A stretch of DNA of 64,000 bases from Candidatus Accumulibacter sp. ACC003. GTDB taxonomy: Bacteria; Pseudomonadota; Gammaproteobacteria; Burkholderiales; Rhodocyclaceae. The notes below the pieces were generated by a model that ran no database searches, was not told the origin of the DNA, and worked only from the letters and a program-made list of their open reading frames with translations. Where the stretch lies: assembly GCF_907163085.1 (NCBI RefSeq), contig NZ_CAJQTX010000006.1, positions 62,001-126,000 of the forward strand. The letters run 5' to 3'. Positions 1 to 64,000 of this stretch are shown here, piece by piece. A program made the position numbers and the translations under genes. Each line of letters starts with the position of its first letter. Positions within the stretch are counted from its first letter, which is position 1.

Positions 1-99
1 CTGGCCGACGCCGGGTTCTTGCCCAATTCTGAATTTCCCCCACCCATCTGCCGCCTTGCCCGACTGCCCGTCGAGTCGCCGCCGCCGTATGATATTTGA
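1..99 (+). CDS. Possible 3' end of an upstream gene (partial)
   Basis: Frame 1 is open from the window edge to a TGA at 97-99, giving 32 residues that are rich in proline and end in PPPYDI. It stops just before the adenylation gene, which would fit the last codons of the preceding gene in the same operon. Frame 2 is also open here, so openness alone proves little. No family can be recognised. In Dlt systems the missing fourth gene is dltD, and this tail could belong to such a gene, but nothing in it shows that. Confidence 0.25.
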   Translation: MADAGFLPNSEFPPPICRLARLPVESPPPYDI

Positions 100-105
100 G
101 TGAAA

Positions 106-1689
106 ATGGCCACCAACTACAACCTGGCGCTTGCCGTATATCGCCATAGCTTGACGACACCCGACGCCGTAGCGGTGGTCTCCAGGGGGCAATCCCTGAC
201 CTATGGCGAGATCGCCGCGCGCGCCGCGTCTCTGGCCGACGGCCTGCGGCGCAGTCGTGCCTGGCAGTGCCGCGAGCGCTCGCCGCTGCGCGTGGGAATC
301 CTGGCGTCACGCGGCATCGACGCTTGCGTGGCCTTGCTGGCGGCGTGCTGGGCGGGCGCCGCGTATGTGCCGATTGGCCTGAAGCTTCCCGAAGAGCGAA
401 CGCTGACGCTGCTCTCGCTGTGTGATCTCTCGGCGATCATCGCCGACGAAGACGGCGCCAGGCTGTTGACCGAACGTCTGCTCGACGCGTGCCCGCCGAT
501 CGTCATTCACGCTTCGCGGACGCCGCTCAGCGCTCGCGACGACGCGGTCGAAGTGCTCAGCATGGCATCGCTGCCGCCGGTGACGGTGGTGGAGCCGACG
601 TTGATGGCGGCGCACGAGACGGCGTACATCATCTTCACCTCGGGAACGACCGGCGTCCCGAAGGGCGTAGTGATTTCGAGCGGCGCTGCCCGCCACTATG
701 CGGCGATGATCGCCGAGCGCCTCGGCTTGCGGAGCAGCGACCGTGCCCTCGAGACCTGCGAACTGGGCTTCGACTTCTCGGTGCACAACATGTTTTCGAC
801 CTGGGAAGTCGGCGCCGCGCTGCACATCCTGCCGGCGACGACGGTGATGAACGCCGTCAAGTTTGCTCGCACTTCGGAATTGACCGTCTGGAATTCGGTG
901 CCGTCGCTGGCCGGCATGCTGCGCCAGGTCAATGCCCTCAAGGCGGGAAGTCTGGCCGGGCTTCGGATCACCGTCTTCGGCGGCGAACAGTTGCCCGAGG
1001 CCACGGTCACCGCCTGGCAGAGCGCCGCGCCGAACAGCGTCATCGTCAATCTTTACGGGCCTACCGAGGCAACAGTCTTCTGTCTGGCGCAGACCATTGG
1101 TCAGCCGCTGCCAGTGACGCCCGGGCGCGGCGTCCTGGCGATCGGCACGCCGCTGCCGGGGAGCGCGGCGAAGGTTGTGGATGAGGATGGCGTCGAGCTG
1201 GCCGACGGGACGGCGGGCGAACTGGCGATTGCCGGCGTGCAGCTGGCCGATGGCTATCTCGGCGCGGCCGACCTGACGGCGTCGCGCTTTCCCGTCATCG
1301 ACGGCCAGCGCTGGTACCTCAGCGGCGATGTCGCGACGCGCGATGCCGCCGGCAATTTTCACTGCTTCGGCCGCATCGACAATCAGGTCAAGGTTCTCGG
1401 CTACCGCGTCGAACTCGAGGAAATCGACGCGCATCTGCGCCTCGTCAGCCACGTCGATGTGGTCGGCTCGGTGGCCTGGCCGCTGGTCGACGGGATGGCG
1501 CGTGGCATCGTCTGTTTCGTCGGCGTGCCGACGATCGACGCCGATCGCCTGATCAGCGATCTCAAGGCCAGGCTGCCCGCGTACATGGTGCCGAACCGAC
1601 TTATCGCGCTGGCGGAGATGCCCTTGAACCACAGCGGCAAGGTCGACCGGCGAGCGCTGCATCGCTTGCTTGACACGGACGCCGCTTGA
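106..1689 (+). CDS. DltA-like amino-acid adenylating enzyme
   Basis: ATP-dependent enzyme of the ANL superfamily, expected to adenylate an amino acid and load it onto the carrier protein encoded two genes downstream. Core motifs are present in order: the phosphate loop FTSGTTGVPKG near residue 180, LYGPTEAT near 320, the hinge-region SGDVATRD, GRIDNQVKVLGYRVELEEID, and the C-terminal lysine loop NHSGKVDRR. At about 527 residues it is a stand-alone domain of DltA size, without condensation or thioesterase modules. The start is ATG 106; GTG 100 in the same frame is possible and neither has a strong ribosome site. Its stop overlaps the next start. The substrate (D-alanine in true DltA) cannot be read from the sequence by eye. 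Confidence 0.85.
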   Translation: MATNYNLALAVYRHSLTTPDAVAVVSRGQSLTYGEIAARAASLADGLRRSRAWQCRERSPLRVGILASRGIDACVALLAACWAGAAYVPIGLKLPEERTLTLLSLCDLSAIIADEDGARLLTERLLDACPPIVIHASRTPLSARDDAVEVLSMASLPPVTVVEPTLMAAHETAYIIFTSGTTGVPKGVVISSGAARHYAAMIAERLGLRSSDRALETCELGFDFSVHNMFSTWEVGAALHILPATTVMNAVKFARTSELTVWNSVPSLAGMLRQVNALKAGSLAGLRITVFGGEQLPEATVTAWQSAAPNSVIVNLYGPTEATVFCLAQTIGQPLPVTPGRGVLAIGTPLPGSAAKVVDEDGVELADGTAGELAIAGVQLADGYLGAADLTASRFPVIDGQRWYLSGDVATRDAAGNFHCFGRIDNQVKVLGYRVELEEIDAHLRLVSHVDVVGSVAWPLVDGMARGIVCFVGVPTIDADRLISDLKARLPAYMVPNRLIALAEMPLNHSGKVDRRALHRLLDTDAA

Positions 1690-3191
1690 ACCCGCCGGCA
1701 GCAACGGCCAGCGCGGCCGCCCCGGGCGCGGGCGCGCGGCCAAGCGCGGCGGGAGGCAGCTCGTGGCGCCGCTTCCTGGCCATCGACGAGCGCGCGGCCT
1801 GCATCGCCGGCGCGCAAACGCTGCGCGGCCGGCTGCTGATCTACGCGGTGGCGATTGTCGCCGTCGCCAGCAACTTTCCGTGGTGGGAATCGGCGCTGAT
1901 GGTCAGCGCCGCGATGGCCGCGGCGTATGCGCCGAAGTTCCGTAATGCGATTCTGTTCACGGCGACCTGGGTAGCGGCGTTTCTCGAAATGGGGCTCGCC
2001 GAGAACCACATCCAGCGCGACATCGCGAGGGTCATCGAGCAGGAGCACGTCGCCAGCGTCTCGCCGATGATCCTGGCCACCGCTTTTCTGCTGTTGCTGA
2101 TGATGGCTGCCTGGGCCGCCCTGGCCGTCGTCCGCCGCCAGCCGAAGTCGCTCCTGGCGCGGCGACCGCTGCTGACGCTCCTGCTCCTGGAGGTGCTGTT
2201 GTGCGGTCTGAGTACCTTCGCGATCATGGACGGCCTGCCGCGTGTGATTCTCTGGTCGATGCTGATCGTGCTGACGCCCTACGTCTGGTTTCTGCCCTAT
2301 GCCATCGTCGATCAGCGCGCCCGCGACGCCAGCCCGCCCTTGCTGCAACTGGCTGTGCTGCGGCCGTTCTGGAGTCCGACCTATCTGCCCTTCGGCAAGG
2401 GCGCGGCCTTCCTGCGCAAGAAATTGGCGAAGACGCCCAGCGAACTGGCGGTCACGCAGCTCAAGGCGGTCAAGCTGCTGCTGTGGTCGAATGTGCTGCT
2501 GGCGATCAAGACGGCGCTGGCCTGGCTGTTCGACGAGCAGATCAAGATCCCGAGCGTCGAAGGCGCGCTCGATGCCTTCCTGGCGGGGCAGGCGTACCCG
2601 CTGCTCGCCAGCTGGTCGGCGCTGGTCTGGTCGACGGCCAACTACGGCCTGAAGATCGCCCTGTGGACCGGCCTGTTCATCGGCATCGCCCGGCTGGCGG
2701 GTTACCGGCTGCCGCGCGGCTGCTGGCGACCGCTCGAATCGCGAACGTTGATGGATTACTTCAATCGCTTTCATTTCTATTTCAAGGAACTGCTGGTCGA
2801 TTTTTTCTTTGTGCCGACGTTCTTCGCGGTCTTCCGCAGTCACCCGCGGCTGCGGATGTTCTTCGCCACCTTCATGGCCGCTGGCGTCGGCAACGCGCTC
2901 TGGCATTTCTTCAGGGAAATTCATCTCGTCGCGACGATGGGGCTGGCCACTGCGCTCGAGACCTTCAGCAGCTACATTTTCTACAGTGTCATTCTGGCGA
3001 CCGGAATCGGTCTATCACAGGTCCGCGCGAACATGGGCATCCGCCCGTCGGCGACCTTGTTCGGAAGGTTGTACTCCTTCCTTCTCGTCTGGTCGTTCGT
3101 CGTCTGCCTGCATCTTTTCGGCGACGAGTCGCGCAATCACACGCTGGGCGAGCGACTCTCGTTCCTGGCGAGTCTTTTTGGAGTGGGTTAA
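1686..3191 (+). CDS. MBOAT-like polytopic membrane protein (DltB-like role)
   Basis: A very hydrophobic protein of about 501 residues with roughly ten membrane segments. Near residue 360 it carries FNRFHFYFKELLVDFFFVP, which resembles the NRWHxSlxxWxRDYlYiP signature of MBOAT acyltransferases such as DltB. About 45 residues later NALWHFFRE has a histidine in a WH context like the catalytic MBOAT histidine. By analogy it would take the aminoacyl or acyl group from the carrier protein and pass it across the membrane. TTG 1686 is the only plausible early start and overlaps the upstream stop by four bases, suggesting translational coupling. The family assignment rests on motifs, since overall divergence from DltB is large. 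Confidence 0.7.
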   Translation: MNPPAATASAAAPGAGARPSAAGGSSWRRFLAIDERAACIAGAQTLRGRLLIYAVAIVAVASNFPWWESALMVSAAMAAAYAPKFRNAILFTATWVAAFLEMGLAENHIQRDIARVIEQEHVASVSPMILATAFLLLLMMAAWAALAVVRRQPKSLLARRPLLTLLLLEVLLCGLSTFAIMDGLPRVILWSMLIVLTPYVWFLPYAIVDQRARDASPPLLQLAVLRPFWSPTYLPFGKGAAFLRKKLAKTPSELAVTQLKAVKLLLWSNVLLAIKTALAWLFDEQIKIPSVEGALDAFLAGQAYPLLASWSALVWSTANYGLKIALWTGLFIGIARLAGYRLPRGCWRPLESRTLMDYFNRFHFYFKELLVDFFFVPTFFAVFRSHPRLRMFFATFMAAGVGNALWHFFREIHLVATMGLATALETFSSYIFYSVILATGIGLSQVRANMGIRPSATLFGRLYSFLLVWSFVVCLHLFGDESRNHTLGERLSFLASLFGVG

Positions 3192-3445
3192 TGGACGCAA
3201 ACGCAAAGCAGAAGTTACGTGAATTTCTCAAGGAAAGCCTGGCCAAGCTCGCTGACAAGGGCGAGCTTGCCGATAGCGAATCGATTTTTGTCAGCGGCCG
3301 GCTGGATTCGTTTTCGATGATGAATCTCGTGATGTACCTGGAAGAAGCATTCGCTCTGGATTTCTCCGATTTCGAGTTCGATGTCGACCTGGTTGATTCG
3401 GTCAATGAAATCGAGGTCCTCGTTGACGCGAAGATGTCGGCCTGA
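3191..3445 (+). CDS. Acyl/peptidyl carrier protein (DltC-like)
   Basis: An 84-residue acidic helical protein with the phosphopantetheine attachment motif GRLDSFSMM; Ser40 would carry the 4'-phosphopantetheine arm. The region after it (LVMYLEEAFALDFSDFEFD) matches helix II of carrier proteins, which contacts partner enzymes. Its ATG overlaps the last base of the upstream TAA, so all three genes are coupled. In a Dlt-type system it shuttles the activated amino acid from the adenylating enzyme to the membrane acyltransferase. The next gene is convergent only 6 bp away, so no DltD follows. Confidence 0.88.
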   Translation: MDANAKQKLREFLKESLAKLADKGELADSESIFVSGRLDSFSMMNLVMYLEEAFALDFSDFEFDVDLVDSVNEIEVLVDAKMSA

Positions 3446-3451
3446 GATGCC

Positions 3452-4882
3452 TTAGAGCAGCGGGCTGAGCACCTGCACGGCATTTTCGAGCAGGCGACGC
3501 CAGTTTGGCCGGGCGCGCCAGGCTGCCAGCTGTACGGCCTGTGATCGGCTTTCGTACTGCCGCTGCATGGCGCGTGCGGCAGCCGCGAAGGCACGGTCGT
3601 AGGTGATCATCGAGACTTCGAAGTTCAGTTCGAAGCTGCGCAGGTCGAGGTTGACGGTTCCGAAGATCGTGATTTCTTCATCGACGACCATGCTCTTGGT
3701 GTGCAGCAGGCCGTCGCCGAAACGCAGAATGGTGATGCCGACGGCGAGCAGGTCTTCGATGTAGGAGTTGCCGGCGTAACGGACCAGCCGCGAGTCGATT
3801 TTCTCGGGGACGATCAGGATCACCCGCACGCCACGGATGGCGGCCGAGCGCAGCGCGGTCAGCAGCGTCTCGCTGGGAACGAAATACGGTGTCGTCAGGA
3901 CAATCTCGTGGCGGGCGGCGTAGATCGCTGCCAGCAGTAGCTGCTCGATGTGGCGCAGCGCCGACTGCGGCCCCGACGGATAGATCTGGACCTGGCTGTC
4001 GCCGGCAGCGGCCAGGTCGGGTGGTGGCGGCGGTGCGAAGTCGTCGCCGGTCTGCAGCGTGGTGATCGATAGTGACACCGCTTCGAGCACCCACGCCGCC
4101 GGACCTTCGATGCGGACCATGGCGTCTACCCATTCGCCGACGCCGGCGTCCTGCTTGAAGAAGCGCGGGTCGGCAATATTCATGCTTCCGGTATAGCCGA
4201 TGCGGCGGTCGATGACGGCGATCTTGCGATGGTCGCGGAGATCCAGGCGGACGAACAGGGCGCGTAGTGGATTGACCGGCAGGATCTCGACAATCGTCAC
4301 GCCGGCGGCGCGCAGATGGCCGATCGACTCGCTCTTGAAAAACGGCCGGCTACCCAGCGAATCCATCAGCGTGCAGCAGGCGACGCCGCGCTGGGCCGCG
4401 CGCACCAGGGCCGCGACCAGGTCGTCGACAAAGCCGCCGGCGTTCCAGATATAGAACTCGAGGTGGACCGAGCTGCGGGCCGCGTCGATGTCGGCAATCA
4501 GTGCGCGCATGCTCGAAGTGCTGTCGGCCAGTAGTTGCAACCGGTGGCCACCCATCAGTGGCAGTCCGGCCGAGCCGGTGGCCAGCCGGCTGACGCTCTC
4601 CGCCGCCGTGCTTAGCGCGCCGGGGTCGGCCAACGTCGACGCCGGAATGTCCTTCGCCCACAGCAGCATCTGCGGCTGCATGGCGATCGCCCGATCCATC
4701 CAGGTCTTGCCGAGGCGGCGTTCGCCGATCATGAGGTACATCAGGACGCCAACGGCGGGCAGGGTGATGATCAGCAGCAGCCACGCCAATGCCGTACCGT
4801 GCGCCGTTCGACGAGAAAAGATGCGCAGCGAAACCGCCACCACCGCGAGCAAATGAAGAAGCGTGAGAAGGTCGAAGAACAT
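3452..4882 (-). CDS. cls: Cardiolipin synthase, phospholipase D family
   Basis: Inner-membrane enzyme that joins two phosphatidylglycerol molecules into cardiolipin. The 476 residues begin with two hydrophobic segments (LLTLLHLLAVVAVSLRIF; LAWLLLIITLPAVGVLMYLMIGERR) as in ClsA. Two HKD motifs follow: HRKIAVID with GYTGSMNIAD, and HTKSMVVD with GTVNLDLRSFELNFE. The length agrees with ClsA (about 480). The start is ATG at 4882. It converges on the carrier-protein gene with a 6-bp gap and no obvious terminator. Confidence 0.93.
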   Translation of the reverse strand: MFFDLLTLLHLLAVVAVSLRIFSRRTAHGTALAWLLLIITLPAVGVLMYLMIGERRLGKTWMDRAIAMQPQMLLWAKDIPASTLADPGALSTAAESVSRLATGSAGLPLMGGHRLQLLADSTSSMRALIADIDAARSSVHLEFYIWNAGGFVDDLVAALVRAAQRGVACCTLMDSLGSRPFFKSESIGHLRAAGVTIVEILPVNPLRALFVRLDLRDHRKIAVIDRRIGYTGSMNIADPRFFKQDAGVGEWVDAMVRIEGPAAWVLEAVSLSITTLQTGDDFAPPPPPDLAAAGDSQVQIYPSGPQSALRHIEQLLLAAIYAARHEIVLTTPYFVPSETLLTALRSAAIRGVRVILIVPEKIDSRLVRYAGNSYIEDLLAVGITILRFGDGLLHTKSMVVDEEITIFGTVNLDLRSFELNFEVSMITYDRAFAAAARAMQRQYESRSQAVQLAAWRARPNWRRLLENAVQVLSPLL

Positions 4883-5290
4883 GCGGCGAAGTATGAGACG
4901 TCCGCCGCGAGCGGGTCAAGGCGCGCGGTCGCGCTTTGCTCTTGCGGCCGCTGCACTCGTCCATTGGCTGGCGGCCGACGAAGCGGGCGTCAATGGCCGG
5001 GATCGGCGAGCTTCTGGCGGAACGGCGGTCGCTGAACGTGGTCAAGCCGCTGATCGTGTGTCGACCGGCGAGTGCTTGTGATAGCCTCGCGCTTGCTTCC
5101 CTCCGGCAGGCCTTTGGCCTGGCCGGCGTGTCGTCGAAGCGCGTTTCTTTTCTCGATTCTGGACGTCTGCATGCTACCCACTGACGCTGTTCATCAGCCA
5201 CTTGACCACGCCTGTGGCGATCGCCAACACGCTCAAGGCAATTTCGCGCCAGCCCGGGTTGACGCGCTGAGTCGCGGCCGGGGAGGACTC
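4883..5290. other. Divergent intergenic region without a recognised gene
   Basis: A 408-bp space between the divergent cls and mscS-family genes. It stays open in the reading frame of the channel gene, but that stretch reads as low-hydrophobicity Arg/Ala/Pro sequence and precedes a proper signal peptide, so I treat it as untranslated. It must hold both promoters; I could not pick a convincing -35/-10 pair for either direction. Confidence 0.5.
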
Positions 5291-6952
5291 GTGAAGGACG
5301 TCAGCGATTGGCTGAGATGGCTTCTGCTGTGGACGATGGTGGCCGCGGCAGCGGGTTCGTCGACCGCGGCGCTGGCCGACCAGGGGGCGTTGGCGGGCGA
5401 AACGCATCCCGATGCCGAAATCGTTACCGCGCCAATTATCGTCGACGGCCGAGTGCTGCTGCGCGTGCGCGGCGTAAGCAGCTTTCCAGCCGCCGACCGG
5501 GCGGCCGCGATTGCCGATCGCATCGCGCGCCTGGCGAGCGATCCGGCACTCAACGCCAGTGAGATCCACGTCGTCGAGGCGGGCGACCATTCGGCGATCA
5601 TGCTCGGCGAGCGCCCGATCATGGTGCTGTTTGACGCCGACGCGCGCATCGAGCAGGTCGAGCGCGATGAACTCGTCGAGGCGACCGCCAAGCGGATTGG
5701 CGTGGCGATTACGGACTATCGCCGTGAGCGCAGCCGTGAGGTGGTGCTGCGGCATGCCGTCGAGGCCGCCGCCGCGGTGCTCGCGCTGACGGCGGTGGTG
5801 GCGCTGCTGATCTGGTTGACGCGCCGGCTCAACGGCTTGCTCGAGAAGCACTTCCGTAATCGCATCAGCAGTCTGGGAATCCAGTCGTTCCAGATCGTCC
5901 GTGCCGAGCGTATCTGGTACGTGCTCGGCGCCATCGTGTCGGCACTGCGCTTGCTGGCCATCGTCGTCGCCAGCGTCGGCTGCCTCGATTTCGTCCTCAA
6001 TGGCTTTCCCTGGACGCGTAGTTTCGCCAGAGAACTGACCGGCGTCGTCGTTCGCCCCCTGGTCACCATGGGCGAAGCCTTTCTCGCCTACTTCCCCGAC
6101 CTGGTGTTTCTGGTCATCCTGGGGTTGCTGGTTCGCTTCATCCTGCGCCTGATCCGGGTGTTCTTCAACGCCGTCGCGCACGGTTCGGTGACCCTGGAGA
6201 ACTTCGAGGTCGAGTGGGCCTGGCCGACGTACAAGCTGGTGCGCGTGACGGTGTTGATCTTTGCGGTGATCATCGCCTATCCGTACATCCCGGGGTCGGA
6301 CTCGGCGGCGTTCAAGGGCGTCTCGCTGCTCGTCGGCGTGGTCGTTTCGCTCGGCTCCTCGTCAGTCATCGCCAACCTGATCGCCGGCCTGATGATCACC
6401 TACCGGCGCGCCTTCAAGGTCGGCGACCGGGTGATGATCGGCGACGTCGTCGGCGACGTGGTCGACGTCAGGCTGCAGGTGACGCATCTGCGCACGCTGA
6501 AGAACGAGGAAGTGACCATCGCCAACTCGCTGATCCTCAACGGCTACGTGGTGAACTACAGTTCGCTGGCCGAGGAACATGGCTTGATCCTGCACGGCAC
6601 GGTCGGCATCGGCTACGAAACGCCATGGCGACAGGTCGAGGCGATGCTGCTGATGGCGGCGCGACGAACGCCGGGCCTGCTCGCCGAGCCGCCAGCCTTC
6701 GTACTCTACAAGGGCTTGGGCGATTTCTGCATTACCTACGAGATCAATGCCTATTGTCGTGACGCGAGGACGATACCGAGCGTCAATGCCGAGCTGCAGC
6801 GCAACATTCTCGACATTTTCAACGAGTACGGCGTCCAGATCATGACGCCAAACTACGTCACCGACACGCCGCAGCCGAAGCTGGTCGAGAAAGACCAGTG
6901 GTACGTGGCACCCGCGGAGCAGGAACGCGCCGACGCTGCGGCTGTCAAGTAG
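5291..6952 (+). CDS. MscS-family mechanosensitive ion channel
   Basis: Inner-membrane channel expected to open under hypo-osmotic stress. GTG 5291 is chosen because GGGGAGGA lies just upstream and the protein then begins with a signal-like stretch (DVSDWLRWLLLWTMVAAAA ending near ALAD). A soluble periplasmic domain of about 150 residues follows, then several membrane helices. The pore helix and beta domain of MscS are clear: SLGSSSVIANLIAGLMITY, then FKVGDRVMIGDVVGDVVDV and HLRTLKNEEVTIANS. The C-terminal alpha/beta domain ends with PNYVTDTPQ. At about 553 residues it is larger than E. coli MscS because of the N-terminal domain. An upstream in-frame ATG at 5072 lacks support. Confidence 0.88.
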   Translation: MKDVSDWLRWLLLWTMVAAAAGSSTAALADQGALAGETHPDAEIVTAPIIVDGRVLLRVRGVSSFPAADRAAAIADRIARLASDPALNASEIHVVEAGDHSAIMLGERPIMVLFDADARIEQVERDELVEATAKRIGVAITDYRRERSREVVLRHAVEAAAAVLALTAVVALLIWLTRRLNGLLEKHFRNRISSLGIQSFQIVRAERIWYVLGAIVSALRLLAIVVASVGCLDFVLNGFPWTRSFARELTGVVVRPLVTMGEAFLAYFPDLVFLVILGLLVRFILRLIRVFFNAVAHGSVTLENFEVEWAWPTYKLVRVTVLIFAVIIAYPYIPGSDSAAFKGVSLLVGVVVSLGSSSVIANLIAGLMITYRRAFKVGDRVMIGDVVGDVVDVRLQVTHLRTLKNEEVTIANSLILNGYVVNYSSLAEEHGLILHGTVGIGYETPWRQVEAMLLMAARRTPGLLAEPPAFVLYKGLGDFCITYEINAYCRDARTIPSVNAELQRNILDIFNEYGVQIMTPNYVTDTPQPKLVEKDQWYVAPAEQERADAAAVK

Positions 6953-7027
6953 CTGTTCTTCGAGCTTGCGTCTGGCTGCCCGACGCACCGACGCCCGACG
7001 GCGATGATGAAAAAAGGAAATGCTGCC

Positions 7028-7351
7028 ATGACACGTTTTAATCACCCTTGCAGGCGCGTGGCGCTTGCTGGCTTGTTGGTCGGCCTGCTGGCGTCCGGCG
7101 GCGTCGCTGCGCAGGACACGGTTGTTCCGGACCCGGCTCTGTCACCAGACGCCGTTGCTCCCGACGCGGCGCTCGCGCCCGAGCAAATCAACCCGCCGCC
7201 AGTGCTGTCGCCGTACGCGGTACGGCCAGACGCGGCGCTGTCGCCGGAGCAGGACCAGGGTCGGCGTGTTCGCTCGTCGGACGCGGTGGCTCCCGACGCC
7301 GCTCTCTCTCCCGAACAGATCACCGCTCCGCCGGCGCTCTCGCCCGACTGA
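7028..7351 (+). CDS. Small secreted protein with PDAxLSPEQ repeats
   Basis: A 107-residue protein with a clear signal peptide (VALAGLLVGLLASGGVAA, then QD). The mature part is almost entirely a degenerate repeat: units read as DPALSPDAV, PDAALAPEQI, SPYAVRPDAALSPEQ, SSDAVAPDAALSPEQI and PPALSPD. It has no cysteine and is rich in Pro, Ala and Asp, so it is probably extended or disordered in the periplasm or outside. ATG 7028 is preferred over ATG 7004 because AAAGGAAA lies about eight bases upstream. It follows the MscS gene by 75 bp on the same strand. Function unknown. Confidence 0.65.
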   Translation: MTRFNHPCRRVALAGLLVGLLASGGVAAQDTVVPDPALSPDAVAPDAALAPEQINPPPVLSPYAVRPDAALSPEQDQGRRVRSSDAVAPDAALSPEQITAPPALSPD

Positions 7352-7626
7352 TAGCCGCGGCTGCCGGTGATTCGGCGATCGTTTTGCTTCGGCGCCGCGC
7401 AATCTGCTGCGCAGTGACGGAGACCTGCAGTACAATTCGACCGCATTGAACGGCCAAGCGGCGGCTGGTGTGGAAGCTGCATCGCTATTGCTGTGCCAGC
7501 TTCGCCGCCGTCGCATTTACCAGTGACAGAGCGTCAATCGCTCTGCGGCCGGGCCGCTGGTCCGGACTTTTACCCACGCGGCGACCGTTGACGTGTCGCC
7601 AGGCACTATCGATCAAGGAGTGTTTC

Positions 7627-8070
7627 ATGTACCAGAAAATTTCGTCCTACCTTTCGACTCTGCTCCTGGCCTTGGCACTGGCCGCTTGCGCCGCGCCGGG
7701 GCAGCAGCCCGGTGCAATGGATATTCGGACCGGCGTCATCGAACAGATCACCGCTGTTGAGCTGGCGACCAATCAGCATCGCGGCGTCGGCGCCGTCGTC
7801 GGCGGCCTTGCCGGTATCGGCATCGGCAGCCTGATCGGTGCCGGTACCGGCCGCGACGTGGCGATGGTCGCGGGAGCCATCGGCGGCGCGCTGGCTGGTA
7901 ACGAAGTCCAGAAGAAGTACGACAAGCCGGTGCCGGGCCAGCAGATCATCGTTCGTACCGCCAGCGGCGTCCTGGTTTCTATCACGCAACCGCTTGATGC
8001 GAACCTGCGTCCGGGCCAGCGCGTCTATATCGAAGGTAACGGCGAGGGCTCACGCGTCGTTCCGCGTTAA
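7627..8070 (+). CDS. Glycine-zipper outer-membrane lipoprotein (SlyB/Pcp-like)
   Basis: A 147-residue lipoprotein: MYQKISSYLSTLLLALALAAC has a signal peptide with lipobox LAAC, so Cys21 should be lipidated. A glycine-zipper segment follows (VGAVVGGLAGIGIGSLIGAGTGRDVAMVAGAIGGALAGNEVQ), as in SlyB/Pcp and rickettsial 17-kDa antigens. The C-terminal part (IIVRTASGVLVSITQP... LRPGQRVYIEGNG) matches the small beta domain of SlyB. AAGGAG sits eight bases before the ATG. The usual role is in envelope integrity. The 275 bp upstream hold no gene I can support. Confidence 0.85.
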   Translation: MYQKISSYLSTLLLALALAACAAPGQQPGAMDIRTGVIEQITAVELATNQHRGVGAVVGGLAGIGIGSLIGAGTGRDVAMVAGAIGGALAGNEVQKKYDKPVPGQQIIVRTASGVLVSITQPLDANLRPGQRVYIEGNGEGSRVVPR

Positions 8071-8141
8071 ACATCAAGCGGTCTTCACCTCGGTTATCGG
8101 GTGCTCCAGGCGCCCGATAACCTGCTTCCAGAGAGTTGCAG

Positions 8142-8567
8142 ATGTCAAATACATTGCCGGGCGGCGAGCACGGTCGCCAGCGGCCCGACTCGTCGGCATC
8201 GCCGCTCAAGGCGCTGGCCTCCACCGCGCTGCTCGTTCTCGTTCTGGGCGCTTGCGCGCCCGACGCCTGGCGACCCGACGCACCGTTTGAAACGTATCTC
8301 AACAACGTCCAGAAGCAATGTTCTTACCAGCGTATCGGGCGCGTGGAAATCAACTCGGACTTCTTGCAGGACCCGTATTTCCTGGACATCACCTCGCGCT
8401 TCTTCAACCTCGAGAGCAGCCAGGCGAATTACCTCGGCAGCCTCGAAGGCGCTTACGGGGCGAAACCCGATTCGCCTGGCGTACGCTGCATGCTCGGTCT
8501 GTTGCCGCCGCGTGCTCTGCCACCGCCAGCCGTTCCGCCGCCACCAGGAATGGCCAGCCCACGCTAG
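8142..8567 (+). CDS. Hypothetical lipoprotein
   Basis: A 141-residue protein. After a polar N-terminus of about 20 residues comes a hydrophobic stretch ending in lipobox LVLGAC, so it is probably a lipoprotein. The mature part has two further cysteines (QCSYQ and VRCML) that could form a disulphide in the periplasm, and a C-terminal proline-rich tail (PPRALPPPAVPPPP). I do not recognise a family. ATG 8142 follows AGAG about 8 bases upstream. It lies 71 bp after the glycine-zipper lipoprotein on the same strand. Confidence 0.7.
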   Translation: MSNTLPGGEHGRQRPDSSASPLKALASTALLVLVLGACAPDAWRPDAPFETYLNNVQKQCSYQRIGRVEINSDFLQDPYFLDITSRFFNLESSQANYLGSLEGAYGAKPDSPGVRCMLGLLPPRALPPPAVPPPPGMASPR

Positions 8568-8653
8568 GATTTGCCGCGGCACCATGAGCCGCGGTCCTAC
8601 CGACAGCCGTTGGCTTGCCGACCCCACTTGAAACCGGCGCTGCGCCAGCCAGA

Positions 8654-11110
8654 ATGACCCGACGATCGTCCCCCAAGAGCAAGCTCCCGGCCGCCCAGGC
8701 GGGTGTTGCAGTTGCCCCGCCAGAGGCCGCCGCCACCGGCAAGCCGTCGCCAAGGCGAAATCGCCTGCTGCTCATCGGCTTGGCACTGGCGCTGCTGATC
8801 GGCGGCCTGGTCGTCTGGGCCTGGTCGTCGCGAGCGCCAGTATTGTCACTGCCGGCATCGTCGGCGGCGGCGCTTGCAGCGACCGCCGCCAGCCCCGCCA
8901 TCGCCGCGTCGGCGAGCTACGTGGGTGCCAATGCCTGCAAGAGTTGTCACGAAAGCGAATTCAAGGCGTGGTCGGGTTCGCATCACCAGTTGGCGATGCA
9001 GGAGGCAAGCGCGTCTACGGTGCTCGGCGACTTCACCGACGCGCGCTTCGACTACCACGGTGTCGAATCGTCGTTCTTCAAGCGCGACGACAAGTTTATC
9101 GTCCGTACCGACGGCCCCGACGGCAAGCTGGTCGACTATCCGATCAGCTACACCTTCGGCGTCTATCCGCTGCAGCAGTATTTGATCGCTTTTCCTGGCG
9201 GCCGCTATCAGGTATTGCCAATCGCCTGGGATTCGCGGCCGCAAGGCGAGGGCGGGCAGCGCTGGTTCCATCTCTATCCTGATCAGAACGTCGATCACCA
9301 GGACCCTCTTCACTGGACCGGGATCTATCAGAACTGGGCTTTGCAGTGTGCGGAATGTCACTCGACGAATCTGCGCAAGGGTTACGACGCCAACAGCAAC
9401 AGCTACCAGACGACCTACGAGGAAATCAACGTCGCCTGCGAATCGTGCCATGGCCCAGCTGCCGCGCACGTGGCCTGGGCCGGCAGCACCAAGCCACCCT
9501 ACACCGCCGCCGATAACAAGGGCCTGGTATCGCTGAACAGCCGCTGGCACGAGGCATGGAAGTTCCCCAACGACGGCGCCAGGTTTGCCGTTCGCGACCG
9601 GCCCGCTGACCCAGCCGCGATGAACAGTTGCGCCGCTTGCCACTCGCGTCGCTCGACGCTGCACGAGGGCGGCCAGGCCGGTGCGCCGCTGGAAGATACG
9701 CATCGCCTGGCAATGCTCACCGCACCGAACTACCACGCCGATGGGCAGCAGCGCGAGGAGGTCTATGTCTGGGGCTCCTTCCTGCAGAGCAAGATGCATC
9801 AGAACGGCGTGACGTGCATGGACTGCCACGAGCCGCACTCGCAGAAGCTACGTGCCGAAGGCAACGCGCTCTGCACGCGGTGCCATGCCGCCAGCGAATT
9901 TGACGCGCCCAGCCATCATCGACACCGGGCCGGCGGCGAGGGCGCGCAGTGCGTGACTTGCCACATGCCGACGCAGAACTACATGGTCATCCACGCCCGG
10001 CCCGACCACAGCCTGCGCATTCCGCGCCCCGACCTGTCGCTGTCGCTGGGCAGCCCGAATTCCTGTACCCAGTGCCACAGCGACAAGAAGCCCGAGTGGG
10101 CTGCCGGCGCCATGGACAAGTGGTACGGCAAGGCGTGGCGCGAGCGACCGCACTACGGTACCACCCTGCACGCCGGTGAGACGCAAGGCGTACGCGCTCT
10201 GCCCGGCCTGCTCGAACTGGCCAGCAGCCCAAGCACGCCGGCGATCGTCCGGGCGACCGCGGCGACGCTGGCGCAGCCCTACGCCAGTCCGGGCACCTTG
10301 CCGGCCGCGCGCGTGCTATTGCACGACGCCGACCCGTCGGTGCGCATCGCGGCGCTGGGAATGATCGCGCCGCTTGACCCCTTGAACCGTGTGCTGAGCG
10401 CCTCGCCGCTGCTCGCCGACCCGGTGCGCGGGGTACGGATCGAGGCCGCAAGAGTCCTCGCCGACGTGCCCGACGATCAGCTCCCGGCGGATCGGCGCGC
10501 TGCCCGCGCTGCGGCTTTGCAGGAGTACGAGGCGGCACTCGAGCAAGAGGTCGACTGGCCGTCGACCAACGTCAACCTCGGCAATCTGCGCTTGCGCCAG
10601 GGGCGCGTCGACGAGGCCGTTGCCGCTTACCAGCGGGCGATCACGCTCGACCCGCAGTTGGTCGGCGCTTATGTCAATCTGGCCGACGCCTGGCGCCAGC
10701 AGGGGCGCGAGTCCGACGCGGAAAAGGTCTTGCGGCAGGGCCTCGCGGTAGTGCCGGGCGCCGCCGATCTGCACCACGCTTTTGCTCTGCTGTTGACTCG
10801 CCAACACGAGAGCGCCGCGGCGCTGAAGGAATTCGCAGAAGCCGCCAGCCTGGCGCCGGACAACGCGCGTTACGCCTACGTCGAGGCGATTGCCGTCAAC
10901 TCCGCCGGCAAGCCGGCTGACGCCCTGGCGCTGCTTCGCAAGGCCAGGCAACGCCACCCGAACGATCTCGATATTCTCGGCGCGCTGATCTCGATCAGTC
11001 GAGAGACCGGCGACCGGCAGGCCGCCCTGCGTTACGCGAGAAAAGCCGCCGAGCTGTTGCCGAACGACCAGAACGTCAAACAGCTGGTGGCCGAACTGGC
11101 AGGCCGCTAG
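8654..11110 (+). CDS. Eight-haem c-type cytochrome with C-terminal TPR repeats
   Basis: A membrane-anchored periplasmic multihaem cytochrome of about 818 residues. One transmembrane helix near the N-terminus (LLLIGLALALLIGGLVVWAW) is followed by eight CXXCH haem sites in order: CKSCH, CAECH, CESCH, CAACH, CMDCH, CTRCH, CVTCH and CTQCH. After the haem part (to about residue 500) comes an alpha-helical HEAT-like stretch, then at least four TPR-like units (for example NLGNLRLRQGRVDEAVAAYQ). This layout is known for cytochrome/TPR proteins of unknown electron partner. ATG 8654 is preferred over TTG 8615; no clear ribosome site is seen for either. No maturation genes adjoin. Confidence 0.85.
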   Translation: MTRRSSPKSKLPAAQAGVAVAPPEAAATGKPSPRRNRLLLIGLALALLIGGLVVWAWSSRAPVLSLPASSAAALAATAASPAIAASASYVGANACKSCHESEFKAWSGSHHQLAMQEASASTVLGDFTDARFDYHGVESSFFKRDDKFIVRTDGPDGKLVDYPISYTFGVYPLQQYLIAFPGGRYQVLPIAWDSRPQGEGGQRWFHLYPDQNVDHQDPLHWTGIYQNWALQCAECHSTNLRKGYDANSNSYQTTYEEINVACESCHGPAAAHVAWAGSTKPPYTAADNKGLVSLNSRWHEAWKFPNDGARFAVRDRPADPAAMNSCAACHSRRSTLHEGGQAGAPLEDTHRLAMLTAPNYHADGQQREEVYVWGSFLQSKMHQNGVTCMDCHEPHSQKLRAEGNALCTRCHAASEFDAPSHHRHRAGGEGAQCVTCHMPTQNYMVIHARPDHSLRIPRPDLSLSLGSPNSCTQCHSDKKPEWAAGAMDKWYGKAWRERPHYGTTLHAGETQGVRALPGLLELASSPSTPAIVRATAATLAQPYASPGTLPAARVLLHDADPSVRIAALGMIAPLDPLNRVLSASPLLADPVRGVRIEAARVLADVPDDQLPADRRAARAAALQEYEAALEQEVDWPSTNVNLGNLRLRQGRVDEAVAAYQRAITLDPQLVGAYVNLADAWRQQGRESDAEKVLRQGLAVVPGAADLHHAFALLLTRQHESAAALKEFAEAASLAPDNARYAYVEAIAVNSAGKPADALALLRKARQRHPNDLDILGALISISRETGDRQAALRYARKAAELLPNDQNVKQLVAELAGR

Positions 11111-11122
11111 ACGGCGAGCCGG

Positions 11123-11153
11123 GCGGCAGCGGCTTTGCCGGCCGGCGCTGCCG
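11123..11153. terminator. Hairpin between convergent genes
   Basis: CGGCAGCG and CGCTGCCG form a perfect 8-bp stem in the 52-bp space between the convergent cytochrome and outer-membrane protein genes. No T-tract follows on either strand, so intrinsic termination is uncertain. Confidence 0.35.
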
Positions 11154-11162
11154 ACAAGCTGA

Positions 11163-11984
11163 CTATTTTGGGAACATCAGCTGCACCTGCAAGCGCAACT
11201 GCCAGTTGGCGGCGTTATCGGGATGCGCGACGTTGTAGTAGGCGCTGAGCTGGGTGTTGACCGGCAATTTTCCGAAGTGGAAGATCTTGCCGACGCCGCC
11301 ACCCAGCGGTACCGTCCAGCGCTGGCTGCTGTCGGCTTTCCAGTCGGCGGTGACGATTGGCGCCGAGGTGAGATAGAAGCCGCCTTCGAAGTTGTAGTTG
11401 AGGAAGGGCTGCAGCAGGAAGTTGTTGTAGCTGGCGTCGCTTCCCGAACCGACCGACCAGATGTTGTTCGCCAGAAAGCCGTATACCCAGGGGTCGCCCT
11501 TCTCGAGCTTGAGTATCACCAAGGAAGGGCCGAGTCCCCAGCGGTCGTTACCGATGGCGTTGTTGCTGTTGGTCGGCATCTGGACAATCGCGCCGGCGCC
11601 CCAGATCGCACCCGTCGGCACGGCCGGCGACAGGAAGGCGGTGAGCTGGATGTCGCCGATGCCGTTGATCCGGTCGCCGCCCGGCACGAAGGCCGGTTGC
11701 GAGACCACCGGCACGATCGTGCGGGTGATGACATTCCATTCGCTGTTGACCTCGATCGGGATCACCGGCTGGATGTTGAGGACGTTCTGCGTACCGTCGC
11801 GCGGACCGACGTTGAAGTTGGTGTTGTTCTGGAACGGTACGCTGATCAGGTTGCCGACCGGGTTCTGGGCGAGCTTGGCCAGTTCCTCGGCGCTCATTTC
11901 GGCGTTTGCCGGCGACGCGATTCCTGCCAGCAGCGACAGCGCTCCGAGTAGCTGGGTGGCGTTGGGAATATTCCTGCGTTTCAT
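11163..11984 (-). CDS. Putative outer-membrane beta-barrel protein (transporter-like)
   Basis: A 273-residue exported protein. Its signal peptide is LLGALSLLAGIASPANA, cut before EMSAEELAKL. The mature protein has alternating amphipathic strands (VLNIQPVIPIEV, NVITRTIVPVVSQPAF, IGDIQLTAFLSP) and ends in LRLQVQLMFPK, typical of a beta-barrel closing strand. The pattern resembles the family of outer-membrane proteins linked to aromatic-compound uptake (PF13557-like), often annotated as transporter or neuromodulin-like. It starts at ATG 11984. It lies 134 bp downstream of the patatin-type gene on the same strand. Substrate unknown. Confidence 0.7.
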   Translation of the reverse strand: MKRRNIPNATQLLGALSLLAGIASPANAEMSAEELAKLAQNPVGNLISVPFQNNTNFNVGPRDGTQNVLNIQPVIPIEVNSEWNVITRTIVPVVSQPAFVPGGDRINGIGDIQLTAFLSPAVPTGAIWGAGAIVQMPTNSNNAIGNDRWGLGPSLVILKLEKGDPWVYGFLANNIWSVGSGSDASYNNFLLQPFLNYNFEGGFYLTSAPIVTADWKADSSQRWTVPLGGGVGKIFHFGKLPVNTQLSAYYNVAHPDNAANWQLRLQVQLMFPK

Positions 11985-12118
11985 TGCTCAAGTCCTCGAA
12001 TGGCTTCTGATTTCGTTCATCTGGTCCGTATCGGAAGCCCTCGATACCGCGCGCGGGCAGCGGGCCGCGCCAGCAAGGCGGCCCCTGGGAGTGCTTCGGA
12101 CGGGCAATTTTACCCCCG

Positions 12119-14362
12119 TCAAGGCGTCCCGAGGAACAGGTAAAAGTTCGAATAGCCGCCGGTCGAGCCGGCGTTCGAGTAGCCGTAACCCAGGTACACC
12201 GGCCCAAAGGGCGTTTCGCCACCGAGGTAGATCGCGGCGCCAGGAATCCAGCCCTTGAGGGTGGTTTCGGTGAACGGCCGGCGGACCTTGGCCGTTTCGA
12301 GCGCCGCTCCCAGACGCAGGTCGCCGCGCAGGCCAAGCGGCAGGCGGCCGATGATCCGCTCGGCACGAATGCTGCCGTAGCTGATGTCGTCGCCCTTCAA
12401 CTGTCCGACGGCAAAGGCCGTCATGTTGAGCATGCCACCCAGCTGTCCGAGGTCGTAGCTGGGCAATTGCCCGACCGGCGAGCCTTGATACGACAGGCGG
12501 CTGGCGAGAACCCAGTCGCCAATCGGCACGTAGCCGCTGGCGCCGGCGTCGAGCTTGCTGAAGCCTTCGGCCGGCGAGTCGAAGTACTTGACGCTGCTCG
12601 ACCAGCCCTGGGTCGGGAAATAGATGCGGTCGGTCTGATCGAAATCGAGCGCGGCAAACCAGCCACCAAAGGTCTTCGACTGCTGCGGCAGGATCGGTGA
12701 GCCGGTCTCAAGGTCGCTCTTCCGCCAGCTTTCCTCCCAGCCGAGACGTGCCTGGCCGAGCAGCCCGACGTTTGCTCCCCCTCCCAGTCGCAGCGTGGTC
12801 TGGCCGACGGAGTACTGGGCGAGCTGCTGGTCGTTCTCGTAAATGCCGGTCAAGCGGTTCAGATAGTTGAGGTTGGCCTCGACGAAGTAGCGCTGGCGCG
12901 CGTCGATCGGCTGATAGAAGTCGACGCCGACACCGCTTCGCGAGCCGAATTCGCCATAGGCCAGGAGTTCGCCGCCGAGGCTGTTGAGCCAGGTCTTCTG
13001 GTACGCGGCGCGAATACTGTAGGTCGAATCGGTCCGGAAATTGCTGTCCAGGTTGATGCCAAAGCGCAGGTAGTCGGGACCCCAGCCCTTCTCGACCGGC
13101 AAGACGCGGAGAATCTCGCGGTTGCGCAGCGTGTTGTCGAGCGCGTAATCGATTTGCTGGTAGTAGCCATCGCCATAGGCGCGCATCAGATCGGCGTCGA
13201 GTTTCGCCGGGTCGACGGTGTCGCCCGGCTTGATCTGCAGGTAGCGCTCGACGACCGCCGGGTTGATCAGCTTCAATCCGGCGATCTGCACTTCGTCAAC
13301 CCGCGGCGCGGCGCGCAGCGGCGGCTGTATCTGTGCCGTCCAGGCGCTGTAAGCGCTTTCGCTGACCGACAGGGCGCGCAGGCGATCAGCGACCGCTTCG
13401 GTTGCGGCAACGCCGCGATCGGCGGTTTCCGAACTGCGCTTGAAGTCGCCGGCGGTGATCCCTTCGAGATCGGGCTTGATGTAGATGTCGGTTGGCTTGA
13501 GCGTCGCCAGCGAGCGGGTGACGTTCTGTTCGGTCAGGATGTTGACCATCTGTGCCGAAACGCTGAGCAGGCCGCTGATGTCGTCGGCCTTGAGCAGCGG
13601 CGAGCCGACGTTGACGGCGATGATCACGTCCGCCTGACAGCGCTCGCGCGCTTCGCCGATCGGCACGTTGTCGACCAGGCCGCCGTCGACCAGTTTCTTG
13701 CCGTCGAAGTCGACCGGCGCCATCAGGCCGGGAACCGACATGCTGGCGCGCATCGCTTGCGACAGACTGCCCTGGCGAAAGACGACTTTCTCACCGCCGA
13801 CGATGTCGGTGGCGACGATCGACAGTGGCAGCGGCAGCGCCGCTATGTCACGCTCACCGAGATAATCACGAACCAGGGTGTTGAAGAAAAGCTTGATCTT
13901 CTGCCCCATGACGATTCCCGGCTGACCCTTGACGCCTTGCCGGCCGACGCCCGTCTCCGAGCCCGGCAGGAAACGCTTGTCCAGGACCTTCTTGCGAAAG
14001 TTCTGCTCGGTCAACGGTGGGTCGTCGCGGAAGAGGTCGTCCCAGTCGGCTTCTGCGAGCTTGCTGCGCATCGTTGCCGGCGGCAGGCCGCTGGCGTATA
14101 CGCCAGCTACCAGCGCTCCCATGCTGGTACCGGCAACGCAGTCGACGGGTACGCGCAGTTTTTCGAGTACTTCGAGGACGCCGATATGCGCCGCGCCGCG
14201 CGCGCCGCCACCGCCAAGCACCAGGCCAACCCGCGGCCGGACGGGATCGCCCGCCGCGGCCGGCGAGGCGGTAGCTGCGCCGGCAGAAACCAGTACTCCG
14301 ACGATCAGCAGAACGCGCCAGGGTGCGCGGCTGGCTGCCCAATCCCTTCGAACTGCACTCAC
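12119..14362 (-). CDS. Patatin-like phospholipase with POTRA and C-terminal beta-barrel (PlpD-like)
   Basis: A 747-residue type Vd autotransporter-like lipase. After a signal sequence (VLLIVGVLVSAGAATASPAAAG) comes the patatin domain with oxyanion loop LVLGGGGARGAAHIG, nucleophile elbow GTSMG (Ser80) and catalytic Asp in LVDGGLVDNVPIGEAR. Around residues 350-420 sits a POTRA-like region (VDEVQIAGLKLINPAVVERYL). The rest is a 16-strand-type barrel ending in a phenylalanine-rich strand (YSNFYLFLGTP). It would hydrolyse phospholipids, probably exposed or released at the cell surface. It starts at ATG 14362. Confidence 0.9.
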   Translation of the reverse strand: MSAVRRDWAASRAPWRVLLIVGVLVSAGAATASPAAAGDPVRPRVGLVLGGGGARGAAHIGVLEVLEKLRVPVDCVAGTSMGALVAGVYASGLPPATMRSKLAEADWDDLFRDDPPLTEQNFRKKVLDKRFLPGSETGVGRQGVKGQPGIVMGQKIKLFFNTLVRDYLGERDIAALPLPLSIVATDIVGGEKVVFRQGSLSQAMRASMSVPGLMAPVDFDGKKLVDGGLVDNVPIGEARERCQADVIIAVNVGSPLLKADDISGLLSVSAQMVNILTEQNVTRSLATLKPTDIYIKPDLEGITAGDFKRSSETADRGVAATEAVADRLRALSVSESAYSAWTAQIQPPLRAAPRVDEVQIAGLKLINPAVVERYLQIKPGDTVDPAKLDADLMRAYGDGYYQQIDYALDNTLRNREILRVLPVEKGWGPDYLRFGINLDSNFRTDSTYSIRAAYQKTWLNSLGGELLAYGEFGSRSGVGVDFYQPIDARQRYFVEANLNYLNRLTGIYENDQQLAQYSVGQTTLRLGGGANVGLLGQARLGWEESWRKSDLETGSPILPQQSKTFGGWFAALDFDQTDRIYFPTQGWSSSVKYFDSPAEGFSKLDAGASGYVPIGDWVLASRLSYQGSPVGQLPSYDLGQLGGMLNMTAFAVGQLKGDDISYGSIRAERIIGRLPLGLRGDLRLGAALETAKVRRPFTETTLKGWIPGAAIYLGGETPFGPVYLGYGYSNAGSTGGYSNFYLFLGTP

Positions 14363-14893
14363 TTCCTTCTCCTTGCCGGCTCGACGCCAGCGAAATCATT
14401 TCCTCGCCGGCAAGCCGGTCGTCAGGCGACAAAGCGGTCCGCGCGGCGTCCGCCTGGCGGTTCAGTTGCTAACCTACGTCTCCCCGGTTGGCTTGCAAGA
14501 GTAGTCCTCGGTCGGTCAGCTGATAGGTCGGCAAGAGCGGCTTGAACGTGACTCGGCCAGCGAGGATCAGGCCTTTGCCGGTGCCCTTCGGCTGTCCGCC
14601 CGTAGCCGCACCTGCGGCCCTCAGCGTCGCCAGCATGCTGACCATGAGGATTGCCACGGGTTGCTGGTGGATTGCATTTCTGCACGTACTCCGCAGGGGG
14701 TGTTGCCGGGGCGATCAGGCGCGAGCCATCGGCCAGGGCGTCGTGAGCAAGGCGACGATTGTACACGGCCGGCCGCCCGATTGAGCGGCTCGAGCGCCGC
14801 TGCCCGTGCCGGCGATCACCATGAAGCGTTTGCGCGCAACCGTGCCATCGCGGCACTGCGGCAGGTCGCCAGCATGCTCTGCCGGCGCGCTTG
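14363..14893. other. 531-bp gap, no supported gene
   Basis: This space lies between the starts/ends of two minus-strand genes. The best open frame is minus 14469-14657 (62 codons, alternative start GTG), reading MAILMVSMLATLRAAGAAT at its start, but it lacks a ribosome site and any family resemblance. Base composition is as in coding DNA, so decayed coding sequence is possible. It must include the promoter of the patatin-type gene. Confidence 0.4.
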
Positions 14894-15148
14894 CTATTCC
14901 TGCGTGCTGACCGGGAGCGAGGTGAGAATGGTCAGGGCGGCGTGCGCGTGTTCTGCGGCGTCACGCCCGAGGCTGGTCAGATAGCCTCCATCGGTTTGTG
15001 TGACCAGTCCCTTGGCGTGCAGTCGCAGCGTCGCGGCGATGATTTCTGGATCGGCGATCTTGTGAATTTTGATGCCCAGTTGCGTAGTTGCCAGATCGAA
15101 GCGGACCAGGGTGTTGAGTTCATTGACCAGATCGGGCGTATAGGGCAT
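14894..15148 (-). CDS. TIGR02647 family conserved protein
   Basis: An 84-residue protein beginning MPYTPDLVNELNTLVRFDL and containing GIKIHK, IAATLRLHAKGLVTQ, DGGYLTSLGRDAAEHA and LTILTSLP, the pattern of the small TIGR02647 family of Beta- and Gammaproteobacteria. The helix/turn arrangement resembles a winged-helix fragment (KGLVTQTDGGYLTSLGRDAA), which could suggest DNA binding, but the function is not established. It lies 72 bp downstream of selO on the same strand and may be cotranscribed. Confidence 0.8.
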   Translation of the reverse strand: MPYTPDLVNELNTLVRFDLATTQLGIKIHKIADPEIIAATLRLHAKGLVTQTDGGYLTSLGRDAAEHAHAALTILTSLPVSTQE

Positions 15149-15220
15149 GGCAAGTCCTCGTGGGTGAAAGCGCTGTTGAGCGGCAGGTCTGCATTCTAAC
15201 GCGAGCGGCAGCCGCCACCG

Positions 15221-16783
15221 TCAGGAACTGCACGAGAGCATCGAGCAGCCGGCCTTGTGGCGCGCCCAATCGGGTCGCCTGGCGCTGAAAGCCGCGCGTC
15301 CGGGCTGCTCGTCATAGGGTCGGCGCAAGATCTCGAGCAAGTCATGAAGCATCCCGGTGTCGCCTTGTTCGGCGCGGTCGATGGCCTGTTGCGCCAGGTA
15401 GTTGCGCAGCACGAAGCGCGGGTTGCGCTGGTTCATGGCTAGCCTGCGTTGCTCGGCGGTTTGCCCGTCGAGGCGCAGGCGCGCGGCGTAGCGCGCCAGC
15501 CAGCGCTCGAGGTCGGCCGAAAATTGCTGCCGCAGTTCGTCACGGTAGAAAGCCTGCTGCAAGACTCGCGGCTGCGGATCGTTGATGTCCAGCTGCGCGA
15601 GTTGGCGGAAGAAGATGCTCATGTCGATCTCGGCCAGTCGCATCAGTTTGCAGAGCTCGTCGAGCAAGTCGCCATCGTCGGGCGTCCAGCCGAGAAGGCC
15701 GAGCTTGCCGGCAAATGCCGTGCAGAATTCCTCGGAGTAGACCACGTCGTAACGCGCGATAGCTGCCGCCAGGTCGTCCGCGCTGGTCCCCAGCGTGGCC
15801 AGCGCCGCTGCCAGCCGTTCGAGATTCCAGCGGGCGATCTCCGGCTGCCGGGCAAAGCAGTAGCGTTGGCTCGCCGCGTCGGTGGTGTTGGGCGTCCAGC
15901 CGGGGTCGAAGTTGTCTACCCAGCCGTAGGGACCGTAGTCGAGGGTCAGTCCGAGAATCGACATGTTGTCGGTATTCATTACGCCGTGCACGAAGCCGAC
16001 GCGCAGCCAGTGCGCCATCAGGCGGGCGGTGCGCTCGCAGACCTCGGTGAACCACGTCGCCAGACGCTGCTCGGGCTGGCGCGCCAGGCCGGCCAACTCG
16101 GGGAAGTCGCGGGCGATGGTGAAGTCGACCAGGCGCTGCAGAAGTTGGCGTTCGCCACGCGCGGCGAGCAGCTCGAAGTGCCCGAAGCGGATGAACGAAG
16201 GCGCCACCCGGCAGACCACGGCGCCCGGTTCGGCGACTGAATGGCCGTCGTAGAACATGTCACGGACGACGGTTTCGCCGCTGCCGACGAGACTCAGCGC
16301 GCGCGTCGTTGGCACTCCCAGGTGATGCATCGCCTCGCTGCACAGAAACTCGCGCAGCGACGAACGCAAGACCGCGCGCCCGTCGGCGCGGCGCGCGTAG
16401 GGCGTTGGGCCGGCGCCCTTGAGCTGCAGCTCGAAGCGTTGGCCGCTACGGTTGATCGCTTCGCCGAGCAGAATCGCGCGACCGTCGCCGAGTTGGCCGG
16501 CCCACTGGCCGAACTGATGGCCGCCGTAGCAGGTGGCGTAGGCGACCATTCCGGGCAACAGCGTATTGCCGGCCAGCGCAGCGAGCATGGCCGGCGTGGC
16601 CATCGCCTCGTCGTCAAGATCGAGGGCGGCGGCCACCTCGCGCGAATGCGCGAGCAGCACCGGTGCAGCGACCGGCGTCGGTGTCACCGGCGACCAACAC
16701 GCGCCAAAGACCTGCCGTGGCGTGTTGTGCCGGTCGGGGTCCCCCGGCAGCTCGCGGACGAAGCGGTTATCGAAATTCAGCAT
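15221..16783 (-). CDS. selO: Protein adenylyltransferase SelO (YdiU)
   Basis: Pseudokinase-fold enzyme that transfers AMP to Ser, Thr or Tyr of protein substrates, linked to redox stress. The 520 residues start at [15 protein letters not shown], the conserved SelO beginning, with CAT at 16781-16783; the frame is open further upstream but without support. Landmarks are [57 protein letters not shown] and the Asp of WVDNFDPGW. The protein ends in SCSS: the Cys occupies the site of selenocysteine in the eukaryotic protein. The TerB-like gene is 46 bp upstream on the same strand. Confidence 0.95.
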
Positions 16784-16829
16784 CGGCTGTCGACGGCCCG
16801 CAGGTGTTGGCGAAGTGCGCGGCGAGCGA

Positions 16830-17822
16830 TCAAGCGTTGCTGACCAGTTCGATGATCTGGCCACGATCGAGCGAGCTGGCTTTGGCCTGCATTTCCGGCA
16901 GATAGCGGCTGTGCAGTCCCCTGGCCTCGCCGAGCATGCTGTCGAAGGCTTCGCGTAACCTCTGCGTCGACAGGCTGCGGCCGCCGGCGTAGTAGTGCCT
17001 GGCGACGTGACCGAGGGCATAGGTGCTGGCGAAGCTCATCCCCGAGCTGAGCGCCTGCTTGCCCAGCCCGCGCAGCAAGCCGCCGCCGAGCTTGCCGAGC
17101 AGGCCACCAAGGAGCTTGCGCCCGGCCTGTTCGAGGTATTGCGAAGTCAGCCCGACGCCGACGGTGGCCAGAAAGTCCTTGATGTGCCCACGATCGAGTT
17201 CGAATCCGTAGGACTTGCCGAGGCGATAGACGAGCTTCATCTGCAGCGGGATGATGGCCATCGTCGATAGCGATTCCGGCAGCAGTTCCAGGGCACCGTT
17301 GACGATCGCGGCGTTGAGGATGGCCTGGTCGATCGCGGCGGCGCTCATCGTCGACGCCAGCGTGCCAACGCTCGTTGCCGGCGCCGTCGGCGGCTTCGCC
17401 GTGCGGCGGTCGCCGTCCGTCGCCGCCACTTCGCCGCTTTCTACCGGCAGCGCGGCGATCGCTTCGGCTTGCCGGCTATACTCCGCCGCCTGCTGCGCGT
17501 CGAGCATCAGGGCTTCGCGCAGGTCGCCGAGGAAGAGCTTTTCGGCAGGCGATTGAAGGCCATCGGCATCGCACACGCAGACCGCCATTTCAAACGCCAG
17601 CTGGCGCGCCTCGGGTGTCGTCAGCGCCGCCGTCGCAGTCGCCAGCGAGACGCGCTTGAGCAACACGTCCTGATAGAGCTTGGCGATATTGATCGAGCCC
17701 TCGCCAGCCAGCGCGTCGGCGATGCGCTTGATCTCGGCACGCTCGGAGTCGTCCTTGCTGCCGTCGGCGAAGGCCGCCATCAGGCTGATGGTCAGGATGG
17801 CTTGCTGTTCGTGCTCGTTCAT
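16830..17822 (-). CDS. TerB-like / DUF697-like two-domain protein
   Basis: A 330-residue protein. Residues about 1-115 ([34 protein letters not shown]... [17 protein letters not shown]) match the TerB tellurite-resistance fold with its acidic metal-binding helices. A Pro/Ala/Thr linker follows, then residues about 165-330 resemble DUF697/YcjF-type domains ([30 protein letters not shown]) with a glycine-rich hydrophobic segment ([18 protein letters not shown]) that may insert in the membrane. The role is unknown, with envelope or metal stress likely from TerB. ATG 17822 is chosen because the protein then begins directly with the TerB helix. It is probably cotranscribed with selO. Confidence 0.75.
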
Positions 17823-18180
17823 GGGGCGTGGTCTCCGGTGAAAATGCGCTTGACCACCGCGAGTATCGGCAGCTTCCGCGTCGCAATCAAGGCATTCCAG
17901 CGGTCGTGTGCCGACGAGGCCTTGCCGATACGGGGAAATCTGGTCGCCACGGCGAATTGCGCGGATCGCTGGCGAGCGCGAAGCGAGTATGAAACGCCTG
18001 TGGAAAGTTGGCGTGCTCAAGGTCGCCGCAGCGCTGCGGCAATTTGCTGCGCCGGCGTATTTCAGCGCCACACAAAAAACTTGCTGCAAATCAAATTTCC
18101 CCGGAAAGGGCGGGCGTCCGGCTGGTATGGCTTGCCGGGGTGTCGGGCACGGCGCCGACGAGCCGCTGCCGGCGCAGCGT
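17823..18180. other. 358-bp gap with a 16-bp palindrome
   Basis: This gap lies between the carbonic anhydrase stop and the TerB-like gene start, both on the minus strand. No gene is supported. It contains a perfect 16-bp palindrome at 18025-18040 (GCCGCAGCGCTGCGGC) and an AT-rich stretch at about 18066-18100 that could hold the promoter of the TerB-selO pair, but I cannot assign -35/-10 boxes with confidence. Confidence 0.4.
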
Positions 18181-19554
18181 TCAGCGCGATTCCTTGATCA
18201 TTCGGGAAAACCTGGGCTGCACCGGGCGGGCGTTGTGCGGGTACAGCCGCGCGAAGATCTTCAGTTGCTCGAGCGAGATTTGCTGCGGTTTCTTGAGCAC
18301 CAGCCACAGCACGTCTTCGGTGCACGGCGGTGTCGTCAGCGAACCCATGTAGGTGTAGTAGCTGCGCTCCTCGGGCAACAGTTGCGCGAGGTCGATGGCC
18401 TGTCCAGGCGGCGCCACATAGTCGTTCTTCTCGAGCGGCAGGTTGTTCCACACGGCCTGAATGATCGGGTTCTCTGCGCCCTGCTCGAGCAGCACGGCGA
18501 CTACCGCCAGCTGGCCGTCCTCGGCCTTGTGTACCAGATGGATGACCATGTCGAAGGATTGGCCGTTGATCCGTTCCTCGGACGGGCGGTGGAAATGGAA
18601 CTGGATCAGATCGTAGGTCTTGCCGAGCAGGCTGAGGTTGCTGCCGCCGACCTCGACCTGCACGGTGTGACCGTTGTCGATGACGCGAAACTCGGACCGC
18701 CGATAGGTGAATTGAATCGCTTCGAGGTCGACGCCAAAGCCATCGCGAATGTCGATCGGCGATTGTCGTTCGCCGCTGGCGCAGGTCGCAAACTCGGCTC
18801 GCAGCCTGCCCCAGTTCTCCGGGCGGCCTTCGCCTTCGTAAGACCAGTGGATGTTGGCGTGCGCGTAGGCGGCGGCCAGCTCGTCGGGCTCGCTGCTCGG
18901 CGCCGACGATCGGGCGGCGGCGCGGCGCGTTCGCGCGGCGAGCAGCGTCGGTGGCGACGCCGCGTGCGCGTTGGCGAGCGGCTCGTTGACGCTCGCCGGT
19001 GTCGCCTCGGCGGCACTCTTTTCGGCGGCCAGCGTTCGCAGGTTGGCGCGCTTGACGTCCTTTCGGACCAGCGCTTCATTGGCCTTGCGCAGCTCGCCAG
19101 CGGCCTCGCTGACCTTTTCGGCGGTCTGCCGCGCCGCCAGCGCGGCGTCGTTGCCCGCTTTCGGGCGGCAGGCTTCACGCAGCAGCTTGTCGTCGAGCAT
19201 GCCGCTGCGCACCGGCATCTCGATCGGGACCTTGACCTCCTCCTCGCGGAGCAACTCGCCTTCGTCCTTGAAGTAGCTGCGCTTGAGTGTGCTGTAGTTG
19301 CGCGACGCGCAGTCGTAGTGGTTGACGGCCTCGACGATCCGGTAAGACGACGATGTCCTGGGATCGACGATCGGCTTGTCGAGGACGATTCGTCCGTGCG
19401 CCTCGGTCTTGCCGCGGTCTACCTTCCGGATGCTGGCTTTGTCGATTTCGACGCGCCGGCCCGGTTCGGCAGAGATCAGCTGCCAGGCAGCGGCAGCCGT
19501 TGCCGGCAGGATCGCCATGAGACATAGGGCAAGGCGCCTGAGGTCTGGATGCAT
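18181..19554 (-). CDS. Periplasmic alpha-carbonic anhydrase with N-terminal adhesin-E-like domain
   Basis: A 457-residue exported protein. Signal peptide: LALCLMAILPATAAAA. Residues about 20-140 (WQLISAEPGRRVEIDKASI... YDCASRNYSTLKRSYF) resemble the surface-adhesin E/CNP1-like domain found in betaproteobacterial secreted proteins. A charged Ala/Lys/Arg linker of about 90 residues follows. The C-terminal 225 residues form an alpha-type carbonic anhydrase: WSYEGEGRPENWG, RQSPIDI, zinc histidines in QFHFHRPSEE and HLVHK, and TTPPCTEDVLW. It hydrates CO2 in the periplasm. ATG 19554 gives the signal peptide directly; upstream codons in frame do not. The fusion is larger than usual alpha-CAs of about 250 residues. 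Confidence 0.9.
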   Translation of the reverse strand: MHPDLRRLALCLMAILPATAAAAWQLISAEPGRRVEIDKASIRKVDRGKTEAHGRIVLDKPIVDPRTSSSYRIVEAVNHYDCASRNYSTLKRSYFKDEGELLREEEVKVPIEMPVRSGMLDDKLLREACRPKAGNDAALAARQTAEKVSEAAGELRKANEALVRKDVKRANLRTLAAEKSAAEATPASVNEPLANAHAASPPTLLAARTRRAAARSSAPSSEPDELAAAYAHANIHWSYEGEGRPENWGRLRAEFATCASGERQSPIDIRDGFGVDLEAIQFTYRRSEFRVIDNGHTVQVEVGGSNLSLLGKTYDLIQFHFHRPSEERINGQSFDMVIHLVHKAEDGQLAVVAVLLEQGAENPIIQAVWNNLPLEKNDYVAPPGQAIDLAQLLPEERSYYTYMGSLTTPPCTEDVLWLVLKKPQQISLEQLKIFARLYPHNARPVQPRFSRMIKESR

Positions 19555-19608
19555 GCGGGGGCTCCAGTGGTTGATGGGGAAGTCGCTGCTGCGACTCGCG
19601 AAGCTTCC

Positions 19609-19670
19609 TTCTGCGCCTGGCGGGAGAAGGGTCGGGGTGAGACGGCGAGCGCGCCGGCGCGCTCGCCGTC
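19609..19670. repeat. REP-like hairpin joined to a 30-bp perfect palindrome
   Basis: At 19609-19631 CCTTCT and AGAAGG flank a GC core, followed by GTCGGGGTGAG; this resembles the GCGGGAGAAGG-type intergenic palindromes common in beta- and gammaproteobacteria. Directly after, 19641-19670 is a perfect 30-bp palindrome (left arm GACGGCGAGCGCGCC) with no loop. It lies about 55-90 bp upstream of the carbonic anhydrase start. Confidence 0.6.
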
Positions 19671-19901
19671 GAACGATTGCGGCGTGCCAGTCGGCATGCG
19701 CACGGCAATTCGAGCGCGCGGCCATGACCGTCCGGACGTGGCATCACTCTCTTTGACGGGAAATTAGCGGGAAACTTTAGGCGAGATTGCGCCAGGTTTC
19801 GCACCGCCTTGCCTGCCGGAACTGCCGACCGAGCCGTCTTGCATCGGGCCAACACTGTCGGCGCCTGGAGTTGGCAGTGGCGCGGCGAAGATCGTCGTGG
19901 C

Positions 19902-19943
19902 GAAAAAAAACCCTGGCGGGCTTGTCGCACCGCCAGGGTTTTT
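19902..19943 (-). terminator. Bidirectional intrinsic terminator after actP
   Basis: A perfect 9-bp stem, CCCTGGCGG (19911-19919) and CCGCCAGGG (19930-19938), with a 10-base loop. Eight A bases flank it on one side and five T bases on the other, so it can terminate on either strand. It lies 26 bp beyond the actP stop. Confidence 0.9.
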
Positions 19944-19968
19944 GCTTGCGTCGAAGCGAGCAGACTAC

Positions 19969-21633
19969 TCAGTGGCTGGCACCGGAAGCGCCAAAGCCGG
20001 TCTGGGCACGCACATACTGGTCTTCGAACGCCTCACGTTCCCTGGTCGCACGGGCACTGCTGTCCGTTACCGAGAAGACGTAGGCGCAGAGGAAGGCGAT
20101 GGGCATCGCGAACAGCGCCGGCTGCGTGTAGGGGAACAACGGCGCTGCATTGTGCAGGACGTCGACCCATACCGACTTCGAGAAGACCACGAAGAGGACT
20201 GCGGAAGTGACGCCGCTGTAACCGCCCCACAGCGCACCGCGGGTGGTCAGGCCTTTCCAGTACATCGAGAGAATCAGCACCGGGAAGTTGGCCGCGGCAG
20301 CAACGCCGAAGGCCAGGCCGACCATGAACGCGATGTTCATCTTCTCGAACGCGATACCGAGGATGATCGCCACGATGCCGAGGAAGATGGTCGCCATCCG
20401 CGAAACCTTGATCTCCTCTTTGTCGGTGCATTCACCCTTGCGGATCACGCGTGCGTAGATGTCGTGCGCGATCGCCGAAGCACCGGCCAGCGCCAGACCC
20501 GAGACGACTGCCAGGATGGTGGCGAAAGCGACCGCCGCCAGGAAGCCGAGCAGCATGTTGCCGCCGACGGCATGCGCCAGGTGCATGGCGACCATGTTGC
20601 CGCCACCGATCAGCGCGCCCTTGATGTCACCGCCCTCGAAGTATTCGGGGTTCTGACCGACCAGCAGGATCGCCACCAGGCCGAGCAGGAAGATGACGTT
20701 GAAGAAGAAACCGACAAAGCCGGAAGCATAGAGCACCGACTTGCGGGCTTCCTTGGCGTTGCCGACGGTAAAGAAGCGCATCAGGATGTGCGGCAGACCA
20801 GCGGTACCGAACATCAGGCCGAGGCCCAGCGAAAGCGCCGTCACCGGATCCGAGAGCAGGCTGCCCGGCGCCATCAACGAGGCACCCAGCTTATGGACTG
20901 CCGTCGCTTTTTCGAGCAGCGTGGTCAGCGAAAAGCCGAACTGCGAAAAGCCGAGAATCAGCGTCAGCGTGCCGCCGAAGAGCAGCAGGCAGGCCTTGAT
21001 GATCTGCACCCAGGTCGTCGCCACCATACCGCCGACGGTCACATAGACCATCATCAGGATGCCGACGGCGAAGATCGCGACGTTGTACTCGAGGCCGAAG
21101 AGCAGTTTGATCAACTGCCCGGCGCCGACCATCTGCGCGATCAGGTAGAAGACCACGACCACCAGCGACGACAGCGCCGCCATCGTCCGTACGGACGGGT
21201 CGAGGCGATACGAGGTGATGTCGGAGAAGGTGAAGCGGCCCAGGTTGCGCAGCCGCTCGGCCATCAGGAAGAGGATGATCGGCCAGCCGGCGAAGAACGC
21301 CATCATGTAGATGTAGGCGTCGTAGCCGCGGCTGAAGGTCATCGCCGTGAGACCGAGCAGGGTGGCCGCCGACATGTAGTCGCCGGCAATCGCCAGGCCG
21401 TTCTGGAAGCCGGTGATGCCGCCGCCGGCGGTATAGAAGTCGGCCGTCGACTTGGTGCGGCCAGCCGCCCAGTAGGTGATGCCCATGGTCATCGTCACGA
21501 AGATCATGAACATGATGATCGCGTGCCAGTTGGTCGGCTGAATCTGAATGTCGCCTTGCAGGGCCGGCCCTGCGGCAGCGGCCATGCCCGAGAACGCCAG
21601 CAGGGCGAGCGCCGTTGTGAGTCGCTTGATCAT
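19969..21633 (-). CDS. actP: Cation/acetate symporter ActP
   Basis: A sodium:solute symporter (SSS family) of 554 residues for uptake of acetate and other short carboxylates, with a signal-like N-terminal helix ([18 protein letters not shown]) and 13 or so membrane segments. ActP landmarks are [36 protein letters not shown] split over the first loops, [21 protein letters not shown] and [23 protein letters not shown]. Its ATG overlaps the stop of the DUF485 gene by four bases, the usual yjcH-actP arrangement. Acetate uptake fits a polyhydroxyalkanoate-storing organism, consistent with the PhaM gene nearby. Confidence 0.94.
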
Positions 21634-21950
21634 TTGGTCTCCTTCTGTGCTTCTTTGATGATTTCGGCGGTCAGATCGTCAAACTCGCCGTTGGCGCGGC
21701 GGACGTACAACAGTGTCAGCAGCCAGAAGAAGACGAACATCACCATCTCCGCCGTATAGCCGATGGCCCACATCGACCCCTCGGCGATCGGTTGCCCGAG
21801 CATCTTGGGGTTGAAAGCGATCAGCATGAAAAAGCCGTAGAAAATGATCAGCACGATCGCTGCCAGGGTTCGCGCGAAGCTCCCTCGCTTCTGAACCAGT
21901 TCATCGAACTTCGGATTACGCCGAAGTCGCTCGTAAATTACGCTACTCAT
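21630..21950 (-). CDS. DUF485 inner-membrane protein (YjcH-like)
   Basis: A 106-residue protein with two membrane helices ([18 protein letters not shown] and [22 protein letters not shown]) and the N-terminal [20 protein letters not shown] pattern of DUF485. Such proteins are encoded directly before actP and are thought to help the symporter; the exact role is unknown. A strong AGGAGGAT ribosome site precedes the ATG at 21950. Confidence 0.93.
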
Positions 21951-22139
21951 AATTGTCTATCCTCCTGTTTTGTCTTGCAAAAAAAAGTTCTGGGACCAAT
22001 TTTAAAACTGTTGACAAGACCACCCCTCGGGGCGCCGAATACTAACCCAGATCGCAGGGGTGTTCAATCCCATGACTTTTTTGCGTGTTTTTTCCTGCGC
22101 GGCCGCTCATTTTCGCCGCCGCCGGCCGCGTGCGTGGCC

Positions 22140-22814
22140 CTAGGCGCCGAAATTGCGCAGCCGGTCGAGGTCGACGATGGTCAGCGTGCCGTAGTCGGCG
22201 CGCAGAAGTCCGGCGTGTTCGAGTTTTTGCAGCGCCTGGTTGACGCGCTGGCGCGAGATGCCGGCGAGCAAGCCGATTTCTTCCTGCGAGATGCGCAGTT
22301 GCAGGCTGCTGCCGGGGGAGAGCAGGGGGTTGAACATCGACGCCAGGCAGCGCGCCAGGCGGGCGTCGGTATCGAGCAGGCGTTCGTGCTCGATGATGCC
22401 GATGAACTGGCTGAGGCGCTCGTTGAGCTGGATCAGCAGGAAACGGTTGAACAGGATGCTGTGGTCGAGCAGGTGCTGGAAGCGGCTGCGTTTCATGTAG
22501 GCGATCCGCGACTCGCGCAGGGCGATGACGTCGTAGCGGCGCGGCTCGTCCTTCATCAGCGAGCCTTCGCCGAACCAGCTGCCGCTGGCCAGGCCCAGGA
22601 AGCTGGTGGTCTTGCCGGTACTCCAGTTGCTGGCCATCTTGACCAGCCCGTCGACGACCCCCAGCCAGTGCTCGACCGCCTCGCCCTTCATGCACACGTA
22701 GCCGCCCGCCGGGACGGTGCGCACGACGATGTCGCTGGTCACGCTGGCGCGTTCGTCGGCCGACAGTTGCCGTGCCCAGCAAGACGCTTGCAGCATCTCT
22801 TCGACTTCGTGCAT
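22140..22814 (-). CDS. Crp/Fnr family transcriptional regulator
   Basis: A 224-residue regulator: cyclic-nucleotide-binding-like beta-roll at about residues 15-120 (VPAGGYVCMKGEAVEHWLGVVDGLVKM... SGSWFGEGSLM), dimer helix, and C-terminal winged helix with ISQEEIGLLAGISRQRVNQALQKLEHAGLL. No N-terminal cysteine cluster is seen, so it is not a classic Fe-S Fnr. ATG 22814 is preferred (GGGGAG upstream) over 22871, which lies inside a palindrome. It is divergent from the acyl-CoA synthetase/liv operon and lies upstream of the DUF485-actP pair, so it could control either. Confidence 0.88.
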   Translation of the reverse strand: MHEVEEMLQASCWARQLSADERASVTSDIVVRTVPAGGYVCMKGEAVEHWLGVVDGLVKMASNWSTGKTTSFLGLASGSWFGEGSLMKDEPRRYDVIALRESRIAYMKRSRFQHLLDHSILFNRFLLIQLNERLSQFIGIIEHERLLDTDARLARCLASMFNPLLSPGSSLQLRISQEEIGLLAGISRQRVNQALQKLEHAGLLRADYGTLTIVDLDRLRNFGA

Positions 22815-22857
22815 CGCTGCGCCAGCTCCCCGGAAAATAAGCGAAATTGTCGCATGG

Positions 22858-22873
22858 ATGACAATTGTCATCG
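22858..22873. promoter_or_regulatory. 16-bp palindrome, candidate operator of the Crp-family regulator
   Basis: A perfect palindrome, GATGACAATTGTCATC, in the divergent region. Its half-site TTGTCA, read on the minus strand, can serve as a -35 box, with TTATTT 19 bases further as a poor -10 for the regulator gene. Binding there would block that promoter, suggesting autorepression. On the plus strand it lies about 100 bp before a TAGAAT -10-like box (22980-22985) that has no good -35, so activation of the operon is also possible. Confidence 0.5.
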
Positions 22874-23056
22874 CTGGCGATGCTTAGACTTCGGCGCAAG
22901 TCCGTTCGGCAGTGAGTAGCCGCCAGCGCTGGTGCCGCGGTGAATGCTTGCGGCGTCGCACCGATCAGCAAAAACGGACTAGAATCGCGAAGCAAAATAA
23001 AAGATAGGAGCGTGCCGTCAGCCCATAGCGGCGGTCAATGCACCGGAGGAGACAAG

Positions 23057-25018
23057 ATGCCGGAAACGACGTCGTCGCCAGCGTTGGATACCTTTCCGCG
23101 CTTGCTGGTCAATCATGCTCGCGTGCGTGGCGACAAGCCGGCGATGCGCGAGAAAGACCTTGGCATCTGGCAGTGCTGGACCTGGCAGGACGTTGCCGAC
23201 GAGGTTTGCGCGATGGCCTGCGGTCTCGTCGAAATGGGCTTCAGGCGCGGCGAGAACGTCGCCATCGTCGGCGACAATCGGCCTCGCATGTACATGATGA
23301 TGACCGCCGTGCAGTGTCTCGGTGGCGTTCCCTTGCCGCTCTATCAGGACGCGGTGGCCAACGAGATGCTGTTCGTCCTGGTCGATGCCGAAGTCCGTTT
23401 CCTGTTCGTCGAAGATCAGGAGCAGGTCGACAAGGTGCTCGAACTGCAGGAGCAGTTGCCGCAACTCAAGCACCTCTTCTATGGCGATCCACGCGGCATG
23501 CGCCACTACACGCAGCCCTTTATTCATGACGTTCGCGAGTTGCTCGAAATGGGGCGGGTGCACCATCGCCAGCACCCCGATCTGCTGGCGGCCGAGATCG
23601 CCAGGGGCGCTTCTTTGGACGTCAGCGTCATGCTGTACACCTCGGGCACGACCGGCAGGCCGAAGGGGGTGTGTCTGACGCACCACGCCTTCATCAGTGC
23701 CGCCCGTGGCGGGGCCGAGTTCGACCGGCTGAGCGCGGACGAAGACATCCTCTCCTATCTGCCGATGGCCTGGGTCGGCGACCATCTTTTTTCGTTTGCG
23801 CAGGCGCTGCTCACCGGTTTCACGATCAACTGCCCGGAGTCGGCCGAGACGGTGATGAACGACTTGCGCGAAATCGGCCCGACGTACTACTTTGCACCGC
23901 CACGCGTCTTCGAGAACCTGCTGACGCAGGTGATGATCCGCATGCAGGACGCCAGCGCCATCAAGCAGAAAATGTTTCATTACTTCATGGGCGTCGCGCG
24001 GCGCAGTGGTGCGGAAATCCTCGACGGCAGGCCGGTGTCCACCGCCGATCGTTTGCTCTATGCGCTGGGCAGGTTCTTTGTTTTCGCTCCGCTGAAGAAT
24101 GTACTGGGTATGAGCCGCGTGCGCGTCGCCTATACCGCCGGCGCGGCAATCGGTCCGGACCTGTTCCGTTTCTATCGCTCGATCGGTATCAACCTCAAGC
24201 AACTCTACGGTCAGACCGAAACCTGTGCCTACGTCTGCCTGCAGCCCGACGGCCAAATCAAGTTCGACAGCGTCGGCAAGCCGGCGCCGGGCGTCGAGGT
24301 GAAGATCGCCGACAACGGCGAGATCCTGGTGCGCGGCCCGATGCTGCTCAAGGAGTATTACAAGCGGCCCGATGCGACCGCCGAAGCGCTCAACGCCGAC
24401 GGCTATTTCATGACCGGCGACGCCGGTATCTTCGACGGCGACGGCCATCTCAAGATCATCGATCGTGCCAAGGACGTCGGCAAGCTGACCAACGGTGCGA
24501 TGTTCGCGCCCAACTACATCGAGAACAAGCTCAAGTTCTTCCCTTACATCAAGGAGGCGGTGGTCTTCGGCGACCGCCGCGAGATGGTCTGCGCGTTCAT
24601 CAATATCGACATCGGCGCGGTCGGCAACTGGGCCGAACGGCGTGGCCTCGCGTATTCGGGTTATACCGATCTGGGGGCCAAGCCGGAGGTTTATGGATTG
24701 ATCCAGGAGTCGATCGAGCAGATCAATTCCGAACTGGTGGGGGAAGGCGCGCTGGCCGATTCGCAAATCCATCGCTTCCTGATCCTGCACAAGGAACTCG
24801 ATCCCGACGACGACGAGTTGACGCGAACGCGCAAGGTGCGGCGTGGTTTCGTCGCCGAGAAGTACGGCGTACTGATCGACGCGCTGTACGGCGGCAAGGA
24901 CAGCCAGTTCATCGAGACGGCGGTGAAGTTCGAGGACGGACGGCAAGGCAAGGTCGCCGCTGATCTGGTGATCCGGGACCTGAAGACCTTCGCCGTTGCC
25001 GGGAGGGCCACAGCATGA
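23057..25018 (+). CDS. AMP-binding long-chain-type acyl-CoA synthetase
   Basis: A 653-residue ANL enzyme that activates a carboxylic acid with ATP and CoA. Motifs: VMLYTSGTTGRPKGVCLTH near residue 190, YLPMAWVGDHLFSF, LKQLYGQTETCAYV, GYFMTGDAGIFDGDGHLKIIDRAKDV, and a long C-terminal domain with ADSQIHRFLILHKELDPDDDELTRTRKVRR. The last motif and length resemble FadD15/long-chain synthetases that head Liv-type operons in betaproteobacteria. GGAGGAGACAAG just before ATG 23057 sets the start. Its stop overlaps the livG-like start (ATGA), so the two are coupled. The substrate could be a fatty or aromatic acid. Confidence 0.88.
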   Translation: MPETTSSPALDTFPRLLVNHARVRGDKPAMREKDLGIWQCWTWQDVADEVCAMACGLVEMGFRRGENVAIVGDNRPRMYMMMTAVQCLGGVPLPLYQDAVANEMLFVLVDAEVRFLFVEDQEQVDKVLELQEQLPQLKHLFYGDPRGMRHYTQPFIHDVRELLEMGRVHHRQHPDLLAAEIARGASLDVSVMLYTSGTTGRPKGVCLTHHAFISAARGGAEFDRLSADEDILSYLPMAWVGDHLFSFAQALLTGFTINCPESAETVMNDLREIGPTYYFAPPRVFENLLTQVMIRMQDASAIKQKMFHYFMGVARRSGAEILDGRPVSTADRLLYALGRFFVFAPLKNVLGMSRVRVAYTAGAAIGPDLFRFYRSIGINLKQLYGQTETCAYVCLQPDGQIKFDSVGKPAPGVEVKIADNGEILVRGPMLLKEYYKRPDATAEALNADGYFMTGDAGIFDGDGHLKIIDRAKDVGKLTNGAMFAPNYIENKLKFFPYIKEAVVFGDRREMVCAFINIDIGAVGNWAERRGLAYSGYTDLGAKPEVYGLIQESIEQINSELVGEGALADSQIHRFLILHKELDPDDDELTRTRKVRRGFVAEKYGVLIDALYGGKDSQFIETAVKFEDGRQGKVAADLVIRDLKTFAVAGRATA

Positions 25019-25797
25019 GTCGGCAGATCGGCGAGGTGATTCTCGACCTGCAAAAGGTTTCCCTGGCGTTTGGCGGCGTCAAGGCACTGACCGACATTTC
25101 CTTCGACGTCCGCGAGCACGAGATCCGGGCAATCATTGGCCCGAACGGCGCCGGCAAGAGCTCGATGCTCAACGTTATCAACGGCGTCTATCGGCCGCAG
25201 GAAGGAGAGATCATCCTGCGTGGGCAGCACTTCAGCAAGATGAATCCCTACAAAGCGGCCAAGGCCGGCATCTCGCGCACCTTTCAGAACATCGCCCTGT
25301 TCAAGGGGATGAACGTCATCGACAACCTGATGACCGGCCGCAACCTGAAGATCCGCAGCAACCTGCTGCAGCAGGCATTCTGGTGGGGACCGGCACGCCG
25401 CGAAGAGCTCGCGCATCGCGCCAAGGTCGAGGAAGTCATCGATTTTCTCGAAATCCAGCACATTCGCAAGACGCCGGTTGGCCGTCTGCCCTACGGCTTG
25501 CAGAAGCGCGTCGACCTCGGTCGCGCGCTGGCCATGGAGCCAAGCATCCTGCTGCTCGACGAGCCGATGGCCGGGATGAACGTCGAAGAGAAGCAGGATA
25601 TGTGTCGCTTCATCCTCGACGTCAATGATCAGTTCGGTACGACCATCGTTCTGATCGAGCACGACATGGCGGTGGTCATGGATATCTCCGACCGTGTCGT
25701 CGTTCTCGACTACGGCAAAAAGATTGGCGACGGCGACCCCGACGCGGTTCGTGCCAATCCCGAAGTCATCAGCGCGTATCTTGGCGCCAGCCACTGA
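25015..25797 (+). CDS. Branched-chain amino acid-type ABC transporter ATPase (LivG-like)
   Basis: A 260-residue ATPase of the HAAT (Liv) class. Walker A GPNGAGKSS near residue 45, Q-loop RTFQNIALF, signature region PYGLQKRVDLGRALAMEPSILLLDEP with Walker B, and switch histidine VLIEHDM. The signature LPYGLQKR replaces LSGGQ, as is common in LivG proteins. It pairs with the livF-like ATPase four genes downstream to power the two permeases. ATG 25015 overlaps the upstream stop. Confidence 0.92.
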   Translation: MSRQIGEVILDLQKVSLAFGGVKALTDISFDVREHEIRAIIGPNGAGKSSMLNVINGVYRPQEGEIILRGQHFSKMNPYKAAKAGISRTFQNIALFKGMNVIDNLMTGRNLKIRSNLLQQAFWWGPARREELAHRAKVEEVIDFLEIQHIRKTPVGRLPYGLQKRVDLGRALAMEPSILLLDEPMAGMNVEEKQDMCRFILDVNDQFGTTIVLIEHDMAVVMDISDRVVVLDYGKKIGDGDPDAVRANPEVISAYLGASH

Positions 25798-25808
25798 GGA
25801 GTGCAGTG

Positions 25809-26738
25809 ATGGGTTTCTTCCTGGAAACGTTGATCAGTGGCCTGATGGCCGGCATGCTGTACTCACTGGTGGCGCTCGGTTTTGTGCTGATCTTCAAGGC
25901 CTCCGGGGTGTTCAACTTTGCGCAGGGGGCGATGGTCCTGTTCGCGGCGCTGGCGATGGCGCGTTTCGCCGAGTGGCTCCCGGCCTGGCTCGGTGTCGAG
26001 GCTTCGTACCTGGCGACCGCCGCGGCCTTCGTGGTCGCTGGCGCGCTGATGTTCGTCGTCGCCTGGTTGGTCGAGCGCCTGGTCTTGCGTCACCTGGTGA
26101 ATCAGGACGGTGCGACGCTGCTGATGGCGACGCTGGGAATCTCCTACGTCCTGGAAGGTGTTGGCTCGAGTCTCTTCGGAAACGACATCTACAAGATCGA
26201 CGTCGGGATGCCCAAGGACCCGGTGTTCATCCTCGATTCGATCTTCGAAGGCGGCTTGCTGATCAACAAGGAGGACTTCATCGCGGCGCTGATCGCCACC
26301 GTGCTGGTCGGGCTGTTGACGCTTTTTTTCCAGAAGACGACCACCGGGCGGGCGTTGCGGGCAGTTGCCGACGACCATCAGGCGGCGCAATCGATCGGTA
26401 TCCCGCTCAATCGCATCTGGGTGATCGTCTGGTGTGTGGCCGGCGTCGTGGCCCTGGTCGCCGGCGTCATCTGGGGCTCGAAGCTCGGCGTGCAGTTTTC
26501 GCTGACGACGGTGGCCATGCGCGCGCTGCCGGTGGTCATCCTCGGTGGCCTGACGTCGGTTCCCGGTGCGATCGTCGGCGGGCTGATCATCGGCGTCGGC
26601 GAAAAGGTCTCGGAGGTCTATCTTGGACCGCTGGTCGGCGGCGGTATCGAGATCTGGTTTGCCTACCAGCTGGCTCTGGTGGTCTTGCTGTTCAGGCCGC
26701 AGGGTCTGTTCGGCGAGAAGATCATCGACCGCGTTTAA
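25809..26738 (+). CDS. Branched-chain amino acid-type ABC permease (LivH-like)
   Basis: A 309-residue inner-membrane permease with about eight helices. LivH features: LISGLMAGMLYSLVALGFVLIFKASGVFNFAQGAMV at the start, KTTTGRALRAVADDHQAAQSIGIPLNRIWVIVW (the coupling loop to the ATPase), and LPVVILGGLTSVPGAIVGGLIIGVGE. ATG 25809 (after GAGGAG) is preferred over GTG 25806. It lies 11 bp after the livG-like gene and forms the transmembrane channel with the livM product. Confidence 0.93.
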   Translation: MGFFLETLISGLMAGMLYSLVALGFVLIFKASGVFNFAQGAMVLFAALAMARFAEWLPAWLGVEASYLATAAAFVVAGALMFVVAWLVERLVLRHLVNQDGATLLMATLGISYVLEGVGSSLFGNDIYKIDVGMPKDPVFILDSIFEGGLLINKEDFIAALIATVLVGLLTLFFQKTTTGRALRAVADDHQAAQSIGIPLNRIWVIVWCVAGVVALVAGVIWGSKLGVQFSLTTVAMRALPVVILGGLTSVPGAIVGGLIIGVGEKVSEVYLGPLVGGGIEIWFAYQLALVVLLFRPQGLFGEKIIDRV

Positions 26739-26753
26739 CCGGGGAGAAGGCAA

Positions 26754-27820
26754 GTGCTCTATAGAGAAAACGGTCAGTTCAAGACGTCCTACGCGGCCGA
26801 TCAGCAGATTTTCCCGATTGCGCAGGACCGCTGGGCGATCATCGGGCTGCTGCTGTTTGCTTTCGTCGCCGTTCCCCTGCTGGTCGACGAGTACATGTTC
26901 CGGGCCATTCTCATTCCCTTCCTGATCCTTTCGCTGGCTGCCCTGGGAGTCAATATCCTGGTCGGCTACTGCGGCCAGATCACGCTCGGTGCCGGGGCTT
27001 TCATGGCCGTCGGCGCGTACGCCGCGTACAACTTCAACGTTCGTATCGAGGGCATGCCGCTGCTCGTGTCGCTGCTGCTCGGTGGCCTGACTGCCGCCGT
27101 CGTCGGGATTTTTTTCGGCATCCCGAGCTTGCGCGTGCGTGGTCTTTACCTGGCCGTCGCGACGCTCGCCGCGCAGTTTTTCACCGACTGGGTTTTTCTG
27201 CGGATTACCTGGTTTACGGACGACTCGCTGTCGGGCTCGGTTTCGGTCTCGAACTTGCAGGTGATGGGTTGGCAGATCAACAACCCGTTGAGCAAGTACC
27301 TGTTCTGCCTGAGTTTTTGGCCAAGCTGGGTCGGCGTTTTTTGGGCCGTCAAGATTAGTGTTTTGCGTACGGGCCATACTGCCCGGCCGCCCCGCTGTGG
27401 GGATTTCCGCCATTTATTCTCGTTTCGGGGAGCCGGGCGGCTTTTTCGGGCGAATTCGCGTTTTTTTTCCAGTTGTGGTTCATGGCGTCATTCATCGGCG
27501 GGGCATAGGTTTCGATTTTTCATGGGCAAGTTTTCTTCGGGGGCAGATTTCAATAGGTTCGGTCCTTGCAGGATTCCGGGCGGAAATCGTCTATGCACCG
27601 GAAGCTGGCGGCAGAAATTGGCGGTCGGAACTTTCTCGGAAACACGGCCGGCGTGTCAACACGCAGAAAAAAAAATGATCGTCTTGGGCGGGGGCTCCGA
27701 TGTTATTTTTCTGATTCAAAAGGGGAACGCCCCCACGGGGGCATCGCTCGTCTGGGGGTCACACGGCAAGTAAAACCAAAGGAAAAAGGACAGGGGGCTT
27801 CTGGCGGTTTTCCGCATTCG
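26754..27820 (+). CDS. Branched-chain amino acid-type ABC permease (LivM-like), 3' half frame-disrupted
   Basis: The first 185 or so residues from GTG 26754 (after GGGGAGAAGG) are a normal LivM: LAALGVNILVGYCGQITLGAGAFMAVGAYA and FFGIPSLRVRGLYLAVATLAAQFFTDWVF. From about 27310 the frame breaks down and the formal frame stops at 27773. Across frames I can still follow LivM: RTGH near 27367, an LLFMVIIGG-like stretch at 27471-27505, GS-I-MGSFFGA near 27510-27550, MI-(F)GA-LI-FFLI near 27675-27717, GIARLW at 27741 and an LW-FPH-like end near 27800-27820. The total length (about 356 codons) is right for LivM. The sequence appears error-rich rather than a different gene. Confidence 0.8.
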
Positions 27821-28290
27821 GAGGCCGTGGCGGTGGGCGTGTCCGCGGCACCCGGTCAAGGGAGTTTTTCGGGCAGGTTCGCAGCCAAGCCAGGTTCCAT
27901 TTTTCAAATAGGAGGAGGGGGGGGACCAAATTAAGACTTAAGCCAAGCCTTCGCATTATAAAACAGGCGGCGTCAGGGCGGGCAGTCGTCGTCGTCGCGG
28001 GCCCAACCGCGGTCGGGGCGGTCCCGCAGGGCGTTCAGGCCAAGGGAAGCCCAGTTATTCGGTTTAGTGGTGCCCGTAAACCGGGGGCCGGCATCGCGCC
28101 CAGAATGCCCAAATCCTGGGGAAAACGGGTTATATCGGAATTTACCTCCAAAAATTGTGAAAAAAAAACAAACCGACAGAGGGCGGGAGATTCAAAGGGG
28201 AGTGGGGAAGGGGAAACGTTTTCGCGGATGTGCGCGAGGGTTACCGCGGGGCCGGGGACCCGGGTAAATCGTCGGAATGCTTTGAAGAAG
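27305..28290. other. About 1 kb of frame-scrambled, homopolymer-rich sequence
   Basis: Codon structure is lost here on all frames, and long runs appear that are absent from the neighbours: T8 at 27461, A9 at 27667, G8 at 27917 and A9 at 28160. Recognisable LivM and LivK fragments occur in the right order with small indels between them. Flanking DNA on both sides is normal. This fits an uncorrected or very low-coverage patch of the assembly. Real decay of two adjacent genes is the alternative, but it would not explain the sharp edges and the runs. Confidence 0.75.
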
Positions 28291-29352
28291 CGCCTGAAGG
28301 GCATGCACGGCGGCGCGACGGTGTTCCAGCCGCTGTCGACGGGCGGCACCTTCGCGCTGACCGAGAAAGCGCCGAAGGACAAGATCCCGCTGATTACGGC
28401 GGGTTACGGCCGTAGCGAATCGCAAAATGGCGCCGTCTTTGCCTGGAACTTTCCCCTGCTCGGGACCTACTGGGTCGGTTCCGAAGTCGCCATCCAGTAC
28501 ATCGCCAAGAAGATGGGCGGTGTGGCCAATCTGAAGGGCAAGAAGATCGCGCTGGTCTATCACGACAGTCCGTACGGCAAGGAGGCGATCCCGGTGCTCG
28601 AGGAGCTGAGCAAGAAATACGGCTACAGCGTGCAACTCCTGCCGGTGGCCGCGCCGGGCGTCGAGCAAAAAGCGACCTGGCTGCAGATCCGCCAGGCCAG
28701 GCCAGACTTCGTTCTGCTTTCCGGTTGGGGGGTGATGAACCTGACCGCCTTGCGTGAAGCGCAGGCGACCGGCTATCCGCGCGACAAGATGCTGGGCAAC
28801 TGGTGGTCGGGTGCCGAACCCGACGTCAGGGACGTTGGTGAAGGTGCCAAAGGGTATAGCGCGATGACCCTGCAGCATGGCGCCGAGCCCGATTCGAAGG
28901 TCGTCAAGGACATTCTCGCGACCTTGCACGCCAAGGGACTGGGCACCGGGCCGAAAGAGGAAGTGGGTGACGTGCTCTACATGCGTGGCCTGATTTCGGC
29001 GATGCTCGCCGTCGAAGGCGTCCGCAAGGCGCAAGAGCGTTACGGCAAGGGCAAGGTGATGACCGGCGAGCAGGTGCGCTGGGGGCTGGAGCATCTCGAT
29101 CTCGACCAGAAAGCGCTCGATGCGATGGGCTTTGCCGGCGTGATGCGGCCGGTGCAGACCTCGTGCCTTGACCACATGGGATCGTCGTGGGTGCGCATTC
29201 ACACCTGGAACGGCAAGAAGTGGGAGTTTTTGTCACCCGACTGGTACCAGGCCGATGCCAATACGCTGCGCCCGATGGTGATGCTGGCCTCCGGCAAGTA
29301 TGCGGAGGAGAAGAAGCAGGCGCCGCGCACTCCCGAGGAGTGTAACAAGTAA
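27925..29352 (+). CDS. Liv-type ABC transporter substrate-binding protein (LivK-like), 5' part frame-disrupted
   Basis: Periplasmic binding protein of the Leu/Ile/Val type. From about 28280 the frame is clean: TVFQPLSTGGTFALTEKAPKDKIPLITAGYG, TYWVGSEVAIQYIAKKMGG, LVYHDSPYGKEAIPVLEELS, RPDFVLLSGWGVMN and the C-terminal SPDWYQADANTLRP. The N-terminal third lies in the scrambled patch: AGGAGG at 27911, a signal-peptide-like RIIKQA..VVVA stretch at about 27950-28000, VQAK near 28033, then traces of YR-G-YAPNG..W.NGY and ECFE-RLKG near 28270. The start is approximate; the first intact in-frame ATG is 28302. It probably binds the acid activated by the operon's ligases. Confidence 0.8.
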   Translation, partial: TKLRLKPSLRIIKQAASGRAVVVVAGPTAVGAVPQGVQAKGSPVIRFSGARKPGAGIAPRMPKSWGKRVISEFTSKNCEKKTNRQRAGDSKGSGEGETFSRMCARVTAGPGTRVNRRNALKKRLKGMHGGATVFQPLSTGGTFALTEKAPKDKIPLITAGYGRSESQNGAVFAWNFPLLGTYWVGSEVAIQYIAKKMGGVANLKGKKIALVYHDSPYGKEAIPVLEELSKKYGYSVQLLPVAAPGVEQKATWLQIRQARPDFVLLSGWGVMNLTALREAQATGYPRDKMLGNWWSGAEPDVRDVGEGAKGYSAMTLQHGAEPDSKVVKDILATLHAKGLGTGPKEEVGDVLYMRGLISAMLAVEGVRKAQERYGKGKVMTGEQVRWGLEHLDLDQKALDAMGFAGVMRPVQTSCLDHMGSSWVRIHTWNGKKWEFLSPDWYQADANTLRPMVMLASGKYAEEKKQAPRTPEECNK

Positions 29353-29390
29353 GGCGATTGCCGGAAAAGGACGTACCAGATTGCGCCGGA

Positions 29391-29473
29391 TTTTCGGTCG
29401 TCTTCAAGGCGCGACAACAGGCGCATAGTCGAACTATGCAACTGTTTGTCGCAACACAGAAGACGGGTGAAAA
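29391..29473. repeat. 83-nt nested foldback element
   Basis: TTTTCGGTCGTCTTC (29391-29405) faces GAAGACGGGTGAAAA (29459-29473); inside these GCGACAA faces TTGTCGC and at the tip GCATAGT and ACTATGC close on a CGA loop. Only a few mismatches interrupt the long stem. It looks like a mobile or dispersed intergenic repeat (MITE- or REP-like), placed between livK and livF. Confidence 0.65.
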
Positions 29474-29521
29474 GACAAGCAAGGTGGTATGTTCTTTGAC
29501 AGAAATCGCCTAAGTCCCGCC

Positions 29522-29580
29522 GGGCTCGTCACGGCGAGCCCTGAATCCTGTGTTCGCCCTGCCGCATGCGGCAGGGCGAA
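29522..29580. repeat. Two further hairpins before livF, one a 28-bp perfect palindrome
   Basis: GGGCTCG/CGAGCCC (29522-29541, 6-base loop) is followed by a perfect 28-bp palindrome at 29553-29580 centred on GCATGC (left arm TTCGCCCTGCCGCA). There is no T-tract, so these are unlikely terminators. They may slow mRNA decay and so raise livK expression relative to the genes after it. Confidence 0.65.
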
Positions 29581-29605
29581 GCCGAACGCCAAGCGACGAG
29601 ACGCC

Positions 29606-30418
29606 ATGAGCACCGCCAACATTCTTCTCCGAGTCAACAGCATCGAGGTCATCTACAACCACGTGATCCTGGTTCTCAAAGGCGTTTCGTTCAGCGTTCC
29701 CGAGGGCGGCGTGGTGGCCCTGCTGGGGGGCAACGGTGCCGGCAAAACGACGACCCTGCGCGCCGTCAGCAACTTGCTGCACGGCGAGCGCGGTGAAGTG
29801 ACCAAAGGCACCATCGAGTTGCGCGACGAGCGCATCGAAGCGCTGACGCCGGCCGATCTGGTCAAGCGCGGCGTCATTCAGGTGATGGAGGGGCGGCATT
29901 GCTTTGGCCATCTGAGTATCGAAGAAAACCTGCTGACCGGCGCCTACACCCGCCGCGATGGCAAGGGAGCGATCAATAGTACGCTGGAGAAGGTGTATTC
30001 GTACTTTCCACGCCTGAAGACGCGTCGTGGCAGCCAGGCGGCGTACACCTCGGGCGGCGAGCAACAGATGTGCGCTGTCGGTCGGGCGCTGATGGCCAAC
30101 CCGCGCATGGTGTTGCTCGACGAGCCGTCGATGGGGCTGGCGCCACAGATCGTCGACGAGGTGTTCTCCATCGTCAAAGACCTGAACCAGAAGGAGGGAG
30201 TGACTTTCCTGCTCGCCGAGCAGAACACCAACATGGCGCTGCGCTACGCCGATTTTGGCTACATCCTCGAAAACGGCCGTGTCGTGATGGAGGGGGCAGC
30301 CAGCGATCTGGCGGCCAACGAAGACGTCAAGGAGTTCTACCTGGGTCTTTCGTCGGTCGGGCGCAAGAGTTTCCGCGACGTCAAGCACTATCGGCGGCGC
30401 AAGCGCTGGCTTTCCTGA
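29606..30418 (+). CDS. Branched-chain amino acid-type ABC transporter ATPase (LivF-like)
   Basis: A 270-residue ATPase: Walker A GGNGAGKTTTLRAVSNLL, Q-loop QVMEGRHCFGHLSIEENLLTGA, signature TSGGEQQMCAVGRALMANPRMVLLDEPSMGLAP and LLAEQNT. The GRHCFGHL segment takes the place of GRRIFP in typical LivF. It has a basic C-terminal tail (FRDVKHYRRRKRWLS) longer than E. coli LivF. ATG 29606 is the start of the conserved part. The 253-bp gap to livK is unusually wide for this operon and is filled by foldback repeats. Confidence 0.92.
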   Translation: MSTANILLRVNSIEVIYNHVILVLKGVSFSVPEGGVVALLGGNGAGKTTTLRAVSNLLHGERGEVTKGTIELRDERIEALTPADLVKRGVIQVMEGRHCFGHLSIEENLLTGAYTRRDGKGAINSTLEKVYSYFPRLKTRRGSQAAYTSGGEQQMCAVGRALMANPRMVLLDEPSMGLAPQIVDEVFSIVKDLNQKEGVTFLLAEQNTNMALRYADFGYILENGRVVMEGAASDLAANEDVKEFYLGLSSVGRKSFRDVKHYRRRKRWLS

Positions 30419-30529
30419 GTCGTCGCCCGGACACGCGGTCTTGCAGCTGATCAGCCATTTTTCCGTGTGCCCCGACGCCGTGTCCGGCTGGTCTGGCGCA
30501 AACTTTCCCGGGGTGTAAGTGACAAGTCC

Positions 30530-31762
30530 ATGAGCTACTACGATTCGCTGGAAACGCGCCTGCCACGAGAGCGCGAAGCCTGGTTGATGGCGCGTCTGCC
30601 GCAGCAGGTCGCGCACGCCAAAAGGAAGTCGCCCTATTTTCGCCGGCTGTTCGCCGAGCAGGCGCCGGAGTCGGTGACTTCGCGTGCCGCGCTGGCGAGT
30701 CTGCCACTGACGCGCAAGAGCGATCTGACCGAGCTGCAGCGGGCACAACCACCGTTCGGCGGGCTGACGGCGACGCCCTTGGCCGAGCTGGCACGCGTCT
30801 TCGCGTCGCCGGGCCCGATCTACGATCCGCAGGGCCGTGGCCAGGACTGCTGGCGTTTTGCCCGGGTCCTGTACGCCGCCGGCTTCAGAGCGGGCGAGCT
30901 GGTGCACAACACCTTCTCGTACCACTTCACGCCGGCCGGCTTCATGCTCGAAGGCGCGGCGCAGAAACTGGGCTGCCCGGTCTTTCCCGCGGGCGTCGGA
31001 CAGACCGACCTGCAGGTGCAGGCGATCGCCGATCTGCGGCCGGTGGCCTACGTCGGCACGCCGTCGTTCCTGCGCATCATCATCGACCGAGCCGATGAGC
31101 TGGGCGCCGACGTCGGCTCGCTGCAGAAGGCCGTCGTCTCGGGAGAGCCCTTGCCGCCAGCGCTGCGAAAGCTGTTCAGTGACCGCGGCGTGGTCGTTCG
31201 TCAAGCCTATGCGACGGCCGACGTCGGCGTGATCGCCTACGAAACGACGAGCGACGAGGGGCTGCTTGTCGAGGAAGACGTTCTCCTCGAAATCGTTCGC
31301 CCGGGCACCGGCGACCCGGTTGCCGAGGGCGAGGTCGGCGAGGTGGTGGTCACCAGCTTCAATGCCGACTACCCGCTGATTCGCTTTGCCACCGGCGACC
31401 TTTCGGCGCTCTTGCCCGGCGGCAGCTCCTGCGGCCGGACCAACGTTCGTATCAAGGGTTGGTTGGGACGTGCCGATCAGACGACCAAGGTCAAGGGGAT
31501 GTTCGTTCGCCCATCGCAGGTTGCTGCCATCGTCGCCCGGCACGCACCAATCGGCGTCGCGCGGCTGGTCGTCGACAACCCCGGCGGTGACGATCGGATG
31601 ACTCTGCATTGTGCCGTCGCGGTGCCGTCCGGCGAGCTCATGGCCGCCGTTGTGGACAGCATTCGGGACCTTACCAAGCTGCGTGGCGAGGTCGTCTTCC
31701 ATGCTCCCGGCGCTTTGCCAAATGACGGCAAGGTGATCGAAGACCTGCGCGAGTACTCGTGA
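30530..31762 (+). CDS. PaaK-like AMP-binding protein with altered phosphate loop
   Basis: A 410-residue protein of the phenylacetate-CoA ligase family: N-terminal REAWLMARLPQQVAHAKRKSPYFRRLF, middle HNTFSYHFTPAGFMLEGAAQKLGCPVFPAGVGQT, YVGTPSFLRIIIDRA, QAYATADVGVIAYE, RFATGDLSAL and GWLGRADQTTKVKGMFVRPSQV. The nucleotide loop, normally SSGTTGKPT in PaaK, reads ASPGPIYDPQG, so catalysis by the usual route is uncertain. ATG 30530 is chosen by homology of the N-terminus. It follows livF by 111 bp and overlaps the next gene, so it belongs to the operon for an aromatic or other acid. Confidence 0.82.
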   Translation: MSYYDSLETRLPREREAWLMARLPQQVAHAKRKSPYFRRLFAEQAPESVTSRAALASLPLTRKSDLTELQRAQPPFGGLTATPLAELARVFASPGPIYDPQGRGQDCWRFARVLYAAGFRAGELVHNTFSYHFTPAGFMLEGAAQKLGCPVFPAGVGQTDLQVQAIADLRPVAYVGTPSFLRIIIDRADELGADVGSLQKAVVSGEPLPPALRKLFSDRGVVVRQAYATADVGVIAYETTSDEGLLVEEDVLLEIVRPGTGDPVAEGEVGEVVVTSFNADYPLIRFATGDLSALLPGGSSCGRTNVRIKGWLGRADQTTKVKGMFVRPSQVAAIVARHAPIGVARLVVDNPGGDDRMTLHCAVAVPSGELMAAVVDSIRDLTKLRGEVVFHAPGALPNDGKVIEDLREYS

Positions 31763-32262
31763 GGCGCGCTCTCGTGGCGGTCGCCGCCGGCTTGCTGGTG
31801 GCTGCAGTAGGGGCGGCAGAAGTGGCGCCAGCGGCGACGTCGGGCGCCGCGCCTGGCCCGCAGGTCGGCGACTGTGTGATCTTTCGCGAAGGCGCTGCGG
31901 GCTTGCTGCTCAAGACGCCGACCTACTGGCTGCAGGGGAGCATCGCCGCGATTGCCCGCGAGCAGCGCCAGCTCGGGCTTTGCCCGCGCATCGGCAAGCC
32001 GGCGGCGGCCTATACGCCAGCCGATTACGCGCTACTGGCCGCCGCGATGCCCTGCGTAGCAGAGCTTGCCGGTGGCGTTCCGCTTACTGTCGAGGTGCTG
32101 CGCGTGCGCTTGCGGGTTGCTGACTGGGAGACGCCGTGGTCGCCGCAGCACGGCACGACGGGATGGCTGTACCGCGGGCAGTTTCTCGACCAGCCGCTGG
32201 AAAAAGGTGCGCTGATCGACGTCGATGCGGCCTGGTTCGAGCGCTGCGAGTCGGGCCGATGA
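31759..32262 (+). CDS. Hypothetical secreted protein
   Basis: A 167-residue protein with a signal peptide (ALVAVAAGLLVAAVGAAEV). The mature part holds four cysteines (GDCVIF, GLCPR, MPCVAEL and FERCES) and a C-terminal WLYRGQFLDQPLEKGALIDVDAAWFERCE. I do not recognise the family. GTG 31759 overlaps the upstream TGA, and its own TGA overlaps the next ATG, so it is translationally coupled on both sides, inside a catabolic operon. That suggests a periplasmic accessory role. Confidence 0.7.
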   Translation: MRRALVAVAAGLLVAAVGAAEVAPAATSGAAPGPQVGDCVIFREGAAGLLLKTPTYWLQGSIAAIAREQRQLGLCPRIGKPAAAYTPADYALLAAAMPCVAELAGGVPLTVEVLRVRLRVADWETPWSPQHGTTGWLYRGQFLDQPLEKGALIDVDAAWFERCESGR

Positions 32263-33425
32263 GCGGCGCACCTTTGCGTGGCGTGCGCGTACTCGACCTG
32301 ACGCGCCTGCTTCCCGGCCCGGTGGCGACGCTGCATCTCGCCGATCTGGGTGCCGACGTCGTCAAGATCGAGGATCATGGCGCTGGTGACTACGCGCGCC
32401 TGCTCGGTGCTGGCCCGGACGGCGTCAGCGCCTTCTATCGCAGCGTCAATCGCAACAAACGCGGTTTGCGCCTCGACCTTAAACGTCCGCAAGGGCGCGA
32501 GGTTTTCTTGCGTCTGGCGGCGGCCGCCGACGTCGTCGTCGAAAGCTTTCGGCCGGGGGTCAGCGATCGGCTGCGCATCGGCTATCAGGATCTGCAGGCG
32601 CTCAATCCGCGGCTCGTCTATTGTGCGATCACCGGCTACGGTCAGAGTGGGCCACTGGCGATGGCTGCCGGGCACGACCTCAACTACATCGGCCTGGCCG
32701 GCGTCCTCGATCAGATCGGCGTCGATGGTGGCCCGCCGGCGATTCCCAATCTGCAGATCGGTGACTTGCTGGGTGGCGCGATGAGCGCCGTGATGGGCAT
32801 CCTGGCGGCCTTGTTCGACGCCCAGCGCAGCGGCCAGGGTCGGTTGGTCGACGTGGCGATGAGCGAGGCCGTGCTGGCGCACAACCTGTTCCCGATGTTT
32901 GCCTGGCAGAGCACTGGCGCGGTGCCGGCGCGCGGCGCCGATGCGCTGACCGGTGGCGACCCGGGCTACCGCGTCTATGGCACGGCCGACCGGCGCTACA
33001 TGGCCGTGGCGCCGCTCGAGAAGAAGTTCTGGGACGTTTTTTGCGACGCTCTCGCACGTCCCGACTGGAAAGCCTCGCACGCGGCGCGTGGGGCTGCTGC
33101 CAGAGCACTGGCTGACGAAATCGCGAGCGTTTTCAGCGCCCACGAGCAGGCTTATTGGGTCGATTTCTTCGCCGCGATCGATTGCTGTGTAACGCCGGTG
33201 CTCGACGTCGCCGAGGCCCTCCAACATCCACATTTTCGCGCCCGCGGCATGGTTTTGCGCGCCGACGGGCTGACCCAGTACGCGCCACCGGTGAAACTTT
33301 CCGGTTGGGTTTTCGCTGTCGAGCGCGCCGCCCCTGAACGCGGCGAGCACAGCGACGAGATCTTGCTTGAGGCCGGATGGTCTGCCGCCGAGATCAGCGG
33401 CCTGCGCGCGGCGGCGATTATCTGA
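32259..33425 (+). CDS. CaiB/BaiF family CoA-transferase
   Basis: A 388-residue class III CoA-transferase or racemase (alpha-methylacyl-CoA racemase/formyl-CoA transferase fold). Motifs: LRGVRVLDLTRLLPGPVATLHLADLGADVVKIE, NRNKRGLRLDLKRPQGR, VVVESFRPGVSDRLRIGY, and the catalytic Asp in LVDVAMSEAVLAHN. C-terminal ITPVLD-like element CVTPVLDVAEALQHPHFRARGM. It would move CoA between acids or epimerise 2-methylacyl-CoA. It ends the liv/acyl-CoA operon; the ATG overlaps the previous stop by four bases. Confidence 0.9.
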   Translation: MSGAPLRGVRVLDLTRLLPGPVATLHLADLGADVVKIEDHGAGDYARLLGAGPDGVSAFYRSVNRNKRGLRLDLKRPQGREVFLRLAAAADVVVESFRPGVSDRLRIGYQDLQALNPRLVYCAITGYGQSGPLAMAAGHDLNYIGLAGVLDQIGVDGGPPAIPNLQIGDLLGGAMSAVMGILAALFDAQRSGQGRLVDVAMSEAVLAHNLFPMFAWQSTGAVPARGADALTGGDPGYRVYGTADRRYMAVAPLEKKFWDVFCDALARPDWKASHAARGAAARALADEIASVFSAHEQAYWVDFFAAIDCCVTPVLDVAEALQHPHFRARGMVLRADGLTQYAPPVKLSGWVFAVERAAPERGEHSDEILLEAGWSAAEISGLRAAAII

Positions 33426-33513
33426 GGCGCGGCGGCCGCCATCTGGATCTTTGTTGGCGCTGTTGCCGGTTGCCAGCTTACCGACCGGTGCGAGCCGATC
33501 GGCTAGCGTGGCT

Positions 33514-33945
33514 TCAGGTTTTCGGCTCGTCCGGCGACTGCTTTTCGCGGACTGCGGCGGCGGCTTTCTGCATTTGCTCCTGCATTTGCTGCATCATCGT
33601 CCAGGGAAACAGCGCCGCCTGCTTGAGTCCGTCAGCGCTGCCTGCGGCGCCTTGGGCGTCGTCGGCAACGGTCGCGCCGGGTGCCAGATTGCTGCCCATG
33701 TGGCTCATCGCCCGGACGGCGTTGAGCGTCACGGCCTGCATTTCCAGGCCCTGGATGGTCATCTGCAGCATCGACAGGTTCATTTTCAGCCAGCTCTCGA
33801 CGGCCTTGAGATCCTTCACCTTCTTCTCGATCTCATCAGCGTCGAAGGTCGGCGTGACCATTCCTTGCAGAGAGGAGAAGCCCATGCTTCCCCACATTTT
33901 CTTGGCAAAGCTCATGGGATCGGTCATCGAGTCGTGATCGGACAT
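33514..33945 (-). CDS. phaM: PhaM-like polyhydroxyalkanoate granule regulator
   Basis: A 143-residue protein like PhaM of Ralstonia, which activates PHA synthase PhaC and links granules to DNA. The diagnostic stretch is DPMSFAKKMWGSMGF...GMVTPTFDADEIEKKVKDLKAVESWLKMNL, followed by LQMTIQGLEMQAVTLNAVRAM and a C-terminal methionine- and glutamine-rich region. The Lys/Ala/Pro-rich DNA-binding tail of Ralstonia PhaM appears much shorter here. ATG 33945 is preferred because GGAG lies nine bases upstream; ATG 33978 has no ribosome site. Confidence 0.85.
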   Translation of the reverse strand: MSDHDSMTDPMSFAKKMWGSMGFSSLQGMVTPTFDADEIEKKVKDLKAVESWLKMNLSMLQMTIQGLEMQAVTLNAVRAMSHMGSNLAPGATVADDAQGAAGSADGLKQAALFPWTMMQQMQEQMQKAAAAVREKQSPDEPKT

Positions 33946-34043
33946 TGTTGGTACTCCAGTCGTATTGGGATCGGCCATCTTAGCAAAGTTTGCGCAGCGG
34001 TCGGTGGTGTTTCATTGCGCCGAGTGTCGCCGTCGGCGGCGCT

Positions 34044-34835
34044 TCACAAACGATAGCAGTAGAGCCGCGTCTGGCGCGCGTCGTCAACTTCGAGCACACG
34101 CTCGGCGGTGATTTCGGGTACGGCAAAGCTGTTGCTGATGAAGACGCTCCCAGGGCGCATCTCGCGCTGCAGTTTTTCCCATAGATCGGCCATCGGTGCT
34201 GGTGACAGGAAGGCGTAGACGACGTCCTGGTCGGCGACGTCGGTTCGCCAGATGTCGCCCCAGCGCCAGTCGCAATTGGCCAGGCCGGCAGTTCGCAGGC
34301 GACCGACCAGCCAGGTCGCCGGTGCGTTCTCGACGCCGGCGAAGCGGCCGTCCGGGCGCTGCCTGGCGAGCGGGCCAAGGACGCTGCCGATGCCGGCGCC
34401 GAGATCGATAAAGCGCATCCCGGGCAGGTCGGCGGTGAACTCGGCGAGCGCCGCGGCGGTCGGCCGGTTGGATAGGTACAAGGGGATCTGACCGTCAAGC
34501 GCCCCGCGATAAACAAGCAGCAGCATGATCAGTGACAGCAGATACCAGCCGGGGTCGATGGCCAGTTGCGATGCCGCCCAGGCGAGCGGCGCAAAGAGCG
34601 CGTGGATCAGCCACCACCACCAGCGCTGGCGGGTCAATGCGGCCAAGGACAGGGCGACGCCGCCGATGGCGAAAGCGGTCTGCGGCCAGGGCAGCTGTTC
34701 AGTGCGGATGCCGTAGTAGGGCCAGGCCAGCGAAACAACGGCAAGTACCGCGGCCAGTTGCAGCGCCAATTGACGCAGCTGTGAGCCGAACAGCCGCGGC
34801 GTCGTGTCGGTAGGCTCGGGTGGCGGCAAAGACAA
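34044..34835 (-). CDS. Membrane-anchored class I SAM-dependent methyltransferase
   Basis: About 263 residues. The N-terminal half has three to four hydrophobic helices (LALQLAAVLAVVSLAWPYYG, TAFAIGGVALSLAALT, WWWWLIHALFAPLAWAASQLA, YLLSLIMLLLVYRGA). The C-terminal half is a Rossmann methyltransferase with SAM loop FIDLGAGIGSVLGPLA, acidic residue in FAGVENAP and MRPGSVFISNSF. The substrate is unknown. There is no ATG before the membrane region, so TTG 34835 (or TTG 34829), close to the end of the upstream flavoenzyme gene and after AGGAACGGG, is the likely start. Confidence 0.72.
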   Translation of the reverse strand: MSLPPPEPTDTTPRLFGSQLRQLALQLAAVLAVVSLAWPYYGIRTEQLPWPQTAFAIGGVALSLAALTRQRWWWWLIHALFAPLAWAASQLAIDPGWYLLSLIMLLLVYRGALDGQIPLYLSNRPTAAALAEFTADLPGMRFIDLGAGIGSVLGPLARQRPDGRFAGVENAPATWLVGRLRTAGLANCDWRWGDIWRTDVADQDVVYAFLSPAPMADLWEKLQREMRPGSVFISNSFAVPEITAERVLEVDDARQTRLYCYRL

Positions 34836-34861
34836 GGCGCTGTTCCCGTTCCTGCGCCGGC

Positions 34862-36304
34862 TCAGCGCGCGACCTGGCCGTTCGCCGCGGCTGGCGGCGC
34901 GTCGTCGGCTGGCAGAATCTTGCCCGGGTTGAGGAGCTGCCGGGGGTCCAGCGCCGCCTTGAGCGCGCGCATTACGTCGACCGCGCCGTCGCCGTGCTCG
35001 CGGACCATGAAGCGCGTCTTGCCGATACCAACGCCGTGTTCGCCGGTGCAGCTGCCAGACATCGCCAGCGCGCGTTCGACCAGGCGCTCGTTGATCCATT
35101 TGGCTTCGCGCAGGTCCTCCGCGCTGGCCGGGTCGACCAGGACCACCAGATGGAAGTTGCCGTCGCCGACATGGCCGAACAAGGCGATCGGCAGCGCAAC
35201 CTGGGCGATGTCTTCGGTGGTGCGGCGGATGCATTCGGCGAGGCGAGAAATCGGTACGCAGACGTCGGTGGGGAAAGCGCGGCAGCCCGGTCGCAGTTGC
35301 AGGCAGGCGAAATAGGCGTTGTGCCGCGCCTGCCACAGGCGCGAACGATCTTCGCCACGAGTCGCCCAGGCAAAATCCTCGCCGCCCAGACTGGTGGCGA
35401 TTTCCTGGACGATCTGCGCCTGTTCTCTGACCGCCGCTGGACTGCCGTGGAACTCGAAGAACAGCGTTGGCAGTTCCTTCAGAGCGGTGCCGCTATGGCG
35501 ATTGACCGCCGATAGGGTCAGCGCGTCGAGCAGTTCGCTGCGGGCTACGGGTACGCCCAGCTGGATGGTCTGAATAACGGTATTGACCGCCGACTCGACG
35601 TCAGGAAAGGCGCACACCGCCGCCGCGGTGGCTTCGGGAAGCGGCTGCAGCTTGACCGTCAATTCGGTGATGATCCCGAGCGTTCCTTCCGATCCGATCA
35701 GCAGGCGGGTCAGGTCGTAGCCGGCAGAAGACTTGCGCGCCCGGCCGCCGGTCTTGATGATCCGACCATCGGCGAGAACGACCGTCATGCCCAGCACATT
35801 GTCGCGCATGGTGCCATAGCGGACGGCGTTGGTCCCCGATGCGCGGGTCGCCGCCATGCCGCCGAGCGAGGCGTCGGCACCCGGGTCGATCGGGAAGAAC
35901 AGGCCGCTCCCCTTGAGTGCCGCATTCAGTTGCAGGCGCGTGACGCCGGCCTCGACGCTGGCGTCGAGATCGTCGCCATGGGTGGCGAGAATCCGGTTCA
36001 TTCCGGCCAGGCTGATGGTGATGCCGCCGTGGATCGCCAGAACGTGTCCCTCGACCGAACTGCCGACGCCGTAGGGAATCATCGGCACGCGATAGCGATG
36101 GCAAAGGCCAGCGACCTCGGCGACTTCGTCGGTGGTCTCGGCAAAGAAGACACCATCGGGCAGCGCTGGCGGGTGCGCGGACTCGTCTCGCCCGTGTTGC
36201 ACGCGGATCGACTCACCCTGCGAGAAACGCATGCCAAAACGACTTTTCAGGCTGGCGACGAGCTCGTCGGCGAGGGGCTGGTGGTCAGGGTAGGGGGTGT
36301 TCAT
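34862..36304 (-). CDS. FAD-linked D-lactate dehydrogenase/glycolate oxidase-type enzyme
   Basis: A 480-residue VAO-family flavoprotein that oxidises a 2-hydroxy acid such as D-lactate and passes electrons to cytochrome or quinone. FAD domain: PMIPYGVGSSVEGHVLA, PGADASLGGMAATRASGTNAVRYGTMRDNVLGM split over one loop, RKSSAGYDLTRLLIGSEGTLGIIT. C-terminal substrate domain: FGHVGDGNFH and GSCTGEHGVGIGK, with metal and substrate histidines. ATG 36304 has GGAGG five bases upstream. It resembles cytochrome-linked DLD more than GlcD, but the substrate is not certain. The methyltransferase gene follows at about 26 bp. Confidence 0.9.
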   Translation of the reverse strand: MNTPYPDHQPLADELVASLKSRFGMRFSQGESIRVQHGRDESAHPPALPDGVFFAETTDEVAEVAGLCHRYRVPMIPYGVGSSVEGHVLAIHGGITISLAGMNRILATHGDDLDASVEAGVTRLQLNAALKGSGLFFPIDPGADASLGGMAATRASGTNAVRYGTMRDNVLGMTVVLADGRIIKTGGRARKSSAGYDLTRLLIGSEGTLGIITELTVKLQPLPEATAAAVCAFPDVESAVNTVIQTIQLGVPVARSELLDALTLSAVNRHSGTALKELPTLFFEFHGSPAAVREQAQIVQEIATSLGGEDFAWATRGEDRSRLWQARHNAYFACLQLRPGCRAFPTDVCVPISRLAECIRRTTEDIAQVALPIALFGHVGDGNFHLVVLVDPASAEDLREAKWINERLVERALAMSGSCTGEHGVGIGKTRFMVREHGDGAVDVMRALKAALDPRQLLNPGKILPADDAPPAAANGQVAR

Positions 36305-36440
36305 GGCGGCCTCCGGCGGATGCTTCCCGTGTGGCTGGCGGGCAAGGCGCGATTCTACGCCGAGAGTGCCCGAAGCCAGCGAAAGAAGCGTAAGGCGGCA
36401 TGCATTCTGCAATATACTACTGCCCTGCTCGAAAAATCAT

Positions 36441-36469
36441 TTGACAGCATTCTGATTGGGCGTCAGAAT
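36441..36469 (+). promoter_or_regulatory. Promoter of the tRNA-tufA transcript
   Basis: TTGACA (36441-36446), 17-base spacer, CAGAAT (36464-36469), then TGTCGG before the expected start about 9 bases ahead of tRNA-Tyr. The consensus -35, optimal spacing and GC-rich discriminator suit a strong, growth-controlled stable-RNA promoter. Confidence 0.8.
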
Positions 36470-36484
36470 TGTCGGCTCTGAGCT

Positions 36485-36569
36485 GGAGGGATACCCAAGT
36501 GGCCAACGGGATCAGACTGTAAATCTGACGGCTCTGCCTTCGAAGGTTCGAATCCTTCTCCCTCCACCA
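36485..36569 (+). tRNA. tRNA-Tyr (GTA)
   Basis: Acceptor arms GGAGGGA and TCCCTCC pair perfectly; the anticodon loop CTGTAAA has GTA. A long variable arm (type II tRNA) is present, and ACCA is encoded at the 3' end. First of three tRNAs before tufA. Confidence 0.97.
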
Positions 36570-36621
36570 AATTATGCCGCTGTTGGCAAGCTTGATTGAT
36601 CGTGTTTCGGGTAATGGTTTT

Positions 36622-36695
36622 GCGGGTGTAGCTCAATGGTAGAGCTGAAGCCTTCCAAGCTTATGACGAGGGTTCGATTCCCTTCACCCGCTCCA
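36622..36695 (+). tRNA. tRNA-Gly (TCC)
   Basis: Acceptor GCGGGTG pairs with CACCCGC, T-loop GGTTCGATTCC, anticodon TCC in CTTCCAA, 3' TCCA encoded. It lies between tRNA-Tyr and tRNA-Thr as in other proteobacterial tRNA-tufB clusters. Confidence 0.97.
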
Positions 36696-36734
36696 CGCTG
36701 CGGCCGCGGAATTGCTTCAAGTATCTTGCGCGAC

Positions 36735-36809
<75 letters not shown>

Positions 36810-36859
36810 CTGCTTGCTGCTGTAGATTCATTAACTTCTAACGTCTTGAGGTACCGGTA

Positions 36860-38050
<1,191 letters not shown>

Positions 38051-38109
38051 CAACAGGTCAGTTCAAGACACGGGGCGGGCTGTTCGCGGTACGCTCTGGT
38101 CTCTGCTGC

Positions 38110-38185
38110 AGGGGCATAGCTCAACTGGCAGAGCGTCGGTCTCCAAAACCGAAGGTTGGGGGTTCGATTCCCTCTGCCCCTGCCA
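38110..38185 (+). tRNA. tRNA-Trp (CCA)
   Basis: Acceptor AGGGGCA pairs with TGCCCCT, anticodon CCA in CTCCAAA, discriminator G and encoded CCA. It lies 59 bp after tufA and 31 bp before secE, the conserved position. Confidence 0.97.
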
Positions 38186-38216
38186 CAATATGCAAGAAGT
38201 AAGCAAAGCGGACCAC

Positions 38217-38570
38217 ATGGCCGATAAGTTAAAGTTTGCGTTGGCGGTATTGCTACTCGTCGCCGGCATCGCTGGCTTCTACCTGCTCGCCGAGCAGGCA
38301 ATGATCTTGCGCGTCCTCGCGGTCCTCGTCGGTGCGGGGCTTGCGTCCGCTGTCGCCTGGCAAACCGAGCCGGGCCGTAACTTCTTCGTTTTCGCCAAAG
38401 AGGCGAGCAACGAGGGAAAAAAGGTCGTCTGGCCTTCGCGTAAGGAAACCGTCCAGACCACCGGCCTGGTGTTCGCCTTTGTGGTAGTGATGGCGCTCTT
38501 TCTCTGGTTGACCGACAAGGGTCTGGAGTGGGTTTTGTACGACCTGGTTCTTGGCTGGAGACAATTATGA
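38217..38570 (+). CDS. secE: Preprotein translocase subunit SecE
   Basis: A 117-residue inner-membrane subunit of the SecYEG channel with three membrane helices ([56 protein letters not shown]) and the conserved cytoplasmic [13 protein letters not shown] amphipathic helix before the last one. The three-helix form is that of most Beta- and Gammaproteobacteria. ATG 38217 is chosen by family; ATG 38190 in frame would add nine residues. Its stop overlaps the nusG start. Confidence 0.94.
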
Positions 38571-39100
38571 GCATGCGCTGGTATGTCGTACATGCCTATT
38601 CGGGGTTCGAAAAGAGCGTCCATCGCGCCCTGCTCGAGCGCATCCAGCGACAGGGCATGGAGCACGCCTTCGGCAAGATTATGGTGCCCGTCGAGGAAGT
38701 GGTCGAGCTCAAGATGGGTCAGAAAAGCATTTCTGAGCGGAAGTTCTTTCCGGGCTATGTGCTGGTCGAAATGGAAATGAACGACGAGTCGTGGCACCTC
38801 GTCAAGAGCACGCCAAAAGTTACCGGTTTCGTCGGCGGCACTGCCAACAAGCCGACACCGATCTCCGAAAAAGAGGTCGAAAAAATCATGCAGCAAATCC
38901 AGGAAGGCGTCGAAAAGCCGCGTCCGAAGGTCTTGTTCGAGCCGGGCGAGGTTGTTCGCGTCAAGGAAGGGCCTTTTACCGATTTTCATGGTGCCGTCGA
39001 ACAGGTGAACTACGAGAAGAATCGTCTGCGGGTATCGGTGACCATTTTTGGTCGCCCGACGCCTGTCGAGTTGGAGTTTGCTCAAGTCGAGAAGGCCTGA
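38567..39100 (+). CDS. nusG: Transcription termination/antitermination factor NusG
   Basis: A 177-residue factor that binds RNA polymerase and either Rho or ribosomal S10. N-terminal NGN domain [20 protein letters not shown] with [15 protein letters not shown]-terminal KOW domain [23 protein letters not shown] 38567 overlaps the secE stop by four bases (ATGA), so the pair is coupled. The usual downstream genes rplKAJL follow. Confidence 0.97.
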
Positions 39101-39225
39101 CGCTGCAAGCAAGTTGCGGTGCGCGATTTTTATGACGCACTGCAGTAGTGCGGCTCGCGGGCCGCGTTTGTCATTTGGGGAGCGCTGTCACGAGCGCGCT
39201 TGAACCCGTCTAAAGGAGTCCTACC

Positions 39226-39657
39226 GTGGCAAAGAAAATCACTGGCTACATCAAGCTACAGGTGCCTGCGGGCAAGGCGAACCCGTCGCCACCGATTGGC
39301 CCGGCACTGGGTCAGCGTGGCCTGAATATCATGGAGTTCTGCAAGGCTTTCAACGCCCAGACGCAGGGCATGGAGCCGGGTCTGCCGATTCCCGTGGTGA
39401 TCACCGCGTTCGCGGACAAGAGCTTTACCTTCATCATGAAGACGCCGCCGGCGACCGTTCTGATCAAGAAAGCGATTGCTCTGGCGAAGGGTAGCGCCAA
39501 GCCGCTGACCAACAAGGTCGGCAACTTGACGCGTGCGCAGTGCGAGGCGATCGCCACGCAGAAAATGCCTGACCTGACGGCTGCCGACATGGACGCCGCA
39601 GTTCGCACCATCGCCGGCAGCGCCCGGACGATGGGCGTCACGGTGGAGGGAGTCTGA
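39226..39657 (+). CDS. rplK: 50S ribosomal protein L11
   Basis: A 143-residue protein of the GTPase-associated centre, needed for RelA activation. [29 protein letters not shown] is the conserved N-terminal domain and [14 protein letters not shown] the end. It starts at GTG 39226 after AAAGGAG. The gap from nusG (125 bp) includes small GC-rich hairpins and probably the L11 operon promoter. The rplA start follows its stop after one base. Confidence 0.97.
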
Positions 39658-39658
39658 A

Positions 39659-40348
39659 ATGGCAAGTCTTAGCAAGCGTCAAAAAGCTTTTGCGGGCAAG
39701 GTTGACCGCGGTACCAGCGTTGCCGTCGCCGACGCGCTGAAACTGGTCAAGGAATTGGCGACGGCCAAATTCGACGAATCCGTCGATGTCGCCGTTTCGC
39801 TCGGCGTCGACCCGCGCAAATCGGATCAGATCGTGCGCGGCTCGGTGGTCCTGCCGGCGGGTACCGGCAAAACCATCCGTGTCGCCGTTTTTGCCCAGGG
39901 TGAGAAGGCAGCGGCGGCTATCGAGGCCGGCGCCGATATCGTCGGTTTTGAGGATCTCGCTGCCGAGATCAAAGCGGGCGTGATGAATTTCGATCGCGTC
40001 ATTGCCACCCCGGATGCGATGCGGGTAGTTGGCCAGTTGGGTCAGATCCTCGGGCCGCGCGGCCTGATGCCGAACCCCAAGGTGGGTACGGTAACGATGG
40101 ACGTGGCCACCGCCGTGAAGAACGCCAAGGCCGGTCAGGTCCAATACCGTACCGACAAGGGCGGCATCATCCACAGCACCATCGGCCGCGCGTCTTTTGA
40201 CGTCGATAAGCTGACGATCAACCTCAAGGCGCTGGTCGAGGCGCTAATGAAGGCCAAGCCGGCCACCGCGAAGGGCCAGTACCTGCAAAAGATCGCGGTA
40301 TCCAGCACGATGGGCCCAGGCGTTCGCGTGGACGCGTCCACGCTGTGA
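39659..40348 (+). CDS. rplA: 50S ribosomal protein L1
   Basis: A 229-residue protein of the L1 stalk and, in other bacteria, the translational repressor of its own rplKA mRNA. Landmarks [35 protein letters not shown] and the C-terminal [10 protein letters not shown]. It begins one base after the rplK stop. It is followed by the 285-bp L10 leader. Confidence 0.97.
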
Positions 40349-40429
40349 AAAATGTTCCGGAGAACGTTTTTGACGTGCTCCGGCAAGGAACTTTGTTGGG
40401 CTGTCGGCGGTGCCTTGCAGCGCCGCTGA

Positions 40430-40560
40430 CGGATCGTCAAAGACCGCAGGTGCCGACGGTCATCATGGCCAGAGGCTTAAGCGCGCAAGCAGCCTGCATA
40501 GACGGTGTGCCCCGAGAAGGATTTCGCGGTGAACGGCGTAAGCCGGTTGCCGCCAGCCCT
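40430..40560 (+). ncRNA. L10 leader (autoregulatory rplJL mRNA leader)
   Basis: The 285 bp between rplA and rplJ hold no gene. In their middle GTCAAAGACCGCAGGTG, then CTTAAGCG and CCTGCATAGACGG, match the pattern I know from betaproteobacterial L10 leaders, with CCGCAGG able to pair with the CCTGC strand to form the L10/(L12)4 binding element. It would repress rplJ and rplL translation when L10-L12 is in excess. The boundaries are approximate. Confidence 0.65.
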
Positions 40561-40633
40561 GATCCAAGGTCGCCGTGGGTGCGGCGCGTCCAGCCGGATG
40601 CGTCGTCTGTTGACTTGAAGGGAGGAAGGGCCT

Positions 40634-41131
40634 GTGGGTCTTAATCTTGATGAAAAGAAAGCTGTTGTGGCCGAAGTGTCGGCCAGAATAGCTGCCGCCC
40701 AGACGGTGGTCGTGGCCGAGTACAGCGGTATGCCGGTTGCTCACCTGACCCGTCTGCGGGCGCAGGCGCGCGCTGCCGGTGTCTATTTGCGCGTGCTGAA
40801 AAACACTCTGGTGCGGCGGGCGGTCGAAGGCAGTGCCTTTGCTTGTCTGGCCGAGCAGATGACGGGACCGCTGATCTACAGCATCTCCGAGGATCCGGTG
40901 GCAGCGGCGAAAGTGCTCAATGACTTTGCCAAGACCAACGACAAGCTGATCCTGAAAGCCGGCAGCTACGCCGGTGAGCTGCTCGACAAGGCCGGCGTGC
41001 AGAAGCTCGCTTCGGTGCCAAGTCGCGAAGAGCTGCTCGGGCAGTTGCTGGGGATGATGCAGGCGCCGGTGACCGGTTTTGCCTGTGCGCTGGCGGCGCT
41101 GGCCAAACAGCGAGAAGAAGTGGTCGCCTGA
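40634..41131 (+). CDS. rplJ: 50S ribosomal protein L10
   Basis: A 165-residue protein that anchors L7/L12 dimers at the stalk. N-terminal rRNA-binding part [30 protein letters not shown], with [15 protein letters not shown]; the C-terminal helix [17 protein letters not shown] binds L12. GTG 40634 follows GGGAGGAAGG. The gene is preceded by the L10 leader. Confidence 0.97.
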
Positions 41132-41186
41132 TCGCCCGTTGGTTTTTTCGAGTATTCGGATTTAGAGATTTAGGAGTTTATTGATT

Positions 41187-41555
41187 ATGGCTATTAGTAA
41201 AGAAGAGATCCTGGAAGCCGTTGGCGCGATGACGGTCATGGACCTGAATGATCTGGTCAAGGCGTTCGAAGAGAAGTTCGGCGTTTCCGCCGCTTCGATG
41301 GCCGTCGCTGCGCCAGGCGCCGCCGCGGCAGTGGTCGAGGAGCAGACCGAATTCACCGTGATGCTCATGGCTAGCGGTGAGAAGAAGGTCGAAACGATCA
41401 AGGTCGTCCGCGCCGCTACCGGCCTTGGCCTGAAGGAAGCGAAGGACCTCGTCGATGGCGCACCGAAGGCGGTCAAGGAAGGCGTTTCCAAGGCCGATGC
41501 TGACGCACTCAGAAAGCTACTTGAGGACGCTGGAGCCAAGGTCGAGGTCAAGTAA
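41187..41555 (+). CDS. rplL: 50S ribosomal protein L7/L12
   Basis: A 122-residue stalk protein: N-terminal dimerisation helices ([31 protein letters not shown]), a short Ala/Pro hinge, and the conserved C-terminal domain ([29 protein letters not shown], spread over three helices) that recruits GTPase factors. ATG 41187 lies about ten bases after TAGGAG. The 270-bp gap to rpoB begins with a strong hairpin. Confidence 0.97.
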
Positions 41556-41572
41556 TTCCGGCCGTGCGCTTC

Positions 41573-41608
41573 GGGCTGACAGCCTTTCGGCTGTCAGCCC
41601 GTTTGTGC
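41573..41608 (+). terminator. rplL-rpoB attenuator hairpin
   Basis: A perfect 12-bp stem (GGGCTGACAGCC and GGCTGTCAGCCC) with a TTTC loop, 17 bp beyond the rplL stop, followed by GTTTGTGCTTTT, an imperfect T-tract. This is the place where a partial terminator or RNase III site reduces rpoBC expression relative to rplJL in other proteobacteria. Confidence 0.8.
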
Positions 41609-41825
41609 TTTTCCGGAAACATGTTTACGTCGCCGCGTTTCGCCAACGCGGGCGGCTGCAGCGCGCAAACGCAAGAATGAGTAGAGCGGCCACGGCGATC
41701 CAGCATTTGTCGTCTTCTGTGGTGTTGCGTGCTAATCGTATTGCGTTTGTCCGTTGCCCACCAGCCGGTCTCTCGACCGTCGCTGGTGTGCACTAGAGGA
41801 TTTGCATTCTGAGTTCGGAGCAACC

Positions 41826-46109
<4,284 letters not shown>

Positions 46110-46201
46110 TTGTTTGCCAAGGCCTGGAACGGTGAGGCGCGTGGATTTTCCCGCCTCGCCATTCCTGCCCCCGGACACCTCACTCCTTACTGGAGCAAAA
46201 G

Positions 46202-50409
<4,208 letters not shown>

Positions 50410-50413
<4 letters not shown>

Positions 50414-50438
50414 CTTGGCGCGTGATAGGCCATAGAAT
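50410..50438 (+). promoter_or_regulatory. Promoter of the rpsL (str) operon
   Basis: TTGACT (50410-50415), a 17-base spacer and TAGAAT (50433-50438), followed by CGCCGG. The -35 box overlaps the rpoC stop codon. The GC-rich discriminator matches that of the tRNA and rplC promoters in this window. Confidence 0.78.
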
Positions 50439-50452
50439 CGCCGGTCTTTGTC

Positions 50453-50524
50453 GCCGACGCCCTTGCTGCGTCGGCTTGTCACTGAAATCGCCGAGGCGGC
50501 CTTTAGGGTCCGCCTTGGTTTTTT
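50453..50524 (+). terminator. Tandem hairpins with T-tract in the rpsL leader
   Basis: A perfect 8-bp hairpin GCCGACGC/GCGTCGGC (50453-50475) is followed by CCGAGGCGG/CCGCCTTGG (50491-50518, one G-T pair) and six T bases. It ends rpoC read-through, and because it lies after the rpsL promoter it may act as an attenuator. Confidence 0.75.
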
Positions 50525-50578
50525 GCAGACGCCGTGTGGACCTCACGATGGTCGCTGCACTGAACATAAGGTGGAAAG

Positions 50579-50956
50579 ATGCCAACCATTAACCAGCTGG
50601 TGCGCAAGCCTAGAGAGGCTATTCGCACCAAGAGCAAAGTCCCCGCGCTGGGAAATTGCCCTCAGAAACGGGGGGTCTGCACGCGCGTGTACACCACCAC
50701 GCCGAAGAAGCCGAACTCTGCATTGCGCAAGGTCTGCAAGGTCCGTCTGACGAATGGCTTCGAAGTCATTTCGTATATCGGCGGTGAAGGGCACAACTTG
50801 CAGGAGCACTCGGTGGTGCTGATTCGTGGCGGCCGTGTCAAGGACTTGCCGGGTGTGCGTTACCACACCGTGCGCGGCTCCTTGGATACCCAGGGCGTCA
50901 AGAAGCGCAAGCAGAGTCGTTCCAAGTACGGTACCAAGCGCCAAAAAGCGGCTTGA
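50579..50956 (+). CDS. rpsL: 30S ribosomal protein S12
   Basis: A 125-residue decoding-centre protein. [33 protein letters not shown] split over one stretch, and [13 protein letters not shown]; Lys43 and Lys88, the usual streptomycin-resistance positions, are both wild-type. AAGGTGGAAAG precedes the ATG. First gene of the str operon. Confidence 0.98.
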
Positions 50957-51051
50957 TTTCCGTCCGAGTAAGGGCCGCTCCAGATGGGCGGCCGGGAGAA
51001 GCGGGCGTGCCGCCTGGTTCTTCAACTGAATTGTGACCATGAGAGGTTGTT

Positions 51052-51522
51052 ATGCCCCGTCGCCGTGAAGTACCAAAACGCGACATTCTGCCGGATCCCA
51101 AGTTCGGCAATGTCGATGTCTCGAAATTTGTCAATACGATCATGATGAGCGGCAAGAAGTCGGTCGCCGAGCGCATCGTCTATGGTGCGTTCGAGCAGAT
51201 TGTAACCAAGACCAGCAAGGACCCGCTCGAGGTGTTCAGCCTGGCTCTCGGGAACATCAGGCCGCTGGTCGAAGTCAAGAGTCGCCGCGTCGGTGGCGCA
51301 AACTATCAGGTTCCGGTCGAGGTTCGTCCGAGCCGCCGGATGGCTTTGGCCATGCGCTGGCTGCGGGAAGCTGCTCGCAAGCGTTCGGAGAAGTCGATGG
51401 GGCAGCGCCTGGCTGCTGAAATGCTCGAGGCGTCGGAGAGTCGCGGCGGTGCGGTCAAGAAGCGTGACGAAGTGCACCGCATGGCCGAAGCCAACAAGGC
51501 CTTCGCCCACTTCCGCTTCTAG
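51052..51522 (+). CDS. rpsG: 30S ribosomal protein S7
   Basis: A 156-residue primary 16S rRNA binder that organises the 30S head, starting [19 protein letters not shown]. The internal [16 protein letters not shown] loop and the C-terminal [15 protein letters not shown] are typical. GAGAGG precedes the ATG. It lies 95 bp after rpsL. Confidence 0.98.
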
Positions 51523-51588
51523 GTCGCAGTCCAAAGCGTCGCCGTTTTCCGGTCGACGACCGCTCTTTATTCGTGAAGGTTGATTACT

Positions 51589-53682
51589 GTGGCACGTAAA
51601 ACCCCTATCGAGCGCTACCGTAACATCGGTATCAGCGCTCACATTGACGCCGGCAAGACGACGGTGACCGAGCGCATCCTGTTCTACACGGGTGTTAACC
51701 ACAAAATCGGTGAGGTGCACGACGGCGCCGCGACCATGGACTGGATGGCGCAGGAGCAAGAGCGCGGGATCACCATTACGTCAGCGGCGACGACCTGCTT
51801 CTGGAAGGGCATGCAGTTCGATCGCCCGGAGCACCGAATCAACATCATCGACACGCCGGGTCACGTCGACTTCACGATTGAGGTCGAGCGCTCAATGCGC
51901 GTTCTCGACGGCGCTTGCATGATCTATTGCGCGGTCGGCGGCGTGCAGCCGCAGTCCGAGACCGTCTGGCGTCAGGCCACCAAGTACAAGGTGCCGCGTC
52001 TGGCCTTCGTCAACAAGATGGACCGGCAGGGTGCTGATTTCTTCAAGGTCGTCGAGCAGATGAAGCTGCGCCTGTCTGCCAATCCCGTGCCGGTGGTCAT
52101 CCCGATCGGCAAGGAAGAGTACTTCGAGGGCGTCGTCGACCTGATCAAGATGAAGGCGATCATCTGGGACGAGGCTTCGCTGGGAATGAAGTTCGACTAC
52201 AGCGAAATTCCCGCCGAGCTGCAGGCCAGCGCTGACGAATGGCACAGCAAGATGGTCGAGGCTGCCGCCGAGTCTTGCGAAGAGCTGATGGACAAGTACC
52301 TAGAGCAGGGCGACCTGGACGAGGCCGACATCATCAAGGGCTTGCGTGCGCGTACCCTGGCCTGCGAGATTCAGCCGGCGTTGTGCGGCACGGCGTTCAA
52401 GAACAAGGGTGTGCAGCGCATGCTCGACGCGGTGATCGATCTGCTGCCATCGCCGGTCGATATTCCACCGGTGGTCGGCGAGAAGGAAAATGGCGAGCCC
52501 GATAGCCGTGCGCCAACGGACAGCGAAAAGTTTTCCGCGCTGGCCTTCAAGCTGATGACCGATCCCTACGTTGGCCAGCTGACCTTCATTCGGGTGTACT
52601 CCGGCGTTCTGAAAACCGGCGACACCATCTATAACCCGATCAAGCACCGTCGCGAGCGCATTGGCCGCGTGCTGCAGATGCACGCCAACAACCGCGAGGA
52701 AATCAAGGAAGTGTTTGCCGGCGACATTGCGGCTTGTGTCGGTCTCAAGGAGGTCACCACCGGCGAAACGCTCTGCGATCCGACGGCGGTCATTACCCTG
52801 GTGCGGATGGTCTTTCCGGAGCCGGTCATCCACGTCGCCGTCGAGCCGAAAACCAAGCCCGATCAGGAAAAAATGGGTATCGCTCTTGGCCGTCTGGCGC
52901 AGGAGGATCCATCTTTCCGCGTACGGACCGACGAAGAGTCTGGGCAAACGATCATTTCCGGCATGGGCGAGCTGCATCTGGAGATTATTGTCGACCGCTT
53001 GCGCCGCGAGTTCGGTGTGGAAGCCAACGTCGGTGCGCCGCAGGTGGCTTACCGCGAATGCATCAAGAAGTCGGTCGAGCAGGAAGGCAAGTTCGTCAAG
53101 CAGTCGGGTGGTCGCGGTCAATACGGGCACGTGTGGCTGAAGATCGAGCCCAACGAGACCGGCAAGGGTTACGAGTTCGTCGATGCCATCAAAGGCGGCT
53201 CGGTGCCGCGGGAATACATTCCGGCGGTCGACAAGGGGCTGCAGGACGCCATTACCAGCGGCGTGTTGGCCGGATTCCCGGTGGTCGACATCAAGTTCAC
53301 CCTGTTCGAGGGCTCATACCACGACGTCGACTCGAACGAGAACGCGTTCCGAATGGCCGCCGCTTTTGCCTTCAAGGAAGGTATGCGCCGCGCTCAGCCG
53401 ACGCTGCTCGAGCCGATGATGGCGGTCGAAGTCGAAACGCCCGAGGACTATATGGGCAACGTCATGGGCGACCTCTCGAGTCGTCGCGGCATGGTTCAGG
53501 GAATGGAAGACGCGCCGGGCAACATCAAGCTGATCCGGGCCGAGGTGCCGCTGGCGGAGATGTTTGGCTATTCGACGACCTTGCGCTCGCTGTCACAGGG
53601 TCGCGCTACCTACTCGATGGAATTCAAGCACTACGCCGAAGCGCCGAAGAACGTCGCCGAAGCGATCATCAACAAGAAATAG
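51589..53682 (+). CDS. fusA: Elongation factor G
   Basis: A 697-residue translocation GTPase. G1 AHIDAGKTT, switch region [15 protein letters not shown]3 DTPGH, G4 NKMD, and domain [17 protein letters not shown] 51589 starts [16 protein letters not shown] as in the family; TTG 51580 in frame would add three residues. GAAGG lies nine bases before the GTG. tufB follows after 36 bp. Confidence 0.98.
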
Positions 53683-53718
53683 CTCTGTAACTGACTCTGT
53701 TATTGAAGGATACGGGAA

Positions 53719-54909
<1,191 letters not shown>

Positions 54910-54962
54910 TTAAAACTCCCGGGTGGCGCATTGTCGTCACCCATCGCTCTTTGGAATATGAC

Positions 54963-55274
54963 ATGCAAAGCCAGAAAATTCGCATCCGCCTGAAAGCTTT
55001 CGACTATCGTCTGATCGATCAGTCCGCCCAGGAGATCGTTGAAACCGCCAAGCGTACCGGCGCCGTGGTGCGTGGACCGGTGCCGCTGCCGACGCGTATC
55101 CAGCGCTTCGACGTCCTGCGTTCGCCGCACGTCGACAAGACCTCGCGCGATCAGTTCGAGATGCGCACGCACCTGCGCCTGATGGACATCATTGACCCAA
55201 CCGACAAGACGGTCGATGCGCTGATGAAACTGGACTTGCCTGCCGGCGTAGACGTCGAAATTAAGTTGCAGTAA
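54963..55274 (+). CDS. rpsJ: 30S ribosomal protein S10
   Basis: A 103-residue protein, also the NusE partner of NusB/NusG. It starts [20 protein letters not shown] at ATG 54963; TTG 54951 in frame would add four residues. [18 protein letters not shown] is conserved. Here it sits after tufB and is separated from rplC by a promoter and a terminator-like hairpin, so S10 and rplC can be uncoupled. Confidence 0.97.
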
Positions 55275-55295
55275 AACCATCATTACGGCTATAAT
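55266..55295 (+). promoter_or_regulatory. Promoter between rpsJ and rplC
   Basis: TTGCAG (55266-55271), 18-base spacer and a consensus TATAAT (55290-55295), followed by TGCCGG. The -35 overlaps the last codons of rpsJ. It would start the rplC-rpsQ transcript. Confidence 0.78.
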
Positions 55296-55308
55296 TGCCG
55301 GCTTTGGT

Positions 55309-55340
55309 CGGGCAGGTGTGTGTTGACGCTGCCCGTTTTT
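55309..55340 (+). terminator. Terminator-like hairpin in the rplC leader
   Basis: CGGGCAG (55309-55315) and CTGCCCG (55329-55335) form a perfect 7-bp stem with a 13-base loop, followed by TTTTTG. It begins only about 7 bases after the predicted transcription start, so it could serve as an attenuator as well as end rpsJ transcripts. Confidence 0.7.
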
Positions 55341-55389
55341 GTTTAGAAATGCTCGCCGGCCAATCGTAGCCGGTCAGAGGAGAAAAAAC

Positions 55390-56034
55390 ATGAGTCTAGG
55401 CCTTGTAGGGCGAAAGGTCGGCATGACACGCATTTTTACCGACGCAGGTGCAAGCGTCCCGGTAACTGTGCTCGATGTGTCGAATAACCGTGTCGCTCAA
55501 ATCAAGACGGAGCAAAACGATGGCTACTCCGTCGTGCAGCTGGCTTTTGGCAAGCGGCGTCCGTCCCGCGTGAACAAGCCGCTGGCCGGTCATCTGGCCA
55601 AGGCGGGCGTTGAAGCCGGCTACGTCCTGAAAGAGTTCCCGGTTTCTGCCGACGAGCTGGCTACCCTCAAGGCCGGTGATCAGATCAGTGTGACTATTTT
55701 TTCTGTTGGCCAAAAGGTCGACGTCACCGGTCAGAGCATCGGCAAGGGCTTTTCCGGCGCCGTCAAGCGGCACCACTTCTCGTCGCAATGTGCCTCGCAC
55801 GGTAACTCGGTGTCGCACCAGGCTCTTGGATCGACGGGTATGGCGCAGGATCCGGGGCGCGTATTTCCGGGTAAGAAGATGGCTGGGCACCTCGGTGCTG
55901 CCAAGCGTACTCAACAGAATCTCGAGGTCATCCGCGTCGACGTCGAGCGTCAGTTGCTTTTGCTCAAGGGTGCAGTTCCCGGCTCCAAGGGGTCGGACGT
56001 GATTGTGCGTCCTGCAGTCAAGGCGGGGGCATAA
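55390..56034 (+). CDS. rplC: 50S ribosomal protein L3
   Basis: A 214-residue early assembly protein near the peptidyl-transferase centre, [16 protein letters not shown] at the start. The loop [23 protein letters not shown] contains the Gln that PrmB methylates in other bacteria. GAGGAG precedes ATG 55390. The next gene begins right after its stop. Confidence 0.98.
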
Positions 56035-56655
56035 ATGGAACTCAAGCTTATCAACGAGCAGGGTCAGGAGACGAGCCGTTTGCAGGCCGCCGACCTCCTC
56101 TTCGACCGTGCCTACAACGAAACTCTGGTACACCAGGTGCTCGTCGCTTATCAGGCGAATGCGCGCAGCGGTAATCGTGCCCAGAAGGATCGCTCGGAAG
56201 TCCGTCATACGACCGCCAAGCCCTGGCGCCAAAAAGGCACCGGGCGGGCGCGTGCGGGCATGTCGTCGTCGCCGATCTGGCGTGGCGGCGGTCGGGTATT
56301 TCCGAACTCTCCGGACGAAAACTTCAGCCAGAAGCTGAACCGCAAGATGTACCGTGCCGGCATGGCGTCGATTCTCTCGCAGCTGGTTCGCGAGGATCGC
56401 CTGGCGGTGGTTGATGATTTTTCGATAGCCGCACCGAAGACCAAGCTTTTCCTGGCCAAGATCAAGAACATGGGCTTCGAGTCGGTGCTGGTGATCACCG
56501 ACGGACTCGAGGAAAACGTCTTTCTGGCTTCGCGCAACCTGCCGAATGTGCTGGTTGTGGAAGTTCGACAGGCCGATCCCGTGTCGCTGGTGAGCTTCCC
56601 GAAGGTGCTAATTACCAAGGGCGCGCTGGCCAAACTTGAAGAGGTCCTGGGATGA
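56035..56655 (+). CDS. rplD: 50S ribosomal protein L4
   Basis: A 206-residue protein lining the exit tunnel and, in E. coli, the repressor of the S10 operon. [23 protein letters not shown] is the tunnel loop with its conserved [12 protein letters not shown]. It starts directly after the rplC stop and overlaps rplW by four bases. Confidence 0.98.
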
Positions 56656-56954
56656 ATCAAGAGCGTTTGCTGCAAGTGTTACTCGCCCCGCAGATCTCCG
56701 AAAAGGCCACTTTTGTCGCCGATAAGTACGAGCAGGTGATCTTCCGGGTTGTCTCGGACGCCACCAAGCCCGAGGTTAAGGGCGCTGTCGAGCTATTGTT
56801 CAAGGTCACGGTGAAGTCGGTTCAGATCGCCAACGTCAAGGGTAAGCACAAGAAATTTGGCCGCTCCATGGGTCGGCGAAAGGGCTGGAAGAAAGCCTAC
56901 GTCTGCCTTAACGCCGGCCAGGAAATTAACTTCGTTGATGGGGGGGGCGTCTGA
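56652..56954 (+). CDS. rplW: 50S ribosomal protein L23
   Basis: A 100-residue protein at the tunnel exit, docking site for trigger factor and [25 protein letters not shown] at the start and [18 protein letters not shown] in the loop are conserved. It overlaps rplD by four bases and rplB by one base. A run of seven G lies in its last codons. Confidence 0.97.
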
Positions 56955-57784
56955 TGGCACTCGTCAAAGTCAAGCCTACGTCACCTGGCCGTCGCGCCGT
57001 TGTCAAGGTCGTCAATGCAACGCTGCACAAAGGGGCGCCGGTCGCTGCTCTGCTCGAGCCCCAGTCAAAGAATGCCGGACGCAACAATAACGGCCACATT
57101 ACGACTCGGCACCAGGGCGGCGGTCACAAGCAACACTATCGCCTGATTGACTTCAAGCGCAACAAGGACGGAATTCCGGCCAACGTCGAGCGCCTTGAGT
57201 ACGACCCGAACCGAACGGCGAATATAGCCTTGCTGTGCTACGCCGACGGCGAGCGCCGCTACATTGTCGCGCCCAAGGGTATCGTCGTTGGCCAGCAGGT
57301 AACGAGTGGCTCCGAGGCGCCGATCAAGGTCGGCAATACCTTGCCCATCCGCAATATCCCCGTCGGGACGACGATCCATTGCGTCGAGATGGTACCCGGC
57401 AAGGGCGCACAATTGGCGCGCTCCGCAGGTACTTCGGTACAGCTGCTGGCTCGCGAAGGTGTGCACGCGCAGCTGCGACTGCGTTCCGGTGAGATCCGGC
57501 GGGTGCATGTCGAGTGCCGGGCGACGATTGGCGAAGTTGGCAACGAAGAGCATAGCCTGCGTTCGATCGGCAAGGCCGGCGCCAATCGTTGGCGCGGCAT
57601 TCGCCCGACCGTCCGTGGCGTGGCCATGAACCCGGTCGACCACCCGCACGGTGGTGGCGAAGGCAAGACGGCCGCGGGTATGCACCCGGTGAGTCCGTGG
57701 GGCACCAAGACCAAAGGCTATCGTACGCGTCGCAACAAGCGCACGACTTCGATGATCGTGCAGCGCCGCAGCAACAAACGCTAA
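56954..57784 (+). CDS. rplB: 50S ribosomal protein L2
   Basis: A 276-residue core protein near the peptidyl-transferase centre. [38 protein letters not shown] and the C-terminal [17 protein letters not shown] with its essential histidine are conserved. It overlaps the rplW stop by one base. Confidence 0.98.
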
Positions 57785-57797
57785 GGGATAGAGAACC

Positions 57798-58073
57798 ATG
57801 GGACGTTCCGTTAAAAAGGGCCCGTTTGCCGATGCCCACCTGATTAAGAAGGTGGACGCGGTGCGCGCCACGGGCGACAAGCGCCCGATCAAGACCTGGT
57901 CGCGCCGCTCAACTGTTTTGCCGGACTTTGTTGGTCTGACGATTGCCGTCCATAACGGCAAGCAACACGTTCCGGTGTATGTCACCGAGAACATGGTTGG
58001 CCACAAGCTCGGCGAGTTTTCGCTGACCCGCACCTTCAAGGGCCATACCGCCGGTAAAAAGGCGAAGAGGTAA
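57798..58073 (+). CDS. rpsS: 30S ribosomal protein S19
   Basis: A 91-residue protein of the 30S head, [18 protein letters not shown] at the start, then [24 protein letters not shown] and the C-terminal [18 protein letters not shown]. It lies 13 bp after rplB. Confidence 0.98.
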
Positions 58074-58083
58074 AGGAATGAAT

Positions 58084-58413
58084 ATGGAAACTCGTGCTGT
58101 TTTGCGCGGCGTGCGCCTGTCGAGCCAGAAAGGTCGGCTGGTGGCTGACCAGATCCGCGGCCTGCCGGTGGACAAGGCGCTCAGCATTCTGACGTTCAGC
58201 CCCAAGAAAGGCGCCGCGATAATCAAGAAAGTGCTCGAGTCGGCGATCGCTAACGCCGAGCACAACGATGGTGCCGATATCGACGAGCTGAAAGTGACGT
58301 CCATCTGCGTCGATAAGGGTACGGTGCTCAAACGCTTTACGGCGAGAGCGAAGGGGCGCGGCAACCGGATCGTCAAGCCTACGTGTCACGTTTTTCTGAC
58401 CGTCGGCAACTGA
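58084..58413 (+). CDS. rplV: 50S ribosomal protein L22
   Basis: A 109-residue tunnel protein with the beta-hairpin loop near [17 protein letters not shown], where macrolide resistance changes occur in other bacteria. [19 protein letters not shown] gives the usual start; ATG 58078 two codons upstream is also possible, and both have an AGG-type site nearby. Confidence 0.95.
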
Positions 58414-58422
58414 GGAACAAGA

Positions 58423-59244
58423 ATGGGACAAAAGATTCATCCTACTGGGTTTCGGCTGGCGGTCACGCGTGATTGGTCTTCGCGTTGGTATGCCAACAAG
58501 AAGAACTTCGCCGGCATGCTCAACGAAGACCTCGCGGTTCGCGAGTACCTGAAGAAGAAGCTGAAGCACGCTTCCGTCGGCCGCGTTCTCATCGAACGCC
58601 CCGCCAAGAACGCGCGCGTCACGATTTTTTCGGCTCGCCCTGGCGTGGTTATTGGCAAAAAAGGCGAAGAGATCGATCAACTGCGAGCCGCTCTACAAAA
58701 GATCATGGGCGTACCGGTGCATGTCAGTATCGAAGAAATCCGCAAGCCGGAAATTGACGCGCAGCTGATTGCCGACTCGATCACCCAACAACTCGAAAAG
58801 CGGATCATGTTCCGGCGGGCGATGAAGCGAGCCATGCAGAATGCCATGCGCCTTGGTGCGCAGGGTATCAAGATCATGAGCTCGGGTCGCCTAAACGGTG
58901 CCGAGATCGCCCGTCGCGAGTGGTATCGCGAGGGCCGTGTGCCCTTGCACACCTTGCGTGCCGACATCGACTACGCGACCTCCAAGGCTTTGACGACCTA
59001 TGGTCTGATCGGCGTCAAGGTTTGGGTTTTCAAGGGCGAAATTGTCAATCGCCATGATCAGGCGGTCGTTTCTCCGGAAGCGGCAGCTGACGAGCAACAG
59101 CGCAAGACGCGCCGCGTTACCCGCACTGCGGAAGCGACCGACCGGCCTCGCGCCGCGAAGGAGGACGCGAGCAAGGTCGACGGGGCAGCTCCGGCTGTGA
59201 AACGTGTAAGAAAGGCAGGAACGACAGATGCTGCAGCCAGCTAG
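58423..59244 (+). CDS. rpsC: 30S ribosomal protein S3
   Basis: A 273-residue protein at the mRNA entry tunnel. [22 protein letters not shown]-domain [15 protein letters not shown] and [19 protein letters not shown] are conserved. The C-terminal 60 residues form a low-complexity Ala/Arg/Lys/Asp tail, typical for betaproteobacterial S3 but absent from E. coli. Its end overlaps rplP by 17 bp. Confidence 0.97.
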
Positions 59245-59641
59245 AAGAAAGTACCGCAAGGAACAGAAAGGCCGGAATACCGGTCTGGCGACCCGCGGTG
59301 CGCGAGTGAGTTTCGGTGAGTATGGACTCAAGGCGATAGGTCGCGGGCGTTTGACTGCCCGCCAGATCGAAGCCGCACGGCGGGCCATGACGCGGCATAT
59401 CAAGCGCGGTGGCCGGATATGGATCCGGATTTTCCCGGACAAGCCTATCTCCAAGAAGCCAGCCGAGGTGCGCATGGGAAGCGGTAAGGGTAACCCGGAA
59501 TACTATGTTGCGGAGATCAAGCCCGGCAAGGTTCTCTACGAGATGGATGGTGTCAACGAAGGCCTGGCGCGCGAAGCTTTTGCGCTGGCTGCCGCCAAGC
59601 TGCCAATTCCGACGGTTTTCGTTACGCGTATGGTGGGTTGA
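59228..59641 (+). CDS. rplP: 50S ribosomal protein L16
   Basis: A 137-residue protein near the A-site, [17 protein letters not shown] at the start, [18 protein letters not shown] in the middle and the conserved [18 protein letters not shown] loop. It begins inside the rpsC tail in another frame. Confidence 0.98.
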
Positions 59642-59643
59642 TC

Positions 59644-59838
59644 ATGAAAGTCAGTGAACTCAGAGCAAAGACCGTCGACGAGCTGAACAAGGAATTGGTG
59701 GACCTGCTGAAGGCGCAGTTTGGTCTGCGGATGCAGCTCGCGACGCAACAGTTGACCAACAATAGTCAGATCGGCAAAGTGCGCCGTCAGATCGCACGCG
59801 TGCGCACGCTTCTTCGTGAAAAGGCAGTTCAACAATGA
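59644..59838 (+). CDS. rpmC: 50S ribosomal protein L29
   Basis: A 64-residue helical-hairpin protein near the tunnel exit: [18 protein letters not shown] and [22 protein letters not shown] 59644 is the family start; TTG 59638 is rejected. It overlaps rpsQ by four bases. Confidence 0.97.
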
Positions 59839-60101
59839 GCGAGACCACAAGCAGCAAGCGTACCCTGGTCGGGCGCGTCGTCAGTGACCGGATGGAAAAG
59901 ACCGTGACGGTCGTGGTCGAGCGGCGTGTCAAGCACGCAATCTACGACAAGATCATGGTGCGCTCGAGCAAGTATCACGCGCACGACGACAGCAACGAAG
60001 CAAAAACGGGCGATCTGGTGGAAATCCAGGAGTCACGGCCGCTGTCGAAGACCAAGGCCTGGGTCGTCACCAGGCTGCTCGAACGCGCTGTCGCCATCTA
60101 A
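59835..60101 (+). CDS. rpsQ: 30S ribosomal protein S17
   Basis: An 88-residue OB-fold protein, with [22 protein letters not shown] and [24 protein letters not shown] divided by one turn. It is the last gene of the S10-type block; an internal promoter follows in the 130-bp gap to rplN. Confidence 0.98.
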
Positions 60102-60104
60102 AGC

Positions 60105-60132
60105 TTGCTTTATTTTGGCGAGCGGCTATAAT
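60105..60132 (+). promoter_or_regulatory. Promoter of the spc-type block (rplN)
   Basis: TTGCTT (60105-60110), 16-base spacer and consensus TATAAT (60127-60132), then GCCGCG. It lies in the only sizeable gap between rpsQ and rplN. A small AACCC/GGGTT hairpin without T-tract follows in the leader. Confidence 0.78.
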
Positions 60133-60231
60133 GCCGCGTTTCCCCGCGCCCAACAGACTCTCCACGTTGAGCGTTTCAACCCCTACGGGTTCCAAGACTG
60201 ACCGCTGTTGCGGGCCAAGTTGGAGTGACAG

Positions 60232-60600
60232 ATGATTCAAGTACAGACGGTTCTCGACGTTGCCGACAATACTGGCGCGCGCTCGGTGATGTGTATCAAA
60301 GTCCTGGGCGGATCAAAGCGACGCTACGCTGGTGTCGGTGACATTATCAAGGTCACCATCAAGGATTCAGCGCCGCGTGGGCGCGTCAAGAAGGGTGATG
60401 TTTACAGCGCGGTCGTGGTGCGCACGGCCAAGGGCGTTCGTCGCATGGACGGATCGCTGGTCAAGTTCGACCACAATGCCGCGGTGCTGCTGAATAACAA
60501 GATGGAGCCGATTGGCACGCGCATCTTTGGGCCGGTGACGCGCGAGCTGCGTGGCGACCGCTTCATGAAGATCGTGTCGCTGGCGCCGGAAGTGCTGTAA
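60232..60600 (+). CDS. rplN: 50S ribosomal protein L14
   Basis: A 122-residue protein at the subunit interface: [21 protein letters not shown] at the start (conserved) and [28 protein letters not shown] at the end, read in two pieces. GGAG lies before the ATG. First gene of the spc-type block. Confidence 0.98.
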
Positions 60601-60608
60601 GGACGACC

Positions 60609-60926
60609 ATGGAAAAGATTCGTAAAGGTGACGACGTCGTCGTTATCGCCGGAAAAGACAAGGGTAAGCGCGGTGTCGTAGCGTCGCGTAGCGATGCTGA
60701 GCACGTCATCGTCGACGGTGTGAATCGCGTCAAGAAGCACGTCAAGCCGAATCCGGTGAAAGGTATCGTCAGCGGCATCATCGAAAAAGAAATGCCGCTG
60801 CACGTTTCGAACGTCGCGCTCTACAATCCGGCGACAAAAAAAGGCGATCGAGTCGGCTTCAAGACGCTTGAAGACGGCGTCAAGGTCCGCTTTTTCAAGT
60901 CGAACGGCGAAGTGTTGGGAGGCTAA
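60609..60926 (+). CDS. rplX: 50S ribosomal protein L24
   Basis: A 105-residue assembly initiator with a KOW motif: [20 protein letters not shown], followed by VKKHVKPNP and the C-terminal [21 protein letters not shown]. It lies eight bp after rplN. Confidence 0.98.
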
Positions 60927-60935
60927 GGGATAGTC

Positions 60936-61475
60936 ATGGCGCGCTTACTGGAATACTACAAGACCACCGTGGTGGCGGATTTGACCGAGAAATTTGGTTA
61001 CAAGTCGAGGATGGAGGTGCCGCGTATCACCAAGGTGACTCTGAATATGGGCGTCGGTGAGGCTGTCGCGGACAAGAAAGTTCTGGAAAATGCGATCGCG
61101 GATATGACCAAGATCGCCGGCCAGAAGCCGGTCACAACCAAGGCTCGCAAGTCAATCGCTGGCTTCAAGATTCGCACTGGCTATCCGATTGGCTGCATGG
61201 TGACCTTGCGCGGTCCGCGCATGTTTGAGTTCATCGATCGTCTGGTGACCGTTGCGCTGCCTCGCGTTCGTGACTTCCGCGGGATTTCGGGGAAGGGCTT
61301 CGACGGCCGTGGGAACTACAACATGGGCCTCAAGGAACAGATCATCTTTCCCGAGGTCGAGTACGACAAGATCGACGCGCTGCGCGGCATGAATGTCAGT
61401 GTCACGACCACTGCCAAGACCGATGACGAGGCCCGTGCCTTGCTTGGCGCGTTCAAATTTCCCTTCAGGAACTGA
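60936..61475 (+). CDS. rplE: 50S ribosomal protein L5
   Basis: A 179-residue 5S rRNA-binding protein: [40 protein letters not shown], and [20 protein letters not shown]. The gap to rplX is nine bp. Confidence 0.98.
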
Positions 61476-61481
61476 TACGAA

Positions 61482-61787
61482 ATGGCAAAACTCGCTGTGA
61501 TCAACCGCGGTGAAAAGCGGCGCAAGTTAGTTGCAAAGTATGCCAAGAAACGGGCCGATCTGGTGGCGACGGTGAATGACCAAAGCCTATCGATCGAGGA
61601 TCGTTTTGAGGCCCGCCTAAAGATTCAGGCGCTTCCCGCCAACTCGAGTCCGGTCAGGCTGCGCAACCGCTGCTCGTTGACCGGGCGTCCGCGTGGTGTT
61701 TTTCGCAAGTTCGGTCTGGGTCGTAGCAAGCTGCGCGAATTCGTAATGCAAGGCGAAGTCCCCGGAATGATCAAGGCTAGCTGGTAG
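61482..61787 (+). CDS. rpsN: 30S ribosomal protein S14 (zinc-free type)
   Basis: A 101-residue S14 of the long C-minus type, without the CXXC zinc motif of short S14. [16 protein letters not shown] and [21 protein letters not shown] are conserved. It lies six bp after rplE. Confidence 0.97.
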
Positions 61788-61802
61788 GCAGGAGAGAACG
61801 AA

Positions 61803-62198
61803 ATGAGTATGAGCGATCCGATCAGCGACATGCTGACACGCATCCGAAATGCCCAGATGGCAAGGAAGGCCTCGGTCGCCATGCCGTCTTCAAAAGTGAA
61901 GATTGCTATCGCCCAGGTGCTTAAGGACGAAGGCTATGTGGACCATTTCGGTGTTTCGCCGAACAACGGCAAACCGATTCTCGATATTGGCCTGAAGTAC
62001 TACGCAGGTCGGCCGGTCATCGAGCGGATAGACCGTGTGTCCAGGCCAGGTCTTAGAATCTATCGGGGCGCCGACAACATTCCAATCGTCATGAACGGCC
62101 TTGGTGTGGCGATTGTCTCGACGCCCAAGGGAGTGATGACTGACCGCAAGGCACGCGCCAGCCATGTTGGCGGCGAAGTGCTGTGCGTCGTCGCGTAA
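61803..62198 (+). CDS. rpsH: 30S ribosomal protein S8
   Basis: A 131-residue 16S-binding protein and, in E. coli, the repressor of the spc operon. [18 protein letters not shown] at the start and [20 protein letters not shown] at the end are typical. GGAGAG precedes ATG 61803. Confidence 0.98.
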
Positions 62199-62207
62199 GG
62201 GGTAGCC

Positions 62208-62744
62208 ATGTCGCGCGTTGCAAAAAAACCAATCGTTTTGCCGCAGGGTGTTGCGGTAGATGTCACGGCCGAATTGATTTCCGTCAAGGGGCCGCTCGGG
62301 GCGCTGCAGTTTGCTGTTAATCCGGCTGTCGCAATCGAAGTGGAGGGCGGTTCCGTGTTCTGCAAGGCGGTGCCGGGTGTCGCTCAAGCGGGTGCCCTGT
62401 CGGGAACCCTGCGGGCTGTAGTGGCGAATATGGTAACCGGGGTGAGCACGGGTTTTGAGCGCAAGCTCAATCTCATCGGCGTCGGATATCGCGCCCAGGC
62501 TCAGGGTGACACGCTCAACCTGACCCTCGGGTTTTCGCATCCGATTGCCTACAAGTTGCCGAAGGGCATTACGGCGACGACTGCCACGCAGACCGAAATC
62601 GTTATCAAGGGGGTCGACCGCCAGCTGGTCGGCCAGGTGGCTGCCGAAGTTCGCGCCTACCGTCCACCAGAGCCGTACAAGGGCAAGGGTGTGCGCTATG
62701 TCGACGAAGTCGTCGTCATCAAGGAAACGAAGAAGAAAAAGTAA
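62208..62744 (+). CDS. rplF: 50S ribosomal protein L6
   Basis: A 178-residue protein with two related domains near the factor-binding site: [43 protein letters not shown] in two pieces, and [19 protein letters not shown]. It lies nine bp after rpsH. Confidence 0.98.
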
Positions 62745-62754
62745 GGGTGCTTAG

Positions 62755-63114
62755 ATGATTGACAAGAAACAGGCGCGTTTGCGCAGGGCTCGCAAAACCC
62801 GGGCCAAAATTGCCGAACTGAAGTCGGTGCGTCTGTTGGCGCATCGTAGCAATTGCCACATCTACGCACAGGTTATTTCAGCCTGCGGCTCGACGGTTCT
62901 AGCTGCCGCGTCGACCCTGGAGCCGGAGGTGCGCAAGAGCCTGGTCAAGGGCGGCGGCGATATTGCGGCGGCAAAAACGATCGGTCAGCTGGTCGCCGAG
63001 CGCGCCATCAAGGCCGGTATCGAGCAAGTCGCATTCGATCGTTCCGGCTTTCAGTATCACGGACGGATCAAGGCGCTGGCGGAGGCCGCTCGTGAAGCCG
63101 GCCTCAAGTTCTGA
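62755..63114 (+). CDS. rplR: 50S ribosomal protein L18
   Basis: A 119-residue 5S rRNA-binding protein: [16 protein letters not shown] at the basic start and [27 protein letters not shown] at the end, read in two pieces. It lies ten bp after rplF. Confidence 0.98.
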
Positions 63115-63144
63115 CCGGTCCGCAAAGAATTGGAGTAATCAATA

Positions 63145-63669
63145 ATGGCTAAACCGCAAAGCAGAAAACCTCAGCAGGCTGAGAAGCCCGATGACGGCAT
63201 GCGCGAGAAGATGATTTCGATCAACCGCGTAACCAAGGTGGTCAAGGGTGGTCGGATTCTCGGCTTCGCCGCGCTGACCGTCGTCGGCGACGGCGATGGG
63301 CGTGTCGGCATGGGTAAGGGTAAGTCGCGGGAAGTTCCGGTGGCGGTCCAGAAGGCCATGGAAGAGGCGCGGCGCAACCTGATCAAGGTCAGCCTCAAGG
63401 ACGGAACCTTGCAGCATACGGTGTTCGGCCACCATGGCGCTTCGCGGGTCATGATGCAGCCAGCGCCCGAGGGAACCGGCATCATTGCTGGCGGCGCCAT
63501 GCGAGCGGTGTTCGACGTCATCGGGATGACCAACGTCGTCGCCAAGGCGCACGGTTCTACCAATCCGTACAACATTGTCCGGGCGACGATCAACGGGCTG
63601 CGTTCGATGACCACGCCTGCCGAAATCGCTGCCAAGCGGGGCAAGACCGTGGCCGAGATTCAGGGGTAA
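63145..63669 (+). CDS. rpsE: 30S ribosomal protein S5
   Basis: A 174-residue accuracy protein: [20 protein letters not shown], the loop with [20 protein letters not shown] and [24 protein letters not shown] precedes the ATG. It is followed after three bases by rpmD. Confidence 0.98.
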
Positions 63670-63672
63670 GAA

Positions 63673-63855
63673 ATGACCGACAAGAAAGTTAAAGTGACGC
63701 TGGTCAGAAGCCTGATCGGTACCAAGGAGTCGCACCGCGCGACGGTGCGGGGCCTGGGTCTTCGTCGCATGCATAGCAGTTCGATCCTTGAAGACACCCC
63801 GGCCGTTCGCGGGATGATCAACAAGGTCTCCTATCTCCTGAAGTGCGAGGGCTAA
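63673..63855 (+). CDS. rpmD: 50S ribosomal protein L30
   Basis: A 60-residue protein with [20 protein letters not shown] and [21 protein letters not shown]. It lies between rpsE and rplO at the usual place, one base ahead of the rplO start. Confidence 0.97.
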
Positions 63856-63856
63856 G

Positions 63857-64000
63857 ATGGATCTCAATACTATCCAAAGCGCCGACGGTTCGCGTCCAGA
63901 CAAAAAGCGCGTCGGCCGCGGTGTCGGGTCCGGTTTTGGCAAGACTTGCGGACGTGGCCACAAAGGCCAGAAGTCGCGTGCCGGTGGCTTCCATAAAGTC
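63857..64000 (+). CDS. rplO: 50S ribosomal protein L15 (5' part, cut by the window end)
   Basis: The first 48 codons, beginning [20 protein letters not shown] and reading [20 protein letters not shown], the conserved L15 N-terminal extension that threads into 23S rRNA. The rest lies beyond the window; secY would be expected next. Confidence 0.95.

Follow-up and report, generated by a model that had tools for sequence, protein, structure and literature searches.

Within the draft genome of a wastewater bacterium, Candidatus Accumulibacter, an operon presumably for branched-chain amino acid ABC transport (liv) carries a scrambled patch of about 1 kb that breaks the permease gene livM and the binding protein gene livK, and so the question arises whether these two genes are decayed or interrupted in the organism, or intact there and misread in the assembly. 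The genome comprises 5.39 Mb in 13 contigs, a figure that would suit a long-read assembly, and its completeness is rated 100%; the patch lies on contig 6, in the 64,000 nt stretch of DNA analysed here (the window). Sequence error had been preferred to deletion, insertion or a novel gene by a first-pass annotation made from the letters alone, and the comparisons reported below support that preference. It seems almost certain that livM and livK are ordinary and intact in the organism and that the patch is a wrong assembly consensus.

Layout of the operon and the patch

Open reading frames of the window together with Pfam matches give the order livG, livH, livM, livK, livF, in agreement with Ca. 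A. regalis and other Accumulibacter in both gene order and sequence (Table 1). The liv letters are those we take to apply, livG being assigned through operon order and sequence. An equivalent of the Ca. A. regalis livK start codon cannot be read in the aligned patch. Separately, a repeat of about 165 bases lies 3' of livK (window 29350-29521). It has 19 other matches, full or partial, in the genome at 75-97% identity, and a part also matches the relatives G008, G010 and G001; it may represent a small intergenic element of mobile or palindromic kind.

Table 1. The liv operon and its scrambled patch (window coordinates), and other misread-looking stretches of the assembly (contig handle and position)
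Feature	Position	Strand	Evidence
livG, ATP-binding subunit of branched-chain amino acid ABC transporter, intact	25015..25797	+	ORF; Ka/Ks 0.034 over 260 codons vs Ca. A. regalis
livH, permease, intact	25806..26738	+	ORF; Pfam BPD_transp_2, E 3.4e-31; Ka/Ks 0.070 over 306 codons
livM, clean 5' half	26754..27304	+	Pfam BPD_transp_2, residues 51-153; gap-free; Ka/Ks 0.072 over 182 codons
Scrambled patch (livM 3' half, intergenic spacer, livK 5' end), almost certainly misread	27305..28290	.	Alignment to Ca. A. regalis; homology far above shuffles
Patch, deletion-rich part	27305..27499	.	97 deleted vs 18 inserted bases (sum of bins 27300-27499)
Patch, insertion-rich part	27500..28290	.	221 inserted vs 58 deleted bases (sum of bins 27500-28299)
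livK 5' quarter, scrambled	27928..28305	+	Frameshift-aware alignment to N part of Ca. A. regalis LivK
livK, clean 3' part, periplasmic binding protein	28306..29352	+	Pfam Peripla_BP_6, E 4.4e-35; 93% identity to Ca. A. regalis; Ka/Ks 0.066 over 347 codons
livF, second ATP-binding subunit, intact	29606..30418	+	ORF, start codon picked by eye; Ka/Ks 0.027 over 229 codons
Misread-looking stretch L170	C1:33.3 kb		Read by eye
Misread-looking stretch L121	C1:401.5 kb		Read by eye
Misread-looking stretch L127	C4:136 kb		Read by eye
Misread-looking stretch L130	C5:69.8 kb		Read by eye
Misread-looking stretch L180	C5:658.3 kb		Read by eye
Misread-looking stretch L188	C11:297.5 kb		Read by eye

Inspection of the sequence and run-length statistics bear out the extent, the scrambling and the homopolymers of the patch as first described, the runs being T8 at 27461-27468, A9 at 27667, G8 at 27917 and a further A9 at 28160. 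Runs in the patch have a mean length of 1.66, whereas the 1-kb flanks stand at 1.33 and 1.34 and the corresponding Ca. A. regalis sequence at 1.35, and among the 256 bins of 250 bases that make up the whole window only three, spanning 27251-28000, have more than 8% of their bases in runs of at least 5 (mean 1%). Across 400 kb of its own contig five segments reach a mean run length of 1.55; the patch, with a peak of 1.82, is the sole one above 1.6, and the other four peak at 1.55-1.59. That every frame is lost within it, as had been stated, is not quite so: the reading frame 26754-27773 (339 aa) remains open, by chance, its only Pfam match stopping at residue 153 and the patch starting at about residue 184.

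Homology to livM and livK

The patch aligns in order along its whole length to livM-livK of Ca. A. regalis, with a global score of 254.6 against a mean of -63.7 (sd 19.4, maximum -1.6) for 200 dinucleotide shuffles and -112.8 for the reverse complement. Each of six successive 164-base pieces outscores all of its own 100 shuffles (a leftover 2-base piece is uninformative). At the protein level, frameshift-aware scores of 207 for LivM and 127 for LivK lie above those of all 25 single-base shuffles in each case (means 84 and 49, maxima 123 and 73) and above the reverse complement, with 85 of 150 codon-aligned residues identical across 16 frameshifts in LivM and 60 of 99 across 14 frameshifts in LivK. 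The presence of LivM and then LivK sequence in order is thereby confirmed. Among the short peptide pieces named earlier, RTGH is probably a chance occurrence, no such motif standing there in the aligned Ca. A. regalis, in a region that aligns poorly.

Operon matches from 22 genomes of the same genus are interrupted at the patch: the upstream match stops at window position 27310-27318 in 21 genomes and earlier in the remaining one, and the downstream match starts at 28268-28291 in all 22. When gap costs suited to indels are used, blastn crosses the patch for Ca. A. regalis (L005) at 74% identity, with 76 gap openings in 2975 columns. The spacing had been said to equal that of intact genes, but it is somewhat larger: two flank anchors lie 1501 nt apart in this genome, as opposed to 1417 nt in Ca. 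A. regalis (84 fewer), the patch itself having 986 bases vs 903 in its counterpart. Likewise, the stretch between the clean LivM and LivK anchors measures 1015 nt here, 931 nt in the relatives' loci L032, L033 and L042, and 836-931 nt across the 32 loci with both anchors.

Selection and intact loci in relatives

Measured against Ca. A. regalis, the Ka/Ks values of the clean parts of livM and livK (Table 1) are like that of intact livH and indicate strong purifying selection, and so these parts are not decaying. Relatives' loci (34 examined, L032-L065, among 80 fetched) carry the 3' half of livM open in 32 cases, for 179-182 residues past the anchor, including L036, in which a contig end cuts off the livM 5' end; in the two exceptions, L045 and L063, the contig ends just upstream of or within livK. 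Upstream of the livK anchor, 33 of the 34 loci keep the frame open over at least 96 residues, L063 being cut. A search of the own genome returned no second copy of the patch, which matches only itself, and a single match to the LivK query, so a duplicate or mobile copy was rejected. A link to plasmid records was also rejected, 103 of them matching at 60-80% identity throughout and, among the 20 matches listed, with at most 27% query coverage.

The error spectrum and its edges

Aligned to Ca. A. regalis, the patch bins 27300-28299 contain 671 matching, 239 inserted, 155 deleted and 90 substituted bases, and the flanking bins 417 matching, 7 inserted, 7 deleted and 77 substituted, so that indel bases rise from 14 per 501 aligned flank bases to 394 per 1000 bases of patch bins. 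The few flank indels are probably an effect of lenient gap costs, because blastn for L003 and L007 spans both flanks without gap openings. Substitutions are not raised (90 of 761 aligned columns in the patch, 77 of 494 in the flanks). The change in indel load occupies one 50-base bin edge on each side, and these sharp edges ignore gene limits and cut two genes. The indel bases fall into 98 insertion and 80 deletion events, about 180 in total, and the expectation that a few dozen corrections would restore both proteins is therefore too low for the DNA; the top-scoring alignments at the protein level contain 16 (LivM) and 14 (LivK) frameshifts.

Deletions predominate over the first 200 bases of the patch and insertions over the remainder. 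Among the inserted bases 159 of 239 (67%) equal an adjacent base, a proportion lying between 60 simulations of random insertion (35%, sd 4%, maximum 47%) and 60 of pure run lengthening (87%), closer to the latter, with 80 of the 239 copying no neighbour. Indels thus dominate in the patch, and for the most part they lengthen runs, though less than pure run lengthening would. The indel load amounts to about 40% of the counterpart length (394 of about 900), which is more than a raw long read usually carries, and so a simple unpolished read may be an insufficient explanation.

Similar patches elsewhere in the assembly

Runs of A9 and G8 were used to pick 40 stretches of the genome, a sample of such sites rather than a census, with run-length thresholds set after the patch had been seen. 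Mean run length reaches at least 1.55 in 12 of the 40 (13 segments), and six of these peak at 1.65 or above; all six look misread when read by eye (Table 1), and the analysis went on to a comparison with 27 relatives for three of them and a base-by-base alignment for one. To the eye, some of the six are rich in T/C or C/A and others in G, which gives the impression that each shows the bias of a single strand.

At C1:401.5 kb the matching flanks lie 435 bases apart in G008 and 449 in G010, vs about 480 here, and the alignment to G010 has 103 deleted and 30 inserted bases over its first 250 nt, and 6 and 112, respectively, over the second 250 nt. In 14 of the 27 relatives a single contig carries both sides of C5:658.3 kb, the matches being 236-697 bases apart vs 750-820 here, and the gap at C4:136 kb measures about 1490 bases, compared with 1160 in the longest-matching relative, G022; these two size differences, that at C4 above all, may partly be real divergence. 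The same fault therefore recurs in the assembly independently of the gene, at six stretches by eye and at one by alignment. Both base-aligned patches (27305-28290, and 2500-2999 of L121) have a deletion-rich start and an insertion-rich end in the + direction.

Weighing the explanations

That the sequence is wrong over intact genes is strongly supported, and error is the best explanation because the patch is homologous throughout, the rest of the two genes is under unrelaxed selection, the edges are sharp, the insertions mostly copy their neighbours and like patches occur elsewhere. Were the sequence true, livM and livK would be pseudogenes decayed in this strain, as both proteins are indeed broken as given, but about 180 indel events in 1 kb are not ordinary decay while the rest of the genes stands at a Ka/Ks of about 0.07, and sharp edges spanning two genes and similar-looking patches elsewhere fit no better. 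Selection outside the patch, where decay would have relaxed it over the whole gene, rules out long-dead genes, and a recent death followed by ordinary decay would not yield so many events; the pseudogene reading is accordingly exceedingly improbable. A foreign insert, a replacement or a novel gene between two half genes would agree with the 83 extra bases, yet the colinear alignment along the full patch contradicts it, relatives do have a counterpart for this sequence, Pfam returns nothing at E 0.01 for three ORFs of the patch (106, 122 and 115 aa) and no second copy exists in the genome, which leaves it hardly any probability.

Equally far-fetched would be a true local burst of indels in the cell, deletion-rich and then insertion-rich, at several genome sites and too recent for relaxed selection to be visible. 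A variant of the error itself, in which reads from at least two co-occurring Accumulibacter strains failed to align mutually and were merged in the consensus, is very unlikely: a mixed culture is a possible source of the genome, 11 of the 12 Accumulibacter-named records among the fetched loci being titled MAG, but a strain mixture should give mostly substitutions, which are not raised in the patch, and the insertions mostly copy neighbours. Under the favoured reading of a wrong consensus, low-quality or badly aligned read sequence would have stayed in the assembly, with bases dropped in the first 200 nt and runs, for the most part, lengthened in the other 800 nt, and the step that failed would be the polishing of a single-read sequence or a local consensus.

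Significance

Errors that fragment genes in long-read assemblies (Kastor, PMC12007338) and that shift frames in MinION genomes, Accumulibacter included (PMC7966762), have been described, and the false frameshifts and stops described there, in genes intact in relatives, resemble those of the patch. The patch nonetheless packs its roughly 180 events into 1 kb with sharp edges, whereas long-read errors of this kind are mostly scattered single indels. It is most likely an ordinary artefact and no real feature, and it is the only respect in which this liv operon differs from that of Accumulibacter relatives. Run-length inflation singled out the patch in 400 kb of contig and may serve as a cheap screen for others. 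In such patches gene absence, pseudogene counts and ORF calls are untrustworthy, whatever the completeness rating of the genome.
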